Of a DNA stretch of 64,000 nt, positions 1 to 64,000 are shown piece after piece; position 1 is the first letter of the stretch; each line of letters begins with the position of its first letter. The position numbers and the translations under genes are program-made. The notes beneath the pieces are model-generated. The model did not search any database. It was given only the letters and a program-made list of their open reading frames with translations, and had not been told where the DNA came from. Source of the stretch: an uncultured SAR86 cluster bacterium (lineage in GTDB: Bacteria; Pseudomonadota; Gammaproteobacteria; Magnimaribacterales; D2472); assembly GCA_902515775.1 (NCBI GenBank), contig CABXVU010000001.1, positions 92,366 to 156,365 on the forward strand, given 5' to 3'.

Positions 1-103
1 GCTGGGATATGCTTCTGGAAACTCCTATAAATTCATGCTGTGGACACATTATAGCTAAGCGTCTACCAATATCTCCATAGCCTAAAATTAAAACTTTTTT
101 CAT
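1..103 (-). CDS. NAD(P)-binding epimerase-like protein (N-terminal fragment)
   Basis: Only the first 34 codons lie in the window; the gene runs off the left edge. The visible start is MKKVLILGYGDIGRRLA, a beta strand followed by a GxGxxG dinucleotide-binding turn (GYGDIG) as in extended SDR or NAD(P)-dependent epimerases. The ATG at 103 is divergent from recG, with 43 bases between the two starts. The exact family and substrate cannot be judged from this fragment. Confidence 0.6.
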   Translation of the reverse strand, partial: MKKVLILGYGDIGRRLAIMCPQHEFIGVSRSISQ

Positions 104-146
104 ATATATGTTTTTAAAGTTCATATATTAAAAGTATTATCGGTAA

Positions 147-2210
147 GTGGCTAATATTGAACTAAAACAATTAAAAGGTATCGGACCTTCTATAGTTGAA
201 AAACTAAATCTCATAGGAATTTTTAACTTAAGAGATTTGTGCTTTCATCTTCCATTTGGATATCAAGATAGAACAAAGATTTCAAATATAAGTGACCTCC
301 AACCCGGAGATGAGAGATTAATTAAAGTAAAGATTATTTCTGCTCAATCCATTTATAGACCTCGAAAGATGATGGTGCTTAAAGCTGCTGATTCATATTC
401 TAATATTAATATTCGCTTTTTTTACTTCCATCCTGCTCAAACGAAGCAGCTTAAAGCTGGAACTGAACTTTTATGCTATGGGAAAGTGAGCTTGAGTAGA
501 TATGGGTTAGAAATGATCCATCCAGAGTATGAAGTTATAGCAAATGATCATGAATTAAAAGATAAAAAATTAACTCCTATATACAGAGTGCCCAAAGGAA
601 TTGGGCAAAAAAAAATTAGGGGATTTATTCAATCGGCAATTTCAAAACTAAATTTCGAGGAGGATTTTCTTAATGTAGAAAGATATGACGCATCTTTAAA
701 CATGAAAATTATTGATGCCTTAGCAACGATTCATAATCCTGATGCAGGCATAAACATCGAAGAAATGCTTCCTGGAGGTTCGCATCCAGCTAGAGTGCGA
801 TTATTGAAAGAGGAAATGATTGCTTTTCAGGCTGGTATGGCTTTATTAAAGAGCAAGCAAAAAAGACATCATGCATTTTCGTTAACCGAAGAAGGTGAAT
901 GGACAGCGGAAGTTAAATCAAATTTTCCTTTTAAATTAACTGGAGCACAAGCAAAAGTAATAGGCGAAATCAAAGAAGATCTATCTCAAGAAGTACCCAT
1001 GATGAGGTTAGTACAAGGAGATGTTGGATCAGGAAAAACAGTTGTAGGCGCATTAGCAGCTGCTTTAGCGCTTGATTCATCATTTCAGGTTGCTTTTATG
1101 GCCCCAACCACACTGCTAGCAGAACAACATTTTATTAGTTTGAAATCATTTTTTAATAAACAAGCAGGAAAAGTAGCTCTTCTTACTGGCAGCACTACTT
1201 CAAGCCAAAGAAAGAAAATCTTAGAGGACCTCAAAGATAGTAAGATCAAATTACTAGTTGGAACCCATGCTTTATTTCAAAAAAGTGTTGGGTTTTCTAA
1301 TCTTGCTCTCATTATTATTGATGAGCAGCATAGGTTTGGAGTGAATCAGCGACTAGCCTTAAGAAAAAAAAATGACTCTGAAACATCAGCACCTCATCAG
1401 CTGACATTAACAGCAACCCCCATTCCAAGAACGCTTTCTATGAGTGTATATGCAAATATGGATGTGTCTGTAATCGATGAGCTGCCTCCAGGTAGAAAGC
1501 CAATTCAAACATCATGTTTACCTTTAAGCGGAAAAGATAAGCTTATTGAAAGAATGCTAGCTGCAACAAAACAAGGGAGCAAAATATATTGGATATGCCC
1601 TTTAATCGAAGAGTCTGAAAACCTAGATTTAAATGCCGTCATGGAAACATACGAGGATTTATCAGAACATTTTAGTCAAGATAAGGTTGGTTGCCTGCAT
1701 GGCAAGCTATCAGCAAATAAAAAACAAGAGCAGATTCAAGCTTTCAAGGATTCCAAAACTTCAATCTTGGTTTCAACGACCGTTGTTGAGGTAGGAGTCG
1801 ATATCCCTGATGCAGATATCATGGTCATTGAAAATGCAGAAAGATTTGGTTTGGCTCAACTGCATCAATTAAGAGGCAGAATAGGCAGAGGAACCAAAGA
1901 AAGCTATTGCATTCTTCTGCACAAAGATAAAATTCAAGATGTTTCATCGCAAAGACTTCAAGTATTAGTAGACTCTCAAGATGGTTTCAAAATTGCTGAA
2001 GAAGATCTTGTAATAAGAGGGCCTGGAGAAATTATGGGCGCACAACAAACTGGTATTGTACCGATGAAATATACCAATCTTGTTAGGGATAGTCAGTATC
2101 TCATGGAAACTAAAAAAGTTGCCGAGTCAATATGCAATGAAGACCCAGAGCTTACTAATCAGCTCATTGAGAGATGGATTTCTGGATCTATAGCTTTTGC
2201 TGACGCTTAA
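147..2210 (+). CDS. recG: ATP-dependent DNA helicase RecG
   Basis: RecG remodels stalled replication forks and branch-migrates Holliday junctions. The 687-residue product is close to the usual RecG length. An N-terminal wedge/OB region is followed by a superfamily 2 helicase core: Walker A GDVGSGKT near residue 291, the DEQH box near 391 (DEQHRFGV), TATPIPRT (motif III) and the C-terminal motif LHQLRGRIGRG. The start is GTG; no ATG gives a better N-terminus. It ends exactly one base before the convergent downstream gene. Identification is secure. Confidence 0.96.
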   Translation: MANIELKQLKGIGPSIVEKLNLIGIFNLRDLCFHLPFGYQDRTKISNISDLQPGDERLIKVKIISAQSIYRPRKMMVLKAADSYSNINIRFFYFHPAQTKQLKAGTELLCYGKVSLSRYGLEMIHPEYEVIANDHELKDKKLTPIYRVPKGIGQKKIRGFIQSAISKLNFEEDFLNVERYDASLNMKIIDALATIHNPDAGINIEEMLPGGSHPARVRLLKEEMIAFQAGMALLKSKQKRHHAFSLTEEGEWTAEVKSNFPFKLTGAQAKVIGEIKEDLSQEVPMMRLVQGDVGSGKTVVGALAAALALDSSFQVAFMAPTTLLAEQHFISLKSFFNKQAGKVALLTGSTTSSQRKKILEDLKDSKIKLLVGTHALFQKSVGFSNLALIIIDEQHRFGVNQRLALRKKNDSETSAPHQLTLTATPIPRTLSMSVYANMDVSVIDELPPGRKPIQTSCLPLSGKDKLIERMLAATKQGSKIYWICPLIEESENLDLNAVMETYEDLSEHFSQDKVGCLHGKLSANKKQEQIQAFKDSKTSILVSTTVVEVGVDIPDADIMVIENAERFGLAQLHQLRGRIGRGTKESYCILLHKDKIQDVSSQRLQVLVDSQDGFKIAEEDLVIRGPGEIMGAQQTGIVPMKYTNLVRDSQYLMETKKVAESICNEDPELTNQLIERWISGSIAFADA

Positions 2211-2537
2211 TTATCTAGTCAATATTTCCATTGCTTTTTTATCGTCTACTACAGGGACTATTGCAGATTCACAGACTTCGCTCCATCCATTAGCAAATTC
2301 AATTACAAGAGTCGGGTCTTCGGCTTCAACTAAGACTATACCATTGCCAGTCGTTAAGTCGTGATATCTAGCTAGCTTTGAAGAGCCTTCTAGAAATTGA
2401 CCATCAAGTTCATCTAAAGTCATGGTGGCAAAAACTTTATATGCCTCTTGATCGCATTTAAAATCAATCAGATATACAGCTGCTTGTGAAATATTACAAA
2501 ACAACAAGGTAATTGCTAGAACAAAATATTTTTTCAT
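2211..2537 (-). CDS. Small secreted protein, DUF3303-like
   Basis: This 108-residue protein has a clear Sec signal peptide (MKKYFVLAITLLFCNISQAA). The mature part has a hydrophobic GIVLVEAEDPTLVIEFANGW segment and an acidic C-terminus (PVVDDKKAMEIL). That pattern resembles DUF3303 proteins, which are small ferredoxin-like-fold proteins of unknown role; the family match is from memory and is moderate. It is convergent with recG with no spacer and lies downstream of the MAPEG gene on the same strand, so the two may be cotranscribed. No catalytic motif is visible. Confidence 0.6.
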   Translation of the reverse strand: MKKYFVLAITLLFCNISQAAVYLIDFKCDQEAYKVFATMTLDELDGQFLEGSSKLARYHDLTTGNGIVLVEAEDPTLVIEFANGWSEVCESAIVPVVDDKKAMEILTR

Positions 2538-2583
2538 TTTAAGTCTCCAATGTATTTAAATAATAATAATTTATAAAATAACT

Positions 2584-2988
2584 CTAAGCAAAAATCTGAG
2601 AATATGCCATATAAGCAATAATTAGCCACCCTAAAGCAAATAATAAAAATCTTACAAGGACTATGTTAATAGTTAATTGAACTAGTGAATGAATAATTCT
2701 TAACATCACAAATGCCCATGCCAACTGAACCATAAATGAATCAAAATTATCAATTAAGGCAATTGATAAAGTCACAGCATAAAATGCAACAGGCTGCTCA
2801 AAAAGGTGATTATAGTTATCTGACGTTCTTTCAACCCAAGCAGGCATTGAGCCTTTAAGATCTTTCGTGTGCGCTGCGTCCTGCGGATTTTTCATGAATC
2901 TAAGTCTGCCAAATGCCATCACTAAAAAAATTGTAAAAGTCCAAAGTCCTAATACAAGAACTGGTACTAAAAGTGCTAATTGATTCAT
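2584..2988 (-). CDS. MAPEG family membrane protein
   Basis: This 134-residue integral membrane protein has about four hydrophobic segments and the MAPEG arrangement: a charged loop after helix 1 (RLRFMKNPQDA), then NHLFEQPVAFYAV, which matches the conserved N-[HL]-x-E-xP signature at the start of helix 2. Family members include microsomal glutathione transferases, but bacterial members of this size mostly have no assigned substrate. A second, distinct MAPEG protein lies at 30152-30520. No specific enzyme activity can be claimed. Confidence 0.8.
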   Translation of the reverse strand: MNQLALLVPVLVLGLWTFTIFLVMAFGRLRFMKNPQDAAHTKDLKGSMPAWVERTSDNYNHLFEQPVAFYAVTLSIALIDNFDSFMVQLAWAFVMLRIIHSLVQLTINIVLVRFLLFALGWLIIAYMAYSQIFA

Positions 2989-3138
2989 ATTTATCTATCC
3001 AAATTTATTTTCATATGTAAACTTTACATTAAATCGCCAAAGCAAAATATTTTTCATTTTATGCCTTCATTAGATTTAATAATAATTTATTATAAGAAAT
3101 GTTTAGCAAACTGCATAAACTATGAATAGGTACAGAAA

Positions 3139-3786
3139 ATGAATCTTTTAGCAGGCTCAACCGGATTTTTAGGCAATCTTATCCTAAAAGAATTAGGCTT
3201 AAATAAAAGCCCAATTATAGCTTTGGGAAGAAGAGCCATTCCTAACTTGCCAGATAGCGCACAAGAATTAATTATTGACTTTGATAACATCTCAGCATTG
3301 AAACTTCCTAAGTTAGAAACTGTTTATCTTTCACTAGGATATCCCTTGTATTATCAAAACGTTTTAGGTGTAATGAACCCTACTCTCAAAGAAAGCTTTT
3401 TTAAAGTAGATTTTACTTATCAACTACAGATAGCTGAAAAAGCTAAAGAAGTCGGCGCTAAAAACATTGTTCTTATTTCAGCAGCTGGAGCTAATCCAAA
3501 TTCTTGGAACTATTATTTAAAAACTAAAGGTAAACTTGAAACTGAAATAATTAAACTAGGATTTGAAAGCACAAATTTTTTTCAACCCGGACATCTCATG
3601 GGAAATAAGCCTAGGCTGGATATAGTTATAGCTGATGTAGTATCTTTGATTGCTGATCCTTTTTTGTATGGGCCTTTAAAGAAATTTAGAAGCATTTCAG
3701 CAAAAAAAATATCTAATTCAGTTGTGCAAAAACCTGAATGTAAAAAAGCTGGAATAAACTATTATGAATTCAAAGACTTCATTTAA
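3139..3786 (+). CDS. NAD(P)H-binding Rossmann protein (HTATIP2/atypical SDR type)
   Basis: This 215-residue protein begins with MNLLAGSTGFLGNLILKEL, a GxxGxxG nucleotide-binding loop (GSTGFLG) of atypical SDRs. A later VLISAAGAN strand is followed by YYLKTKGKLE, which supplies a YxxxK-like pair. The length and the HTATIP2-like order (loop, SAAGA, YxxxK, then FQPGHLMG) suggest an NAD(P)-dependent oxidoreductase or nucleotide sensor of unknown substrate. It is a single-gene unit that ends at a strong hairpin terminator. Family confidence is good; function is unknown. Confidence 0.75.
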   Translation: MNLLAGSTGFLGNLILKELGLNKSPIIALGRRAIPNLPDSAQELIIDFDNISALKLPKLETVYLSLGYPLYYQNVLGVMNPTLKESFFKVDFTYQLQIAEKAKEVGAKNIVLISAAGANPNSWNYYLKTKGKLETEIIKLGFESTNFFQPGHLMGNKPRLDIVIADVVSLIADPFLYGPLKKFRSISAKKISNSVVQKPECKKAGINYYEFKDFI

Positions 3787-3795
3787 ACGAAATAG

Positions 3796-3821
3796 AAAAA
3801 CCCGCAGATGCGGGTCTTTTT
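3796..3821. terminator. Bidirectional intrinsic terminator
   Basis: A perfect six-pair stem (CCCGCA at 3801-3806, TGCGGG at 3809-3814) is flanked by an A run on the left and TCTTTTT on the right. It can therefore terminate the NAD(P)-binding gene on the plus strand and the pyrophosphatase gene arriving from the right on the minus strand. Confidence 0.9.
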
Positions 3822-3842
3822 AAGTTTCTAATTAAGTTATTT

Positions 3843-5834
3843 TTAAAACATTCCGTTCAATGTTAACAATGGAGCAATAACTAAACTAACGATTGCCATT
3901 ACATTTATTAAGATATTCATTGAAGGGCCAGATGTATCTTTGAATGGATCGCCAACAGTATCTCCGACAACAGCTGCAGCATGGGTATCAGAACCCTTTC
4001 CACCAAGGTTGCCCTTCTCAACATATTTCTTGGCATTGTCCCAAGCACCGCCAGCATTTGCCATAAACAAGGCAAGTGCAACGCAACCTAAAAGACCGCC
4101 TGCAAGCATTCCACCTAGTGCCATGGCACCTAAACCAAACCCAACAACTGCTGGCATTGCTACTGCAATAACACCAGGTAACATCATTTTCTTTAAGGCG
4201 GCTTTGGTTGCTATCTCAACACATTTTTCTGAGTCAGGATCAGCATTGCCCTCCATTAAGCCAGCAATTTCTCTGAACTGTCTTCTAATTTCGTTAATCA
4301 TTTCAAACGCAGCATCTCCAACAGCCGTCATGGTAATTGAAGAAATTAAAAAAGGAATACATATTCCTATAAACATTCCAACTAATACAATTGGTTGGCC
4401 AAGAGACAAGGTAAAAGCTTCGCCGAAGTTAAGACTCACAACTGCTGAGAATGCAGAAATAATTGCTAGTGCTGCAAGAGCTGCAGCTCCAATTGCAAAA
4501 CCTTTTCCTATGGCTGCTGTTGTATTGCCAAGCTCATCCAATGAATCAGTAATCTCTCTTACATCCTCACCCATGCCAGCCATCTCTGCTATTCCGCCAG
4601 CATTATCTGCCACCGGACCATATGCATCAATAGCCATAGTTATACCAACAGTTGAAAGCATGCCGACTGCAGCAACACCAACTCCATAAACGCCTGATAA
4701 ACTTGTGGATATAAGAATAATGGTTGCCAATACTAAAATCGGAATTACGACAGACTGCATTCCAACAGAAAGGCCTGAAATCATAACCGTTGCTGAACCA
4801 GTCTCTCCAGACTCAGCAATTTTTTTCACAGGGGCTCCGCCGGTATAGTATTCAGTAATTAGTCCAATAAGGACCCCACCAACAGCTCCACAAACGACTG
4901 CCCACCAAACATTCATTGAAACACCAACCATGCTGTTTGTTAAAAAATAAGCCAAGATAATAAAAATAACTGGAGCTAAAAGAGTTCCTGATCTTAAAGC
5001 GCTTGCTGGAGCTTTTGCTGATTGCAATTTAACAATCATTATCCCAATAATAGAAGCTATGAGGCCAATTGAAGTTAGCGCCAATGGATACATCATCATT
5101 TCTTCGGAGCCTAAAGTATAAGCTATAGCAATAGAAGCAATCATTGAACCACAGTAGGATTCAAAAATATCTGAGCCCATTCCTGCGACATCACCAACAT
5201 TATCTCCAACATTATCTGCAATAACTCCAGGATTCCTTGGATCATCTTCGGGAATGCCAGCCTCAATCTTGCCAACCAAGTCAGCTCCAACATCTGCACT
5301 CTTTGTAAAAATACCTCCGCCAACTCGAGAGAATAATGCAACAACTGACGCACCCATACCAAATCCCTCAAGTGCATGAACATGAGATTCACTGAAAAAA
5401 TAGAATAGGCCACCTAGACCAATTAAGCCAAGTGAGGCGACACATAATCCCATCACAGAACCCCCATAGAAAGAAACACTTAATGCAGCAGCTGCACCAT
5501 CTTGCTGAGCTGCAGTTGCAGTTCTAACATTAGCTTTTGTTGCTGCATACATTCCAATAAATCCTGCTAATGATGAACATGCTGCACCAACAATAACTGC
5601 AATAGCTGATTGAATTGTTAGAAAAGTTGCAACCAGAATAACCAATACAGCAACAAAAATTAATAGATAGGTATATTCGGTTTTCATGAATTTCATTGCA
5701 CCCTTATGAATTTCGTCACCAATCTTTTTCACTTGGTCTGTTCCATCTGAATAACGCATGACCAAACTGAATACCACAAAAGCAGCAACTAAACCAAAAA
5801 TACCTAATGCAGGTGCAATTAATACATTCATCAT
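3843..5834 (-). CDS. hppA: Membrane ion-translocating pyrophosphatase, K+-dependent type
   Basis: This 663-residue multi-pass protein couples hydrolysis of cytoplasmic pyrophosphate to pumping of H+ (or Na+) across the inner membrane. The substrate-binding loops are present: [18 protein letters not shown] with the DNVGDNVGD acidic motif, and a second acidic loop near the C-terminus ([15 protein letters not shown]). At about residues 436-443 it reads GNTTAAIG. Alanine at the position equivalent to 460 of the Carboxydothermus enzyme, where K+-independent enzymes have lysine, marks the K+-dependent subfamily. Whether H+ or Na+ is pumped is not decided here. An AGGAGAG ribosome site precedes the start; two adjacent ATGs are possible. 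Confidence 0.95.
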
Positions 5835-5891
5835 TTCTCTCCTTTTAACAAGCGTTAGATTTTATCAAATAAAATTAAGTTTAATTAGTAA

Positions 5892-7154
5892 TTAAGCCTT
5901 TGAATTAAAAATATTTTCATCCAACTGATTCTCTGTTTTCGCAACTATACATGCAATTGCGGCATCACCGGTAACATTTACCGATGTTCTGATCATATCT
6001 AGAACTCTATCAACTGCCAAAATGATCCCTATTGCCTCAAGTGGTAAGTTAAATTGCTGCAAAATTATTATTAAAGTAATCGTTCCAGCTGATGGAACAG
6101 CAGCTGTTCCAATTGAGGTTGCAACAGCTAGTAAGACAACTTGCATATACTGAAATAGTGTTAGATCAATGCCAGACATTTGAGCAATAAATACAGTTGC
6201 TAAGCCTTGCATGATTGCTGTTCCATCCATATTGATAGTAGCTCCAACAGGCACCACAAAAGAAGCTATATTCTGATTAACGCCTAAATCTTGATTAGCG
6301 GTTTTAAGGGTTACTGGAATTGTTGCAGCGCTTGATGAAGTAGAAAATGCAAATAAAACAACATCTTTCATCTTTTTGAAAAAAGTTATTGGATTTAAAC
6401 CACCTATAACCTTTAGAAAAAAAGAGTAGGTAAAAGCTGCGTGAAATAAGAGCAGGGTAATTAATAAAACAACATAGGCAACAACGTCTTGGAATATATC
6501 AAGCCCATCAGCGATAACAAATTTTCCAATTAAACAAAAAACACCCAAGGGTGCAAAACTCATTATCATTACAATTAGTTGTAAAAATACAGTATTTAAT
6601 TTAGAAAATGAATCGCTTAAATTACCTGTTAAATGATTAGTCTTATTCAGTGCTAGACCAAAGATAATGCTAAAGAAAACTATTGCTAGCATTTGGTTTT
6701 CTGCCATTGCTTGAATAATGTTTGATGGAAAAATTCCCACAATAGTAGAATAAATTCCTTGGCCCTCAGGCAAGGAGCTTGGTGCAACCATTGCTAATTC
6801 AGATGAGTAATTAGAGCCTGGTTTAAAGAGCGAACCTGCAAGTAAGGCTAAAGATACTGCTATGGCAGTTGTTAGCAAATAGAATCCAACAGTCTTAAAT
6901 GTTAACTTTCCTAAAGACTGTTCCCTTCCTAAAGAGGAAATGCCGGATACCAAAGAAAAGAAAACTAAAGGCACAACTAACAACTTCAGGAGATTCATGA
7001 AGATATCTCCCCCAAGATTAAAAATATATTTTTCTATTAAGTCATCAATCTGGCTTGGTAAAAAATCAGTGTAAAAAAGAAAAGAACCGACAACAAAACC
7101 GAGAATCAGACCAATAAGTATGTTTCTGGTAAGGTTTTTTGGGGTATCAATCAT
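5892..7154 (-). CDS. Sodium:dicarboxylate/amino acid symporter (DAACS family)
   Basis: This 420-residue polytopic transporter imports C4-dicarboxylates or acidic amino acids with Na+ or H+. The diagnostic family motifs are present: a serine-rich hairpin ([13 protein letters not shown]), the unwound-helix motif [11 protein letters not shown], and the substrate-binding helix near the C-terminus ([17 protein letters not shown]). The aspartate and arginine in the last helix fit a dicarboxylate or glutamate/aspartate substrate. Its ATG overlaps the TGA of the upstream rubredoxin gene (ATGA), which suggests translational coupling. The exact substrate is not resolved. Confidence 0.92.
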
Positions 7155-7324
7155 TCAATTTCTATCATTTCAAAATCTTCTTTACCGACTCCGCAATCTG
7201 GACACAACCAATCATCAGGAACATCATCCCATGCAGTACCAGCCTCAATGCCATCATCAGGCCAGCCTAGTTCTTCGTCATATATCAATCCGCAAACAAT
7301 GCATTCCCATTTTTTATATTGCAT
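7151..7324 (-). CDS. rubA: Rubredoxin
   Basis: This 57-residue open frame encodes a typical one-iron rubredoxin electron carrier. Two CxxCG knuckles (CIVCG at residues 8-12 and CPDCG at 41-45) provide the four Fe-coordinating cysteines. The linker has the usual aromatic and acidic residues ([20 protein letters not shown]). The ATG at 7324 is followed by a complete frame to a TGA that overlaps the start of the downstream symporter by four bases. It could supply electrons to an alkane hydroxylase or to oxygen-stress proteins, but no such partner is in the window. Confidence 0.95.
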
Positions 7325-7364
7325 TTTTTCTCTCTTATTTTATCAGTGTTAAAAGTCTCATTTA

Positions 7365-7904
7365 ATGAAAATTAAGCAGGCTATAATATCAGATTTTAAA
7401 GATCTAATTTTAATGCAACTTACAAGAAAAAATAAATGGCTAAATTCTTCGGAATTAAAACATCGCTTAAAAGAAAAAAGAATTCTAGATTGGTTGAATG
7501 AGGAGTATTCAATTACAAAAAAAATTTCATCTAAAGCCGAATTCAAACTAGAAATTTTACGAGATGATATTGGAATAGCAGAAGATGACGAATATGCGGC
7601 TCTTAAAATGTCTCCTGAAGAGGTTCGGATTAGAGAAGTATTGCTGTATGGAAATTTATTACCCTTGGTTCATGCAAGAAGTATCATCCCAACTCTTACA
7701 TCATCTAAAGGATATCCAGGATTGGGATCAATAGGGTCTAAGCCACTGGGTGATCTGATCTTTCAAAGTAAATTATTTGTTAAAACTAATCGTGAATTTG
7801 CAGAATTTACTATGGCTGATAAAAGTACTGTTTGGGGAAGAAGAACACATTACCTTGTTCGTGATTGCCCATTAACTGTTATGGAGGTTTTCTTATCCCC
7901 ATGA
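7365..7904 (+). CDS. ubiC: Chorismate--pyruvate lyase UbiC
   Basis: UbiC removes pyruvate from chorismate to give 4-hydroxybenzoate, the first committed step of ubiquinone synthesis. The 179-residue protein carries the family landmarks: REVLLYGNLLPLVHARSIIP, then GSKPLGDLIF, then a C-terminal WGRRTHYLV and a VMEVFLSP ending, with the conserved arginines and the product-binding glutamate. It is the first gene of a five-gene plus-strand run and overlaps ubiA by four bases, as expected for genes acting in sequence. Confidence 0.9.
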   Translation: MKIKQAIISDFKDLILMQLTRKNKWLNSSELKHRLKEKRILDWLNEEYSITKKISSKAEFKLEILRDDIGIAEDDEYAALKMSPEEVRIREVLLYGNLLPLVHARSIIPTLTSSKGYPGLGSIGSKPLGDLIFQSKLFVKTNREFAEFTMADKSTVWGRRTHYLVRDCPLTVMEVFLSP

Positions 7905-8743
7905 ATAAAGCACACGCATTCTTTGAATTAATGAGGCTTGATAAGCCTATTGGGATATATCTTTTACTTTGGCCAGCATTATTAGCATTAATTATAAGTA
8001 CTGGTGGTAATTTTATATATTCTGATTTTTTAATAGTTGTTATAGGAAGCATCTTGGTTAGATCTGCGGGTTGCGTTATTAACGATATATGGGATAGAGA
8101 CCTTGATGGCGATGTAGAAAGAACAAAATTAAGGCCAATTCCGAGTAAAAGAGTATCAATATACGAAGGCTGGGCTCTATTTTTAATTCTTGGATTTTTA
8201 AGTTTGATTTTACTCAGCCTAACTAATGCAAATACCATTTTTATAAGTTTTTGCTTTAGCCTATTGATAATTTTATATCCCCTCACAAAAAGATTTTTAA
8301 TGGGGCCGCAAATATTTCTTGGTCTCACTTTTAATCCAACGATTATTGTTTATGCCATGACAGATGAATTAAATAATTCAACAATGATATTTCTTTACTT
8401 TGCAATTGCTGCGATGACTATTGCTTTTGATACGCTTTATGGATTATGTGATATAGATGATGACAAAAAATTAGGTATTAACTCGACACCAATTTGGTGG
8501 GGATCAAATACTTTAAAAATTGTTGCCTGCTTTCAATCTATGGCAATTTTTCTTTTGCTAATTGTGGGATGGCAGGCTGCACTAAAATTTGTTTGGTTCT
8601 TAGGAGTATTTTTTTTGATTGGATTTTACTTACACCAACATCACCTTGCTAATCAAAAGAAATACTTCCAAGCATTTAAAAATAATCATTGGGCATCTTT
8701 TTATTTACTAATGCTCTCAGTATTATGTTTTCTTAATATTTAA
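7901..8743 (+). CDS. ubiA: 4-hydroxybenzoate polyprenyltransferase UbiA
   Basis: This membrane prenyltransferase joins the polyprenyl tail to 4-hydroxybenzoate. The ATG at 7901 overlaps the ubiC stop as ATGA and gives MNKAHAFFELMRLDKPIGIY, the normal UbiA N-terminus. The open frame could run 12 codons further upstream, but that part reads as ubiC-overlap sequence. It has about eight hydrophobic helices, a first aspartate motif NDIWDRDLDGDVERT and a second DIDDDKKLGI. The product is 280 residues. Its placement directly after ubiC confirms the role. Confidence 0.93.
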   Translation: MNKAHAFFELMRLDKPIGIYLLLWPALLALIISTGGNFIYSDFLIVVIGSILVRSAGCVINDIWDRDLDGDVERTKLRPIPSKRVSIYEGWALFLILGFLSLILLSLTNANTIFISFCFSLLIILYPLTKRFLMGPQIFLGLTFNPTIIVYAMTDELNNSTMIFLYFAIAAMTIAFDTLYGLCDIDDDKKLGINSTPIWWGSNTLKIVACFQSMAIFLLLIVGWQAALKFVWFLGVFFLIGFYLHQHHLANQKKYFQAFKNNHWASFYLLMLSVLCFLNI

Positions 8744-8747
8744 TTCC

Positions 8748-9872
8748 ATGAAATCTGAAATTCAAAAAATTAATTTAAAAGAGAAATCTTATTCATTTAA
8801 AGCAAATAATCCTTTTGAAGATTTTGCATACCTTAGAGCGATGGAGCAAAGTGAATCTGCTGCAGAAATCTCTGGGTGGATTCCAAATCATCTAGGAGAA
8901 ATTGAAGGTGAAAAATTGATAAGTTTTATGCCGTTATATAAAAAGTTTAACAGTTATGGTGAATTCATTTTCGATCAGCAATGGGCAAATGCCTTACAAA
9001 GGACGGGTAGAAGTTATTACCCTAAATTACTAACAGCAATTCCTTTTACTCCTTGTGAGGGAGATAGAATTCTAGCTAAAAATAAAAAAAATAAAATTGG
9101 TCTAATTGATGCGGGTATAAAAAAAATGGAGGCAGAGCAAATAGAGACTTGGCATATTCTTTTTCCAAATGAAGAGTGCAAGGCCATTTTGCGTGATAGA
9201 AACTTTATTGAAAGATTTAATTACAGATTTACATGGATAAATGATAATTTTTCTGACTTTGATCATTTCTTGTCAATTTTTACATCTCGTCAAAGATCTA
9301 CTATTCGAAAAGAGAGAAATAGCATTAAGAAATTAAACATTAAAATTAATTGCAAAAAATGTGATGAAATTACTATTGAAGATTGGGATTTATTTTATAT
9401 ATTTTATCAAAGAACATACTATGAGAGAGCCCAAAATCCATATCTAAATAAGGAATTTTTTTATTTAATAAATACCGGAAATCAGTATGTTAAACCAGTT
9501 ATTTTCTTTGCAGAGCTTGAAGGAGAAACAATTGGTGCCTCACTTTGTTTTGAAGGTGAAAATACCTTGTATGGAAGACATTGGGGAGCAACAAAGAAAA
9601 TAAAGAACCTGCACTTTGAATGTTGTTATTATCAAGGAATAGAATACTGTATAAAGAACAATCTCAAATACTTTGATCCAGGAGTTCAAGGTGAACATAA
9701 AATTAGGAGAGGATTTCAACCACATTCAAGCTCATCATTTCATTATTTTTTAAAAAAAGATTTTGATGAAGCTGTAATTCATTTTTGTGCATCTGAAAAA
9801 ATACAAATAGAAAATTATATTGAAGCCTGCAAATCCTATACTCCTTTCAACAAAGATTATAAAATTTATTAG
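8748..9872 (+). CDS. COG3146/DUF482 GNAT-like acyltransferase
   Basis: This 374-residue protein belongs to the peptidogalycan biosynthesis/recognition-like GNAT group (DUF482, COG3146). Family landmarks read in order: FLRAMEQSESAAEISGW-like N-terminus, HLGEIEGEKLISFMPLYKK, YGEFIFDQQWANA, YYPKLLTAIPFTPCEGDRIL, and a C-terminal GNAT half ending in a FDPGVQGEHKIRRGF-like segment. The biochemical function of the family is unsettled; aminoacyl or acyl transfer is assumed from the fold. It sits four bases after ubiA and abuts yqiB, so it is probably in the ubi operon. Confidence 0.82.
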   Translation: MKSEIQKINLKEKSYSFKANNPFEDFAYLRAMEQSESAAEISGWIPNHLGEIEGEKLISFMPLYKKFNSYGEFIFDQQWANALQRTGRSYYPKLLTAIPFTPCEGDRILAKNKKNKIGLIDAGIKKMEAEQIETWHILFPNEECKAILRDRNFIERFNYRFTWINDNFSDFDHFLSIFTSRQRSTIRKERNSIKKLNIKINCKKCDEITIEDWDLFYIFYQRTYYERAQNPYLNKEFFYLINTGNQYVKPVIFFAELEGETIGASLCFEGENTLYGRHWGATKKIKNLHFECCYYQGIEYCIKNNLKYFDPGVQGEHKIRRGFQPHSSSSFHYFLKKDFDEAVIHFCASEKIQIENYIEACKSYTPFNKDYKIY

Positions 9873-10304
9873 ATGTATAAAATTTTAAAAACAAAGGATC
9901 ACCTAACAACATGCAGTGCAAATTATTCTAGACTAAGAAAAATTCTTTGCAGCTTTAAACATGATGTCTATGTTTTTGAAATTCTTAATCATACCCAAAA
10001 AAGTGAAGCTGAATTTATTGTAATTTCACGAACACAGCACACTCTATCTATTGAGGCGAAATTTAAGAACAATGATCTGGCTTTGGTGAATTTTTTATTG
10101 AGAATAAATATTTACATCGATGCAAAATTAGCTGAAGTAGTTTCTTATCAACAGGAAAAACCAGTCCCATTTTTTTCCCCTCAACAATTCAGTCACTCGC
10201 AAGATGAAAAATATCAACAAAATAGAATTCTAACTGAATGGTTAGAGAATATTTTTATAAATGGAGCGGTTGAACTAAAGAAAATAAATTTTTTGAATGA
10301 CTAA
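9873..10304 (+). CDS. yqiB: YqiB family protein (DUF1249)
   Basis: This 143-residue soluble protein matches the YqiB/DUF1249 pattern: an early CSANYSRLRKIL segment, a central beta-rich part with YIDAKLAEVVSYQ, and the C-terminal signature DEKYQQNRILTEWLENIFINGA. The function of the family is unknown. It starts immediately after the stop of the upstream gene and overlaps yqiA by eight bases. The yqiB-yqiA pairing is conserved in Escherichia coli and supports both calls. Confidence 0.85.
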   Translation: MYKILKTKDHLTTCSANYSRLRKILCSFKHDVYVFEILNHTQKSEAEFIVISRTQHTLSIEAKFKNNDLALVNFLLRINIYIDAKLAEVVSYQQEKPVPFFSPQQFSHSQDEKYQQNRILTEWLENIFINGAVELKKINFLND

Positions 10305-10869
10305 AATTTTATATCTTCATGGATTTGCTTCTTCTGCTAATTCAACGAAAGCTAACTTAATAAATACCTTCATTAAAAAAAATACTAAATCAACTCAGAT
10401 TCTGATTCCAGATTTAGATAACGATATAGAAAGTGCATATCTTCAAATTGATTTAATAATAAAAAAAGAATCTCCCTCATCTATCATTGGAAGTTCTTTA
10501 GGTGGTTTTTATGCTACATATTTTTCAAACAAATATAATCTCCGATGTGTAAATATAAATCCAGCTGTTCCACCAATAGACATGTCAGAGTATCTCGGAG
10601 AGAATCAAAACTATTCCACAGGTGAAAAGTTTATTGTCAATGATCATCATTTAAAATTGCTGGAAACAATGAATCAAAAAATTAAATTTTTAAAAAGGCC
10701 AAAAAATTTTTTGACTTTAATTGAATCAGGTGACGAAGTGCTGGATTATAAATATGCAATAAAGTATTTTGCTTCAAGCCAGGTTGAGATTAAATTTGGT
10801 GGAAATCATTCATTTGAAGGCTTTGAAAAATACTTTTTAAAAATTAAAATATTCTTAAATATGCACTAA
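10297..10869 (+). CDS. yqiA: Esterase YqiA
   Basis: This 190-residue alpha/beta hydrolase belongs to the YqiA/UPF0227 family, which has reported acyl-CoA/ester hydrolase activity. The oxyanion strand ILYLHGFASSANSTKA leads the protein. The nucleophile elbow is IGSSLGGFYATY (GxSxG), an acid residue is likely in LIESGDEVLDY, and the histidine is in GGNHSFEGF. It is the last gene of the ubi/yqi run. Its stop codon lies inside the distal NtrC palindrome of the next gene. Confidence 0.9.
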   Translation: MTKILYLHGFASSANSTKANLINTFIKKNTKSTQILIPDLDNDIESAYLQIDLIIKKESPSSIIGSSLGGFYATYFSNKYNLRCVNINPAVPPIDMSEYLGENQNYSTGEKFIVNDHHLKLLETMNQKIKFLKRPKNFLTLIESGDEVLDYKYAIKYFASSQVEIKFGGNHSFEGFEKYFLKIKIFLNMH

Positions 10870-10878
10870 ATAAGTGCA
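10862..10878. promoter_or_regulatory. NtrC binding site, distal
   Basis: TGCACTAAATAAGTGCA is a 17-base inverted repeat that matches the NtrC enhancer consensus (TGCAC, about seven A/T-rich bases, GTGCA). It overlaps the last codons and stop of yqiA. Its centre is 52 bases from the centre of the second site, close to five helical turns, so both would lie on one face of the DNA. Confidence 0.82.
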
Positions 10879-10913
10879 TATTTAAACATTATGCTCTATA
10901 ATATAACTTTTAT

Positions 10914-10930
10914 TGCACTATAAAAGTGCA
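10914..10930. promoter_or_regulatory. NtrC binding site, proximal
   Basis: TGCACTATAAAAGTGCA is a second 17-base NtrC-type palindrome with the same half-sites as the distal copy. It ends only seven bases before the -24 element of the sigma-54 promoter, closer than in classical glnA promoters. It may therefore act mainly in cooperative NtrC binding, or as a governor at high NtrC levels. Confidence 0.8.
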
Positions 10931-10937
10931 TACATAT

Positions 10938-10953
10938 TGGCACTGATATTGCA
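10938..10953 (+). promoter_or_regulatory. Sigma-54 promoter of glnII
   Basis: TGGCAC, five bases, then TTGCA gives the full sigma-54 (RpoN) -24/-12 pattern, with GG and GC dinucleotides exactly ten bases apart. It sits about 50 bases before the glutamine synthetase start and directly downstream of two NtrC palindromes. It would be silent without activated NtrC and ATP hydrolysis. Confidence 0.88.
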
Positions 10954-11000
10954 TACTTATATAGCACTTTAAAAATTTATAACTTTTTAGGAGAAAGATA

Positions 11001-11981
11001 ATGTCAAAATATAAAACATATGAATACATCTGGCTCGATGGTTATCAACCAGAGCCATTTATGAGGAGCAAAGTTAAAGCAACAGATGCAGATACTCCTC
11101 CTGATTGGTCCTTTGATGGTTCATCTACACAACAAGCGGAAGGTGGAAGTTCAGACTGCCTACTTCTTCCAGTAGAAACTTACGAAAATCCAAATGGTCA
11201 TGATTTAGTAATGACTCAAGTTCAATCAGCCGATCATACAACTCATCCATCTAATTTTAGAGCTGCTGCTGCTGAAGTAGTCACAGATGAATGGTGGTTT
11301 GGATTTGAGCAAGAATTTTTCTTTACTGATCCTGAAACAGGCGAGCCTCTTGGATGGGAAAATGGAGAACCAAGAGCACAAGGAGAATTCTATTGTGGTG
11401 TTGGAGCTGGAAATGTTGTTGGTAGAGAAATTTCTGACCATCATCTTCAGGCTTGTCTTGACTTAGGAATCACACTAACGGGTACAAATGCAGAAGTTGC
11501 CCTTGGTCAATGGGAATATCAATGTTTTGGTACTGGAATTAAAGCAGCTGATGATCTTTGGATTAGCAGATATCTACTATATAAAATCGCAGAAGAATAC
11601 GGAGTAGGTGTAAACATTCATCCTAAACCAAAAACTGGTGATTGGAATGGTTCTGGAATGCATACTAACTTTTCTAATGAAGAAATGAGATCAAAAGGCT
11701 CAGAAGAATTATTTTCTTCATTGTGTGACAAGCTTGGCGCAGTTCATGGAGAAGGAATTGCTGCCTATGGTTCAGACAATGACATGAGATTGACAGGTCT
11801 CCATGAGACTCAAAGCATTGATCAATTCTCATATGGAGTTAGCGATCGAGGAGCAAGCATAAGAATCCCAGTATATACAGTTGAGCATAACTGGAACGGT
11901 TATTTAGAAGATAGAAGACCTGCTTCAAATGCAGATCCATATAAAATCTTAGCTCATATTGTTGGAACTCTAACAAAATAA
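11001..11981 (+). CDS. glnII: Glutamine synthetase, type II
   Basis: This enzyme makes glutamine from glutamate and ammonia using ATP. The 326-residue length and motifs are those of the short eukaryote-like GSII, not the roughly 470-residue GSI: YIWLDGYQPEPFMRSK at the N-terminus, PDWSFDGSST, the metal-binding WWFGFEQEFFF, and late catalytic motifs WNGSGMHTNFS and SDRGASIRIP. GSI-type adenylylation is not expected in GSII. The gene has an AGGAGAAAG ribosome site, its own NtrC/sigma-54 promoter, and ntrB-ntrC immediately downstream, so its control by nitrogen status is strongly implied. Confidence 0.95.
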   Translation: MSKYKTYEYIWLDGYQPEPFMRSKVKATDADTPPDWSFDGSSTQQAEGGSSDCLLLPVETYENPNGHDLVMTQVQSADHTTHPSNFRAAAAEVVTDEWWFGFEQEFFFTDPETGEPLGWENGEPRAQGEFYCGVGAGNVVGREISDHHLQACLDLGITLTGTNAEVALGQWEYQCFGTGIKAADDLWISRYLLYKIAEEYGVGVNIHPKPKTGDWNGSGMHTNFSNEEMRSKGSEELFSSLCDKLGAVHGEGIAAYGSDNDMRLTGLHETQSIDQFSYGVSDRGASIRIPVYTVEHNWNGYLEDRRPASNADPYKILAHIVGTLTK

Positions 11982-12014
11982 ATCATAGATTGTATAAGTC
12001 TTATGGAACTATGA

Positions 12015-12034
12015 GCCCTCTATTTTGAGAGGGC
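12015..12034 (+). terminator. Hairpin between glnII and ntrB
   Basis: GCCCTCT (12015-12021) pairs with AGAGGGC (12028-12034) around a six-base loop. Only a weak, interrupted U tract follows. It probably acts as a partial terminator or mRNA-stability hairpin that keeps glnII transcript above ntrBC transcript. Confidence 0.65.
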
Positions 12035-12055
12035 TTAACTTCCTTTCTAAAAAGT

Positions 12056-13144
12056 ATGAATTCTTCTAACTTTCAAGCATTTGATAATTTAAACACTGAA
12101 GTTATTATTTTAGATGGAAATAATTTCGGCTTATTATGGATGAACGAAGCTGCAAAGGCTGCACTTTGGACTCATGATTCATCAAAACTTAGTGGTAAAA
12201 AAATTTCATCATTGCTGGATAAGCAAACTAAGGAGCAAATTGATAAAATTCTTCTAAAATCAAAAAAGAAGTCTGGATCAGTCACAAGAAGAGATTTTGA
12301 GGTTGTTTATCAGTCTGGTAACTCAAGGACAATTGACCTTACAATAACTTTCTCAGAAAAGAAAAATCTTGTATTTATTGAAGCAGTAAATATTGATAAC
12401 CTCAATAAGATTATTGATTCCACAAGAAATTTTTCAACTCAAAAAATAGCTGCTGGTTTAGCAAGAACTCTAGCACATGAGGTAAAAAATCCTTTATCGG
12501 GAATTAAAGGAAGTGCTCAAATTTTAAAGTCTAAATATGAAGATGATTTTTCAAAAAAATTCTTAAAAATTATTGAGGAGGAGACTGATAGACTTAACGA
12601 GATTGTTACCAAAATATTAACTCCAGCAAAGAAACCAACTTTTGAATATTTTAATCTTCATGAATCTTTGCAGCGAGTACTAGCCTTAAGCAGTGCTGAA
12701 TCTCAAGAAAATATAATTATTGAAAGAGACTATGATCCAAGTATCCCTGAAATTTATGGAGACAAAAATTTGTTTATTCAAGCGCTAATTAACATAACTC
12801 AAAATGCTATTCACGCTTGCACAAACTTTGCTAAGGAGCCTTGTCTTCAAATTCAAACTAAAATTTCATACCGACAACCAATAAATGGAACTGTCCACAA
12901 AACATTAGCTGAAATTATTGTCAGAGATAACGGGCCTGGAGTAAGCTCAGAAATTAAGGATCAAATTTTCTTTCCAATGATATCAAGCAAAGAAAATGGA
13001 TCAGGAATTGGACTTTCAATCTCTCAAGACATCATAAGAATTCATGGAGGTGCAATATCCTTTGATCGCAAAGATAATCAAACGATATTTTCAATTTTGA
13101 TACCTATTTCTCGTAACAATATTAATGGAGTTCAAAGTGCCTAA
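12056..13144 (+). CDS. glnL: Nitrogen regulation sensor kinase NtrB
   Basis: NtrB phosphorylates or dephosphorylates NtrC according to nitrogen status, normally through PII protein. The 362-residue cytoplasmic protein has an N-terminal PAS domain (about residues 10-120), a HisKA helix with the phospho-accepting histidine at about residue 141 in LAHEVKNPLSGIKG, an N box (ITQNAIHAC), DNGPGV and GSGIGLSIS. There are no membrane segments, as expected for NtrB. It overlaps ntrC by 20 bases and follows glnII. No PII gene is in the window. Confidence 0.93.
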   Translation: MNSSNFQAFDNLNTEVIILDGNNFGLLWMNEAAKAALWTHDSSKLSGKKISSLLDKQTKEQIDKILLKSKKKSGSVTRRDFEVVYQSGNSRTIDLTITFSEKKNLVFIEAVNIDNLNKIIDSTRNFSTQKIAAGLARTLAHEVKNPLSGIKGSAQILKSKYEDDFSKKFLKIIEEETDRLNEIVTKILTPAKKPTFEYFNLHESLQRVLALSSAESQENIIIERDYDPSIPEIYGDKNLFIQALINITQNAIHACTNFAKEPCLQIQTKISYRQPINGTVHKTLAEIIVRDNGPGVSSEIKDQIFFPMISSKENGSGIGLSISQDIIRIHGGAISFDRKDNQTIFSILIPISRNNINGVQSA

Positions 13145-14513
13145 AATATGGGTAGCAGATGATGATGAAGCTATTCGAATTGTGCTTGAGGAAGGTCTGA
13201 AGGGCGATGGCCTTGAAATAAAGACATTTTCTGATGGTCAATCATTAATAGATGCTTTAAACATAGATAAACCCGATCTCATTATTTCAGATATAAAAAT
13301 GCCTGGCATGCATGGTTATGATCTTTTGAAACATATAAAAAATAATTATGAGAAATTACCTGTAATAATTATGACAGCTTTTACTGACATGCAAGCTGCA
13401 ATTGATTCTTATGGAGGAGGTGCTTTCGAATATATTCCAAAGCCCTTTGATCTTGAAGAAGCTATAATTACTGTGCAAAAAGCTTTAGAGGAGCATAAAG
13501 AATCTAAGCCAAAAAAAGTTTCTAAATCAGAAATCATTGGTTCGGCTCCTTCTATGCAACTTGTTTTTAGATCAATTGGTAAACTTGCTAACACAAATGC
13601 TACTGTCCTAATTCAAGGCGAATCTGGAACAGGGAAAGAATTAGTTTCAAAATCATTGCATAAAAATAGCCCTAGATATGACATGCCATTCATAGCATTA
13701 AACATGGCAGATATTCCGAAGGAGCTAATTGAATCAGAGCTATTTGGGCACGAAAAAGGTGCTTTTACTGGTGCTGTAGAACAAAGAATAGGTAGATTTG
13801 AACAAGCAAATGGCGGAACCCTTTTTCTTGACGAAATTGGAGACATGCCTCTTGAGACTCAAACACGTTTATTAAGAGTCTTATCTAATAAAGAGTTTTT
13901 TAGAGTTGGCGGAGACAAGCCTATCAAGGTAGATGTTCGAATCTTGGCGGCCACACATCAAAGCCTAGAATCACTAGTTGCTTCTGGAACATTTAGAGAA
14001 GACCTATACTACAGATTAAATGTTATCAAAATTGATGTGCCGCCTCTAAGACAACGAAAAGAAGATATTGGCGAACTATCCTCTGCTTTTTTAAAAAGAC
14101 ACGCAGATTCATTAATGGATGATCAAAAGTTTCTGTCTCCAGAAGCCCTACTTGCTTTCACACAATACGATTGGCCAGGAAATGTTAGACAGTTAGAAAA
14201 TATCTGTTATTGGATTGCTCTTATGGCTCCTACTCAAAATGTAAATTTAGAAGATCTGCCTGCTGAAATTAAAAATAATGATCTGCCTGCTGAAGTTGAA
14301 AATGGAACTTGGCAATCAGGATTGTCTAATTGGCTGGGTGAGATTTATCAAAGGAATTCAGAGAATATGCTCGAAATTATTGAACCAGAGTTAGATAAAG
14401 TAATCATTGATTTTGCTTTAGAAAAAGCAGGTGGAAAAAAGCAGGATGCAGCTAAAGTATTGGGTATGGGAAGAAATACTCTCTCAAAAAAAATAAAAGC
14501 TCAAAAAGCTTAA
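13125..14513 (+). CDS. glnG: Nitrogen regulation response regulator NtrC
   Basis: This sigma-54-dependent activator has 462 residues in three domains. The receiver carries the phosphorylated aspartate at about residue 56 (DLIISDIKMPGMHG). The AAA+ domain has Walker A GESGTGKE near 165, the sigma-54-contacting GAFTGA loop near 212 and a TLFLDEIGDMP Walker B. A Fis-type helix-turn-helix ends the protein (KKQDAAKVLGMGRNTLSKKI). It would bind the two TGCAC-GTGCA palindromes ahead of glnII. The start lies inside ntrB; a GTG twelve bases later is an alternative. The stop overlaps convergent grxC by four bases. Confidence 0.95.
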   Translation: MEFKVPKIWVADDDEAIRIVLEEGLKGDGLEIKTFSDGQSLIDALNIDKPDLIISDIKMPGMHGYDLLKHIKNNYEKLPVIIMTAFTDMQAAIDSYGGGAFEYIPKPFDLEEAIITVQKALEEHKESKPKKVSKSEIIGSAPSMQLVFRSIGKLANTNATVLIQGESGTGKELVSKSLHKNSPRYDMPFIALNMADIPKELIESELFGHEKGAFTGAVEQRIGRFEQANGGTLFLDEIGDMPLETQTRLLRVLSNKEFFRVGGDKPIKVDVRILAATHQSLESLVASGTFREDLYYRLNVIKIDVPPLRQRKEDIGELSSAFLKRHADSLMDDQKFLSPEALLAFTQYDWPGNVRQLENICYWIALMAPTQNVNLEDLPAEIKNNDLPAEVENGTWQSGLSNWLGEIYQRNSENMLEIIEPELDKVIIDFALEKAGGKKQDAAKVLGMGRNTLSKKIKAQKA

Positions 14514-14761
14514 CGCAAAGCCTCTAATAAATTTGTAGCTTCATGTAGATCATGCAAATCGTCACATCCTCCAATGTGATTGTCATCAAACCAAATTTGA
14601 GGAACAGATGTTTTTCCTGCTCTTGCAGCCATTTCTGCCCTAAGCTTAGGATTAAAATCAACAGAAATTTCTTTATAAGTAATATTTAATTTTTTTAATA
14701 ATCTTTTGGCTTTATAACAGTATGGGCAAGTTTTTGTTGTGAAAATAGTTACTTCTTTCAT
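14510..14761 (-). CDS. grxC: Glutaredoxin 3 (GrxC)
   Basis: This 83-residue dithiol glutaredoxin reduces protein and glutathione mixed disulfides. It shows the TCPYC active site at residues 11-15, the cis-proline motif TSVPQIWF and the glutathione-binding GGCDDLHDL. It is convergent with ntrC. Its ATG shares one base with the stop of the upstream DUF2141 gene (TAATG), so it is the last gene of a three-gene minus-strand unit. Confidence 0.95.
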   Translation of the reverse strand: MKEVTIFTTKTCPYCYKAKRLLKKLNITYKEISVDFNPKLRAEMAARAGKTSVPQIWFDDNHIGGCDDLHDLHEATNLLEALR

Positions 14762-15198
14762 TATTTTAATTTTATATTTTGTGTAGAATTTCCTTTAACC
14801 TGAAACTTAGCTTGCTCAAAAGATGGTCCAGATAGCGTTCCCATAGCATTATTAGAAAAACCATATTGTTCTTTTGGAATGCCAAGAAAATTTTTATCAA
14901 TTTTCATATTTTTATTTGCATCAATGAAAAGCGCAATAGCATAGATCCCCTCGGGAACATTAATAACAAACTTGTGACTCTCTTTAAGCTCAATAAAAGA
15001 ATCTATTCCTGAAAAAAAACCGCCCTCTGATCTCCCCTCTCCTTTTACAGAACGATCATACGCTTCTGCATTATTATAAATTGCTAAATTTAATATGCCT
15101 GACTTATTTTGTCCGAATATATTTATAGTTAGTTCATCTGCAGTAACATTAAAAGAAATCAAAAAATAAAAAAATAAAAATTTATTATAAAAATTCAT
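14761..15198 (-). CDS. Secreted DUF2141 protein
   Basis: This 145-residue protein has a Sec signal peptide (hydrophobic FLFFYFLISFNVTA) and a single beta-rich DUF2141 domain. Visible landmarks are SGILNLAIYNNAEAYDR near the start, the central GIYAIALFIDANKNMKID and the late GIPKEQYGFSNNA. Family members are periplasmic or outer-surface proteins of unknown function. It lies three bases after the rhodanese gene and overlaps grxC by one base. Confidence 0.85.
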   Translation of the reverse strand: MNFYNKFLFFYFLISFNVTADELTINIFGQNKSGILNLAIYNNAEAYDRSVKGEGRSEGGFFSGIDSFIELKESHKFVINVPEGIYAIALFIDANKNMKIDKNFLGIPKEQYGFSNNAMGTLSGPSFEQAKFQVKGNSTQNIKLK

Positions 15199-15201
15199 AT
15201 G

Positions 15202-15621
15202 CTACTTTACCTTCACCAATGGGAGTCCTTCTTGTTGCCAAGTTGAAATCCCGCCTTGTAATATATGAGTTTCTTTATAACCAAATTTCTGCATTTTTTC
15301 TCCAGCTAAAGCGGCATTTCTTCCCATTTTGCAAATAAGAACTATTGGGCAATCTTGAGCTTTCAATAATTCTTCATTTCTATTTTCTAATTCATTGAAG
15401 GGAATATTGACAGATCCTGCAATTGCTCCAGTTTCAAATTCACTCTTAGGTCTGACATCTAATAAAAGGGCGGATTTTTTATTAACCAAATTAGTAAGTT
15501 GATCGCAATTCACTCTATTACCACCCCTTTTTGTTTCAGAGCGAAACCATAGAATAATAGATAGAAACAATGGCACAGAAAAATACCAATAGTCCATTAA
15601 AAATAAATTGAATTCCAGCAT
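15202..15621 (-). CDS. Membrane-anchored rhodanese-like protein
   Basis: A single N-terminal transmembrane helix (WYFSVPLFLSIILWF) is followed by a rhodanese domain with the CH2-like DVRPKSEF segment and an active-site loop CKMGRNA holding the catalytic cysteine. This resembles YibN, which handles sulfane sulfur. The frame is open to 15678, which would overlap the gpmA start. The ATG at 15621 (or 15597) is preferred because it places the helix at the N-terminus, but neither has a strong ribosome site. In relatives the gene sits next to gpm genes and grxC, as here. Confidence 0.85.
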   Translation of the reverse strand: MLEFNLFLMDYWYFSVPLFLSIILWFRSETKRGGNRVNCDQLTNLVNKKSALLLDVRPKSEFETGAIAGSVNIPFNELENRNEELLKAQDCPIVLICKMGRNAALAGEKMQKFGYKETHILQGGISTWQQEGLPLVKVK

Positions 15622-15666
15622 TAGCTTATTATCGCTTAAAATATATTTATTGGTGAAATTTATATT

Positions 15667-16293
15667 ATGAAAGATCAAAATTTTTTAGTGCTGGTTCGTC
15701 ACGGGCAAAGTGAATGGAATGCCAAAAACCTTTTCACTGGATGGAAAAATCCGGGTTTGACATCTGATGGCAAGAAAGAAGCAATTAAAGCAGGCTCCTT
15801 AATTAAGCAAAGAAACATTCAATTCTCAATGATGTTCACTTCAGCTCTTAAGAGAGCACAAATTACCGGTCAAATAATTTTGGATGGTATAGAGCAAGCT
15901 GATATTGAAGTTGTAAAAGATGAAGCTCTGAATGAAAGAGATTATGGAGATCTTTCTGGCCTTAACAAAGATGATGCGAGAAAAGAATGGGGAGAAAAAC
16001 AGGTTCATATTTGGAGGAGATCTTTTGATGTTCCACCACCAGGTGGGGAGAGTTTAAAGGATACGGCGGAAAGAGTATTACCATTTTTTAATATCTCGAT
16101 CCTACCGAAAATCATAGAAGGTAAAAATATCTTAGTTACTGCTCATGGAAATTCACTCAGATCTTTAGTGATGCAGCTTGATAATTTATCAAGAAAAGAA
16201 GTGATATCTTTGGAAATTCCAACGGGCGCACCAATAATCTACTCCTTTGAAGCTAATGAAAAACCAACTTTCAAAGAGAATCTTTTTGAATAA
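15667..16293 (+). CDS. gpmA: Phosphoglycerate mutase, 2,3-bisphosphoglycerate-dependent
   Basis: GpmA interconverts 2- and 3-phosphoglycerate in glycolysis and gluconeogenesis. The RHG motif LVRHGQSEWNAKNLFTGW carries the phosphorylated histidine. LNERDYGDLSG supplies the acid/base glutamate, and TAHGNSLRSL the second histidine. At 208 residues it is somewhat shorter than the roughly 250-residue E. coli enzyme, as in many alphaproteobacteria-like GpmA forms. It overlaps the preferred start of mutY. Confidence 0.93.
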   Translation: MKDQNFLVLVRHGQSEWNAKNLFTGWKNPGLTSDGKKEAIKAGSLIKQRNIQFSMMFTSALKRAQITGQIILDGIEQADIEVVKDEALNERDYGDLSGLNKDDARKEWGEKQVHIWRRSFDVPPPGGESLKDTAERVLPFFNISILPKIIEGKNILVTAHGNSLRSLVMQLDNLSRKEVISLEIPTGAPIIYSFEANEKPTFKENLFE

Positions 16294-17284
16294 TCAAACA
16301 CAACTAATCTCGCAAAAAATCGTTCAGTGGTACTTGGATAATGGAAGACATGATTTACCATGGAGACATAAGATCACTCCATATAAAATTTGGATTTCTG
16401 AGATTATGCTCCAACAGACTCAGGTAAAAACAGCGACGCCATATTTTAAAAGTTTCATTAAAAAATATCCTACTCAAAAAAAATTATCTGAGGCAAGTGA
16501 AGATCAAATCTTAGCATTGTGGTCTGGGCTTGGCTTCTATAAAAGAGCTAGAAATATATTCAAGACTAAAGAAATTATAAAAGAAAAATATAACAATAGA
16601 TTCCCAAAAGAATTTCATAAATTACTAGAACTTCCCGGAATTGGTAAATCAACTGCTGGAGCAATTATGACTTTGGGTTACCAAAATCCACATCCCATAC
16701 TAGATGGAAATGTCAAAAGAGTAATAACAAGATTAGTCAATCAGAACCTTAATTTAATTAAGGAAAGTGAGTTATGGAAACTGTCTAGCCAATTTCTTAA
16801 TAAGGATAATTGCTTCGCTTATACTCAAGGCATCATGGACTTAGGAGCAACAATTTGCACCCCAACCAACCCATCATGTAAAAATTGCCCCTTACAAAAT
16901 CAATGCGAGTCTGCATTTAATGTAACTATCAATAATAAGAAGGTTTCTAAGCTAAAAAAAGTTATTCCAATGAATTTATCTTTAATTCAAACCAAAGATT
17001 CGTTATTGCTTGTAAAAAATGAAGATAGCTCGATCTGGAAAAATCTATGGATCCCTTTTGAGTCAAGATCGTTAAAAAATAATGCCAGCGGTTTTAAACT
17101 AATATCGAGTCAAGAAATTCAGCATGAACTTACACACAGAGTGCTAAATATAAACTTAAATACATATCTTTCTAAAAGAGAATCTAAAATTAAAACGAAT
17201 AAAAAATACAAATGGATAAAAAAGGATAGAATAGATCAATATGGTCTTCCTAAGCCTATCAGCAAAGTAATAAATGAACTATGA
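16286..17284 (+). CDS. mutY: Adenine DNA glycosylase MutY
   Basis: MutY removes adenine mispaired with 8-oxoguanine. The TTG at 16286, eight bases inside gpmA and preceded by a GAGA stretch, is chosen as start because earlier in-frame ATGs translate only gpmA-overlap sequence. The protein has the catalytic SEIMLQQTQV helix, the helix-hairpin-helix LPGIGKSTAGAI with downstream LDGNVKRV (catalytic aspartate), and a CX6CX2CX5C cluster (CTPTNPSCKNCPLQNQC) for a 4Fe-4S centre. A degenerate NUDIX-like C-terminal domain follows. It overlaps yggX as ATGA. Confidence 0.94.
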   Translation: MNNQTQLISQKIVQWYLDNGRHDLPWRHKITPYKIWISEIMLQQTQVKTATPYFKSFIKKYPTQKKLSEASEDQILALWSGLGFYKRARNIFKTKEIIKEKYNNRFPKEFHKLLELPGIGKSTAGAIMTLGYQNPHPILDGNVKRVITRLVNQNLNLIKESELWKLSSQFLNKDNCFAYTQGIMDLGATICTPTNPSCKNCPLQNQCESAFNVTINNKKVSKLKKVIPMNLSLIQTKDSLLLVKNEDSSIWKNLWIPFESRSLKNNASGFKLISSQEIQHELTHRVLNINLNTYLSKRESKIKTNKKYKWIKKDRIDQYGLPKPISKVINEL

Positions 17285-17550
17285 ATAAAACAGTTTTTTG
17301 TAAGAAGCTTCAAAAAAAATTACCCGCAATGACAATACCTCCAATGCCAGGTAGAAAAGGAATAGAGTTAATGGAAACTGTATCATCAGAAGCATGGGAA
17401 TCTTGGAAATCTCATCAGACAACTCTTATTAATGAAAAACATTTAGATCTTTCAAAAGACGAAGACCGTCAATGGCTACTAGAGCAAATGGAAAAATACT
17501 TTAATAATGAAGAAGTAGAACAAGCATCTGGATTTAAAGCATTGGATTAA
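17281..17550 (+). CDS. yggX: YggX, iron-trafficking/oxidative-damage protection protein
   Basis: This 89-residue protein matches YggX over its full length: KTVFCKKLQKKLP at the start with the conserved cysteine, PPMPGRKG, then SSEAWESWKSHQTTLINE and DRQWLLEQMEKYF. YggX is linked to Fe(II) handling and protection of Fe-S enzymes such as MutY, and mutY-yggX is a conserved gammaproteobacterial pair. Its start overlaps the mutY stop. Confidence 0.95.
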   Translation: MNKTVFCKKLQKKLPAMTIPPMPGRKGIELMETVSSEAWESWKSHQTTLINEKHLDLSKDEDRQWLLEQMEKYFNNEEVEQASGFKALD

Positions 17551-17557
17551 ACCTTAA

Positions 17558-18547
17558 ATGGTAAATAAACATCATAAAAAGATTTTGGTGTTCGCGCTTC
17601 TATTAGATTTTCTGCTTGTGTCTCCAAACTTATTTACTCAAACAAATAATGAAGTAGTATTCTCAAAAAAGATTAATAGTCCTATTTTCAACGAATCAAA
17701 AGGTTCATACTGCAAAGAAAAAACAAACCCAGCCCTGCTTACATGGAGTGAAGATTTTGAAAAACCAAATCTTTCAAAATCAGATTGGACTTATGCAAAA
17801 GGTAATTCATTTATTTATAAAGGTAATCTTGTTTCGGGATGGGGTAATAATGAGTTGCAATACTACAGAATAGGTAGAGGAAAATTAAATACAAACCAAA
17901 ATTTATTTATTGAAGATGGACTTTTAAAAATACAGCCTATTTTCCATAAAAATAAATATAAAAAACATCTATTTACATCTGCAAGAATTCACTCTAAAAA
18001 TAAAAAATCCTTTACATACCCTTCCAAAATTACCTTCTGCTTTAAGGTGCCCAATGGAATAGGATTCTGGCCAGCATTTTGGTTGATGCCTGATAAAGAA
18101 ATAAATTGGCCTAAAGGTGGAGAAATTGACATCATGGAAAACCGAGGAAGAATATCAAATGTATCAAGTTCAGCTCTTCATTTTGGTTTCACGGCTAATA
18201 ATAAAGCCACGCTCGTTGGTGAAGTCTTAATCCCACAAAAAGTAAAATTTCAAGATCACTTTCACTCAATTACATTAGAGTGGCTGCAAAATGAATTGAA
18301 TTTCTATTTAAATGATGAAACGGAACCATATTTTTCAGTTAACTCAGATATGGGGTTATTTAAAGAATTTGGATATCCATTTAATTCATCATATTACTTA
18401 ATTATTAATGTTGCGGCTGGCGGGATATATGACGACCATTTGGTTGATAAAAGTGCTTTTTGCAATGATAAAAATTGCTCAAATCAAGCTTATCCAAATA
18501 AAAAAAGATTTCTAATTGATTGGATTGAATATCAAAAACTAGATTAA
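17558..18547 (+). CDS. Secreted glycoside hydrolase family 16 (laminarinase-like)
   Basis: This 329-residue protein has an N-terminal signal peptide (KKILVFALLLDFLLVSP) and a GH16 beta-jelly-roll domain. The retaining catalytic motif is exact: EIDIME at about residues 189-194 supplies nucleophile and acid/base. Aromatic substrate-cleft segments include LVSGWGNNELQYY and GFWPAFWLMP. This fits an endo-beta-1,3-glucanase acting on algal laminarin, though GH16 also covers agarases and carrageenases. It starts seven bases after yggX with no promoter visible, so it seems to ride on the mutY-yggX transcript. Confidence 0.9.
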   Translation: MVNKHHKKILVFALLLDFLLVSPNLFTQTNNEVVFSKKINSPIFNESKGSYCKEKTNPALLTWSEDFEKPNLSKSDWTYAKGNSFIYKGNLVSGWGNNELQYYRIGRGKLNTNQNLFIEDGLLKIQPIFHKNKYKKHLFTSARIHSKNKKSFTYPSKITFCFKVPNGIGFWPAFWLMPDKEINWPKGGEIDIMENRGRISNVSSSALHFGFTANNKATLVGEVLIPQKVKFQDHFHSITLEWLQNELNFYLNDETEPYFSVNSDMGLFKEFGYPFNSSYYLIINVAAGGIYDDHLVDKSAFCNDKNCSNQAYPNKKRFLIDWIEYQKLD

Positions 18548-19308
18548 CTATTCCACCAAGCTACATCTGAGAAAGCCCTAATATCAATTTCATGCGTCCA
18601 AGCAGAACGATGTTGTTGAGATAAATAGTAGTAGGTATCTGCAACGCTTGTAGGCAAAATCAAGCCGTCATGTTCCATTCCCTTTGTTTCTCGCAGTTGT
18701 TGAAATAATTCTTCACCAAGCATTTTTCCCAATGTGTCGGGAGCATCTACCATGCCATCGACAACAATATGTACTATGTGAATTCCCTTAGGTGCAAATT
18801 CTGCATTTAAAGTTTGACACAACAACCTCCTTCCACCCATGGCCGCAGCATGAGAGTGCTGATTTTTATTGCCTCGCATTGCTGCTGTTGCAGAAGTTAC
18901 AAGAAATGTTCCAGCATTCCTATCTTCCATAATTGGCATTAAAACTTTTGCTACTCTAAATAGCCCAAGATCTGCCATTCTCCAGCCCCATTCAAACTCT
19001 TTTAAAGATGTTTCGTTGAGTAACTTCATTCCTGTTTGAGCACCAAGATTGTAAACAAGGACTTCAATAGGACCAATGTCTTGTTCAATCTTTAGAATTA
19101 ATTCTTCTAAGACATTATCTTCAATTGCATTTATTAAATAGCCTGTTGCTGATCCACCTTCTTGTTCTATGTCAGAAACAAGTTGATCTAATCCTTTTTG
19201 ATCAGATCTTCTGCACAAACATGAATGGAAGCCTTCTTTGGCAAACTTCTTTGCAACAGTCCCACCAATGCCTGCACCTGCCCCTAGAACTAAACATACT
19301 GGTTTCAT
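18544..19308 (-). CDS. SDR-family protein lacking the canonical catalytic Tyr/Lys
   Basis: This 254-residue Rossmann protein starts CLVLGAGAGIGGTVAKKFA, a classical SDR GxxxGxG loop, and has NLGAQ in place of NNAG. After the TSATA serine segment, where YxxxK is expected, it reads HSHAAAMGGRR, so both active-site tyrosine and lysine are absent. The fold and cofactor site are clear, but a normal alcohol dehydrogenase mechanism is doubtful. The closest annotation is SDR oxidoreductase of unknown substrate. It is convergent with the GH16 gene, overlapping by four bases. Confidence 0.8.
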   Translation of the reverse strand: MKPVCLVLGAGAGIGGTVAKKFAKEGFHSCLCRRSDQKGLDQLVSDIEQEGGSATGYLINAIEDNVLEELILKIEQDIGPIEVLVYNLGAQTGMKLLNETSLKEFEWGWRMADLGLFRVAKVLMPIMEDRNAGTFLVTSATAAMRGNKNQHSHAAAMGGRRLLCQTLNAEFAPKGIHIVHIVVDGMVDAPDTLGKMLGEELFQQLRETKGMEHDGLILPTSVADTYYYLSQQHRSAWTHEIDIRAFSDVAWWNS

Positions 19309-19413
19309 GATTCTTAATTTAACTTTTTATTTTTAATATTCAAAGCAGAGATTAAATATTTACGTTTTTCTTATTATTTATCGAAATGAAAATTTATTCA
19401 TTAAATAAAAAAA

Positions 19414-19438
19414 GGAAGGTAAAAACCTTCCTTTTTTT
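19414..19438. terminator. Bidirectional intrinsic terminator
   Basis: GGAAGGT (19414-19420) pairs with ACCTTCC (19425-19431) around AAAA. A T run follows on the plus strand and a long A run precedes it, so it also terminates minus-strand transcription. The DUF4278 gene ends 15 bases to its right, so its main use is probably to end that short transcript. Confidence 0.9.
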
Positions 19439-19452
19439 AACTTAAATATAAG

Positions 19453-19623
19453 TTATGCTGACCAGCTTACACCGCGATAAACACCGCTTGATGGTTTAGC
19501 TGACTTGCTTAGTTTTAAAGCATTGTATTTAGCACCTCTATAATTCAATACTTTGTCAACAGCTGAGCTGTGATTAGTATTGTTTTGGCGAGTTACTTTA
19601 ATGCCTCTATAGTACGAAGTCAT
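19453..19623 (-). CDS. DUF4278-like 56-residue protein with three YRG repeats
   Basis: The ATG at 19623 is preceded by a strong GGAGG ribosome site eight bases upstream, so the longer open frame (to 19683) is rejected. The product carries three YRG motifs spaced through it: YYRGIKV near the N-terminus, NYRGAKY in the middle and VYRGVSW near the C-terminus. That is the hallmark of DUF4278-type small proteins. The function is unknown. The gene is monocistronic, ends at a strong terminator and has a long structured leader, which suggests high and regulated expression. Confidence 0.75.
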   Translation of the reverse strand: MTSYYRGIKVTRQNNTNHSSAVDKVLNYRGAKYNALKLSKSAKPSSGVYRGVSWSA

Positions 19624-19653
19624 ATTAGCCTCCAGTTTTCGTCGATTAAAATA

Positions 19654-19677
19654 ATATATCTTTCGATATACACCAAT
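19654..19677 (-). promoter_or_regulatory. GAAA-capped hairpin before the DUF4278 ribosome site
   Basis: On the minus strand TATATC-GAAA-GATATA forms a perfect stem with a GNRA tetraloop. It lies about 30 bases upstream of the GGAGG ribosome site and downstream of the repeat pair, with the same GAAA loop as the hairpin in the second repeat. A role in translation control or mRNA stability is inferred. Confidence 0.5.
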
Positions 19678-19684
19678 TAACAAC

Positions 19685-19793
19685 GCGTTCCTTCAGTATC
19701 ATTACCTACTTCCGTCTCTTTCGAGATGAACGATAATGCGTTCCTTCGTCTTGCGACTACTTCCGTCCTAATTTGAATATACTAGGATGAACG
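19685..19793 (-). repeat. Two imperfect direct repeats in the DUF4278 leader
   Basis: Read on the minus strand, two units (19793-19738, 56 bases; 19732-19685, 48 bases) each contain CGTTCATC, then GACGGAAGTAG, then GAAGGAACGC in the same order with different spacers. Small GNRA-capped stems sit between them: TCTC-GAAA-GAGA (about 19728-19717) and GTC-GCAA-GAC (about 19757-19748). The unit lies 60-170 bases before the start codon. GGA triplets recur in both units. It looks like a structured mRNA leader, not a coding sequence. Confidence 0.7.
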
Positions 19794-19878
19794 TTAAATC
19801 ATATTTTAAATAATTTAAAAAAAATTTCAAAATTGTTGATAAAATTTACACATAATTATGTTGCCCTCATATTATTAA

Positions 19879-22221
19879 CTAATATGAAAGCTTATAAGGA
19901 TATCCGTGAAAAACTATTTGATTAATTCCCGCTGCGAATGCATTACCAGCCAACCTTTCATAATCTTCAATTTTCAACTTATTGTAATTAAAGTCTATTT
20001 CAATAAAGGACTCTGAGCTAACAATCTTTTTATTTGCAATATTTCCAGCTGAGGACGCTAATTTTAAGAAATCAAAACTTCCTCCTGCAAAAAGACCCTC
20101 ACTTTCAGGAATATCCGCAACGGCATATGCATCCAAATAATTACCATATCCTCCATGTGCTTGAAGCCTTAACTTAATATTTAAAGAGTTAGTCCAGTTT
20201 TTTATTGGCAGGAGAAACTCAGTCATAAAAAGCTTTTCTCTTGTATGCAGATAATCCTCGTATACTCTCTCGCTAAGGTTATGTTCTGACTGATATAAAA
20301 ACTCTTCGCCAAATATTGCAAATAGGTATTTTGATTCTCCATTCTTTTTAAAAATTAAAGGCAGGTATGGAGCAATACTATAGCCATGCATCTCCTCAAA
20401 GGTTTTAAAAAAATTTTTTGACCAGGGCAGCTCGCCAATTAGCTCAAAACTATCAATAAAAAAATTTCTTGGCTTGTAAGGTTTTATTTTTTCTATCCAA
20501 TTATTTCCCAGCTTATCGATATACTCCTCAACGCCTCCTTTATTTAAATGGTCTAACACTAAAGATTCATCCCATGCTCCTTTATAAGCAGAACCCAGCG
20601 TATTATGAGAAACATTATTCTGATATATAAAAAACAATTTGTATTTCCCTGCAGGGACATCTAATTTCAATCCATCTTCATTCAAGGAATGGCTTACATC
20701 TTCAAACTCAGTCAAAATATCTATTTTTTGTGATTGTTGAACTTTTGCCAGAGTAACTTTCATTAAATCAATATCTTGATCAAACTTACCTATTGTTTTA
20801 TTTACAATGAAATTTGTTTTACTTATATAAGAGGGCTCTTGAATTTTAGGAGGTTTAATTGTTCCGTTTACTGGTCCGATGATCTCTAACTCAGATTTTA
20901 TTAGTTGTTGTGCGGGAAAATCTTTAATGAATGGGCCTCCACTCGACCAACCACTTCCAAGAGTAAGATCTACATTCAATTTTAAAGCATTCGCCTGTGA
21001 AAATAGATATTTAAGATTATCAAAAAAGGATTGTTCTCCCACTTGAAAGATTTCATTTTTATTTTGCATTAAATATTTTTTTGGCATTCCAATTGTCAAT
21101 GTTTGCAGCTCAATCGAAGAAAACTTAGCTTTTTTAAATTTCTTCAGCTCTGTTTGAATCTGAGCTTTTTCTACTGCATTTCCAGGCCACCACCATCTTA
21201 AAATTGGAAAGTATCTTTCGTCTGGATTAATCCATTCATTAGCTTCAAAACAATTTTCATTATTTAAGTCTGTTCTTTGACTCAGAATTAATATTTTTGC
21301 TTTGCCTCCTTCTATTGACATTGTTATATTTTCAAGAAAATTTCGGTTAGAAAATTCATCTATGCTTCCGTCAAAAGGATCAAGAATTTTTATATTCTTT
21401 AAAGGTTTATTTAAATAAAAAAATTTTTTCTGTGCCTCATAAGAATCATTAAAAAAATAAATAATTTTATGTGAGCCACATGACCTAGTGGCAGATCTAA
21501 AGTAATTTTTATCTTTATCTGATAAAGTTATTAATGGATCAATATTTAGGTCCTTTAAAGTATTAGCAAGATCTTGTGTATCGTTAAGTTGGAACACAAG
21601 TTTAGAAATCTTTTCTACATGTCTAACGATTTCCGTGTCTTTAATTTTAAAATTAGAAAGCCCAGTTGCACGTTGCGGAAAATCACCTATGAATATTACT
21701 TTCAGTCCTTCATCTGCAAGGGCTAGAATCTTTCTCAAAATACTTGGAGAAGTATGCTCTAAATTAGTTACAAGCAAAGCTTGATATGAGCCATTTCCAA
21801 TATTTAATTTATTCTCAGAAATCTTTGACGACAAAAGATTCTTCTTACTTATCCGGTCATAGGTATAACCATTTAAATTAATATGTTTACTAATTTCGGA
21901 CTCTTTATAATTTGAATTTAGTCTTTGAAACTGAAAATTCGGTTCATCTGGCCAAGCTCCATCTTGAAAATACCATGCGATGTTAACTTCAGGCACTCCA
22001 AGCTGCATAATATATGACATCCTAGCTAGGCTTAAATTTAACTCGTTTATGTTTTGCCAAATGTTAATTTCATTTAAATTGCTTGTTAAAGCGATTGGGC
22101 CTGCTGTATATAGTTGGCCGAAGAATGAGTTGGGAAAAGGATACCAATTTTTATCTTCTGCACTGCATCCTATAAATAAAATCAGAGAAAGAAATAGCGA
22201 AATTTTTTTTAATTTATCCAA
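19879..22221 (-). CDS. GH106-like glycosidase lipoprotein with permuted domain order
   Basis: This 780-residue protein has a lipoprotein signal (hydrophobic stretch ending LFIGC at residue 19). In the alpha-L-rhamnosidase family GH106, the usual order is catalytic barrel (start RWWWPG, then GSGWSSGGP, a SFEL region, DIPESEG, then GINxxVFHGYPY) followed by a C-terminal half starting WYPF. Here the C-terminal half comes first (WYPFPNSFFGQLY at 26, LARMSYIMQLGVP at 65, GYTYDRIS at 118, IYFFND at 254). The catalytic half follows from about 341 (LRWWWPG) and the protein stops just after FHGYPY at 776. Substrate is probably a rhamnose-containing glycan. The order is seen directly; the family assignment is from recognised motifs. 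Confidence 0.75.
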   Translation of the reverse strand: MDKLKKISLFLSLILFIGCSAEDKNWYPFPNSFFGQLYTAGPIALTSNLNEINIWQNINELNLSLARMSYIMQLGVPEVNIAWYFQDGAWPDEPNFQFQRLNSNYKESEISKHINLNGYTYDRISKKNLLSSKISENKLNIGNGSYQALLVTNLEHTSPSILRKILALADEGLKVIFIGDFPQRATGLSNFKIKDTEIVRHVEKISKLVFQLNDTQDLANTLKDLNIDPLITLSDKDKNYFRSATRSCGSHKIIYFFNDSYEAQKKFFYLNKPLKNIKILDPFDGSIDEFSNRNFLENITMSIEGGKAKILILSQRTDLNNENCFEANEWINPDERYFPILRWWWPGNAVEKAQIQTELKKFKKAKFSSIELQTLTIGMPKKYLMQNKNEIFQVGEQSFFDNLKYLFSQANALKLNVDLTLGSGWSSGGPFIKDFPAQQLIKSELEIIGPVNGTIKPPKIQEPSYISKTNFIVNKTIGKFDQDIDLMKVTLAKVQQSQKIDILTEFEDVSHSLNEDGLKLDVPAGKYKLFFIYQNNVSHNTLGSAYKGAWDESLVLDHLNKGGVEEYIDKLGNNWIEKIKPYKPRNFFIDSFELIGELPWSKNFFKTFEEMHGYSIAPYLPLIFKKNGESKYLFAIFGEEFLYQSEHNLSERVYEDYLHTREKLFMTEFLLPIKNWTNSLNIKLRLQAHGGYGNYLDAYAVADIPESEGLFAGGSFDFLKLASSAGNIANKKIVSSESFIEIDFNYNKLKIEDYERLAGNAFAAGINQIVFHGYPYKLSY

Positions 22222-22241
22222 GTTATGAATATCTTATAACA

Positions 22242-22287
22242 TGGTGCCCAGAGGTGGAATCGAACCACCGACACAAGGATTTTCAGT
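22242..22287 (-). repeat. Distal attachment site (duplicated tRNA-Phe 3' half)
   Basis: The 46 bases are identical to the segment of tRNA-Phe from the anticodon stem-loop to the CCA end. Beyond it the sequence diverges at once and cannot form the 5' half of a tRNA, so this is an attachment-site duplication and not a second tRNA gene. It begins 20 bases upstream of the GH106-like start codon. Confidence 0.9.
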
Positions 22288-22334
22288 TCTTGACTCGAAA
22301 ATTGAAACCCCATAGATATGCATGTTTCAGACTC

Positions 22335-22400
22335 TAGTGTTCATGTTAGTGTTCATATTTTGTATGAGAAAGATGAAAGATCTTACTAGATTGTGAACAT
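22335..22400. repeat. Arm-type recombinase boxes, left end
   Basis: TAGTGTTCAT occurs at 22335-22344 and again at 22347-22356. An inverted relative (TGTGAACAT) occurs at 22392-22400. The same box is clustered at the other end of the element next to tRNA-Phe, which is the expected arrangement for integrase arm sites. The rest of 22288-22529 shows no gene. Confidence 0.65.
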
Positions 22401-22529
22401 ATATTACATTGAATTTCATGAAAAAATCCCCATATAAGTAAGTGTAAAGAAAGAAATATCTTCTTATTTCAAATTCCATTACTCACATTTACATACTCAA
22501 TTCCGGGTATGTTTCTCATGGAGAAAAAT

Positions 22530-22823
22530 ATGGAACAAATCTATAGAAAAGAGTTTCCCCAAGGCAGTCATTCTGTTTATGCAGAGTATGGTCTGAATGG
22601 AGATTTAACTTTGAGTTCTCATCATTATGGTTCAGATGTTGAAACTTTTTGGGGCAATGATGAGTATGAGTATTACTTAACGATAGATAAAGATGGACTA
22701 TCTAAGTTCATGATTCATTGTCTTGTAAAAGGTTTTAACTCTGATAAGAAATTAACTCTTCATGACATACAAAAGTTATGTGATAAAGAGAGAATAAAAT
22801 ATTCAACTAATACTTGGGTTTAA
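22530..22823 (+). CDS. Unrecognised small soluble protein (element cargo)
   Basis: The frame opens at 22509, but the ATG at 22530 has GGAG seven bases before it and is the likely start, giving 97 residues. The sequence is soluble and rich in Tyr, Asp and Glu, with GLNGDLTLSSHHYG, then ETFWGNDEYEYYLTID, then a helical C-terminus. The GDL...FWG...YEYYLT pattern recalls uncharacterised small bacterial proteins, but no function is known to me. It is one base from the next gene, so the two form a unit. Confidence 0.65.
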   Translation: MEQIYRKEFPQGSHSVYAEYGLNGDLTLSSHHYGSDVETFWGNDEYEYYLTIDKDGLSKFMIHCLVKGFNSDKKLTLHDIQKLCDKERIKYSTNTWV

Positions 22824-22824
22824 T

Positions 22825-23028
22825 ATGGAAATCAAAAACGATAATGACAGAAGACTTTGGATCAGGATTAAATCTATTGATAAGAAGATAGATGGTCTTG
22901 GCAAAATAGGTTCTAAAGATTTTGACTGGTTAAAGTGGGAAGAACTTACAGATGAGAGTGCAATACTGCACTCTCAATTGTCTTTTCACCGAGATATTGT
23001 TAACAGTCTTATAAAGAAGTGGGGATAG
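22825..23028 (+). CDS. Unrecognised 67-residue helical protein (element cargo)
   Basis: This short, highly charged protein is predicted to be mostly helical (RLWIRIKSIDKKIDGLGKIG, then HSQLSFHRDIVNSLIKKWG). It starts one base after the stop of the upstream gene, which argues for a real translationally linked gene. No domain is recognised. Confidence 0.55.
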   Translation: MEIKNDNDRRLWIRIKSIDKKIDGLGKIGSKDFDWLKWEELTDESAILHSQLSFHRDIVNSLIKKWG

Positions 23029-23108
23029 ATATAAGTATTTTTTATAAATCATTTCCATAAAACTACTGGTCGTGATTAAGTCGAGAATGGCATAATCATT
23101 AAGTGAGT

Positions 23109-23618
23109 ATGAAAAACATAAAAATAAGTTACGTTTTTATATTACTAATATTTATCGTAGTTCCTACGATATTTGGAATTTTGTGGCAAGAATATACATT
23201 CGTAATTTTTTTCCTTTTGGGTTGGTCATATGTCGCATATGAGCAAAGACATCTTTTTAAGTCATCTGAACAAAAACAGAAAGAACTGGATGATTTATTA
23301 GAAAAAATAAGTCAAAGATATGCAAAAAAACTTGTTGATGATACCTATAACCTCTGCTTAAACAGAGATAGGAATCAAAGTTTTGATGACTGGGTAAAAA
23401 ACGCAATCGAACTTATGGCAATAGATGAGGTTGAAACAGGAGAAACAGATAAGAGTATTGTTGAAGAACTTAAAGAACTAGTTGGTGAAAATAATTGGGA
23501 AGTTTTTTATCCTGCAAAAAGAATCGAACAAGAATTATCAGTTTCAGAGTCTTATTGGACTGGTTTAAGAAAGTTTGATGAGCAAGTGGAAAAAGATATC
23601 AAAGAGAAAAAATCATGA
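23109..23618 (+). CDS. Unrecognised membrane protein with cytoplasmic helical domain (element cargo)
   Basis: Two closely spaced transmembrane helices (VFILLIFIVVPTIFGIL and TFVIFFLLGWSYVAYE) lead into a long charged, coiled-coil-like domain of about 120 residues. The ATG at 23109 is used; a GTG six bases earlier is possible and neither has a clear ribosome site. No family is recognised. The topology, a membrane hairpin with a cytosolic tail, is shared loosely with the next gene. Confidence 0.6.
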   Translation: MKNIKISYVFILLIFIVVPTIFGILWQEYTFVIFFLLGWSYVAYEQRHLFKSSEQKQKELDDLLEKISQRYAKKLVDDTYNLCLNRDRNQSFDDWVKNAIELMAIDEVETGETDKSIVEELKELVGENNWEVFYPAKRIEQELSVSESYWTGLRKFDEQVEKDIKEKKS

Positions 23619-23697
23619 AGACAATAAAAAATTACAATAAGTGTTAAAGCATTTATTATTGTTTGTGTTATTTTTGCGTGATAGGTTGGATTAGATT

Positions 23698-24336
23698 ATG
23701 TTTGGAATGTTAGATTACAGAGCACATAAACTCTACATAATTTTATTCTTCATACCGAATCTTGTCTTGACATTATTTGCGATGTTTGGACTCCCTTTAA
23801 TCAATTATTCTATTGGATTGGCATTTGCAGACGAAAGAATTTATCAAATCCTTATTTCGATAGTTGCATTATTCTTTGTTGAAATGATTTGGTTGTTAAT
23901 TATTTTTACACTTGTTTCCAAAGCATTTAAGTTTATTTTTGAATTATTTGTGGATGTAATTCCTCACGATGGAAGAACTAAAGAAGAAGCACAAATGGTT
24001 GTTTGGGGTGGTGAAAAAGCAATTCGTTCTCTTCAAATATCTAAACATCCATCTCAATGGACTGAATCTTTAATATGCGAAATTCCAAAAAATGACTGGG
24101 TAGCAAATTTATTCTTTAGAGATGATTTAATTAAAAGATTTCAAACAGTCTATGATGAGTATTTGTCAATGTCACCTGATACTCCGTATAACGATGCAGA
24201 AGTTGAAAGAATAATGGCAGAACACAATTTAAATCTTTCTTGGCAGGAAAAAGTTTTTGCAAGTCCGCAACTTAGAAGAGTTGTTATCGCATACTCTTTC
24301 TTTTTATTCTTACTTATATACAACCCTTTTGGATAA
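23698..24336 (+). CDS. Unrecognised membrane protein (element cargo)
   Basis: This 212-residue protein has two long N-terminal transmembrane segments (LYIILFFIPNLVLTLFAMFG and ILISIVALFFVEMIWLLIIF), a soluble middle of about 100 residues (with DVIPHDGRTKEEAQMVVWGG and an acidic PYNDAEVERIM helix), and a C-terminal hydrophobic anchor (IAYSFFLFLLIYNPFG). It is the last gene before the right arm sites. No known family is recognised; an immunity, toxin or defence role would be pure guesswork. Confidence 0.65.
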   Translation: MFGMLDYRAHKLYIILFFIPNLVLTLFAMFGLPLINYSIGLAFADERIYQILISIVALFFVEMIWLLIIFTLVSKAFKFIFELFVDVIPHDGRTKEEAQMVVWGGEKAIRSLQISKHPSQWTESLICEIPKNDWVANLFFRDDLIKRFQTVYDEYLSMSPDTPYNDAEVERIMAEHNLNLSWQEKVFASPQLRRVVIAYSFFLFLLIYNPFG

Positions 24337-24386
24337 AGAATGAAAGACATCAGTTATCAAGTTTAAATCCTCAAGTATTTATAAAA

Positions 24387-24421
24387 TGTGAACACTCAAA
24401 CTAGTGTTCATAAGTGTTCAT
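24387..24421. repeat. Arm-type recombinase boxes, right end
   Basis: TAGTGTTCAT at 24402-24411 and AAGTGTTCAT at 24412-24421 are direct repeats, with the inverted TGTGAACACT at 24387-24396. They mirror the left-end cluster and lie 31 bases from the tRNA-proximal attachment core. The rest of 24337-24451 shows no gene. Confidence 0.65.
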
Positions 24422-24451
24422 AAAACCAAGATTATAGAAATGCTTTAAGAG

Positions 24452-24497
24452 TGGTGCCCAGAGGTGGAATCGAACCACCGACACAAGGATTTTCAGT
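24452..24497 (-). repeat. tRNA-proximal attachment site
   Basis: The 3' 46 bases of the intact tRNA-Phe gene are the proximal copy of the element's direct repeat. The repeat starts in the anticodon stem-loop and runs through CCA, the common attB segment of tyrosine recombinases that use tRNA genes. Confidence 0.9.
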
Positions 24498-24527
24498 CCT
24501 TTGCTCTACCGACTGAGCTATCTGGGC
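24452..24527 (-). tRNA. tRNA-Phe (GAA)
   Basis: The 76-base gene folds as a complete cloverleaf. The acceptor GCCCAGA pairs with TCTGGGC, the D arm is GCTC...GAGC, the anticodon stem AAGGA/TCCTT holds the loop CTGAAAA with anticodon GAA, and the T arm is GGTGG-TTCGATT-CCACC. CCA is encoded. Its 3' half is duplicated at 22242-22287 by an insertion. Confidence 0.98.
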
Positions 24528-24542
24528 AATTTAAGAGGAAGA

Positions 24543-24548
24543 ATTATA
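24543..24548 (-). promoter_or_regulatory. Candidate -10 element for tRNA-Phe
   Basis: On the minus strand a perfect TATAAT ends 15 bases before the first tRNA base. The best -35 (TTCTCC, 17 bases further upstream) is poor. It is a reasonable tRNA promoter by position, with no other evidence. Confidence 0.4.
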
Positions 24549-24643
24549 ACTGAACTGCGCTTGGTGGAGAATAGTTAATCAGAATATAAATTCTTACTTA
24601 AAAAATATTTCACAGACTTTTAAATTTAACCTAAACTGAAGTC

Positions 24644-25531
24644 ATGAGTATTCAACATGTGAGTGCAGATACAGACTTAGACAGTATTTTAGAAATTATT
24701 GATCAAGATGCTGCAGTGGTGATTGATAATGTTTTATCTAAAGATGATCTAATTGAAATTCAAAATGAACTTCAGCCCTTCCTCAGCAATGATATTGAAG
24801 GTGACAATGAATTTACTGGATTTCAAACAAAAAGAGTTGGTGCTCTTATGGCTAGATCTCCAAAATGTCGTGAGCTTGCTCTTGATCCCAAAATTAATGC
24901 TTTATCAAAAAAATTTTTAGAGCCTCACTGTGATGGTTATCAGCTCCATTTCACATCAGCAATTCAGATAGGCCCAAAAGAAACTGCTCAAATCCTTCAT
25001 AGAGATAGAGGCGTTTGGGGTGGTTATGTGCCACGAAAAATTGAAACACAGTTTGCCACTGTCTGGGCAATTACAGATTTCACAAAAGAAAATGGAGCAA
25101 CTCAGGTTGTGCCTGGATCTCATAAATGGGATAAGAACAGGATGCCTTTAGACGAAGAAATTGAAAGCGCCGAAATGACTGCGGGATCAGTATTTATTTA
25201 TACTGGCTCTGTTATTCATGGAGGCGGTGCTAATCAAACTTCTGAAAACAGACTAGGCGTTTTTCTGCACTATGCACCTAATTGGTTAAGACAAGAAGAG
25301 AATCAATACCTTTCATGTCCTCCGTCAATTGCAAAGGATTTATCTCCTGAATTAAGAGATTTAATGGGTTATTCTCAAGGAGGCTATGTGCTTGGATTTT
25401 TCACTGATCCAACAGATACCGAAGGTAAGTTTGAGTCAGTATCCCCGAAAAAATTATTTGGAGAGGATGTTGATCAATTTAAAATTGGATCGTCTGAAGA
25501 GCTTTTAGATAGTTCAACCAAAAAAAATTAA
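24644..25531 (+). CDS. Phytanoyl-CoA dioxygenase (PhyH) family protein
   Basis: This 295-residue Fe(II)/2-oxoglutarate oxygenase-like protein has the iron-binding HxD pair in LHRDRGVW and the distal histidine in SVIHGGGANQ, followed by an arginine in ENRLGVFLHY that would hold 2-oxoglutarate. Family members hydroxylate many small molecules; the substrate is not predictable. It is followed by pip and thrC on the same strand at short distances, so it may be the first gene of that unit. Confidence 0.87.
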   Translation: MSIQHVSADTDLDSILEIIDQDAAVVIDNVLSKDDLIEIQNELQPFLSNDIEGDNEFTGFQTKRVGALMARSPKCRELALDPKINALSKKFLEPHCDGYQLHFTSAIQIGPKETAQILHRDRGVWGGYVPRKIETQFATVWAITDFTKENGATQVVPGSHKWDKNRMPLDEEIESAEMTAGSVFIYTGSVIHGGGANQTSENRLGVFLHYAPNWLRQEENQYLSCPPSIAKDLSPELRDLMGYSQGGYVLGFFTDPTDTEGKFESVSPKKLFGEDVDQFKIGSSEELLDSSTKKN

Positions 25532-25561
25532 TTACAATTTTCTTTTTATAAATTTTTGTCT

Positions 25562-26521
25562 ATGAATGAACTAATAAACCTTTATCCTTCGATTAAGCCA
25601 TATGATACTGGCTTCATGGCAGTAGGCGAGCATGAAATTTATTATGAGCAATGTGGGAATCCTAATGGTAAGCCAGCTGTTTTTTTGCATGGTGGGCCTG
25701 GTGGCGGTGGAAGTGAAGCAGTTAGAAGATTTTTTAATCCAGATGCTTATAGAATTATAGTTTTTGATCAAAGAGGTTGCGGTAGAAGCAAGCCTCACAC
25801 TTGTTTAACAAATAATACAACTTGGGATTTAGTAGCAGACATTGAATCCTTAAAAAATAAATTAAACATTGATCAATGGCTTGTTTTTGGAGGATCTTGG
25901 GGAAGTACTCTCGCATTAGCTTACGCGCAAACTCATCCTGACTCAGTTAGTGAAATGGTCCTACGTGGTATTTTCATGTTGAGAAAAAAAGAATTGGATT
26001 GGTTTTATCAAGAAGGCGCCAGCAAAATATTTCCTGACGCTTGGGAAAAATTTATTGAGCCAATTGATATATCTAAAAGAGATAACTTGATATCTGCATA
26101 TTATGAGATATTTAAAAGTGATGATGAGGATAAAAAACTAGAGGCAGCAATTGCATGGTCTAAGTGGGAGGGATCTACCGTTAATTTGAGCTATAGTCCT
26201 GAAATGGCAGATAGTTTTTCTAAACCTAAGTTTGCTCTAGCGTTTGCGCTTATTGAAAATCATTATTTTATCAATAAGGGCTTTTTATCACATGAACAAC
26301 AACTCATTGACGGAATTGATAGCATAAGAAATATCCCAGCTACTATTATTCAGGGAAGATATGATGTTTGCACCCCTGTAGAAACAGCATGGGAGCTTCA
26401 TAAAAGTTGGCCAGAAGCAAAATTTATTATCACCCCTTTTTCAGGTCATAGCGCATTTGAGAAAGAAATTACTCATGAACTGATCTTAGCAACAGATAGA
26501 TATGGCGGAGTGCACAAATAA
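25562..26521 (+). CDS. pip: Proline iminopeptidase
   Basis: This alpha/beta hydrolase releases N-terminal proline from peptides. The HGGPGGGGS oxyanion loop, the nucleophile elbow FGGSWGSTLA, an acid residue in QGRYDVCTP and the histidine in FSGHSAFE are all present; S33 family length (319 residues) is normal. The ATG at 25562 is used; a TTG six bases earlier is possible. It abuts the threonine synthase start directly. Confidence 0.94.
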   Translation: MNELINLYPSIKPYDTGFMAVGEHEIYYEQCGNPNGKPAVFLHGGPGGGGSEAVRRFFNPDAYRIIVFDQRGCGRSKPHTCLTNNTTWDLVADIESLKNKLNIDQWLVFGGSWGSTLALAYAQTHPDSVSEMVLRGIFMLRKKELDWFYQEGASKIFPDAWEKFIEPIDISKRDNLISAYYEIFKSDDEDKKLEAAIAWSKWEGSTVNLSYSPEMADSFSKPKFALAFALIENHYFINKGFLSHEQQLIDGIDSIRNIPATIIQGRYDVCTPVETAWELHKSWPEAKFIITPFSGHSAFEKEITHELILATDRYGGVHK

Positions 26522-27754
26522 ATGCCAACATATCTTTCGCATTTAGAGTGCTCTAAAACTGGAGAAATATATCCGGTAAATCAAATTTACAATCTTTCTA
26601 ATGAAGGAATGCCATTATTAGCTAGGTATGATTTAAAAAAAATTAAAAATGAGCTCAAGATAGATAGCTGGTGCATAGAATCAGCTCCAGGTTTCTGGAG
26701 ATATCAAGCATTACTTCCCGTTTCAAACGCTGCTTCCATAATTTCTTTAGGTGAAGTTATAACACCTTTAATTACTCTTAAAAAAACTTCTCATATGCTT
26801 GGAGGTGAAATAGGTAATATTATTATTAAAGACGAAAGTAGGCTTCCAACTGGGTCTTTTAAAGCGAGAGGCTTAGCTCTTGCTGTTTCAATGGCACATC
26901 AATTTGAGATTCAACATCTAGCCATCCCAACTAATGGAAATGCTGGTGCAGCTTTGGCGGCATATGCTAGACAAGCAAATATAAAAGCAACAGTCTTTTG
27001 TCCAGAAGATACACCTAAAATAAATATTCAAGAAATACAGCTTCAAGGAGCAGATACATATCTGGTTAATGGGCTAATTAATGATTGTGGGAAAATAGTT
27101 CTTGAGGGCAAAGAAAAAGTGGGCTGGTTTGACGTCTCTACTCTAAAAGAGCCATATAGAATTGAAGGCAAAAAAACAATGGGCTTTGAACTTGCGGAAC
27201 AAATGCAATGGACATTACCAGATGCAATCTTTTACCCAACTGGAGGGGGCACGGGACTCATTGGAATGTGGAAAGCATTTTCTGAGTTAAAAGAATTAGG
27301 TTGGCTTAAAGGCAAACTTCCTAAAATGATTGCTGTTCAATCTTCTGGATGTGCGCCAATCGTTGATGCATTTGAAAAAGGCTTAAATCATGCAACTGCC
27401 TGGGATAACGCTAATACTGTTGCATCCGGCATAAGAGTTCCTGTTGCAATTGGAGACTTTTTGATACTAGATGCTATTCGTCAATCAAATGGTTTTGCTT
27501 TTGCAGTTGAAGATAAGCACATCATAGAAACTAGAGATATCATTTCTAAAGAAGATGGTTTATTGCTTTGTCCAGAGGGTGCTGCGACAGCCGCCGGATA
27601 TCAAATAGCCTTAGAGAAAGGGATTATAGATAAAGATGAAAAAGTTGTACTCTTCAATTGTGCCTCTGGATTGAAATATCCAATGCCTGATACAAATAAA
27701 AATATTGATAAAGACTCTGATTTGGAATTTAGTAAATTTTCTATAAAAGATTAA
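26522..27754 (+). CDS. thrC: Threonine synthase
   Basis: This PLP-dependent enzyme converts O-phosphohomoserine to threonine. The PLP lysine sits in LPTGSFKARG, the phosphate-binding TNGNAGAALAAYA follows, and PTGGGTGLIG binds the cofactor phosphate. The 410-residue length and N-terminal extension fit the bacterial/plant-like class. It begins with no spacer after pip. Threonine deaminase-like enzymes share the fold, but the N-terminal domain and QGADTYLV context favour ThrC. Confidence 0.85.
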   Translation: MPTYLSHLECSKTGEIYPVNQIYNLSNEGMPLLARYDLKKIKNELKIDSWCIESAPGFWRYQALLPVSNAASIISLGEVITPLITLKKTSHMLGGEIGNIIIKDESRLPTGSFKARGLALAVSMAHQFEIQHLAIPTNGNAGAALAAYARQANIKATVFCPEDTPKINIQEIQLQGADTYLVNGLINDCGKIVLEGKEKVGWFDVSTLKEPYRIEGKKTMGFELAEQMQWTLPDAIFYPTGGGTGLIGMWKAFSELKELGWLKGKLPKMIAVQSSGCAPIVDAFEKGLNHATAWDNANTVASGIRVPVAIGDFLILDAIRQSNGFAFAVEDKHIIETRDIISKEDGLLLCPEGAATAAGYQIALEKGIIDKDEKVVLFNCASGLKYPMPDTNKNIDKDSDLEFSKFSIKD

Positions 27755-28893
27755 GAAAAATTTAATACTTCTTTATGTGCATCATAATCATGAATCCTCT
27801 TCAGATCATTGCCTGGAATGTTGGTGTATTTCATAACTGAATTTCTTGCAAATACCAACATAGGATTTTTCATATGATAAATCTTTCCCTGCAACATGGA
27901 CGCCTTTTGAATTTTTTTAGTGCGCTCACTTCTAATCAAATCATAAATATTTTGTGCATCAGTAAAATTTCCATTCTTATGTTTACAAAGCATTGCGAAT
28001 GTATAAGCATCCTCTATCGCCATGCAAGCACCTTGTCCTAAAAATGGAACCATTGGGTGAGCAGCATCGCCAACTAAAGTAATATTTTTTGAAGTCATTG
28101 ATTGTAAAGGTGGCCTGGTATAAATGCCCCATTTGTAAAGAGGGACTTCATCTTTAAGCTCAGGAAAAATACTTGAGTCATACATTGAAAAATCGTCTAA
28201 TAAATTATTAAGAGATCCCTGCTCTTTCCATGATTCTTTAAATTGAAAATCTTCCTTCTTTACAGCAACAAAACTAACATCACCATTATTATTGATTGGA
28301 TAACTAACCACATGCCCCATGGGACCTAGCGCAAAATGAATACTTTTCAGCGCTGATTTACCAATACCTCTCCATGCGCTATAGCCACTATATTTTGGCT
28401 TTTGATTTGCTGGAAAAAAAGTGTCGCGTATCGATGATCTTATTCCATCACATGCAGCCAAGTGCTTGAAGTTAAATTTCTTTTTGTTTGAAAATATTGC
28501 TTCACATTTTTTAGCATCAAAACTTACAAGAGCATGATCATGATAAATATCGCCGCCTAAATTTAGAAATCTAGAATGCAGAAGAGACATTAATGTTTGA
28601 CGACGTGTTGTCAAAACTTCAGGTGTTTTGAATGTGCATATCTTCTTTTGCGGCCCTTGAATTGATGCTTCAGAATGGACAAATGATTTTGTTTTAAGAT
28701 CACTATAAACATCCAATCTATCTAAAAGACGTAATGCATTTGAAGAAAGACTGATTGCTGCTCCATGAGAGGTTTCTTCTGACATTTTTTCAAAAATTAC
28801 TACTGGGATGCCCTCCTTTAATAAAGTGCAGCCAAGAGAAAGGCCTGCTATCCCTCCTCCAATAATTCCAATATGTTCTGAGCAATTCTGCAT
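27751..28893 (-). CDS. FAD-dependent monooxygenase (aromatic hydroxylase type)
   Basis: This 380-residue class A flavoprotein monooxygenase has the N-terminal GIIGGGIAGLSLGCTL dinucleotide fold, an ACDGIRSSIRD segment (DG motif) and the GDAAHPMVPFLGQGACMAIED FAD ribose-binding region. It resembles salicylate hydroxylase and UbiH-like enzymes; the substrate is unknown. It is convergent with thrC (four-base overlap) and divergent from the dehydrogenase to its right. Confidence 0.87.
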   Translation of the reverse strand: MQNCSEHIGIIGGGIAGLSLGCTLLKEGIPVVIFEKMSEETSHGAAISLSSNALRLLDRLDVYSDLKTKSFVHSEASIQGPQKKICTFKTPEVLTTRRQTLMSLLHSRFLNLGGDIYHDHALVSFDAKKCEAIFSNKKKFNFKHLAACDGIRSSIRDTFFPANQKPKYSGYSAWRGIGKSALKSIHFALGPMGHVVSYPINNNGDVSFVAVKKEDFQFKESWKEQGSLNNLLDDFSMYDSSIFPELKDEVPLYKWGIYTRPPLQSMTSKNITLVGDAAHPMVPFLGQGACMAIEDAYTFAMLCKHKNGNFTDAQNIYDLIRSERTKKIQKASMLQGKIYHMKNPMLVFARNSVMKYTNIPGNDLKRIHDYDAHKEVLNFS

Positions 28894-28988
28894 AAAAAAT
28901 TCTTAATTTCTATTATTTGTTTTAAAGCTTTCTCTAGAGTGTATAGTTCTTTATACATATTACTATTTAAAAATTTTTAGGGGATAAA

Positions 28989-30101
28989 ATGAGCTTGAAT
29001 AAACAAATTACATCTACCGTAACTGATGCAGGAAAGTTAGAAATAGCTATTACTGAATCTAAACGTCCTGTTCCAAGCGAGGATGAGGTACTTATCCAAG
29101 TAGAAGCAACTCCAATCAATCCATCTGACCTAGGACTTTTGCTAGGACCTGGAGATATTAATACTCTTCAGGCTGAAGACTCAAAAATTATAATGGACGT
29201 CCCAAAGGCAATTATGGGTGCAATGAAACCAAGATTGAATATCTCTATGCCAGTTGGTAATGAAGGCTCTGGTGTTGTGATTGAAGCTGGAGCTAATGCT
29301 CAGAATCTACTTGGTAAAGTAGTTAGTGTCGTTGGCGGAGGTATGTATTCTCAATACCGATGTATGCCTGCAGCAAGTTGCTTAGTGATGAATGATGGAA
29401 CTGAGCCCAGAGATTGTGCGTCAAGTTTTGTGAATCCACTGACTGCACTTGCTATGGTTGAGACAATGAAAATGGAAGGACACACGGCGCTTGTTCATAC
29501 AGCAGCAGCCTCTAATTTAGGTCAAATGCTTGTGAAAATCTGTAATGATGATGGCGTGCAACTTATAAACATTGTTCGCAAGCAAGAGCATGTTGATTTA
29601 TTAGAATCTATAGGCGCAAAGTTTGTTTGTAACTCATCTGATGATGATTTTATGGACCAACTAACCTCGGCTATCACAGAAACCAAAGCAACCCTTGCAT
29701 TTGATGCAACGGGTGGAGGAGAACTGGCTGGAAAAATTCTTGCTTGCATGGAGGGTGCAGCAAGAAAAAATGCAACAGAATACAGTCCCTATGGATCTAC
29801 GGATCACAAGCAAGTTTATATTTATGGAGGACTGAATCAATCAGCTATTACATTGCCTAACAATAGAACCTTTGGAATGTATTGGGGTATAGGCGGATTT
29901 CTATTAACACCATTTCTTGGAAAGGTTGGCTTTGAGAAAATGGGTGAAATGCAAGCCCGAGTTGCAAATGGAATTAAAACTACTTTCGCTAGCACATATA
30001 CTCAAGAAGTTACTCTTGAAGAGGCATTAACTTTAGAGTCACTGATGGTCTATGCAAAACAAGCAACTGGAGAGAAATTCTTAATCAATCCTAACGGATA
30101 A
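28989..30101 (+). CDS. Zinc-type alcohol dehydrogenase/quinone reductase family (MDR)
   Basis: This 370-residue medium-chain dehydrogenase has an N-terminal GroES-like domain (VLIQVEATPINPSDLG) and a Rossmann domain with VHTAAASNLGQML in place of the usual AGxGGVG loop. The catalytic zinc ligands are not evident, so it is closer to the zinc-free quinone oxidoreductase group. The substrate is unknown. A strong hairpin terminator follows. It has its own spacer of 95 bases shared with the divergent monooxygenase. Confidence 0.83.
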   Translation: MSLNKQITSTVTDAGKLEIAITESKRPVPSEDEVLIQVEATPINPSDLGLLLGPGDINTLQAEDSKIIMDVPKAIMGAMKPRLNISMPVGNEGSGVVIEAGANAQNLLGKVVSVVGGGMYSQYRCMPAASCLVMNDGTEPRDCASSFVNPLTALAMVETMKMEGHTALVHTAAASNLGQMLVKICNDDGVQLINIVRKQEHVDLLESIGAKFVCNSSDDDFMDQLTSAITETKATLAFDATGGGELAGKILACMEGAARKNATEYSPYGSTDHKQVYIYGGLNQSAITLPNNRTFGMYWGIGGFLLTPFLGKVGFEKMGEMQARVANGIKTTFASTYTQEVTLEEALTLESLMVYAKQATGEKFLINPNG

Positions 30102-30102
30102 A

Positions 30103-30131
30103 AAGAAGGGAGCTATACTCCCTTCTTTTGT
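30103..30131. terminator. Bidirectional intrinsic terminator
   Basis: AAGAAGGGAG (30103-30112) pairs with CTCCCTTCTT (30118-30127) around a five-base loop, ending in TTTT. It ends the dehydrogenase gene and could also serve the MAPEG gene arriving from the right. Confidence 0.9.
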
Positions 30132-30151
30132 CATAGTCTTGTCGATTCCTA

Positions 30152-30520
30152 CTAAACCAACGCAAGCGCCATCATGATCAAAGTAACTAAAGACCCAAGC
30201 CACGAAAGCGTTCTTAATAAAGCTATACCTGCAATATATGTAACAAGATGAGCAACTCTTAAAATTAACCACCAAAAAGCTAAACCGGTCAAATCAACAG
30301 ATAAGTGCATAGAGAGTAAAGCCAACGCCAAAAAAGCAGGAAGACTTTCTTGTAGATTCGTAGCAGCCCTAATGGCTCTTCCTGCCATCACAGACGTCTC
30401 AGGCATTGGTTCATCCCTGTTGGTTGTGTACCATGAAAAATTTTTCATATTTAAAGCAGCAGGAACTATCCAAATTTGAATAATTGTAAGTAGTAGTGCA
30501 TAAACAATATATGTAGCCAT
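30152..30520 (-). CDS. MAPEG family membrane protein
   Basis: This 122-residue four-helix membrane protein has the MAPEG pattern: an N-terminal helix, then GRAIRAATNLQESLPAFLAL with the conserved Arg-x-x-x-N-x-x-E-S sequence at helix 2, and two further helices (LRVAHLVTYIAGIALLRTLS). It differs from the MAPEG protein at 2584-2988 and belongs to the small bacterial subgroup without an assigned substrate. Confidence 0.85.
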   Translation of the reverse strand: MATYIVYALLLTIIQIWIVPAALNMKNFSWYTTNRDEPMPETSVMAGRAIRAATNLQESLPAFLALALLSMHLSVDLTGLAFWWLILRVAHLVTYIAGIALLRTLSWLGSLVTLIMMALALV

Positions 30521-30551
30521 AAATTTTCTCCAAAATTAATAAAATTAGATT

Positions 30552-31340
30552 TTAAACAATAGAAATGATTCCTTCAAAATAAATAACGCTTCTGCCTGAT
30601 ATAAAAACTCTACTATTAATCAATTCGCAATAAAGTTCTCCTCCCCTTTTAGAGAGCTGATTTGCCTCGAGCTTGTCTTTATTAAGTTTCATAGCCCAAT
30701 ATGGAGTTAACATTGTATGAGCTGATCCGGTCACCGGATCTTCTTCAATTCCTGCTTCTGGGTAAAAGCATCGTGAAACAAAATCTATTTGATCCCCGGG
30801 AGCAGAAATAACAAGTCCTCTAGAATCCAGTTTTGAAAGCAGCGAGAAATTTGGCTGGATTTGCTCAATCTGTTTTTGATTTTCAAAAATTGCAAGATAA
30901 TCGTCTTTTCCTTTAAGAAGTTTCAACGGCTGTATGCCTAATATTTCTCTGAATATCGGATCAGAGTTTACTTCAACAGGTTGGTCTTCTGGAAAATTTA
31001 AACATAAATTATCCTCATTTTTAGTGACTTTCAAAATGCCACTTTTAGAATCAAAAATAATTTCTTCACCAGCAAGCTCGGGATGATATTCAAAAAGTAT
31101 CCTTGCACTAGCTAAAGTTGCATGACCACAAAGATCTACCTCAGTTGAGGGAGTAAACCATCTAATATAAATAGGACTTTGATAAATACTTACAAAGGCT
31201 GTTTCAGAAAGATTGTTTTCTGATGCTATTGATTGCATCACGCTATCTTTCAAGGAGGACTCTAAAATTACAACTGCAGCCGGATTACCAGTAAATAGTT
31301 TTTCAGAGAAAGCATCAACTTGATACATTCTTAATTTCAT
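30552..31340 (-). CDS. PhzF family isomerase/epimerase
   Basis: This 262-residue protein shows the PhzF signature start YQVDAFSEKLFTGNPAAVVIL, the catalytic glutamate in SENNLSETAFV, the phosphate-binding-like DLCGHATLASA and the second-domain EEDPVTGSAHTML. PhzF proper isomerises DHHA in phenazine synthesis, but stand-alone homologues like this have other or unknown substrates and no phenazine genes are present. It lies 32 bases from the MAPEG gene on the same strand. Confidence 0.9.
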   Translation of the reverse strand: MKLRMYQVDAFSEKLFTGNPAAVVILESSLKDSVMQSIASENNLSETAFVSIYQSPIYIRWFTPSTEVDLCGHATLASARILFEYHPELAGEEIIFDSKSGILKVTKNEDNLCLNFPEDQPVEVNSDPIFREILGIQPLKLLKGKDDYLAIFENQKQIEQIQPNFSLLSKLDSRGLVISAPGDQIDFVSRCFYPEAGIEEDPVTGSAHTMLTPYWAMKLNKDKLEANQLSKRGGELYCELINSRVFISGRSVIYFEGIISIV

Positions 31341-31373
31341 AAAGATATTTTACCTGCAGTAAAGCCCAAGACC

Positions 31374-31598
31374 TTAAAATCTTCCTCTTTTAAACCTCAT
31401 TCGAATAGAATAAACCCTAACCAAAGCAACCAGGGTAAGAATTGTTTGAGTAAAGATTGAAATTAAAAGGGTATTTGTCCAACTCCAATTATCTATAGTT
31501 AACCAAAGTAAGAAAGTTTGAAGAGGAAAATTAATAATCAGCCCCATCATCACAACGATAATACTTTCTCTAAAGGCAGTTTTCTCAGTTTTATTCAT
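31374..31598 (-). CDS. Small two-helix membrane protein (DUF7220-like)
   Basis: This 74-residue protein has two hydrophobic segments (VVMMGLIINFPLQTFLLWLT and LLISIFTQTILTLVALVRVY) and a basic C-terminus (SIRMRFKRGRF). The ESxxxxxxGxxINFPLQ start and FTxxxxxxxxVRVYxxRxxF ending resemble small membrane proteins common in marine bacteria and phages. That family match is from memory and tentative. Its role is unknown. Confidence 0.55.
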   Translation of the reverse strand: MNKTEKTAFRESIIVVMMGLIINFPLQTFLLWLTIDNWSWTNTLLISIFTQTILTLVALVRVYSIRMRFKRGRF

Positions 31599-31618
31599 AG
31601 TCTTCTCTCTAACAAAAT

Positions 31619-32245
31619 TTATAAAAAATCATATCCTATCTCTTTCATAATTGATCGAGACAGAAAGGAATTTATGTAATTAATTTCTAAATTTGTGAGC
31701 TCAGGAATAGTAAGAGACTTATCAATATCTTTATTGATTTCAATTCCTCTTCCATTTACATAATTAGTAAATGCAATGAATTCTGCTGATTCAATACCCA
31801 TAATTTCCGCTATCAGTGCATGTATTTTGCTCTGATCTAATCTGAAATCTTCTATCCGGATATTTAAACTATATTTTACCTCTTTAGACATTCTTAAATA
31901 ACTATCATTTTTTAGATTCCATAAACAAATAGAGTTTTCATAGTCTTCAATAGAAAATTTAATAAATTCCTCAAAAGATCTATCATTAATTTTTAAGTAG
32001 TGGTGATAATAAGGCTCCTTATACATTGAGTTAAGCCATGTATAGGGGTTTCGAAAAAGAAAAATAAATAATACATTATTTGTATCATGTTTCATCCATT
32101 CAACTTTTTCGGGAGCAAGCCTATGCTTCCAGCCTAAAAATTCGTAATACTTAAATTTAAGCTCAAAATTCTCTCTTAAAAAAAGGTTGAGCGCGTTGGT
32201 GCCAGTATGCCGCTCTCCAAATATTTTTACCGAATCAATTTTCAA
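31619..32245 (-). CDS. Sulfotransferase-like protein
   Basis: This 208-residue protein starts with KIFGERHTGTNALNLFL, a variant P-loop of PAPS-dependent sulfotransferases found in marine bacterial and phage relatives, then WKHRLAP and FIFLFRNPYTWLNSMY, which matches the 3'-phosphate binding RNPxxWxxS motif. It may transfer sulfate to a glycan or small molecule, but the short length and lack of neighbours of known role leave this open. It overlaps the YbjQ gene by 11 bases. Confidence 0.65.
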   Translation of the reverse strand: MKIDSVKIFGERHTGTNALNLFLRENFELKFKYYEFLGWKHRLAPEKVEWMKHDTNNVLFIFLFRNPYTWLNSMYKEPYYHHYLKINDRSFEEFIKFSIEDYENSICLWNLKNDSYLRMSKEVKYSLNIRIEDFRLDQSKIHALIAEIMGIESAEFIAFTNYVNGRGIEINKDIDKSLTIPELTNLEINYINSFLSRSIMKEIGYDFL

Positions 32246-32552
32246 ACTTTACTGCCGTTCCATAAGCTATTACCTCTGAGGCAGCTGCTGCTATGGTAGA
32301 AGTTTCATACCTAAAATTAATAACTGCGTCTGCGCCCATCTCTTCAGCACTTTTAATCATTCTTTCCATGGCTTCCTTTCTTGCTTGCGTTAAAAGTATT
32401 GAATAGCTTTTCAGCTCACCGCCAACAATATTTTTTAAAGTTGCTAATATGTCTGTACCTAAGTGTCTGGCTCTCACAGTGCTGCCCATAACAATCCCTA
32501 GATAAGCTTGGATTTTTTTACCCTCTATAGATGGTGTGCTACTTACTATCAT
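32235..32552 (-). CDS. YbjQ/UPF0145 family protein
   Basis: The ATG at 32552 with a GGAG ribosome site gives a 105-residue protein beginning MIVSSTPSIEGKKIQAYLG, the standard YbjQ start. The longer frame (to 32642) overlaps hspQ and is rejected. Further landmarks are GSTVRARHLGTDI and a GADAVINFRYETS strand. The family forms pentamers and has been called heavy-metal binding, but its function is unproven. The gene is divergent from hspQ with 38 bases between starts. Confidence 0.88.
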   Translation of the reverse strand: MIVSSTPSIEGKKIQAYLGIVMGSTVRARHLGTDILATLKNIVGGELKSYSILLTQARKEAMERMIKSAEEMGADAVINFRYETSTIAAAASEVIAYGTAVKFEN

Positions 32553-32590
32553 GGTTTGCTCCAAAAATTTGATATGATTAAATAAAGTAT

Positions 32591-32935
32591 ATGGATAATA
32601 TAAAACAAGAGTTAGTTGAAACAAAATTTGCCATTGGAGCAATTGTGAAACATCGTTTTTTAGATTTTCGTGGAGTCATATTTGATGTAGATCCTGAATT
32701 TAACAATACTGAGGAATGGTATCAATCTATCCCAACATCAATCCGTCCCAAAAAAGATCAACCTTTTTACCATCTCTTTGCTGAGAATGGTCACATCTTT
32801 TATATTGCCTATGTGTCTGAGCAAAACTTACTTGACGATGTTACAGACGAATTGCCAAAACATCCAGAAATTAAAAACTTATTTTCTCACTTTGAAGATG
32901 GAAAATTTGTACCTTTGACCAGAGCGGTTAACTAA
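32591..32935 (+). CDS. hspQ: Heat shock protein HspQ (YccV-like)
   Basis: This 114-residue protein matches HspQ: KFAIGAIVKHRFLDFRGVIFDVDP at the start, then QPFYHLFAENG and YIAYVSEQNLL, with a C-terminal acidic tail. In enterobacteria HspQ binds hemimethylated DNA and acts as a Lon specificity enhancer. It is a single gene, convergent with the aminotransferase two bases away. Confidence 0.92.
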   Translation: MDNIKQELVETKFAIGAIVKHRFLDFRGVIFDVDPEFNNTEEWYQSIPTSIRPKKDQPFYHLFAENGHIFYIAYVSEQNLLDDVTDELPKHPEIKNLFSHFEDGKFVPLTRAVN

Positions 32936-32936
32936 T

Positions 32937-34139
32937 TTATTCCTGATGAGCAATCTGTAAGGCAATGGTGAAAACCTCCATTGCTTCTTTTAAATCCTCT
33001 AGATTCAAAAAGGTTGGCGCCAGTCTAATATTTGAATCTGCTGGGTCATTAAAGTGAGGATACGTAGACCCTGCAGGCGTTATTAAAACTCCAGCTTCTT
33101 CGCATAAGGCTATGACTCTTTTGGCGATAGGCTTATTTGTATTGTAGGAAATAAAATATCCACCTGAAGGTTTTTTGTAATTGCCTATTTTTGGATTAAG
33201 GGAATCTAACGCATTGAAAGCAACTTCAAATTTTGGTTTAACTAATTCCGCATGTTTTCTCATGTGATTCACAACATCATCCTTGTTTTTAAAAAATTCT
33301 GTGTGACGCAGTTGATTTACCTTATCAGCTGAGACAATCATAGAGGTCCTCTGCCTGACCAAGAGATTAAAAAGCTTGGTTCCTGCAGCAGCAAATGATA
33401 GGCCGCCACTTCCAAATGTTACCTTGGAAAATGAACAAAATATTGCCGTTTGATCAAGTACATTATGTTTAATAGCGAGATCCCACACAGCAGTTTGATT
33501 TGCTGACGGCAAAAAATCATGAAGAAGATAAGCATTATCAAAGATAAATAAAAATTCACTAGAATATTCCTTTCCAAGTTGTAAAAGCTCAGAAATATTT
33601 TCATCTGTATAGATATCACCTGATGGATTTGAATGCCTTGGCACACACATTATTCCTTTGATATTTTTGTTTTCTTTAAGCAGCCCTTTGAATTTTTCAA
33701 TATCAACTCCTGATCCTGTTAAAGGAATGGTCAACATTTTGATACCAAAATCTTCTAACAATCTGAAATGCCTATCAAAACCAGGGACAGGACAGATAAA
33801 TGCTACATCGTCTTGATCCTTCCATGGCTTTTCTATTCCAAAAAGGTAATTAGCAAGAATCAGTTGGTAAATAAGTAATAAACTTGATTGTTCCCCAACT
33901 AGGGTATTTTCCATGGTGGCTGACATTAACTTTGCACCAAGCTCTCTAGCCTCGTCTATACCTAGTGGATGGCCGTAATTACGAACATCTACTCCACTCG
34001 GGCTTTCAGATGGAACACTATTAGTTAAAAGTTGATTTGAAAGGTCTAACTGATCAGCCCCTGGTTTTCCTCGAGTTAAATCAATCTTGAGATTCTTAGC
34101 TTTTAAGGAGGTAAATTTAGATTCTAGAGATTCATCCAT
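32937..34139 (-). CDS. MocR-type aminotransferase (PF12897, aspartate aminotransferase group)
   Basis: This 400-residue fold-type I PLP enzyme starts with a short region including LTRGKPGADQLDLS, characteristic of the PF12897 aminotransferase group (type Ic aspartate aminotransferase). The PLP lysine lies in FCSFSKVTFGSGG, with FDNAYLLHDF near the pyridine-binding aspartate. There is no DNA-binding domain, so it is not a MocR regulator. Aspartate or alanine-glyoxylate transamination is the likeliest activity. Confidence 0.85.
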   Translation of the reverse strand: MDESLESKFTSLKAKNLKIDLTRGKPGADQLDLSNQLLTNSVPSESPSGVDVRNYGHPLGIDEARELGAKLMSATMENTLVGEQSSLLLIYQLILANYLFGIEKPWKDQDDVAFICPVPGFDRHFRLLEDFGIKMLTIPLTGSGVDIEKFKGLLKENKNIKGIMCVPRHSNPSGDIYTDENISELLQLGKEYSSEFLFIFDNAYLLHDFLPSANQTAVWDLAIKHNVLDQTAIFCSFSKVTFGSGGLSFAAAGTKLFNLLVRQRTSMIVSADKVNQLRHTEFFKNKDDVVNHMRKHAELVKPKFEVAFNALDSLNPKIGNYKKPSGGYFISYNTNKPIAKRVIALCEEAGVLITPAGSTYPHFNDPADSNIRLAPTFLNLEDLKEAMEVFTIALQIAHQE

Positions 34140-34188
34140 AGTATCATTGAGTATATTAAAAAATATATTTTATAGGATAAATTTATAA

Positions 34189-35079
34189 GTGGCATACATA
34201 TGGATTCTTTTAATCATAATAATCCTGCTTTTAGGACTATTAATATATCTTAATATTAAAGATCGTTCACAAAGTTCAGATTCAAAAGAATCCTTGAGAG
34301 ATTTAGATAAAGCAGTTGAGAGACAAGAAACAAAACTATCTGATCTATCTCTTGAAATTCAATCTTTTCAAGATCCACTAAGCAAGCTTAATAGGTATTT
34401 GTCTGGAGGAGCATTAGCTGGGACATTTGGAGAATGGGCTTTGGATGCAATCATTAAAGATATTTTTCATCCCAATCAATTCATTGAAAATGCAGAAGTT
34501 ATAAGTGGATCCGGTAAAAGAGTTGAATTTGCAATTAAATTACCAGAGGGTCTTCTTTTGCCAATCGATGCAAAATTCCCTTCTGGTCTTTATGATAACT
34601 ATTTGTCTGCTGTGGACAGCAGCAACTCTCAATCAATAAAAACAGCAATAGATTCAATTCGAAGACATGTAATCAATGATGCGAATGATATCAATAGTAA
34701 ATATATTCAATCAGGAATTACCATTGAATTGGGAATCATGTTTATTCCTAGCGAATCCTTAATGCAACTCATAGACTCAATAAGTGACATTAGGGAGCAG
34801 ATATTTAGAGATAGTAGAGTTTTAATAATGGGTCCAAATTCTCTTGCGGCATACCTCATTAGTGTTCATATGGGCTTTAGAACTCTTGCAATAAATGAAA
34901 AGGCAAGCGAGATAATGAGGGAATTTGGAAAACTAAAAAAAGAATTTGAAAATTTTAGCGGTTCCACTGCAGAGCTTCAAAAGAAAGCAGATGCAATGCT
35001 AAAAGTTATTAACGAGCATTCTTCGCGAGAGAGACAAATGAATAAAGCGATTAAAAATATGGAAAATGTAGATAGCTAA
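34189..35079 (+). CDS. rmuC: DNA recombination protein RmuC (short form)
   Basis: This 296-residue protein has an N-terminal transmembrane helix (IWILLIIIILLLGLLIYLNI), a short coiled coil, and the nuclease-like RmuC domain: TFGEWALDAIIKDIF, SGSGKRVEFAIKLP and the PIDAKFPSGLYDNY core. E. coli RmuC is about 475 residues, so the coiled-coil region is reduced here. The start is GTG. RmuC limits DNA inversions at repeats. It is convergent with the iron ABC transporter genes. Confidence 0.9.
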   Translation: MAYIWILLIIIILLLGLLIYLNIKDRSQSSDSKESLRDLDKAVERQETKLSDLSLEIQSFQDPLSKLNRYLSGGALAGTFGEWALDAIIKDIFHPNQFIENAEVISGSGKRVEFAIKLPEGLLLPIDAKFPSGLYDNYLSAVDSSNSQSIKTAIDSIRRHVINDANDINSKYIQSGITIELGIMFIPSESLMQLIDSISDIREQIFRDSRVLIMGPNSLAAYLISVHMGFRTLAINEKASEIMREFGKLKKEFENFSGSTAELQKKADAMLKVINEHSSRERQMNKAIKNMENVDS

Positions 35080-35086
35080 AAAGATT

Positions 35087-35740
35087 CTAACGAACTATGA
35101 TCTTATTTTCTTGAAACTCTATTATTCTATCTGAAAAGTACTCAGCCTCTTCCTCATCATGAGTAACTAGAATTACTGACAAACCTTTTTCTTTGAAAAT
35201 TTTCTTTGTCTCAATATGCAACTCGCTTTTAAGTTTTTTATCAAGCGCAGCAAACGGCTCGTCAAGCAAAAGAATATCCGGATTGGTAATTAGTGCTCTT
35301 GCAAAAGCAACACGTTGTTGCTGACCAGCTGAAATTTCATGAGGGAATTTTTCTTCTAAATCCAGAACTTTAAATAATTCGAGATACTCACGAACTAATG
35401 ATTCTTTTTCTTCAATATAATTTATTCCAAACATCACATTCTTTTTAACACTTAAATGGGGGAAAAGGGCTCTATCTTCAACTACGAGTCCCAAATTTCT
35501 CTTTTCAGGAGGAAGTATGAAATTTTTACTTGAAACCAGCTTTTCATTTATTCTTACTTCACCCTCAGACGGTTCCTCCAATCCTGCAATAATTCTTAAT
35601 AAAGTTGTTTTGCCTATGCCTGAAGAGCCAATAATTGATGTTATTTCACCATCTTTTAATGAGAAACTAAAATCTGTAATCGTAAAAATTTCATCACCAT
35701 AAGAGTGAGATAAATCACTTATTTCGAGTATTGTTCTCAT
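35087..35740 (-). CDS. Ferric iron ABC transporter ATP-binding protein
   Basis: This 217-residue ATPase has Walker A GSSGIGKTT, a variant signature ISAGQQQR, Walker B ILLLDEPFAALD and the H-loop LVTHDEEEAEYF. It is an FbpC/PotA-like importer subunit but lacks the long C-terminal regulatory domain of FbpC (about 350 residues). It overlaps the permease stop as ATGA and lies downstream of the permease and binding protein of the same system. Confidence 0.88.
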   Translation of the reverse strand: MRTILEISDLSHSYGDEIFTITDFSFSLKDGEITSIIGSSGIGKTTLLRIIAGLEEPSEGEVRINEKLVSSKNFILPPEKRNLGLVVEDRALFPHLSVKKNVMFGINYIEEKESLVREYLELFKVLDLEEKFPHEISAGQQQRVAFARALITNPDILLLDEPFAALDKKLKSELHIETKKIFKEKGLSVILVTHDEEEAEYFSDRIIEFQENKIIVR

Positions 35741-37362
35741 TTCTTATCTTCCAGTCTAGATGCTCTAATCATCTTTGTTAAAAAGAAAATAGGTATTAAA
35801 CCTATTAATATTATAGCTGTTGCTGGAGCAGCCGCCTCAATCATTCTTTCCTCGGAGGCGTAAATATATGTTGAAACTGCTAAAGTTTCAAAATTAAAAG
35901 GCCTCAAAATTAATGTTGCTGGTAATTCCTTCACAACTTCAGATGTTACTAAGAGAATGCTAGTAAAAAAACTAGTCTTCATAAGAGGAAAGTGAACTCT
36001 TAAAAGTAGATTCAAGCCCTTTGATTTTAAAATACGAGCAGTATCATCAACCGTTTGGCTTATTTTTTGATAACCAGCTTCATAGGTAGAGTTTGCTAAA
36101 GCATAAGACTTGATGATGTAAGCAAAGATCAAACCAAATATACTCCCGGTAACAAAATATCCCTCAAAAGAATTCAATATATTGTTGTCTAAAAATACAA
36201 ATAATTGAACAATTCCTACCGCAAGAATTAGTCCCGGTACTGCATATCCAATATTTAAAAAGGGATTAGTTACTTTAACGATTGAGCTATTTTGATATCT
36301 TATTGAAAAATTAATTAGCATTGCGATGAAGGTGCAAAGTATTGCAGAAAATACCGATAACGAAATTGTGTTAAAGGATATTCTAAAAAAATGCTTTTCG
36401 AAAAAACCTGAGTTAAATCTTAATGACCAATTCAAAATTTCAAGTATTGGCAAAACAAACCCAATAAATATTGGTATAAAACATACAAGAAAACATAAGA
36501 ATGATTGTTGAGATGATAGTTTTTTTATAGGCATTGGCTTGAAATTTGATGAAATCGTTGAAAAACTGGCGTTTCTTCTAGATGTTCTTTCTATGACTAA
36601 ACAAAAAGTTATAAAAATTAAGAGCACTGATGCTAATTGCATAGCAGTAGTTAAATCATACATTCCATACCAAGTCCTAAAAATACCTGTTGTAAATGTT
36701 GAAACAGCAAAGTGGTCCACTGCACCAAAGTCAGATAAGGTTTCCATGGCAACTATCATGGTGCCTGCGATTAAAGCAGGTCTTACAATTGGAAGAGCTA
36801 ATTTTAAAAAAATTAATTTTTGTGATAATCCTAATGTTCTTCCAACTTCAAACATAGACCTTGATTGATTCAGAAAAGCAGTTCGACAAATCAAATATAC
36901 GTATGGATAAAGGGTAAATGAGAAAACTAAAATTGCTCCATAGATATTTCTAATATTGGGAAAAAAAGACTCGCTTTCTTGCAAATTAAAGATTGATCCT
37001 GCAACTTCATTCAATGTTCCATATGAATCGAATAAACCCGTAAATGTGTAAGCTAAAATATATGGTGGTATTGCTAACGGCAAGATAAGGCCCCATTCAA
37101 AAAAACGTCTGCCTGTAAAGTGATAATTTGTGACTATCCAAGCTGTTACAGAACCAATGATTATCACTAGAATTGAAACTCCTGATACTAAAATAAGCGA
37201 ATTCACAATATAGTCAGTTAGAACATAATTATAAATATGCTCCCAGTTTTCGGAGTAGTCTCCAAAGAGACTAAATAAAATTATTAGTATTGGAGAAAAA
37301 AATAACAGAAGAATCAAAATTGGCAAAACATGCCAAATAGTGAAAATTTTAAAAAACGGCAC
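35737..37362 (-). CDS. Ferric iron ABC transporter permease (fused double domain)
   Basis: This 541-residue membrane protein has two copies of the BPD_transp_1 permease domain in tandem, each with an EAA-type coupling loop (EVGRTLGLSQKLIFLKLALP in the first, DDTARILKSKG in the second). This FbpB-type fusion forms the channel alone or as a homodimer. It follows the binding-protein gene by 46 bases and overlaps the ATPase gene, giving a complete three-gene importer. Confidence 0.92.
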   Translation of the reverse strand: MPFFKIFTIWHVLPILILLLFFSPILIILFSLFGDYSENWEHIYNYVLTDYIVNSLILVSGVSILVIIIGSVTAWIVTNYHFTGRRFFEWGLILPLAIPPYILAYTFTGLFDSYGTLNEVAGSIFNLQESESFFPNIRNIYGAILVFSFTLYPYVYLICRTAFLNQSRSMFEVGRTLGLSQKLIFLKLALPIVRPALIAGTMIVAMETLSDFGAVDHFAVSTFTTGIFRTWYGMYDLTTAMQLASVLLIFITFCLVIERTSRRNASFSTISSNFKPMPIKKLSSQQSFLCFLVCFIPIFIGFVLPILEILNWSLRFNSGFFEKHFFRISFNTISLSVFSAILCTFIAMLINFSIRYQNSSIVKVTNPFLNIGYAVPGLILAVGIVQLFVFLDNNILNSFEGYFVTGSIFGLIFAYIIKSYALANSTYEAGYQKISQTVDDTARILKSKGLNLLLRVHFPLMKTSFFTSILLVTSEVVKELPATLILRPFNFETLAVSTYIYASEERMIEAAAPATAIILIGLIPIFFLTKMIRASRLEDKK

Positions 37363-37408
37363 TTTGTATAACTGAGTTTAGATAAAAAGGCAGGTTATCA
37401 TAATATGG

Positions 37409-38428
37409 TTATTTCCAACCAGCCCTATCCATAAGTTTTAATGCCTGTGAATTAAATTTACCATATTCTGAAACTAAGATTTCGTCCTCTATAAAATCCA
37501 AGCCTGAGCTTGCTATATCAGGATGAGGCAGTACATTTTCTAAGATAGGATATTCAAATGAATTATTTACCATGCTTGCTTGCATTTTTCGTGATAGCAA
37601 AAACTCAATGAATATGTTGGCATTATCAACATTTTTTGCATTCCTTAAAACGCCTAATCCACTTATATTAATGTGCACTCCTCTATCATTTTGATTTGGA
37701 AAAAACATTTTTACTTTCCGAGCTGCCTTTTGTTGATCCTCGCCTGCTTTTCCAGATAACATATATCCATAGTAGTAGCTATTTGCTATTGCAATATCTG
37801 CTATTCCACTAGCTACAGCCATTATCTGAGATCTGTCATTGCCTTGAGGCTTTCTTGCAAAATTTGATACGAGTCCTTTAGCCCATAACTCTGTTTCACC
37901 AATGCCATGAGTTGAAATTAACGAAGCTACTAAAGATTGATTGTATATGTTATTGGAACTTCTTATAACAACCCTATTGCTCCATTCTTTATCTGCAAGA
38001 TTCTCATAACGAAGATTTTTAATTTCTTCATTTGATACATTATCTGGATTATAAAAAATTACTCGTGCTCTTTTAGCAATTGCAATCCATTCATTATTTG
38101 GGCCCCTATAGTTTTTAGGCACTATTGATAAGGCCTTTGAAGATGTGATGCTTTGAAAATATCCTTCTTTTTGAATTTTCCATAAGTTACCTGCATCGAC
38201 AGTAAAAAAAATATCAGCAGGAGAGTTTGCTCCCTCAGACTTTAATCTTTCAAGCAAAGCACTTCCATTACCTGAAATAACATTGATTTTAATCCCAGTC
38301 TCTTTTCGAAAATCTTCGTAAAGCTGATCATCGGAGTCATAATGTCTTGATGTATATATATTTACTTCATTAGCAACAGACAATGAGCTTGCTACCACTA
38401 AAATTAGTGAAAAAATGGATTTAAGCAT
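37409..38428 (-). CDS. Ferric iron-binding periplasmic protein (FbpA/FutA type)
   Basis: This 339-residue substrate-binding protein has a signal peptide (SIFSLILVVASSLSVANE) and begins VNIYTSRHYDSDDQLYEDF, as in FutA/FbpA. The iron-binding tyrosine cluster is visible in AIANSYYYGYML, and GSALLERLKSEG and SPADIFFTVDAG are typical hinge segments. It delivers Fe(III) to the permease downstream. Transcription starts from a promoter with a Fur box just upstream, so expression should rise in iron shortage. Confidence 0.93.
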   Translation of the reverse strand: MLKSIFSLILVVASSLSVANEVNIYTSRHYDSDDQLYEDFRKETGIKINVISGNGSALLERLKSEGANSPADIFFTVDAGNLWKIQKEGYFQSITSSKALSIVPKNYRGPNNEWIAIAKRARVIFYNPDNVSNEEIKNLRYENLADKEWSNRVVIRSSNNIYNQSLVASLISTHGIGETELWAKGLVSNFARKPQGNDRSQIMAVASGIADIAIANSYYYGYMLSGKAGEDQQKAARKVKMFFPNQNDRGVHINISGLGVLRNAKNVDNANIFIEFLLSRKMQASMVNNSFEYPILENVLPHPDIASSGLDFIEDEILVSEYGKFNSQALKLMDRAGWK

Positions 38429-38449
38429 TCAAGACCTCTTATATTTTTT

Positions 38450-38468
38450 ATTGAGAATGATTCTCATT
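38450..38468. promoter_or_regulatory. Fur box
   Basis: ATTGAGAATGATTCTCATT contains a perfect 7-1-7 palindrome (TGAGAAT-G-ATTCTCA), the classical Fur operator. It lies between the -10 element and the start codon of the iron-binding protein gene, where bound Fe-Fur would block transcription of the whole ABC operon. Confidence 0.88.
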
Positions 38469-38471
38469 TGG

Positions 38472-38499
38472 ATTATATACAAAGAAAATTTCTTTTCAA
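38472..38499 (-). promoter_or_regulatory. Sigma-70 promoter of the iron ABC operon
   Basis: Reading the minus strand, TTGAAA (38499-38494), a 16-base spacer and TATAAT (38477-38472) make a near-consensus promoter. The -35 overlaps the stop codon of the upstream HAD gene. The Fur box begins four bases after the -10. Confidence 0.75.
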
Positions 38500-39164
38500 A
38501 TTATTGGCAATTTTATAACTTGCCAGCCTTTTTCAATTGAAATTTTCTCAAGTTTTGCATCGGGATTTACAGCCTTTGGGAATTCAACAGCCTCCATCAA
38601 AGGTAAGTCATTTATAGAATCTGAATAAAAAGTTACACCTTTAAAATTTTTATATTGATTATCTTTTATCCAAGACTGTACTAGTTTTAACTTTCCTTCT
38701 CCCAAAGCGGATGGAGAGATAAACTTGCCTGTGCATTTATTATCTTTGAATTCTACTTTTGTAGCTATAACATTTTTGATTTCTAATCTTTTAGCTATTG
38801 GCTTTACAATGAGTTCATTTGTTGCGCTAGCAAGCAATATTTTGTCTCCATTTTCATAATGTTCATGCAATAGTTTTAAAGCAAATATATTTATCATTGG
38901 TTCAATTATTTTTTCTACAAAGGGATGAATTACTTCATTAATCTCATTTTGCGTCATGCCTATGTATGGCTCTAGAGCAAAATTCGTGTATTGATTAAAA
39001 TCTAGTTGTCCCTGCTGATAATCTAGAATAAATTCATCATTTTTTAACTTTGCATCTTTATCAAGGAGATTAATATCTATCAAGTAATTAATCATCGAAT
39101 AATCTGAATCTCCGTTTAGAATGGTATTATCTAAATCAAAAATAGCTAAATCAGGCTTGCTCAT
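38496..39164 (-). CDS. HAD-IB phosphatase (SerB-like)
   Basis: This 222-residue HAD hydrolase has motif I FDLDNTILNGDSD, motif II in LLASATNEL, motif III lysine in GEGKLKLVQ and motif IV YSDSINDLPLM. The HAD-IB subgroup includes phosphoserine phosphatase and histidinol-phosphatase-like enzymes; the exact substrate is open. It is divergent from rppH with 16 bases between starts. Confidence 0.87.
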   Translation of the reverse strand: MSKPDLAIFDLDNTILNGDSDYSMINYLIDINLLDKDAKLKNDEFILDYQQGQLDFNQYTNFALEPYIGMTQNEINEVIHPFVEKIIEPMINIFALKLLHEHYENGDKILLASATNELIVKPIAKRLEIKNVIATKVEFKDNKCTGKFISPSALGEGKLKLVQSWIKDNQYKNFKGVTFYSDSINDLPLMEAVEFPKAVNPDAKLEKISIEKGWQVIKLPII

Positions 39165-39180
39165 AAGGGGTTAATCTAAC

Positions 39181-39663
39181 ATGAATGACAAACGTTACAG
39201 AAAAAATGTTGGCTTAATTGTATTAAATAAAAATAATCAATTGTTGATTTGCAAAAGAAAGGATAAAAGCGCTTGGCAATTCCCTCAAGGGGGTATCGAT
39301 GTGGGCGAGAAAAACTTAGATGCTGCTTATCGAGAACTGTTTGAGGAAGTTGGAATTAATAAGCACCAAGTAAAAGTTATAGCAAGAAGTAAGCATTGGT
39401 ATCATTACGACATACCGAGAGGATATAAACCGAGACCAAAAAGTTTAAAGAATTTTAGTGGTCAAAAGCAAAAATGGTATTTACTCAAAGCAAAAGATGA
39501 GCTCAAAATAAATCTTTCAAATCAAATCCCTCAAGAATTTATAGACTATGAATGGTCTTCATACTGGTTTGCTTTAACAAATGTTGTTCCATTTAAACAA
39601 GAAGTTTATAGAAATGTGTTAATTGAATTTCTTCCAAAATATATAAGCCTTTATGACAATTGA
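39181..39663 (+). CDS. rppH: RNA pyrophosphohydrolase RppH
   Basis: RppH removes pyrophosphate from triphosphorylated mRNA 5' ends and so triggers decay. The 160-residue protein starts YRKNVGLIVLN, has WQFPQGGIDVGE and the Nudix box with REx2EExG (RELFEEVGI), and ends with the PFKQEVYRNV helix typical of the family. It overlaps the TauE-type permease gene by 11 bases and begins a plus-strand operon running to folA. Confidence 0.95.
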   Translation: MNDKRYRKNVGLIVLNKNNQLLICKRKDKSAWQFPQGGIDVGEKNLDAAYRELFEEVGINKHQVKVIARSKHWYHYDIPRGYKPRPKSLKNFSGQKQKWYLLKAKDELKINLSNQIPQEFIDYEWSSYWFALTNVVPFKQEVYRNVLIEFLPKYISLYDN

Positions 39664-40462
39664 AATTCTCATTTATCTATCATTAGGGGCATTTACTGGC
39701 TTACTAGCCGGCATGTTTGGTATTGGTGGAGGCAGTATATTGGTTCCATCACTAATTTTAATTTTTTATGGCATGGGATTTGAGAGCTCCATAATATTTC
39801 TAATGGCAATTGGAACATCCCTTGCAAGTATATTTTTCTCAGCAATTTCATCAACACTTTCCCATCATAAAAAAAGGAGTGTTGAGTGGTCTCTAGTGAT
39901 CCCTTTATCCATGGGAATGATTTTAGGTGCTGTAATTGGAGCAAAGTATGCAGCGACCCTCACAAATGAAAATTTAAAATGGATCATCACCATTTTTTTA
40001 ATTGTAATTGGCATAGAAATGATTTTTAACTTCACGAAGTTTCTTGCTGAAAAAGATAAAAAGATTATTGCTTTATCCAAATCTATTACTCCAATTCATG
40101 GATCTTGGATAGGATTTTTGTCTTCTATAATTGGAATCGGGGGAGGATCATTTACCACGCCACTAATGATCGCTGGAGGCTACAATATTAGAAGTGGAAT
40201 TGGCACAGCAGCTGCTTGTGGAGTTCCAATAGCTGCCGCAGGAGCTATTGGATATATGTATTTTGGACAATCAACAGTAGCAATTCTTCCGTCAGGCGCT
40301 TTTGGTTACGTTTTTTGGCCAGCAGTTATCTCAATTTCTTTTGCGAGCATATTAACTGCTAGAATTGGGGCAAATATAAGTCACTCTATTTCTGAGAAAA
40401 ATCTTAAAATATCATTTGGCACGTTTTTAATTTTAGTTGGTATTTTGGTAATAATAAATTGA
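39653..40462 (+). CDS. TauE/SafE family permease (DUF81)
   Basis: This 269-residue protein has about eight transmembrane helices and the paired glycine-rich motifs of TSUP transporters: GLLAGMFGIGGGSILVPSL near the start and a second copy FLSSIIGIGGGSFTTPLM in the middle. The family exports sulfite, sulfoacetate or related organosulfur anions; the substrate here is unknown. It overlaps both rppH and lgt, which fits an operon. Confidence 0.9.
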   Translation: MTIEILIYLSLGAFTGLLAGMFGIGGGSILVPSLILIFYGMGFESSIIFLMAIGTSLASIFFSAISSTLSHHKKRSVEWSLVIPLSMGMILGAVIGAKYAATLTNENLKWIITIFLIVIGIEMIFNFTKFLAEKDKKIIALSKSITPIHGSWIGFLSSIIGIGGGSFTTPLMIAGGYNIRSGIGTAAACGVPIAAAGAIGYMYFGQSTVAILPSGAFGYVFWPAVISISFASILTARIGANISHSISEKNLKISFGTFLILVGILVIIN

Positions 40463-41265
40463 TCATTGAACTTTCAGATTTCTTCAATAACCCAAGTTTA
40501 ATTGAGATTAGCTGGTTTAGAATTCAATATTATGCTGTAACATGGATCCTTTCAGCAGTACTCATCTTTCAATATTTAAAAAGACATCAAATCGTTAGAG
40601 AATTGCAGCTCTCTTCCGATCAGGTGAATGATATTGTGTTTTTGTATGGATTAATATTTGGTGCCATGGTCGGCGGAAGATTTGGCTATATGTTTTTCTA
40701 TGGCTTGGATCAATTAGCGGCAAATCCACTAAGTTTATTTTTTATATGGGAAGGCGGCTTAAGCTTTCATGGTGGTTTGATTGGAGTGATTGTGAGTTTG
40801 TATGTCTATTGCTATCAACACAAGATTTCTTTTCTTAGACTTGCAGATTCTATATGTATTGCCATGCCGATTGGTCTTGGTTTGGTCAGAATTGGGAACT
40901 TTATGAACGGAGAGCTATTTGGTAGACCTACTGACGGAACTTGGGGATTTATTTTTCCGACAGATCCATATGGTTTTACAAGACATCCATCACAGCTCTA
41001 TGAAGCATTTTTTGAGGGCTTATTTCTGTTTATTTTACTCATGTTTGTTAATGCTAAAAACAATAAGCATGGGGTTGTCAGTGGAACCTTTTTGCTTGCT
41101 TATGGAGCAATAAGATTTTTTGTAGAATACTTTAGGCAGCCTGATTCTCACATGGGTTTTGTTGCATTACAATTAAGTATGGGTCAGCTTCTTAGCATCC
41201 CCATGGTAATTATTGGACTTTTACTTTTAATGAAATCTTTAAAGAAAAATGAAGCAATATCTTGA
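40459..41265 (+). CDS. lgt: Prolipoprotein diacylglyceryl transferase
   Basis: Lgt attaches diacylglycerol to the lipobox cysteine of prolipoproteins. The start is a TTG that overlaps the preceding stop (TTGA); no ATG gives the conserved N-terminus. The 268-residue polytopic protein has GGLSFHGGLIGV, the Lgt signature RIGNFMNGELFGRP and a later RHPSQLYEAFFEG. It overlaps thyA by 17 bases, matching the conserved lgt-thyA-folA order. Confidence 0.95.
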   Translation: MIIELSDFFNNPSLIEISWFRIQYYAVTWILSAVLIFQYLKRHQIVRELQLSSDQVNDIVFLYGLIFGAMVGGRFGYMFFYGLDQLAANPLSLFFIWEGGLSFHGGLIGVIVSLYVYCYQHKISFLRLADSICIAMPIGLGLVRIGNFMNGELFGRPTDGTWGFIFPTDPYGFTRHPSQLYEAFFEGLFLFILLMFVNAKNNKHGVVSGTFLLAYGAIRFFVEYFRQPDSHMGFVALQLSMGQLLSIPMVIIGLLLLMKSLKKNEAIS

Positions 41266-42115
41266 CCTATTAGATCACATTCTTAAAAACGGTGAAGATC
41301 GTGATGATCGAACTGGAACGGGAGTAATTTCGTCTTTTGGTCATCAAATCCGTTTTGATCTTAAAGACGGATTTCCTGCGGTTACAACTAAATCACTAGC
41401 ATGGAAAGGTGTTGTATCAGAATTATTATGGTTTCTTGAAGGCTCAGATGATGAGCGTAGATTAGCTGAAATTAGATTTGAAAAAGATAGATCTGAGCTG
41501 ACTGATTTAAGTAAATTCTCTACTATTTGGACTGATAATGCTGACAATCAAGGTATTGAGCTTGGTTACGAAAATAATGATATTACAAAAAAACTTGGGC
41601 CAGTATATGGAGTCCAATGGAGAAATTGGGGTGGCGTGGATCAAATTAAAAAATTGCTTAATGAAATTAACTCTAACCCCAACGGAAGAAGGCATATTTT
41701 GAGTGCCTGGAACGTCGAGCAACTTGATTCTATGGCATTGCCTCCATGTCATGTCATGTCTCAATTCTATGTTTCAGAAAGCGGTCGCTTATCATGTCAA
41801 ATGTATCAAAGGAGCGCGGACATGTTTTTAGGGGTTCCTTTTAATATTGCAAGCTATGCATTACTGCAATCAATTTTGGCAAATATCTTAAACCTGGTTC
41901 CTGGAGAATTTATTCATACATTTGGTGACGCGCATATTTATAAAAATAGTTTAGAGCAAGTTAAAGAACAGCTCACAAGAATACCTAAAAAACTTCCAAA
42001 GCTAATAATGCCTCAGCTAGACTCGATTGATGAGCTAAAAAATTGCTCAGTTAGTGATTTTATTTTAGAAGGCTATGAATCTCACCCAGCTTTAAAAGCA
42101 AAAATGGCAATATAG
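41249..42115 (+). CDS. thyA: Thymidylate synthase
   Basis: ThyA methylates dUMP to dTMP with methylenetetrahydrofolate. The 288-residue protein begins MKQYLDLLDHILKNG, with DRTGTG, the catalytic cysteine in LPPCHVMSQFYV and dUMP-binding QRSADMFLGVPFNIASYA. It produces dihydrofolate, which the product of the next gene (folA, six bases away) recycles. Confidence 0.97.
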   Translation: MKQYLDLLDHILKNGEDRDDRTGTGVISSFGHQIRFDLKDGFPAVTTKSLAWKGVVSELLWFLEGSDDERRLAEIRFEKDRSELTDLSKFSTIWTDNADNQGIELGYENNDITKKLGPVYGVQWRNWGGVDQIKKLLNEINSNPNGRRHILSAWNVEQLDSMALPPCHVMSQFYVSESGRLSCQMYQRSADMFLGVPFNIASYALLQSILANILNLVPGEFIHTFGDAHIYKNSLEQVKEQLTRIPKKLPKLIMPQLDSIDELKNCSVSDFILEGYESHPALKAKMAI

Positions 42116-42120
42116 ATAAA

Positions 42121-42624
42121 ATGATAATTTCACACTTAGTCGCATTGTCTAATAACTATGTAATAGGTGTGAACAATGACTTGCCATGGAAATTAAAGAA
42201 AGATCTCCAACATTTCAGCGCTTATACCCAAAATAAAGCCATTGTAATGGGTAGGAAAACGTTTGAATCAATTGGGAGACCTCTTCCAAATAGGAAAAAT
42301 ATTGTAATATCGTCAACCCTCTCATCAACAAATGAAATTCAAATAGTAAATTCTCTAGAGCAAGCAATAGCTGAAGCAACAGATTGGAATAAAGAAAATA
42401 ACTTATTTGAAGAGGTTGTACTAATTGGAGGTGGATATATTTTTAAAGAGAGCATTAACCTAGTGAACAAGTTGGTTCTCACCAGGGTTAATTGTGATAT
42501 TGATGGAGATGTATTTTACCCAAGCATTGATTTTACAGAATGGTCAATGATTTCAAATAAATCCTTTAAAAAAGATGAAGAAAACGAGTATGATTTTTTA
42601 GTTGAGACCTATATTAAGAACTAA
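42121..42624 (+). CDS. folA: Dihydrofolate reductase
   Basis: This 167-residue enzyme reduces dihydrofolate with NADPH. It has VGVNNDLPWKLKKDLQHF-like N-terminal substrate segment (here IGVNNDLPWKL), VMGRKTFESIGRPLPNRKN and the NADPH-binding LIGGGYIF. It follows thyA by five bases. The stop overlaps the convergent TPR gene by four bases. Confidence 0.96.
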   Translation: MIISHLVALSNNYVIGVNNDLPWKLKKDLQHFSAYTQNKAIVMGRKTFESIGRPLPNRKNIVISSTLSSTNEIQIVNSLEQAIAEATDWNKENNLFEEVVLIGGGYIFKESINLVNKLVLTRVNCDIDGDVFYPSIDFTEWSMISNKSFKKDEENEYDFLVETYIKN

Positions 42625-44102
42625 GAGGTTGTTTCTTTAGCCTTGGATTGTTGAATAAACTCTCTTCTTAAAGCAAGATTTTTCACCCTAATTTCTTCAT
42701 TTTCAGCATACTTAATCCAAGAATTAGCTGTCTTTTTAATGCGTTTATCTTCATCGCGGGCTGCAGCTCTAAACTGTTTTTTAGCTTCATCAAAATTCTC
42801 TATTTCGAAATGAGCTTGTCCAAGGACTAATTGGGCTTGTGATTTGCTTTTGACTTTTCCTTTTTTTAAGCCGGCTTCAATTGCTCTAATTGAATCTTCT
42901 ATTCTATCCTCGAATAAATAAAGGTTACCTAACAAAATATAGGTATCGCCCTCTTTAGACATTTTTGCTGCTTGCTCTAGGACTGGTATTGCTTTATCAA
43001 TTTCTTGAGCCATTCTCCAAGAGTCAGCTAAAAGTTTAAGATTTTTTTCAGTATCTTTTACAACAGGTACTGTTGTTTCTTCACCAGTTTTTTCATCCTT
43101 AATTACAACTTTTTTATTTTGACCGGCCACAAGAACCTGTGCAGCCCAGTAGGGATTTTTGCTAAGAAGAAGTAATTGGGCCAGAGCAAGATACTCGCCC
43201 TCTTTATCAAGTAGATCTTTGTTAAAGGCAGCTTTAAGAGTGATCATATAATCCTCTTCTCTATCCATCTGTTGATAAGTTCCCCCTAACTGCAAGAAAT
43301 AAATCTTCTTTGGATAATAATTTACAAGAATTTCATAAATAACTAATTGTTGCTCTAGTGCAAATGAAGCACTAATAACTTTTCTATCTTTTAACTCGTT
43401 AAAGCAAGCCGCTAGCAGAACATACCAATTTTCTTTTGGGCGATAGCCTTCTTCTTCAGCAAGTCTTATGGCCTCTTCCATAGATGAGCGGGCTCTTACA
43501 TAATCTTCTTTTTGGAAATATGCAGAAGCAAGAAGATAGTAGGATTGAGCGGTTACCTTTTCTACCTCATCCATCCATTGAAGAATGAGACGAATTCCTT
43601 TATCCCAGTTTGCCTTTACAAGATTTAATTGTGCGAGAGTTAACAAGGATGCAGTTCGGAGCGGTATGGTTGCCTCTGGCTCTTTTAATAATTGCTCATA
43701 TGAATACATTGCTTGATCATAATCTTCTTCACTAAAATATATATAACCCCAGTAATTCCACATTACAGATCGGTCATAACTTTTTAAATCGGCTCGCTCA
43801 TTCAAAAGCTCTGTTAAGATTCTTTTTGCTTCATTCCAGTCAGGATCGTCTTCTTCTTTTTCAATAAACTTACCTTCATTTTCTGGATCTGGTACTTTAA
43901 CAACTTTTTGTCTTTCAAGTGCCTCAACAACTTTGACAACTTTTTTTGCGGTCTTAGATGTAAGCACTCTAGCTTTTTTGTATGTTCTTTTTTCTGAATT
44001 ATTACCTCCATCTGCATTACTTTGGGCAAATAATGAATTCGAGCTAAAAGTAAAGGCAGAAATTAATAACAAAGATAGAAGGCTTTTAGAGAAATTTTTC
44101 AC
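42621..44102 (-). CDS. Periplasmic TPR protein of the TonB2 cluster
   Basis: This 493-residue protein has a signal peptide (SLLSLLLISAFTFSSNSLFA), then many tetratricopeptide-like helical pairs (such as RTASLLTLAQLNLVKANWD and DTYILLGNLYLFEDRIEDSI). TPR proteins of this kind follow tonB2 in Vibrio-type TonB2/TtpC loci and are thought to assist the complex at the cell envelope. Its start touches the TonB stop (42621-44102 / 44102-44818 share a base). Convergent with folA. Confidence 0.85.
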   Translation of the reverse strand: MKNFSKSLLSLLLISAFTFSSNSLFAQSNADGGNNSEKRTYKKARVLTSKTAKKVVKVVEALERQKVVKVPDPENEGKFIEKEEDDPDWNEAKRILTELLNERADLKSYDRSVMWNYWGYIYFSEEDYDQAMYSYEQLLKEPEATIPLRTASLLTLAQLNLVKANWDKGIRLILQWMDEVEKVTAQSYYLLASAYFQKEDYVRARSSMEEAIRLAEEEGYRPKENWYVLLAACFNELKDRKVISASFALEQQLVIYEILVNYYPKKIYFLQLGGTYQQMDREEDYMITLKAAFNKDLLDKEGEYLALAQLLLLSKNPYWAAQVLVAGQNKKVVIKDEKTGEETTVPVVKDTEKNLKLLADSWRMAQEIDKAIPVLEQAAKMSKEGDTYILLGNLYLFEDRIEDSIRAIEAGLKKGKVKSKSQAQLVLGQAHFEIENFDEAKKQFRAAARDEDKRIKKTANSWIKYAENEEIRVKNLALRREFIQQSKAKETTS

Positions 44103-44818
44103 TAACTTTCCTCAAGAATAAAAGTAAATTTGTGAGGAACATCGTCTACCCTTACAGCTTTGCCGTCAACTATTTTAGGCTTATATTTTAATTTTAATGC
44201 TGCCCGTGATGCCGCTGAATTAAATATAGAACATTGTCTATAAACTGTTTCGGGATTGGTTGGATCTCCACACATGCCCTCCAAGGGAACTGCATTTTCA
44301 ACTGTTCCTGTTTCAGTAATTGTGAATGCCACAACTGCATATCCCATGATGCCTCTTTCTTGAGCTCTTCTAGGATAGATTGGAGTAACTTTGAATAATG
44401 GAATATATTCACCATCTCTAAAAAATGATCCGCCTCCAGCGAAATTAGCTTTTGGTTTTGGCAGACTTACATCAACGCCAGCCAGAGGTGCCAAATCTAA
44501 TTCAGGCTGTGCAATGTCCTCTGGTTGTTGATCTGGCTCTTCGGGTTTGTCAACATTATCAAATAACGTATCAATGTCCCTATCAGGCATTATCACATCT
44601 CCTAATTTTCTGGAGTTGTCCGTAGGAACACTGTTATCACCCAGAGAAATCAAAGCGACCATTAGAAAAAATAATCCAAGGGTTATTAGAGCTGCAAAAC
44701 CAGATCCTGCTAGATATTTATTGTAATTAAATGCTTTGTAATATAGTTCTATTAATGGTCCAAATACCCTTGCCATGGTTTGCGAAAAGGTACTCAAACT
44801 ATTATTAGCAGTATTCAA
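44102..44818 (-). CDS. Energy transducer TonB (TonB2-like)
   Basis: This 238-residue protein has a cytoplasmic N-terminus of about 40 residues, one transmembrane helix (AALITLGLFFLMVALISLG), an acidic/proline periplasmic linker (DKPEEPDQQPEDIAQPE) and a C-terminal TonB domain: PIYPRRAQERGIMGYAVVAF and LKYKPKIVDG. It carries proton-motive energy to outer-membrane receptors. A short insertion with two cysteines (GMCGDP and QCSIF) interrupts the domain. Confidence 0.92.
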   Translation of the reverse strand: MNTANNSLSTFSQTMARVFGPLIELYYKAFNYNKYLAGSGFAALITLGLFFLMVALISLGDNSVPTDNSRKLGDVIMPDRDIDTLFDNVDKPEEPDQQPEDIAQPELDLAPLAGVDVSLPKPKANFAGGGSFFRDGEYIPLFKVTPIYPRRAQERGIMGYAVVAFTITETGTVENAVPLEGMCGDPTNPETVYRQCSIFNSAASRAALKLKYKPKIVDGKAVRVDDVPHKFTFILEES

Positions 44819-44827
44819 ATCAATTCT

Positions 44828-45238
44828 CTAATTAGGTTCAGAAGCAAGAGATATATTATAAACGCCGGCCTCTCTTGAACCATCCATTACTTTGATGATT
44901 GTATCGGCCATGGCTTTTTCATCAGCTTGAATAACCACTGATCCCTGAGGATTATCGGCTAATAGTTTAACAACATTAGCTTTCACCTGTCTTGCATCAA
45001 TTCTTCTACCATCCATCCAAATTTCACCAGAAGCACCAATGGCGATTAAAATTGCAGCATTTTCTTGTGTTTCTGAGGTATCAGATTCTGGTCTATTAAT
45101 TTCAAGCCCAGGCTCTTTAATGAAATTAGCTGTCACAATAAAGAAAATGAGCATGATGAAAACAACATCAAGCATTGGTGTCATATTGATTTCAGCTTCT
45201 TCTTCTTGAACAGCACTTGATATAGCGTTTCTTCTCAC
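44828..45238 (-). CDS. exbD: Biopolymer transport protein ExbD
   Basis: This 136-residue protein has one transmembrane helix containing the proton-accepting aspartate in NMTPMLDVVFIMLIFFIV, followed by a periplasmic domain ending in MDGSREAGVYNISLAS. It forms the ion channel with ExbB just upstream. It starts after a GGAG ribosome site and is in tight order with exbB and tonB. Confidence 0.95.
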   Translation of the reverse strand: MRRNAISSAVQEEEAEINMTPMLDVVFIMLIFFIVTANFIKEPGLEINRPESDTSETQENAAILIAIGASGEIWMDGRRIDARQVKANVVKLLADNPQGSVVIQADEKAMADTIIKVMDGSREAGVYNISLASEPN

Positions 45239-45250
45239 AATATTCTCCTT

Positions 45251-45775
45251 TTAACTTTTTATTATTTCTTTTATTAAACCTTCTTCTCTATTTCTAGCAG
45301 CATTTAGATAAATAGTAGCAAAAACTCCTGATAATGCGGTAGTCATTCCTGCCATTGTTGGAAGTGTTGCCTTTGAGACTCCTCCAGCCATTGACCTTGC
45401 ATCACCACCACCGGTGAAAGCCATTACCTGAAAAACTTCTATCATTCCTGTTACAGTGCCCAATAATCCAAAAAGTGGCGAAAGTGCGACGCAAGTATTT
45501 ATAAGTGATAAGTGTCTATTGACTGCTTCTTTTGCCTGAGACATTAATTTATCTTTAATCTGCTGAGCCTTCCATGATGAGTGATCAGTAATGGAGTCCC
45601 ATTCAGATTTTAGCTCGCCCATATACTCTTTATGGCCGGCATTAAAATACCAAATTCTTTCAAGAATAATTGCCCACATAAAAGCTGCAAGGATTGCAAT
45701 CAACCAAAGAACACTTCCTCCAGCGGACATAAAATCCCTAAGGGTATTAAAAGCTTCAGTTATCGCGTAAAACAT
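45251..45775 (-). CDS. exbB: ExbB-type proton channel protein
   Basis: This 174-residue MotA/TolQ/ExbB protein has three transmembrane helices and the signature SPLFGLLGTVTGMIEVFQV followed by GGVSKATLPTMAGM. It is the short ExbB of the TonB2 set, distinct from the longer TtpC just upstream that carries the same domain. Twelve bases separate it from exbD. Confidence 0.94.
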   Translation of the reverse strand: MFYAITEAFNTLRDFMSAGGSVLWLIAILAAFMWAIILERIWYFNAGHKEYMGELKSEWDSITDHSSWKAQQIKDKLMSQAKEAVNRHLSLINTCVALSPLFGLLGTVTGMIEVFQVMAFTGGGDARSMAGGVSKATLPTMAGMTTALSGVFATIYLNAARNREEGLIKEIIKS

Positions 45776-45782
45776 TAGCTAA

Positions 45783-47165
45783 TTAATTTGAATCAGAATG
45801 TTCTGCTACTATTCCTGTACTTTGTTCTTCTAGAACATTAATGATTCCTCTTGCAGATGAATTAGCAAAAGAATGTAAAAGTGTTGTTGGAATAGCAACT
45901 ACAAGACCTAAAACAGTTGTGACAAGAGCTTGTGAAATTCCTCCTGCCATAATTTTTGGATCTCCAGTACCAAATAATGTAATTTGCTGGAAGGTAACAA
46001 TCATACCTGTAACAGTTCCGAGTAATCCAGCAAGTGGAGCAACAACAGATATAATTTTTACAACAGGAATGCCTCTTTCAATGGCAGGCCTCTCTGCCAT
46101 TATTGCCTCGGCAAGTTTTAACTCTAGCGTTTCTATATCTTTGCCCATATGCTGTTCACCAACAGCTAAGACTCTTCCTAGTGGATTGTTTTGATCATGA
46201 GACTTTGATTTTGCTTGTTTTTTTACAGCAACACCCATGTTGTATAAAGTAAACAGTTTCCAAAAAGCTACACCGATACCAAACAAACCAACGATTATAA
46301 TAATGTATCCAACTTCTCGACCTTGATTAACTCTTTCCATTAGACTTGGATTTTGAATTAAATTTGCAAGCAAGCTGCCGCCAACTGGACCAGTTGGGTC
46401 AACTCCAAACTTAACAACATCGCCAGGATCAGCATTAGATAATTTTTTTGCAGAGCTTACATACCTACCTTCAGGCTGCTTACCTAAAAATGCATATTGT
46501 CCTTTGCTACCAATGTATTCAAGATATTTACCATCACAAATAGCATTATAAAGTCCCACTCTAGTAACAATGCAATTTTCAGATTCGCCATCAAGATTGA
46601 TTACATTGGTATTAAAGCTAACAACCTCAGAACCAGCGACCATCTCTCTTTGCAATTCATACCATAAGCCCTCAAGCTCTCTGATTGTTGGAAGCTCTGT
46701 AGCACTAGACATTTTTGCAGATAGATCATTTAAAAACGTTTCTCTTTCTCTTCCATACTGAGCAGAAGTGAGAGAATCCGCAAATAGAGAGCTGGCTTCA
46801 CCTGCTGAACTTTGCAAATGACCAAAAAGCTCTACCAATGAGCCCAACTCTTTTTTATAAGCTGCTTCCTTTACAACTAAAATAGCATCATTTTTCTTAT
46901 ACTCAGCTTCAAGTTGATCAGCAATCCTTTCCTGTCTTGCTAATTCTCTTTTTTCTGCGGCTAGCTTTGCAGCTTGTTGATTTTTATTAACTAAAAACTC
47001 GGCCTCACGTTGAGTATTTACATTCTGCTCAGATGTTCTGCCTTGCTCAACTAACTGAAGCAAGCCTTGAATTGTTGTTGGCTCACCATCAGAATCTTCC
47101 TGGGAGCCTATGTCAAACGAAAAAATAAGAGCGCAAGCAAGAAGATAGTTTTTTAAATTTTTCAT
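45783..47165 (-). CDS. ttpC: TtpC-like long MotA/TolQ/ExbB protein
   Basis: This 460-residue protein has a signal-like N-terminus, a long periplasmic coiled-coil region rich in Glu, Gln and Arg (residues about 40-110), then a globular segment and a C-terminal ExbB channel domain (VAPLAGLLGTVTGMIVTFQQ, MAGGISQALVTTVLG). This fits TtpC, the fourth component of Vibrio TonB2 complexes. It lies between DUF3450 and exbB, overlapping the DUF3450 stop by four bases. Confidence 0.9.
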   Translation of the reverse strand: MKNLKNYLLACALIFSFDIGSQEDSDGEPTTIQGLLQLVEQGRTSEQNVNTQREAEFLVNKNQQAAKLAAEKRELARQERIADQLEAEYKKNDAILVVKEAAYKKELGSLVELFGHLQSSAGEASSLFADSLTSAQYGRERETFLNDLSAKMSSATELPTIRELEGLWYELQREMVAGSEVVSFNTNVINLDGESENCIVTRVGLYNAICDGKYLEYIGSKGQYAFLGKQPEGRYVSSAKKLSNADPGDVVKFGVDPTGPVGGSLLANLIQNPSLMERVNQGREVGYIIIIVGLFGIGVAFWKLFTLYNMGVAVKKQAKSKSHDQNNPLGRVLAVGEQHMGKDIETLELKLAEAIMAERPAIERGIPVVKIISVVAPLAGLLGTVTGMIVTFQQITLFGTGDPKIMAGGISQALVTTVLGLVVAIPTTLLHSFANSSARGIINVLEEQSTGIVAEHSDSN

Positions 47166-47914
47166 AATGCGTCTCCTCTATATACTACAGGGAGCATCAT
47201 GATATCCATGGGTGCTAATTTCTGCGCCATTCTAATTCCATCTCTTACAGTTACCCTGTAACTTCCAGATAGCTCTTCCCATGTACCCATTTCATTATCG
47301 TAATATCCTGTTTTTCTCTCGTCCTTAGACTGGAAAAACATGCCTAATCTGCCTACTCTAAGTATATTAACCACAACTTCTTGGCCGTCTAAAACAATGG
47401 TCTCATCATAAGCATCAAGCTTTCTGCCATATTCAGCTTCAATGTTGTAAGCCTCCAGAATTTGTCTAACCTGCTCTGAGGCAGTAACTTTTGGGTTTGA
47501 TAAAGATGCTCTTACAAGGTCAAGCCTTTGCCTTCTTTCTTCTATATGGAACGGTGTGTCAAGATTGACATATTTCTCAAGCCCTTCAAGCATCCTTTGA
47601 GCAAGAGGCGGAATCTGTCTTTGCATGACAACAACTTGAACCAGCTGCTCATCATATTTATCCATTAAATCAAGTTGAGCTTGGATTTGGATTCTTTTTT
47701 GTGCGTTATATAATTTTAATCCCTCAACTTGTTTTGAGACAACTTTGAACTCATTGATTAATTTATCTGTATCTGATTCTGTGGCATCTATTTTTGCTTG
47801 AGATTTAGCTGAAAGCTCAGTGTTATCTCTACCGACTTCTAATACAAGCTCCATCTCTGATGCCACAACAAATGTTGACAACATAGTAAGAGTTACTAGG
47901 CTTTTCTTTAACAT
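47162..47914 (-). CDS. DUF3450 periplasmic coiled-coil protein
   Basis: The ATG at 47914, with GGGG seven bases upstream, starts a 250-residue protein with a signal peptide (SLVTLTMLSTFVVASEME); nine codons of open frame upstream are not used. The body is largely coiled coil (residues about 30-110) with RQIPPLAQRMLEGLEKY, followed by a small beta-rich part (VNILRVGRLGMFFQSKD). DUF3450 genes begin TonB2/TtpC loci in marine gammaproteobacteria; the exact role is unknown. It leads a six-gene operon down to the TPR gene. Confidence 0.88.
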   Translation of the reverse strand: MLKKSLVTLTMLSTFVVASEMELVLEVGRDNTELSAKSQAKIDATESDTDKLINEFKVVSKQVEGLKLYNAQKRIQIQAQLDLMDKYDEQLVQVVVMQRQIPPLAQRMLEGLEKYVNLDTPFHIEERRQRLDLVRASLSNPKVTASEQVRQILEAYNIEAEYGRKLDAYDETIVLDGQEVVVNILRVGRLGMFFQSKDERKTGYYDNEMGTWEELSGSYRVTVRDGIRMAQKLAPMDIMMLPVVYRGDAL

Positions 47915-48083
47915 ATTTTTCCCCTTTGAAAAATGGTTCACTAGTCTAACAGCGTAGTGAAATTATTCAAATTTTTATAATAAGGAGATTGTAACCAATT
48001 TTGCATAAAATGGTGACTCTAAGTTATAACTTATTTTCTTTAGTATTAAAGCATAATTTATGCATTCTTAAAGAAACTGAGTC

Positions 48084-48956
48084 TTAGAATATCCTTGGAA
48101 TAAGCTTTGGGGTATTTTTTTTATAATTTTGATAGTCCTCAAGATGGCCCCACTTTTTACGCCCCCTAAGTTCAAGCAATCTCACGCCACTAACATACAC
48201 CAAAAGTAGGTAAGAAAAGATAGGTGAGAAAATTGCCAGATAGTTCATGCCTTCAAAAGTAGATATACCCATTACTGTTATACCAGCCCAAAGGGTAATT
48301 TCACCGAAGTAATTGGGATGTCTGGATCTGGCCCAAAGTCCTTCATTGATGAAAGAGTCTTTGTTTTCTGGAATTGATCGAAATGCGGACTTTTGATTAT
48401 CAGCTATTACCTCAATTGCAAAACCAAATATAAACATTAGAAGTCCCAATATAAATACGATATTTATGGGAACACCTGATGGATTGGCAATAGCAATTAG
48501 AGCTGCAGATGAACATATAAAGACCCACATGCCTTGTAATGTCCATGTCATAAAAAATTGTGAAAAAGATGTTTTTATTGAATCAAATCTTCCATCTTTT
48601 TTATCTTTGTAAATCCTTAAAAATAAAAATGAGCCCAGTCTGATTGCCCAGATAATTATGGCCAAGCCAATAAATATGTTGCCGAGCTTAAGATTTTGTA
48701 GACTGCCAGAGGCATATAAGGCAAATAAAATAGTCCCAATGTAAGTGAAGCTTCCTGTAAGGTCATAAAACTTTTCAGTTTTAAAAAGAAAAGCAGGAAT
48801 ATAGGCTATCCACTGGATAACAAAAGCCATAACTAAAATCTGGTTAACTAAATTTGAACCTTCAAAATCAATACTATTAAAAGAAATTATCTCAGCGTAG
48901 AGCTTTGTAAAAATAAAAACCCCTGCAGCGATGGTTAAATTAGCTAAGTGTTTCAC
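48084..48956 (-). CDS. DUF1295 membrane protein (steroid 5-alpha reductase-like)
   Basis: The GTG at 48956 overlaps the M2 peptidase stop (GTGA) and follows GGGAGGAATC, a strong ribosome site inside the end of that gene, so it is chosen over the upstream ATG. The 290-residue polytopic protein has the DUF1295/ICMT-like C-terminal motif WARSRHPNYFGEITLWAG and RLLELRGRKKWG. Family enzymes reduce enoyl lipids using NADPH or methylate; the substrate is unknown. About 140 bases to its right upstream of the TonB2 cluster hold no gene. Confidence 0.87.
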   Translation of the reverse strand: MKHLANLTIAAGVFIFTKLYAEIISFNSIDFEGSNLVNQILVMAFVIQWIAYIPAFLFKTEKFYDLTGSFTYIGTILFALYASGSLQNLKLGNIFIGLAIIIWAIRLGSFLFLRIYKDKKDGRFDSIKTSFSQFFMTWTLQGMWVFICSSAALIAIANPSGVPINIVFILGLLMFIFGFAIEVIADNQKSAFRSIPENKDSFINEGLWARSRHPNYFGEITLWAGITVMGISTFEGMNYLAIFSPIFSYLLLVYVSGVRLLELRGRKKWGHLEDYQNYKKNTPKLIPRIF

Positions 48957-50785
48957 GATTCCTCCCATCCACATTTTCGTTTAGAGTTTTGTGTGTCAAG
49001 CCAGTCCTTAAGCGGTCGATAATAGTTTAACATTGCCTTGCCGCTTAATTCTCTGCTTCCAGTCATTGCTTCCAGTGCAGTTTGCCATTCTTTACTTTGT
49101 CCCAGCGCTAGCATCGCTCTCAATTTCTTACCAGCGATCTCATTATCATATATTGAGCATTCATGAAGTGGTCCATCAAATCCCATTTGATTGCATAGAG
49201 ATTCATGAAATTGATATTGAAGAATCTTTGCTAGGTAATATCTAGTATAGGGTGTATTGCCTGGAATATGATATTTTGCACCAGGATCAAATGCATCTAA
49301 ATCCCGATCTCGGGGAGCCTCAATGCCTTGATAAAATTTTCTTAACTCCCACCAAGAGTTATTTAATTCATCTGGGCTAGTTTCACCTTTGAAGACTTTT
49401 GCCCTCCATTTATCTAACATCAAAGTCCATGGAACAGATACTACTCCATCCAAAGCTTGTTGCATTAATAAAGATATTGGATCTGAGTTTGCCTTGGCAG
49501 CCTCCTCAGCTGTTACCATTCCAATCTTTTGAAGATAGTTAGGAGTAATTGATAATGATAATAAGTCTCCTACGGCTTCATGAAAACCATCGTTGGCTCC
49601 TCTTTGAAAAATATTTGGAAGATGGCTGTAAGCTTGATAATAAAAAATATGGCCAAGCTCATGATGTATTACAGAAAAATCCTCTGCATTTCTCTCAATA
49701 CACATTTTAATTCTTAAATCATTTATATCAGAATCAATATCCCAAGCAGATGCATGACATACAACATTTCTATCTTGAGGCTTTATGAATAATGATCTTT
49801 CCCAGAAGCTATTTGATAATGGCTCAAATCCAAGAGATATAAAAAATTTTTCAGCAATTTTTACCATTTCAACCTCATCTATATCTTTTTCAATGAGTAT
49901 GTTGGTTAAATTTATCTCGTTGCTAGGTTCATCACTTCCTGGCGTATAAACCAAGTCATAAATATTTGCCCATGACTGTCCCCACATATTACCCAATACA
50001 TGCGCAGGTAAATAGCCACTTCTCGAAACAATGTTTTCACTATAAAAATTTGATAGTTCATCACGAACATGGCAATGCAGAGCATCATAAAGAGGCTTTA
50101 GTTCATCCCATACTCTGTCAGTTTCGTCTAAAAAATCTTCTGCGGGCATGTCATACTTACTAAACCATAGATCTGTTAAGCCGTCATAACCTAAATCATT
50201 AGCGCCTTGATTACCTATTTCGACCATTCTTAAATAAATGTCTTTCATAGGCTTGCCTATATTTCTCCATCCTTCCCATGCCTTCAAAAGCTCCTCAGGG
50301 TCTCTTGAATTATCAATAATATTTTCAAATGCCTCTAAGTCATAACAATCATCAACTGAAAAACAATGCTCTCCAGTTCCATACATGGCATCTAATTTGG
50401 CGCTAATTGATGATATTTCACCAGCCAATGCTTCATTCAGGGGAGATGGCATCACAAATGAACTTTTTATAAGATTAAGTTTTCTTCTATTTTCTTCTGA
50501 AACCTCTACCCCATCAAAGGAAGAAGCCTGCCGAGCTCTCTCTAATGCAAGTAATTGATATCTTTTACCATAGTCTGCAACTACTTTCTGAGAATCATAA
50601 GTGATAAAATTTGCGCCAATCCAATATGCTGAGCTTACAATAGGACCTAGAGTTTTATCTTCAAGCTCAACTCTTTGGAGAAATGCCTCTGCATCAGATT
50701 CGGAAAGAGCATTTGGTTTTTCGCTTGAACAAGAGGAAAGAAATAAGATAAAGATAAAAATAGTAGATAATGAAAATTTATACAT
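48953..50785 (-). CDS. Peptidase M2 family (angiotensin-converting enzyme-like)
   Basis: This 610-residue metallopeptidase has a lipoprotein signal ending LSSC at about residue 19, then a helical body with the zinc site HHELGHIFYYQ (His375, Glu376, His379) and a downstream glutamate in GFHEAVGDLLSL. It matches bacterial peptidyl-dipeptidase A in length and motif order. It would clip dipeptides from peptide C-termini at the cell surface or periplasm. It is coupled to the DUF1295 gene and divergent from efp (38 bases between starts). Confidence 0.93.
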   Translation of the reverse strand: MYKFSLSTIFIFILFLSSCSSEKPNALSESDAEAFLQRVELEDKTLGPIVSSAYWIGANFITYDSQKVVADYGKRYQLLALERARQASSFDGVEVSEENRRKLNLIKSSFVMPSPLNEALAGEISSISAKLDAMYGTGEHCFSVDDCYDLEAFENIIDNSRDPEELLKAWEGWRNIGKPMKDIYLRMVEIGNQGANDLGYDGLTDLWFSKYDMPAEDFLDETDRVWDELKPLYDALHCHVRDELSNFYSENIVSRSGYLPAHVLGNMWGQSWANIYDLVYTPGSDEPSNEINLTNILIEKDIDEVEMVKIAEKFFISLGFEPLSNSFWERSLFIKPQDRNVVCHASAWDIDSDINDLRIKMCIERNAEDFSVIHHELGHIFYYQAYSHLPNIFQRGANDGFHEAVGDLLSLSITPNYLQKIGMVTAEEAAKANSDPISLLMQQALDGVVSVPWTLMLDKWRAKVFKGETSPDELNNSWWELRKFYQGIEAPRDRDLDAFDPGAKYHIPGNTPYTRYYLAKILQYQFHESLCNQMGFDGPLHECSIYDNEIAGKKLRAMLALGQSKEWQTALEAMTGSRELSGKAMLNYYRPLKDWLDTQNSKRKCGWEES

Positions 50786-50823
50786 AAAATCCCTTTAGAT
50801 ATTAGAAGAAAGTAAATCACAAT

Positions 50824-51384
50824 ATGAAAATATCAACAAGCCAATTTAAAAACGGTTTAAAAATCATTATTAATGGTCAGCCGTGTTCAATTCTTGAGCA
50901 TGAGTTTCATAAACCAGGTAAGGGGCAGGCAGTAATGAGAGTAAAATTTAGAAACTTGATTACTGACAAAGTAATAGATAAAACATATAAATCAGGTGAA
51001 TCCGTCGAGGAGGCAGATGTAATGACAATTGAGATGAACTATCTTTATTCAGATGGAGAGCAATGGCATTTTATGAATTCTACTAATTTTGAACAAATTG
51101 CAATCAATGGAAACATCGTAAGTGATGCAAAAAAATGGATCATTGGACAGGAAAATTGTGAAGTAGTGATTTGGAACGATGAGCCTATTTCAGTTGAAGC
51201 CCCACCGTTTGTTGAATTAAAAATTATAAAGTCGGATCCTGGTGTAAGAGGTGATACTGTCTCTGGAGCAACAAAGCCTGCAGAACTTGAAACTGGAGTA
51301 ACGATTCAAGTGCCCTTATTTGTTGAAGAAGGAGAAAAAATTAAGGTAGATACTAGATCTGGAGAATACTCGGGGCGCGCATAG
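50824..51384 (+). CDS. efp: Elongation factor P
   Basis: EF-P relieves ribosome stalling at polyproline. The 186-residue protein has the normal three-domain length. The loop residue that is modified lies in FHKPGKGQAVMR, with lysine at the position that EpmA/EpmB modifies in E. coli; epmA and epmB are not in this window. It is followed by argS after only three bases. Confidence 0.95.
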   Translation: MKISTSQFKNGLKIIINGQPCSILEHEFHKPGKGQAVMRVKFRNLITDKVIDKTYKSGESVEEADVMTIEMNYLYSDGEQWHFMNSTNFEQIAINGNIVSDAKKWIIGQENCEVVIWNDEPISVEAPPFVELKIIKSDPGVRGDTVSGATKPAELETGVTIQVPLFVEEGEKIKVDTRSGEYSGRA

Positions 51385-51387
51385 ACT

Positions 51388-53118
51388 TTGTATAATCAAA
51401 TTTCAGCTTCGCTAAATGATTTTATTGATAATGAACTTTCTCTTGATTCAGTTCAAAAAAAGACGTTATTAAAAAAACAAAAATTGACTCTTTCAGATTC
51501 TCTAAAGAAAGGTCACTGGACTTCTAACCTCTGTTTGATTGCATCTAGTCTTGCAAAAAAGAATCCTCAAGATATTGCCTCAACACTAATACCTGTTCTT
51601 GAATCAAAATCTGAAATTGCAAAAGTAGAATTAGCAGGACCAGGTTTTATAAATATATTTTTAACTCGAAAAGCATTTTTAAATCAACTTGATAATGCTC
51701 ACAATGATCCTAGTTATTTTCTGAATTCTTCAAATATATCCAAAGAAAAGATACAGATAGAGTTTGTCTCAGCAAATCCAACTGGTCCATTGCATGTGGG
51801 TCACGGCCGAGGCGCAGCTTATGGGGATGCTATTGGGCGAATCTTAGAGCGACTGGGCCATGAAGTATGCAGAGAATACTATGTTAATGATGCAGGCAGG
51901 CAGATTGATATTTTAGCGTGTAGTATTTTTTTGAGAAAGTTTGAATGCTTTGAGGAAAATGAATTTCCAGAATCAGCATATAAAGGATCCTACATTTTGG
52001 AAATTGCTGATGCAATAGAATTTGATATTGCTATAAATAAATCTGAAAAAGAATCCTTGCTAGATAATCTTTCAAACAATAATGAAGAAAGAATAGACGC
52101 TTTGATTGAGAGGATAAAAATAAATTATCCAGAGGTCTGGTCAAAAATAAGGGACTTTGGCCTTAGCTATGTCATTAAATCTATCAGAGAGGATTTAACA
52201 AAATTTAAGGTGATCTTTGATAATTGGTTTTTTGAATCATCACTTGGGAAACTTTCAGATAAAAGATCAGAAATTTCAAAAGCATTGGCTAAAGTGCAAA
52301 AAGATCATGCATATGAAAAGAACGGAGCTATCTGGTTAGAGTCCTCAAAATTTGGGGATGATAAAGATCGAGTAATTATTCGTGAAGATGGTAGAGGAAC
52401 ATATCTATCCGCTGATTTGGCATATCATAGAAATAAATTAGATAGGGGCTTTGATACCATAATAAATGTCTGGGGAGCTGATCATCATGGTTATATTAAA
52501 AGGATAGAGGCAACCATAGAGGCCATGGGTTATAGCAAGAAACAAATGCAGGTTCAGCTTGTTCAATTTGCCAACCTTTTTGAAAATGGATCTAAAGTAA
52601 AAATGTCGACCAGAAGTGGGAATTTCTATACTTTGAAGCAACTAATTGATGATATAGGCCCTGATGCATCAAGGTTTTACTACTTATCTAAACAAGCAGA
52701 TCAACATTTAGATTTTGATATTGGAATTGCTAGGTCTAATTCTAAAGATAATTTTTATTATTATATTCAATATGCCCATGCAAGAATTAGCTCTGTAGAA
52801 AAAAAGTTTGTTGAATTGGGTCACCCTTTGCCAAGCAAGTTTAATGACGTTGATTTTGACGACTGTGATGAACTGCTTCAAATGGCTTTAAGTGCTCAAT
52901 TCGTTATTAAAAGTTCAGGAGAGAGCTTGCAGCCACATCTTATTGTTTATTATCTTAGGGATATTGCACAAAATTTTCATCAATTTTATAACAATGTAAA
53001 CATCCTCAATGCAGATGAAGAAGATAAAAATAACATTATGCGCACTCTTATGGTGGTTAAATCTGTTATAGCTTCCTCTTTGCACCTATTGGGTATTGAG
53101 CCTCTGGAAAACATGTAA
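51388..53118 (+). CDS. argS: Arginyl-tRNA synthetase
   Basis: This 576-residue class I synthetase has an N-terminal domain, the HIGH-like HVGHGRGAAYGD motif, and KMSTRSGNF in the KMSK position as in ArgRS. The anticodon-binding helical domain ends the protein. The start is TTG three bases after efp; no ATG fits the normal ArgRS N-terminus. It is followed five bases later by a SPOR gene, a conserved gammaproteobacterial pair. Confidence 0.96.
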   Translation: MYNQISASLNDFIDNELSLDSVQKKTLLKKQKLTLSDSLKKGHWTSNLCLIASSLAKKNPQDIASTLIPVLESKSEIAKVELAGPGFINIFLTRKAFLNQLDNAHNDPSYFLNSSNISKEKIQIEFVSANPTGPLHVGHGRGAAYGDAIGRILERLGHEVCREYYVNDAGRQIDILACSIFLRKFECFEENEFPESAYKGSYILEIADAIEFDIAINKSEKESLLDNLSNNNEERIDALIERIKINYPEVWSKIRDFGLSYVIKSIREDLTKFKVIFDNWFFESSLGKLSDKRSEISKALAKVQKDHAYEKNGAIWLESSKFGDDKDRVIIREDGRGTYLSADLAYHRNKLDRGFDTIINVWGADHHGYIKRIEATIEAMGYSKKQMQVQLVQFANLFENGSKVKMSTRSGNFYTLKQLIDDIGPDASRFYYLSKQADQHLDFDIGIARSNSKDNFYYYIQYAHARISSVEKKFVELGHPLPSKFNDVDFDDCDELLQMALSAQFVIKSSGESLQPHLIVYYLRDIAQNFHQFYNNVNILNADEEDKNNIMRTLMVVKSVIASSLHLLGIEPLENM

Positions 53119-53123
53119 TTAAC

Positions 53124-53660
53124 ATGAAAGATTATGCAAAAAAACATCCTATCAATAAGCCAAAAACCAAAGGAGTTAAGACTTCTTTGCGCACAAAGAG
53201 AAAGATAAATCAACCACTTCAAATAAAACATTTAATAATTATTGCTGCTACGAGTGCAATGGTTTTATTTGCTTCGAATTTAATATTGCAGACCGACGTT
53301 ATAAATATTAGAAGTACCGTTAGTAATCCAAAAGTTGAATTTTTGTATCCTGTGGAGTTAGCTAAAGATACCATGCTCATTGAGCTTGAAGGAATACTGG
53401 TTGAAGAGGACTGCGAATATCTAATTCAAATAGAATCATATGGTAAAAGAGTGTATGCGCAGGAGCAACTAACCTTTTTATTATCTCTGGGCATGGAATC
53501 CTATGTTGAAAAAACATTTAGCTCGAGGCAACCTGAAAAACCCTTGTTCAGAGTTATGTCTGGACCCTATCTAAATAAGTCTGAAGTTAACAATGCCCGA
53601 GAGCTACTAATTAAAAATAATAGGCAGCCACTAATCTATAAAAAATGCATAAAAACCTAA
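53124..53660 (+). CDS. SPOR-domain cell division protein (FtsN-like)
   Basis: This 178-residue protein has a basic cytoplasmic N-terminus of about 40 residues, one transmembrane helix (IKHLIIIAATSAMVLFASNL) and a C-terminal SPOR domain (YLIQIESYGKRVYAQEQLTFL, then RVMSGPYLNKSEVNNARELL), which binds denuded peptidoglycan at the septum. The topology and argS neighbour match FtsN-like proteins, though the usual long linker is missing. It overlaps yggS by 16 bases. Confidence 0.87.
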   Translation: MKDYAKKHPINKPKTKGVKTSLRTKRKINQPLQIKHLIIIAATSAMVLFASNLILQTDVINIRSTVSNPKVEFLYPVELAKDTMLIELEGILVEEDCEYLIQIESYGKRVYAQEQLTFLLSLGMESYVEKTFSSRQPEKPLFRVMSGPYLNKSEVNNARELLIKNNRQPLIYKKCIKT

Positions 53661-54331
53661 AAGATAGATTTGCAGACATCTCTCAAAAAGTCCAAGCTGC
53701 TTGCTTGAAAGCTCAGAGATCAGAAAAGGATGTGAAATTAATTGCTGTTTCTAAACTACAATCCATTGAGACTATTAAAGAAGCTTACTCACTTGGAATA
53801 AATCATTTTGGTGAAAACTATGCGCAGGAGCTTGATAAAAAAGTTTTAGCAACGCCTAAAGATATAATTTGGCATTTTATTGGCCCAATTCAATCAAACA
53901 AGGTCAAGCTAATTGCCAAGCATGCTCAGTGGATCCATTCATTGGAAAGAGAGAAGATTGCAAAAAAACTAAATGATGCATTAGAAACAGAAGAACGAAA
54001 AATTCAAGTATTAATTCAAGTAAATATTGATCAAGAAGAATCTAAATCAGGTATTAACTCCAATAATGTTATTGATTTTGCAAGAAATATAGATGTGAAT
54101 TGTCCAAACTTGATTCTTAAGGGACTAATGTTTATGCCAAAGATTAATCAATCTAAAAAAGATAAAATAGATTCCATGAAAAAAATAATTACTCTTCAAA
54201 ATACATTTGTTAAAAAGTTCCCGACATGTAATGTACTATCCTTGGGGACATCAAATGATTTTGAGGAATCAATCCTTGCTGGTTCAACAATGATAAGAAT
54301 TGGAGAAAGTTTGTTGGGTAGAAGGTCATGA
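53645..54331 (+). CDS. yggS: YggS family PLP homeostasis protein
   Basis: This 228-residue single-domain TIM-barrel protein binds PLP through the lysine in LIAVSKLQSIETI, with HFGENYAQEL, WHFIGPIQSNK and, at the end, SLGTSNDFEESILAGSTMIRIG. It maintains free PLP and amino acid balance. It overlaps proC by four bases, a conserved pairing. Confidence 0.95.
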   Translation: MHKNLKDRFADISQKVQAACLKAQRSEKDVKLIAVSKLQSIETIKEAYSLGINHFGENYAQELDKKVLATPKDIIWHFIGPIQSNKVKLIAKHAQWIHSLEREKIAKKLNDALETEERKIQVLIQVNIDQEESKSGINSNNVIDFARNIDVNCPNLILKGLMFMPKINQSKKDKIDSMKKIITLQNTFVKKFPTCNVLSLGTSNDFEESILAGSTMIRIGESLLGRRS

Positions 54332-55110
54332 ATGTTTGTTTTCTTGGATGCGGCAATATTGCACAAGCTATTATTGACGGATTAATTAAAAGTGGAGTTT
54401 CATCATCAAGCATTACTTGCATCGAAAGAAATGAAATAAAAGTTGGGCTTTTAAAAAAGAAAAACTTAAAAGTAATTGAATTAGATAATTTAGCTCCAGA
54501 AAATTTTGATTTAGTGATTTTAGCTGTTAAACCTAAGGATGCTTTAACTGCTGAAAAGGATTTATTTAAGGTTGCGCCAAACTCTAAAGTTTTAACTTTA
54601 GTGGCAGGAATAGAGTTAAATAAGTACTCAAACCCTAATTCTGTTATCCGATCAATGCCAAATACATCAACTGCTTTTGGCAAGGGGATAACTGCTCTAT
54701 ATGCAATTGATCAATCCTCCAAAGAATTCAATCTTGCTAATAATTTATTTCAAAAAGTAGGTCATGTATTTGTCCTCAAAAATGAAGAAGATATGCATGC
54801 CTTCACAAGTATTATTGGTAGCGGCCAAGCCTATCTTTTTGAAATTTTAAGAATATATCTTACGGAGCTAGAAAAAATTGCATCAGATAATGACGATACT
54901 AAAGAGATTTTCAAAAACTTTGTAACCAGCCTTGGAGATGCCTTTTCTAATGAATCTAATTTTGAAACCTTGATAAATAAGATAAAATCATCGGGAGGAA
55001 CTACTCAGGCAGGGTTAGAATCTCTTGAAAAAAATGACCTAGAAAGTATTTTTAAAAAAGCTTTTAGAGCAGCAAAAAATAGATCAATTGAAATTAGCAA
55101 TGAGCAGTAA
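54328..55110 (+). CDS. proC: Pyrroline-5-carboxylate reductase
   Basis: ProC makes proline from pyrroline-5-carboxylate using NAD(P)H. The 260-residue protein begins CFLGCGNIAQAIIDGLIKSG, has ILAVKPKD, and the dimerisation/substrate region SIIGSGQAYLFEILRIYL with SSGGTTQAGLESL near the end. It lies between yggS and yggT as in many gammaproteobacteria. Confidence 0.95.
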   Translation: MNVCFLGCGNIAQAIIDGLIKSGVSSSSITCIERNEIKVGLLKKKNLKVIELDNLAPENFDLVILAVKPKDALTAEKDLFKVAPNSKVLTLVAGIELNKYSNPNSVIRSMPNTSTAFGKGITALYAIDQSSKEFNLANNLFQKVGHVFVLKNEEDMHAFTSIIGSGQAYLFEILRIYLTELEKIASDNDDTKEIFKNFVTSLGDAFSNESNFETLINKIKSSGGTTQAGLESLEKNDLESIFKKAFRAAKNRSIEISNEQ

Positions 55111-55124
55111 ATACTTAAGAAAAA

Positions 55125-55640
55125 ATGACTAGTGCATCAGCAATATTATTTGGCTTTGCCAGCTATGCTTTTGTACTTTTATCTATATTTAGATTGTTTA
55201 GAATTAATTACTTTAATCCTATAGTTAAGATTTTTGCCACATATTTGGAACCAATATCAAAAAATTTTTTCTTCTTCTTGCCACCTCTAATGGCAGCAAT
55301 TACCTTTGCATTAATCTTGAAATTTATTTCCTTTTATTTAGCCTACTCATCAGGTTATGAATCATTATCATTGCTTTACATTGCCTTTATAGACGTGATT
55401 AACTCTGGCTTTAGAATTTTATTTTATTGCGTTATTGGCTCAGTAGTTTTAAGTTGGATTGCTCCTGGAAATAATCATCCCTTGTTGCAAATCGTTGAAG
55501 AAATTTCTGCAGGTGTCTTAAACCCTATTAGAAAATTCATTCCTCCAATGGGAGGTTTAGATTTTACTCCAATAATAGGGTTGCTTATTTTAAATTTAAT
55601 TAACTCATCTTTCATACAGATAATCCGTTCTTTGTTATGA
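55125..55640 (+). CDS. yggT: YggT family membrane protein
   Basis: This 171-residue protein has the two YggT repeats, each with a hydrophobic pair and an RxF/NP motif (LFRINYFNPIVKIFATYLEP near the start, GVLNPIRKFIPPMGGLDFTP near the end). The role is unclear; it is linked to osmotic tolerance and septum-associated genes. It overlaps metX by four bases. Confidence 0.93.
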   Translation: MTSASAILFGFASYAFVLLSIFRLFRINYFNPIVKIFATYLEPISKNFFFFLPPLMAAITFALILKFISFYLAYSSGYESLSLLYIAFIDVINSGFRILFYCVIGSVVLSWIAPGNNHPLLQIVEEISAGVLNPIRKFIPPMGGLDFTPIIGLLILNLINSSFIQIIRSLL

Positions 55641-56737
55641 AAATAAACACAGAGAAAGTTTCATTTGTTGAGCCTTTAGCACTTGAGTCTGGGGAAGTTT
55701 TGCATGGCTTTGATCTTATGACAGAAACATATGGAGAGCTAAATTATGCGAAAGATAATGCCGTTTTAATTTGTCATGCTTTTTCTGGCAATCATCATGC
55801 AGCAGGAAAAAAAGATGGAGAAAAAAAGCCTGGTTGGTGGGATGAATTAATTGGAGACGGCAAGACGATTGATACAAGGAATTATTTTGTTGTTGCTGTA
55901 AATAATATTGGTGGCTGCCATGGCTCCACTGGTCCAGCCACTCCTAATAATGAATCAAATCAATTCAGTGGTGCAAGTTTTCCTGAAGTGTCAGTAAGTG
56001 ATTGGGTTAAGACTCAAAAATTGCTAGCTGATCATTTTGGAATTGATTGTTGGGAGATGGTCGCTGGTGGAAGTTTAGGTGGAATGCAAGCACTTCAATG
56101 GGCGATCTCATATCCTAACAGAGTTAAAAAAGCTGCAATAATAGCAGCCTCATCAAAAATTAGTACCCAAAATATTGCATTAAATGAAGTAGCTCGAGAA
56201 ATAATTAAAAAAGATCAAGATTTTCATAACGGTGATTATTTGTCTAAGGATGTATCTCCTAAAAAAGGTTTGAAGGCTGCAAGAATGCTTGGGCATATTA
56301 CTTATTTATCTGAATCTAACATGAGCAAAAGGTTTGGAAGGAGACTACAAGATCCAGAAAATAAAATAGATGCAGATATAAACTATGAAGTAGAAAATTA
56401 TCTTCAGTATAAAGGTGAGCAATTTGCTAATACCTTTGATGCGAATAGCTACATCCTAATGACTAAAGCCATGGATAGTTTTGATCCAGCTAAAGATTTT
56501 GACAATGATTTAGTTAAGTGTCTTCAAAACATTCAAGCTAAATTACTTGTTATATCTTTTGACTCAGATTGGCTTTTTCCAAAAGAGTATGGGGTGGAAA
56601 TCCAAATGTCTGCAATTAAAGCAGGAATCGATAGCTCATACATAGAACTTGAAGGTGATTACGGTCATGATAGCTTCCTCTTTTATTCCGAACAGTATTC
56701 TGTTGCGCTTACAAACTTCTTAAACTCTGATGGATAA
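55637..56737 (+). CDS. metX: Homoserine O-acyltransferase MetX
   Basis: This 366-residue alpha/beta hydrolase-fold acyltransferase acylates homoserine in methionine synthesis. The serine nucleophile is in AGGSLGGMQALQW, with the acid residue in ISFDSDWLFP and histidine in GDYGHDSFL. Whether acetyl- or succinyl-CoA is used cannot be settled by eye; MetX enzymes paired with MetW in proteobacteria are often succinyl-specific. It overlaps metW by eight bases. Confidence 0.94.
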   Translation: MKINTEKVSFVEPLALESGEVLHGFDLMTETYGELNYAKDNAVLICHAFSGNHHAAGKKDGEKKPGWWDELIGDGKTIDTRNYFVVAVNNIGGCHGSTGPATPNNESNQFSGASFPEVSVSDWVKTQKLLADHFGIDCWEMVAGGSLGGMQALQWAISYPNRVKKAAIIAASSKISTQNIALNEVAREIIKKDQDFHNGDYLSKDVSPKKGLKAARMLGHITYLSESNMSKRFGRRLQDPENKIDADINYEVENYLQYKGEQFANTFDANSYILMTKAMDSFDPAKDFDNDLVKCLQNIQAKLLVISFDSDWLFPKEYGVEIQMSAIKAGIDSSYIELEGDYGHDSFLFYSEQYSVALTNFLNSDG

Positions 56738-57317
56738 TATCCTTCAACTAATCGTTCTAGACTGGATACCCAGTCAGTCCAAAGTCATAGACTTTGGATG
56801 TGGAGATGGTGCTCTTCTTAAATTATTATCTGAGCAAAAGTCCGTAACCGGTTATGGAGTTGAGAATGATCCGGATAAGATTAATGCTTGCATTATTAAC
56901 GGTGTTTCCGTGATACAGCAAGATATTGATGCAGGCATACACAACTACAAAGGCATGGGTTTTGATGTTGCAGTAATGGCTAGTTCAATTCAATGCTTAA
57001 GGAAACCAAGAGATGCAATGAAGAACATCTTAAAAGTTGCAAATGAGTGCGTGATTACTTTACCTAATTTTGGAAACTGGGAACTTAGATTGGGAATATT
57101 AAATGGTAAAATGCCCTCCTCAGCTCAACTTCCAGCAAAATGGTATGAGACGAAGAATCTTCATCTTTGTACGATTGCGGATTTTGAAGATTTATGTCGT
57201 GAAGAATCTTTTGCTATTAAAAAAAATGTCTATTTAAACCGCAAAGGCAAGTCTACATGGCTAGCTAATAAACTTCCTAACTTGTTTGCCGCTCAAGCGG
57301 TCTATTTAATTGGCTAA
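56730..57317 (+). CDS. metW: Methionine biosynthesis protein MetW
   Basis: This 195-residue SAM-methyltransferase-fold protein has VIDFGCGDGALLKLLSE at the nucleotide-binding strand and an ITLPNFGNWELRLG helix as in MetW. It is thought to form a complex with MetX that activates homoserine acylation. It overlaps rdgB at its end. Confidence 0.94.
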   Translation: MDNILQLIVLDWIPSQSKVIDFGCGDGALLKLLSEQKSVTGYGVENDPDKINACIINGVSVIQQDIDAGIHNYKGMGFDVAVMASSIQCLRKPRDAMKNILKVANECVITLPNFGNWELRLGILNGKMPSSAQLPAKWYETKNLHLCTIADFEDLCREESFAIKKNVYLNRKGKSTWLANKLPNLFAAQAVYLIG

Positions 57318-57915
57318 TCAAGCAACCATTGTTGTTGCAACTAATAACCCAGGCAAGCTTAAAGAGTTTAAACTGCTTCTACCAAACTTTAATATAATCT
57401 CACAAAGTTCTTTGGGTATAGTGCCTGAAGAGGAACTTGGTGAGACATTCTTTGAAAATAGCCTTCAAAAAGCTCGAGTGGCAAACACTGCTTCTGGCAT
57501 TATATCGCTTGGTGATGACTCTGGTTTAATTGTACCCGCCCTAAATAATTTACCAGGGCTTCGATCAGCTAGATATGCACATGAAAACGCAACGGATGAT
57601 GAAAATAGGCAGCATCTAAAAAATGAACTTGAAAAAATGGAGTTAAATCAAGCAAAAGCGTACTTTGTTTGTGTGCTTGTTCTTGTGCAAGATTCTGCAG
57701 ATCCTTTTCCTCTGATTGCAACTGGACTATTTGAAGGGTTGGTAAAAACAACCATGCGTGGAGAAAATGGATTTGGTTATGATTCCATGTTCTATCCCAA
57801 AGATAGCAATTTCTCCCTAGGAGAAATGGATAAAAATGAAAAAGCGTTGTTAAGTCACAGGGGCAAAGCTATACAAATTTTAAAGAACAAGATCCAAAAA
57901 CTTTCTTCTAAATGA
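57310..57915 (+). CDS. rdgB: dITP/XTP pyrophosphatase RdgB
   Basis: RdgB cleans dITP, ITP and XTP from the nucleotide pool. The 201-residue protein begins ATNNPGKLKEFK, has SLGDDSGLIVPALNNLPGL (catalytic aspartate) and GENGFGYDSMFYP, then a LSHRGKAIQIL ending. The start is TTG inside the end of metW. It is the last gene of the argS-to-rdgB plus-strand run; the usual hemW neighbour is missing. Confidence 0.96.
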   Translation: MANQATIVVATNNPGKLKEFKLLLPNFNIISQSSLGIVPEEELGETFFENSLQKARVANTASGIISLGDDSGLIVPALNNLPGLRSARYAHENATDDENRQHLKNELEKMELNQAKAYFVCVLVLVQDSADPFPLIATGLFEGLVKTTMRGENGFGYDSMFYPKDSNFSLGEMDKNEKALLSHRGKAIQILKNKIQKLSSK

Positions 57916-57963
57916 AACAACGGTCAGTCTAAAAAATTTAAATTTAATTGAAGGAGAATAAAA

Positions 57964-58620
57964 TTATTTTTCTAGAAGTTTTAATAAAAAGGTATGTATT
58001 AACCTGCCCTCATTTATTGCGCGCTCTTGGAATCGAGTTACAGGCATGCCCTCATTTGAAATTTTCATGTAAGAAAACTTATCTTTAATTTTTTCTAATT
58101 CTTCTTCAATAGATTCAGCATAATTTTCCCAATCTGTTGAAATGTATACAGTCCCATCTCTTTTGAGGACTTTTACTAAAATTTTTAAGAAGTCCTCTTT
58201 AATTAGCCTTCTTTTATGATGTCTAGCTTTTGGCCATGGATCAGGACAAATGATATATATCTCATCAAAAATTTTACTTGGTAATTTAAAAAGCAGTTCA
58301 CGCACATCCTGGTTAAAAATTTTTATGTTCTTCAAAGAGTTCCTAGCAATGTTATTGAGTAGACTGCCAATACCAGAAAGATATACTTCTGAGGCTACTA
58401 CTAGTGCATTTGGGTTTTTCAATGCCAAGAAAGAAGTGTTTTCTCCGTTTCCAAAACCTATTTCTAAGATAATTTTTTCGTAGTCTCTTGCAAATTCTAA
58501 TAGCTCATTTGAGCCAGCAAGATGATGTTGATCTAATGAGTCTAGAGCATCTTTTTGTGATTGAGTGATACGCCCAAGTCTTTTTACGAAACTTGATAGA
58601 TACGGTTTATCTTGGTTGAT
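57964..58620 (-). CDS. trmB: tRNA (guanine-N7)-methyltransferase, apparent ATC start
   Basis: TrmB makes m7G46 in tRNA. A TTG start at 58428 would remove the SAM-binding motif. Read further upstream in the same frame, the protein shows KPYLSSFVKRLGRITQSQ (the usual TrmB N-terminus), HLAGSNELLEFA and LEIGFGNGENTSF before that TTG, then the catalytic PDPWPKARHHKRR. In that frame no ATG, GTG or TTG occurs between this region and the stop codon of rpoH at 58636. The only near-cognate codon with a TAAGG ribosome-like site nine bases upstream is ATC at 58620, giving 218 residues. Identity is sure; the start is not. Confidence 0.85.
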   Translation of the reverse strand: MNQDKPYLSSFVKRLGRITQSQKDALDSLDQHHLAGSNELLEFARDYEKIILEIGFGNGENTSFLALKNPNALVVASEVYLSGIGSLLNNIARNSLKNIKIFNQDVRELLFKLPSKIFDEIYIICPDPWPKARHHKRRLIKEDFLKILVKVLKRDGTVYISTDWENYAESIEEELEKIKDKFSYMKISNEGMPVTRFQERAINEGRLIHTFLLKLLEK

Positions 58621-58635
58621 AGGGGAATGCCTTAC

Positions 58636-59496
58636 TTAGGCTGCATTAGACATGGCAGCTTTGAGTTTTTTCAATGCTCCATTCTCAATCTGTCTGATTC
58701 TTTCAGCAGAAACATTGTACTCATTAGCAAGATCATGCAATGTCTCTTTTTCATCAGCTAAATATCTTCTAGCAATAATATCTTTGCTTCTATCATCCAA
58801 GCTTGCTAAAGCCATAGATAATTCTTCTGAATTATGTTCAGCAACTTCCTGTTGTTCAACAAGAATCTCTGGGCTAGATGATTTGTCTTCAAGAAATTGA
58901 GATGGAGATAAAATATCACCCTCATCGTCACTGCCAACTGGGGCATCAAATGCTGAATCCTGAGATGTCAGTCGATTTTCCATATGCAACACATCTTTAA
59001 CTTCAACATTTAAATCATCTGCAATTTTCTCTGCTTCCTCTTGAGTAAGCCAATCTAATGTTTTTTTCTTACTTCTAAGATTAAAGAATAATTTTCTTTG
59101 TGCTTTGGTTGTAGCGATTTTCACCATTCTCCAATTCTTAAGAATATACTCATGGATTTCTGCTTTGATCCAATGCACTGCAAATGAAACAACCTTAACT
59201 CCCCTGTTTGGATCGAATCGATCAACAGCCTTCATCAAACCAACATTTCCCTCTTGGATAATATCAGCCAATGGCAAACCATAACCTTGATAGGATCTTG
59301 CAATATGTACAACGAATCTTAAATGAGAAAGAACTAATTGACGCGCAGCCTCTAAATCATTATTTTCATAAAGCTTATGAGCAAGCTCCTGCTCTTGTTC
59401 AGCAGTTAAAATTGGAATTGCATGAACACAAGACAAGTAGGATTCAATATCCTTTCCAGGTGTTGAAAGCGAAATTGTTTGTAAATCTGTACTCAT
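58636..59496 (-). CDS. rpoH: Heat-shock sigma factor RpoH
   Basis: This 286-residue sigma-32 has region 1.2/2 (NDLEAARQLVLSHLRFVVHIAR, then DIIQEGNVGLMKAVDRFDP), the RpoH box AQRKLFFNLRSK, and region 4 (ERIRQIENGALKKLKAAM). It directs transcription of heat-shock genes. The stop codon is followed, in frame, by trmB. A good sigma-70 promoter lies 23 bases upstream of its start. Confidence 0.95.
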   Translation of the reverse strand: MSTDLQTISLSTPGKDIESYLSCVHAIPILTAEQEQELAHKLYENNDLEAARQLVLSHLRFVVHIARSYQGYGLPLADIIQEGNVGLMKAVDRFDPNRGVKVVSFAVHWIKAEIHEYILKNWRMVKIATTKAQRKLFFNLRSKKKTLDWLTQEEAEKIADDLNVEVKDVLHMENRLTSQDSAFDAPVGSDDEGDILSPSQFLEDKSSSPEILVEQQEVAEHNSEELSMALASLDDRSKDIIARRYLADEKETLHDLANEYNVSAERIRQIENGALKKLKAAMSNAA

Positions 59497-59518
59497 ATAT
59501 ATTTATTACTAATAATTA

Positions 59519-59546
59519 ATTATAACTCATATTTATTAAGAACCAA
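59519..59546 (-). promoter_or_regulatory. Candidate sigma-70 promoter of rpoH
   Basis: On the minus strand TTGGTT (59546-59541), a 16-base spacer and TATAAT (59524-59519) form a good promoter. Its -10 ends 23 bases before the rpoH ATG, leaving a very short 5' leader, so the extended RNA thermometer of E. coli rpoH would not fit within the leader alone. Confidence 0.55.
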
Positions 59547-59549
59547 TAA

Positions 59550-60365
59550 TTATAGCAAATTTTTTTTGAAACTTCCTATCAGAGACAAAATTGTCTTTTT
59601 TTCATTCATATCTCTAATTGCAATAAACATAGGATTTAATATGCTGTTCTTTTTACCATATTTAAGGGGCTTTTGATTATCTATTTGAAAAATCCCTCCA
59701 CCCCTAGACCTTAGAACGGCATCTGCAGCAGCTATGTCCCACTCAGAAGTAGGACCAAATCGCGGGTAAATATCCGCTTTTTGGTCTGCCAAGGCACAAA
59801 TTTTAAGAGAACTGCCCTTAGATATTATCTTTAGTTTTTTTCCCTTTTTGTCTAAAAAATTTAGAAAAGCTGTATCTATTACTGTTCTATGACTTTTGCT
59901 GGTAACTATTCGAAGAGTGGTCCATTTTTTATTGAAAGGTTTTATCTTGTTGACTGACTGATTCGCTATCCCAGACCACACTTGATCAAAGGCGGGTGCT
60001 CCCACCACACCAATAAAAGGTTTACCGTTTTGAATAAGTGCTATATTTGTTGTGAAGTCATCTGATTTATTTACAAATTCTTTAGTTCCGTCAATGGGAT
60101 CAATGATCCAAAACTCTTTTGCTGGCCTGTAATTTGTTTGCTTAAAACTTTCTTCAGAAACAATAGGGATATCAGGAAAGTGACTCTCTAAAAACTTTAC
60201 TATTGTTTTATGAGCATGCATATCTGCAGCTGTCACAGGTGAGCCATCTTTCTTTTCTTGTGAACCAGAATTTGGATTCTGATAAATTTTAAGAATCTCT
60301 GGAAATAAACTACGCGTTAATTCCTCTATTTGAGCGATAATGGATTCTAAATTTTTAGATAGCAT
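59550..60365 (-). CDS. cysQ: 3'(2'),5'-bisphosphate nucleotidase CysQ
   Basis: CysQ hydrolyses PAP, the by-product of PAPS use. The ATG at 60365 is preferred; the longer frame overlaps the divergent gene starting at 60373. The 271-residue protein has the metal-binding motifs GSPVTAADMHAH, VSEESF, the DPIDGTKEFVNKSDDF phosphatase signature and SEWDIAAADAVLRSRGG. No PAPS-forming gene is in the window. Confidence 0.93.
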   Translation of the reverse strand: MLSKNLESIIAQIEELTRSLFPEILKIYQNPNSGSQEKKDGSPVTAADMHAHKTIVKFLESHFPDIPIVSEESFKQTNYRPAKEFWIIDPIDGTKEFVNKSDDFTTNIALIQNGKPFIGVVGAPAFDQVWSGIANQSVNKIKPFNKKWTTLRIVTSKSHRTVIDTAFLNFLDKKGKKLKIISKGSSLKICALADQKADIYPRFGPTSEWDIAAADAVLRSRGGGIFQIDNQKPLKYGKKNSILNPMFIAIRDMNEKKTILSLIGSFKKNLL

Positions 60366-60372
60366 TTTATAA

Positions 60373-61023
60373 ATGGTAAAGCTTAATTCTACCACTGCAA
60401 TTCTTTCGGATCTTGATGGGGTGATCTTAAATATTAATTACGATATAAAATTTTGGGAATCTTGGCTGCCTGAGTATATATCGAGTCAATCAAGCCTGAC
60501 AAAGGAGGAAGCTAAAGCAGAGATTCTTTCAAAAATAGATCTTCAAAGAGGGACTCTTAATTTCTATGATCTTAATTATTGGGATGATCTGCTCAATCTT
60601 GACTGCATAGAAATTATTAAAGAAAAAGAAGAAAAGTGCTCTTACTTAGAGGGTTCATATGAAGCATTACAAAGATTATCAACATTAGAAAATCCCAAGT
60701 ATATTCTAACCAATGGAGATCCAAGAATTCAGAAATATAAGGCAGAGACTAATAACTTTCTAGAATTTTTTGATTCAATTTTTTATAGCATGCATGCAGG
60801 TTATCCAAAAGAATCTAGAGAATTCTGGGCTTTAGCAAGGCACAATTTAAACCTAGATTTTGAGGATGCAATATTTATTGATGATGATTTCAAGGTTGTC
60901 ACAGCTGCTGTTAAAGCGGGAATTAAACAAGTAGTCTGGATCACTGAGGGTAAAAATAGAATTTTGCAAAATAGAGTTGAAACATTTCCTAGCCTTGCTG
61001 ATTTAGTCAGCACAATTACTTGA
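60373..61023 (+). CDS. yrfG: YrfG-like HAD phosphatase (purine nucleotidase family)
   Basis: This 216-residue HAD protein has motif I LSDLDGVILNINYD, motif II YILTNGDP, the lysine in AGYPKESREFW and motif IV IFIDDDFKVVTAA. It resembles YrfG, a GMP/IMP 5'-nucleotidase, and the cysQ neighbour supports that, since cysQ, nudE and yrfG often lie together; nudE is absent here. Substrate is therefore probable, not certain. Confidence 0.75.
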   Translation: MVKLNSTTAILSDLDGVILNINYDIKFWESWLPEYISSQSSLTKEEAKAEILSKIDLQRGTLNFYDLNYWDDLLNLDCIEIIKEKEEKCSYLEGSYEALQRLSTLENPKYILTNGDPRIQKYKAETNNFLEFFDSIFYSMHAGYPKESREFWALARHNLNLDFEDAIFIDDDFKVVTAAVKAGIKQVVWITEGKNRILQNRVETFPSLADLVSTIT

Positions 61024-61076
61024 ATCTAGGTTCTTATAATCGAGGCACTACAAAATTTAATCAAAAATTTCTTTAT

Positions 61077-61928
61077 CTAATTCCCTTGGGGATCTAAGGA
61101 CTTTATGCGAGTTTTATGTACTTCTTCAGGAGAAAGTGAATAATCAAAATTGTACAGTGCTCCCTCCCAATCGCCATAGGCGACATTTTGAAGCATGAAC
61201 CACTTTACACCCCAGTAATCAATATAGTCCTTAACAATATTTTTTCTGTTACTCGCGATTAAATTATTTTCTTTAGCATCAACAAAATCGCCCAAATTGT
61301 CTCCAACCATTAGTAGTACCCTATATTCACTACCCACTAAGGCTCTTCGTGGGCCCTTATCGGAGTCCCAGTTATTTTCACCACGCATTAATATGGTATC
61401 TTTGGCTTGATCCCATGGAATGCCAAGTTTACTTAGATTCTTTTTAGTTGCATCTTTTAGCTCAATCACACGATTGGTAACGTAAAAAATTGTTATTCCT
61501 TTTGAGGCTGCATAATTAAGAAAGTCTTTTGCCCCTGGTACCTCAGCCGCAACAGCTTCTTTGCACCAATGAATCCATCCTTCTGGATATGAGGTGCCAT
61601 TTAGAATCATACGAGCTTCATAAGCTGTATTATCAAGGACAGTCTCGTCAACATCGACTATGATAGCTGGCTTTTTATCTCTAGTATTTTGTCCAGGCAA
61701 TGCACTCCAAGATGGATCTGATAAAGCTTTATCTATGGCTTGCTTAGCTAATTTAAAAGTTTGAAGACTTCCAGCCATTCTTTCAGCTGCTGTCTGCTGA
61801 TAAAGAACAGACATAATATTTTGTTCTTTAATGTCTTTGATATTTTTTTTTGGCCCCTCTGCAAGAATATTTTCTATTGATGCGAATGCATAAAAAAGAA
61901 AGAAAAGTTGCCAGAGACGTGCTTTCAT
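61077..61928 (-). CDS. Secreted acid phosphatase, e(P4)/class C type
   Basis: This 283-residue HAD phosphatase has a Sec signal peptide (LWQLFFLFYAFASIENILA), the DDDD-type motif IVDVDETVLDNTAYEARMI, GITIFYVTNRVIE and VGDNLGDFVDA. Haemophilus e(P4) is an NMN/5'-nucleotidase lipoprotein, but the lipobox cysteine is not visible here, so this copy is probably a soluble periplasmic enzyme. It would scavenge phosphate or nucleosides. Confidence 0.88.
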   Translation of the reverse strand: MKARLWQLFFLFYAFASIENILAEGPKKNIKDIKEQNIMSVLYQQTAAERMAGSLQTFKLAKQAIDKALSDPSWSALPGQNTRDKKPAIIVDVDETVLDNTAYEARMILNGTSYPEGWIHWCKEAVAAEVPGAKDFLNYAASKGITIFYVTNRVIELKDATKKNLSKLGIPWDQAKDTILMRGENNWDSDKGPRRALVGSEYRVLLMVGDNLGDFVDAKENNLIASNRKNIVKDYIDYWGVKWFMLQNVAYGDWEGALYNFDYSLSPEEVHKTRIKSLDPQGN

Positions 61929-61974
61929 TGATTCAAGCTATTATAATTTTTTGTTTAATTAAACTATTGTAGCT

Positions 61975-62139
61975 ATGAGTAAAGAAATTATCAGCAAATT
62001 AGATATTCTAGATAATGGGCTGAAGAAACTCAGCACTGAGAGAAAAGTGGTGCTTCCACATCACAAAACATTTGAACTTGTTGATGACATGAGAGAAATA
62101 GTTCAAGAGATTAAAAATGAGGTTATAGATAATGAGTAA
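61975..62139 (+). CDS. Small protein preceding the enoyl-CoA hydratase
   Basis: A complete 54-codon frame runs from ATG at 61975 to TAA at 62139 and overlaps the next gene by eight bases. The product is charged and probably helical (MSKEIISKLDILDNGLKKL, a KVVLPHHKTFELVDDM middle and an acidic C-terminus). It begins about 45 bases after the divergent phosphatase start. The overlap supports translation coupling with the hydratase, but no family is recognised and no ribosome site is obvious. Confidence 0.55.
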   Translation: MSKEIISKLDILDNGLKKLSTERKVVLPHHKTFELVDDMREIVQEIKNEVIDNE

Positions 62140-62992
62140 ATATAGTTGTTTTGAATTAAGTAAAAATGGTCATATAGCCAATCTAATTTTAAATCGTCCT
62201 GATGAATTTAATACCATGACAAGAAAATTTTGGGTTGAACTGCCAGAAGTATTAGAGGAAATAAATAGGGACTCAGAAATAAGAGCAGTCATTATGTCGT
62301 CTAGTGGTAAACATTTTTGCGCAGGCATGGATCTTGCTGCATTTTCAAATGGCGTTGAAAATATTCCAGAAGATAAAAAACCTGATCATGCAAGAGTTGG
62401 TGAAACACTTTATAGATCTGCTAAAGAACTTCAAGGATACATTAGCACCCTTGAAGAAATTAGAGTCCCAGTCATTGCTGCTGTGCAAGGCGCATGTGTT
62501 GGCGGCGCATTAGATTTAATTACTGCCTGTGATATTAGACTTGCATCGCAAGACGCCTTCTTCTGTATTCAAGAAATCAATATAGGAATGGCAGCTGATG
62601 TTGGGACTCTTCAAAGATTGCCAAGGATAATTCCTGACTCAAAAATGAGAGAACTGGCCTATACCGGAAGGAGAATGCTCTCAAATGAAGCGAAGGAATC
62701 TGGCCTGGTAAGCGATGTATACAAAACTCAAAAAGAAATGTTAGATGCTGCCAATGAAATGGCAAATGAAATAGCAGCCAAGTCTCCAGTTGCAATATAT
62801 GGATTAAAAGCAGTTATGAATTATTCAAGAGATCACAGCATTAGAGATAGCCTCGATTTTAATGCTCTTTGGAGTGGAGCCATGCTTAGCGGCAAGGATA
62901 TGACTGAAGCCATGACTGCTAATATAGAAAAAAGAGATGCAAATTTTGAGCAAATGGTAGACGTTAAGAATTTTGATGAAACCGGAAGCTAA
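62132..62992 (+). CDS. Enoyl-CoA hydratase/isomerase family protein
   Basis: This 286-residue crotonase-fold protein has LNRPDEFNTMTRKFW, the oxyanion GKHFCAGMDLAAFSNG and VQGACVGGALDLITACDIR with the second oxyanion glycine. A glutamate in CIQEINIGMAADVGTLQRLP is at the position used by dienoyl-CoA isomerases (ECH1-like), where an aspartate is also available in AADVG. A delta3,5-delta2,4-dienoyl-CoA isomerase role is therefore plausible, but unproven. Confidence 0.87.
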   Translation: MSKYSCFELSKNGHIANLILNRPDEFNTMTRKFWVELPEVLEEINRDSEIRAVIMSSSGKHFCAGMDLAAFSNGVENIPEDKKPDHARVGETLYRSAKELQGYISTLEEIRVPVIAAVQGACVGGALDLITACDIRLASQDAFFCIQEINIGMAADVGTLQRLPRIIPDSKMRELAYTGRRMLSNEAKESGLVSDVYKTQKEMLDAANEMANEIAAKSPVAIYGLKAVMNYSRDHSIRDSLDFNALWSGAMLSGKDMTEAMTANIEKRDANFEQMVDVKNFDETGS

Positions 62993-62996
62993 AAAA

Positions 62997-63764
62997 CTAT
63001 TTTCTTAAGAAAACTGGTTCAGTTTCAGTAGACTCAGACTTAGAAAATTTATACCCTTCATTATTAAAAAACCTTAAATCATTTGAGTCAGTGATTCTAT
63101 TTTTTATAATCCAATTACTCATATAACCTCTGGCCTTTTTTGCAAAAAAGCTTATAAGTTTATATTGGCCATTTTTAAAATCCTTAAATACTGGTGATAC
63201 GACATTAACATCATTAGGCATCTTTCCTAAGACAGAGAAATATTCTTTTGATGCAAGGTTAACAATTAGACTAGATTTGTTAGATTTAAGTTCCTTTAAT
63301 ATATTCTCTTGGACCTTGGTGCCCCAAAACTCATATAGATTTTTGCCCTTGGTATTTTTTAATTTGGTGCCCATCTCTAATCGGTAAGGTTTTATAACAT
63401 CCAATGGTCTGAGCTCACCATACAAACCAGATAAAATTCGCAAATGCTTTTGTGCAAATGAAATGTCTTTTTTATTGAAAGTATCGGCTTGCAAGCCCTG
63501 ATATACATCTCCTTGAAAAACAAACAAGGCCGGTTTGCTATCGGCGCTCATCTTTTTTGCCGCTGACCAGCTTTGATAACGATCAAAGTTTAATGTTGCC
63601 AACTTATCACTAAGGCCCATGAGGGAGGCAATATCTTTTGGCTCTTTTGTTTTTAGCTCTTTAATTAACTTGGCAGAATCAGATAAAAATGCTGGAGCAG
63701 ATGGCTCCACATCGAATTCCTTGGTGTAATCAAGAGTCTTGGCTGGTGATAATAAAACGATCAT
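62997..63764 (-). CDS. yaaA: Peroxide stress protein YaaA (UPF0246)
   Basis: The ATG at 63764 gives MIVLLSPAKTLDY, the family start; six codons of open frame upstream are not used. The 255-residue protein has FQGDVYQGLQADTF, RILSGLYGELRPLDVIKPYR and a KARGYMSNWI segment near the end. YaaA lowers free iron and limits damage under peroxide stress. It is convergent with the hydratase, four bases away. Confidence 0.94.
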   Translation of the reverse strand: MIVLLSPAKTLDYTKEFDVEPSAPAFLSDSAKLIKELKTKEPKDIASLMGLSDKLATLNFDRYQSWSAAKKMSADSKPALFVFQGDVYQGLQADTFNKKDISFAQKHLRILSGLYGELRPLDVIKPYRLEMGTKLKNTKGKNLYEFWGTKVQENILKELKSNKSSLIVNLASKEYFSVLGKMPNDVNVVSPVFKDFKNGQYKLISFFAKKARGYMSNWIIKNRITDSNDLRFFNNEGYKFSKSESTETEPVFLRK

Positions 63765-63802
63765 GGTTCTTATTTTAAACAAATCTCTTTAATATACATA
63801 GC

Positions 63803-64000
63803 ATGATTGATTATTTAGGACGGTTTTTTGCATGTCTAATGCCTATTTTATTGATATTGGTTATGGTGGTTGTCATTAGTCGATATTTTTTTGACATTGG
63901 AAGAGTGGATATTCAGGAACTAGCTTTGTATGTGCATGCACTTATTTTTTTGGGTTGTGCAGGCTGGGCTTATTCTGCGGATGAACATGTTCGAGTTGAT
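63803..64000 (+). CDS. TRAP transporter small permease DctQ (N-terminal fragment)
   Basis: The frame starts at ATG 63803 and is open to the window edge (66 codons). It shows two hydrophobic helices and the DctQ signatures QELALYVHALIFLGCAGWAY and DEHVRVD, where the charged histidine-valine-arginine end is typical of TRAP small membrane subunits. The large permease and binding protein presumably lie outside the window. Confidence 0.85.
   Translation, partial: MIDYLGRFFACLMPILLILVMVVVISRYFFDIGRVDIQELALYVHALIFLGCAGWAYSADEHVRVD

Follow-up and report, generated by a model that had tools for sequence, protein, structure and literature searches.

Evidence for a natural circular permutation of a predicted GH106-type alpha-L-rhamnosidase lipoprotein in SAR86 bacteria

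The gene and its product

The window (the whole stretch of SAR86 DNA that was analysed, 64,000 nucleotides) belongs to a draft genome of 1.26 Mb, which is distributed over 36 contigs and is 78% complete. Its minus strand carries a gene for a GH106-type protein, and the TTG start of this gene is kept in close relatives. The features are listed below with their window coordinates; PF17132 is the GH106 profile and NovoP6W is a normal-order Novosphingobium protein of 953 aa.

19879..22221 (-), permuted GH106-type lipoprotein gene, 780 aa, TTG start, intact open reading frame
22165..22221 (-), signal peptide and lipobox, residues 1-19 (MDKLKKISLFLSLILFIGC), from the translation
21271..22146 (-), second half of the family, now first, residues 26-317, matching NovoP6W 511-792 and PF17132 518-739
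21352..22041 (-), profile match to PF17132 518-739, in the N-terminal part
21229..21270 (-), new linker, about residues 318-331, from the second half to the barrel start, seen as the gap between the two aligned blocks
19885..21228 (-), first half of the family, now last, residues 332-779, matching NovoP6W 33-504 and PF17132 2-120 and 199-483
20863..21228 (-), profile match to PF17132 2-120, in the C-terminal part
19903..20772 (-), profile match to PF17132 199-483, in the C-terminal part
20443..20445 (-), E593, aligned with the general acid E461 of BT0986 (alignment; role from PMC6828813)
20011..20013 (-), E737, aligned with the general base E593 of BT0986 (alignment; role from PMC6828813)
22242..22291 (-), 50-bp copy of the tRNA-Phe 3' end, directly upstream of the permuted gene

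The signal peptide in the translation is short and closes with a lipobox at residues 15-19 (LFIGC). The family's second half comes after this lipoprotein signal, as an earlier sequence-only reading had claimed. The lipobox cysteine (Cys19) is invariant in 7 SAR86 homologues and the residue at +2 is Ser. The lipoprotein is probably located in the outer membrane. Residues 26-317 contain the WYPF motif, the probable barrel helix 8 (about residues 54-73) and then GATase-like and beta domains, the domain names being provisional. Residues 332-779, from RWWWPG to HGYPY, are the probable barrel strands 1-8.

Order of the two parts

PF17132 matched the protein with 103 bits (cut-off 29), and the matched stretches ran along the protein as 518-739, then 2-120, then 199-483. 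Because the profile coordinates do not rise along the protein, the GH106 order is swapped, which agrees with what had been read from the motifs. When the halves were compared with NovoP6W by BLASTP, residues 332-779 aligned with 33-504 and residues 26-317 with 511-792. One part thus ends at 504 and the other starts at 511, with 6 residues between them, and on this alignment the cut is clean, each part taking up nearly where the other leaves off.

Both halves could be aligned in 12 relatives (Pseudomonadota, Bacteroidota, Actinomycetota, Gemmatimonadota and haloarchaea), and all of these showed the normal order; four further relatives matched by one half only at the sensitivity used, and the normal-order relatives from outside Pseudomonadota were all plasmid-derived. 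Alignment with a doubled sequence is the standard test for circular permutation. The doubled mature sequence gave a one-piece alignment through the junction in 11/11 normal relatives tested, with a score above that of either half; with NovoP6W it reached 253 bits over 33-792, compared with 187 and 77 for the two pieces separately. Profile-profile comparison placed residues 329-779 on 30-504 of the normal profile with probability 100, and the identity between the barrel part and normal relatives was low (24-28%). In a tree of reordered sequences the seven permuted proteins formed one clade (SH-aLRT 100), so one origin is enough to account for them. Sphingomonad and Hymenobacter proteins were the nearest neighbours of this clade, a placement with moderate support (86).

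A fusion of N- and C-terminal parts from different GH106 paralogues might give a chimera that merely resembles a permutation. The faster evolution and weaker matches of the N-terminal part (E value 1e-13, versus 4e-57 for the C-terminal part) would suit such a fusion, as would the fact that the parent gene is not known. However, the best matches of the one part and of the other are the same sphingomonad BT4145-type proteins, where the two meet at 504 and 511, and we regard a fusion as improbable. The profile order, the separate half alignments, the doubled-sequence test and the single clade support the protein being a circular permutation of GH106, as had been proposed.

Conservation, locus and distribution

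The permuted gene was found in 7 genomes of 2 SAR86 genera, namely the window and six more. Five of these are further genomes of the genus of the window (76-93% identity), and the sixth is from the other genus (G032), with 50% identity and an assembly of a single 1.3 Mb contig. In the window and in five further genomes the gene has conserved flanks, with the tRNA-Phe region on one side of it and a short-chain dehydrogenase gene on the other; a normal-order gene with the same ends in a neighbouring genome, which would have spoken for an assembly error, was not seen at this locus in these five, and the permuted order was present there instead. All copies are open, with no stops. Pairwise dN/dS was 0.08-0.18 for the C-terminal part (about 0.1 among close relatives) and 0.18-0.42 for the N-terminal part (0.2-0.3 among close relatives). 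The permuted gene is under purifying selection, which is stronger in the barrel part.

An artefact of assembly or binning could be suspected in a draft genome of 36 contigs. But the order and the ends are identical in separately assembled SAR86 genomes with conserved flanks, and they recur in the one-contig genome of the other genus, which makes an artefact extremely improbable. With independent genomes, open frames and low dN/dS, assembly error and decay are excluded or very unlikely: the genomes rule out the first, and the dN/dS values and open frames rule out a pseudogene.

What lies between tRNA-Phe and the dehydrogenase gene varies among genomes, and the permuted gene is accessory: in 11 members of the genus that lack it, other cargo occupies the tRNA-Phe locus, with no trace of GH106. 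In one genome of the genus (G025), the slot holds an apparent DNA cytosine methyltransferase with neighbours, judged from the translation (L059 4924-6924), which is perhaps a restriction-modification system. Partial copies of the tRNA 3' end, 45-59 bp long, occur in several genomes and point to an integration hotspot that holds the permuted gene. In the window a 2.2 kb insert (22242-24527) lies between tRNA-Phe (24452-24527) and the 50-bp copy of its 3' end, and contains three small ORFs with no recognised integrase. In two of the other genomes (L023 and L027) the tRNA gene directly adjoins the permuted gene. A GH16-family gene (PF00722) at window 17558-18547 (+) is also found in L027 and is absent from that place in L023-L026.

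No other permuted gene and no other GH106 were detected in 369 genomes across the class, and therefore a close normal-order parent is not known. Among 398 genomes of the phylum there were two partial matches elsewhere, and the one seen in full (G842) was normal-order. A normal-order parent hidden in SAR86 was considered and rejected, as the sole non-permuted GH106 genes in the order were two distant normal-order ones (G077). No duplication intermediate was found, nor any remnant of the lost parts beside the permuted gene. Viral contigs gave no further relatives, and phage records gave only three matches, partial and distant.

A separate small cassette lies nearby. Two tandem glutamine riboswitch aptamers (RF01739; 63.2 and 59.9 bits) at window 19682-19795 (-) precede a 56-residue DUF4278 peptide at 19456-19623 (-) and a strong terminator-like hairpin at 19391-19454. 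The glutamine riboswitch and DUF4278 are both named in papers on cyanobacterial glutamine synthetase, and here the pair occurs in SAR86. The cassette is directly downstream of the permuted gene in the window (19456-22221), L023 and L027, directly upstream of it in the other genus (L049, cassette at 8383-8735 and gene at 8774-11110), and absent beside it in L024-L026. The cassette motif was present in 48 of the 107 genomes of the family.

Missing jelly roll and position of the cut

Normal relatives have about 160 further residues, with a GH2-like jelly-roll domain (NF045579, PF22666). This C-terminal jelly roll (NF045579) is absent from the permuted protein and had no match above the cut-off in its genome, and all the permuted SAR86 proteins are without it. 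The missing jelly roll means that the event was permutation together with domain loss.

The mature N-terminus begins seven residues before WYPF, which is followed by a conserved helix with RMSYxMQxG. At the other end, HGYPY is near the C-terminus, as had been noticed earlier: the last residue of the motif is 776 and the chain stops at 780 (4 to 7 residues beyond the motif). E737 sits one strand before HGYPY, and about 35 residues separate the general base from the break, which falls directly after HGxPY. In eight-stranded barrels such an order is that of strand 7, strand 8 and helix 8. Because the base, HGYPY and the RMSYxMQxG helix fit this order, the cut probably falls in the loop that connects strand 8 to helix 8, and the TIM barrel itself would be split. 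The "catalytic half" of the sequence-only reading is then probably not the whole barrel, since its last helix seems to be supplied by the N-terminal part.

Plain domain shuffling would instead have moved the other module to the N-terminus at a domain border and left a complete, unsplit barrel. PF17132 does not mark the barrel borders, and AlphaFold2 from an alignment of six sequences gave a mean pLDDT of 30.5, both of which leave room for shuffling. The break, however, immediately follows the HGxPY strand motif and is about 35 residues past the base and before the RMSYxMQxG helix, and we think shuffling at a border unlikely compared with a cut inside the barrel.

Catalytic residues and predicted function

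In BT0986 the general acid is E461 and the general base is E593 (PMC6828813). Their counterparts E593 and E737, together with D590 and S591, which align with the BT0986 metal ligands D458 and S459, were identical in 13/13 aligned sequences, and the acid and base positions are invariant across all SAR86 copies. BT0986 E538 and E561 likely correspond to Gln687 and E708 here, placed by spacing through a third sequence only; the calcium ligand E538 thus appears as Gln687, likewise in other BT4145-type relatives. Because the acid and base of BT0986, and two of its metal ligands, are matched here by identical residues, the protein is expected to be a metal-dependent alpha-L-rhamnosidase tethered as a lipoprotein.

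The best NCBIfam match was NF049897 (BT4145 alpha-L-rhamnosidase) with 203 bits, which does not reach the equivalog cut-off of 1300; by this score the permuted protein is related to BT4145 and is not the same enzyme. BT4145 is listed as a rhamnogalacturonan alpha-L-rhamnohydrolase (PMC6828813), and with the score far under the cut-off this specificity should not be transferred.

The permuted protein might also fold and be catalytically inactive, for example as a sugar-binding lipoprotein. The missing jelly roll and the one metal ligand that appears different would agree with this, but the acid and base are invariant in all SAR86 copies and purifying selection is stronger in the barrel part, and the chance of an inactive protein seems small to us. 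With an intact gene that keeps its catalytic residues and is common to two genera, this has the appearance of a natural circular permutation that works.

Proposed explanation

We consider it likely that the product of the gene is a BT4145-type GH106 alpha-L-rhamnosidase that was circularly permuted in nature and that SAR86 exports as a lipoprotein, with activity, substrate and membrane location predicted from the sequence. The ancestral order would have been barrel strands 1-8, helix 8, GATase-like domain, beta domain and jelly roll, and the present one would be lipobox, helix 8, GATase-like domain, beta domain, short linker, barrel strands 1-8 and stop. The former point between strand 8 and helix 8 would have become a pair of free ends, and the barrel would close when the helix at the N-terminus packs onto the strands of the C-terminal part. 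Catalysis may proceed as in GH106: E593 would act as the acid and E737 as the base, and a divalent metal would sit close to D590 and S591. As to the origin, the sequence-only reading had proposed tandem duplication followed by loss of the outer halves. Tandem duplication or a similar head-to-tail joining would still be the most likely route, and loss of the outer parts alone is insufficient, as the jelly roll (about 160 aa) would have been lost also and the linker at about residues 318-331 added.

Loops after barrel strands are on the catalytic face. If the cut is in the strand 8-helix 8 loop, the lipid anchor would attach at that face: Cys19, seven residues before WYPF, would lie in the former loop, on the edge of the active site. 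It is conceivable, though we hold it only tentatively and think it somewhat doubtful, that the anchor was shifted from the barrel bottom to the catalytic face so that the tethered enzyme faces the membrane, as a geometric adaptation and not a neutral accident. If true, such anchor geometry could serve membrane-bound glycans or the hand-over of product to a receptor.

Comparison with known systems

Natural glycosidases with circularly permuted domains are known in GH70 glucansucrases and in MalS (GH13_19) (PMC10223318). They differ from the SAR86 protein in family, substrate and break point. Neither GH70 enzymes nor MalS are known to have a lipid anchor at the break. Natural permutations that cut a catalytic barrel and are still in use are rare and mostly known in the GH13/GH70 group. 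We found no report of GH106 with circular permutation in the open-access literature. The SAR86 case offers normal-order relatives for comparison and two genera with small streamlined genomes, in marine bacteria that are very abundant. It also allows one to ask, with a natural protein, whether it matters where a lipid anchor sits with respect to the active site. A further point concerns annotation, where an assumed linear family order scores permuted proteins as weak, broken matches.

The closest known group is the BT4145-type GH106 (NF049897; Sphingobium, Novosphingobium, Hymenobacter and Bacteroides homologues). It has in common with the SAR86 protein the two conserved blocks, the catalytic and WWW / HGxxY motifs and 24-28% identity over the barrel part, but its order is reversed and it has the jelly roll NF045579, which the SAR86 protein is without. 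BT0986 (PDB 5MQM, 5MWK), a solved GH106 rhamnosidase, is more distant than the BT4145 group; its E461, E593, D458 and S459 have identical counterparts in the SAR86 protein, whereas its barrel is N-terminal, in the normal order, in a chain of 1105 residues.
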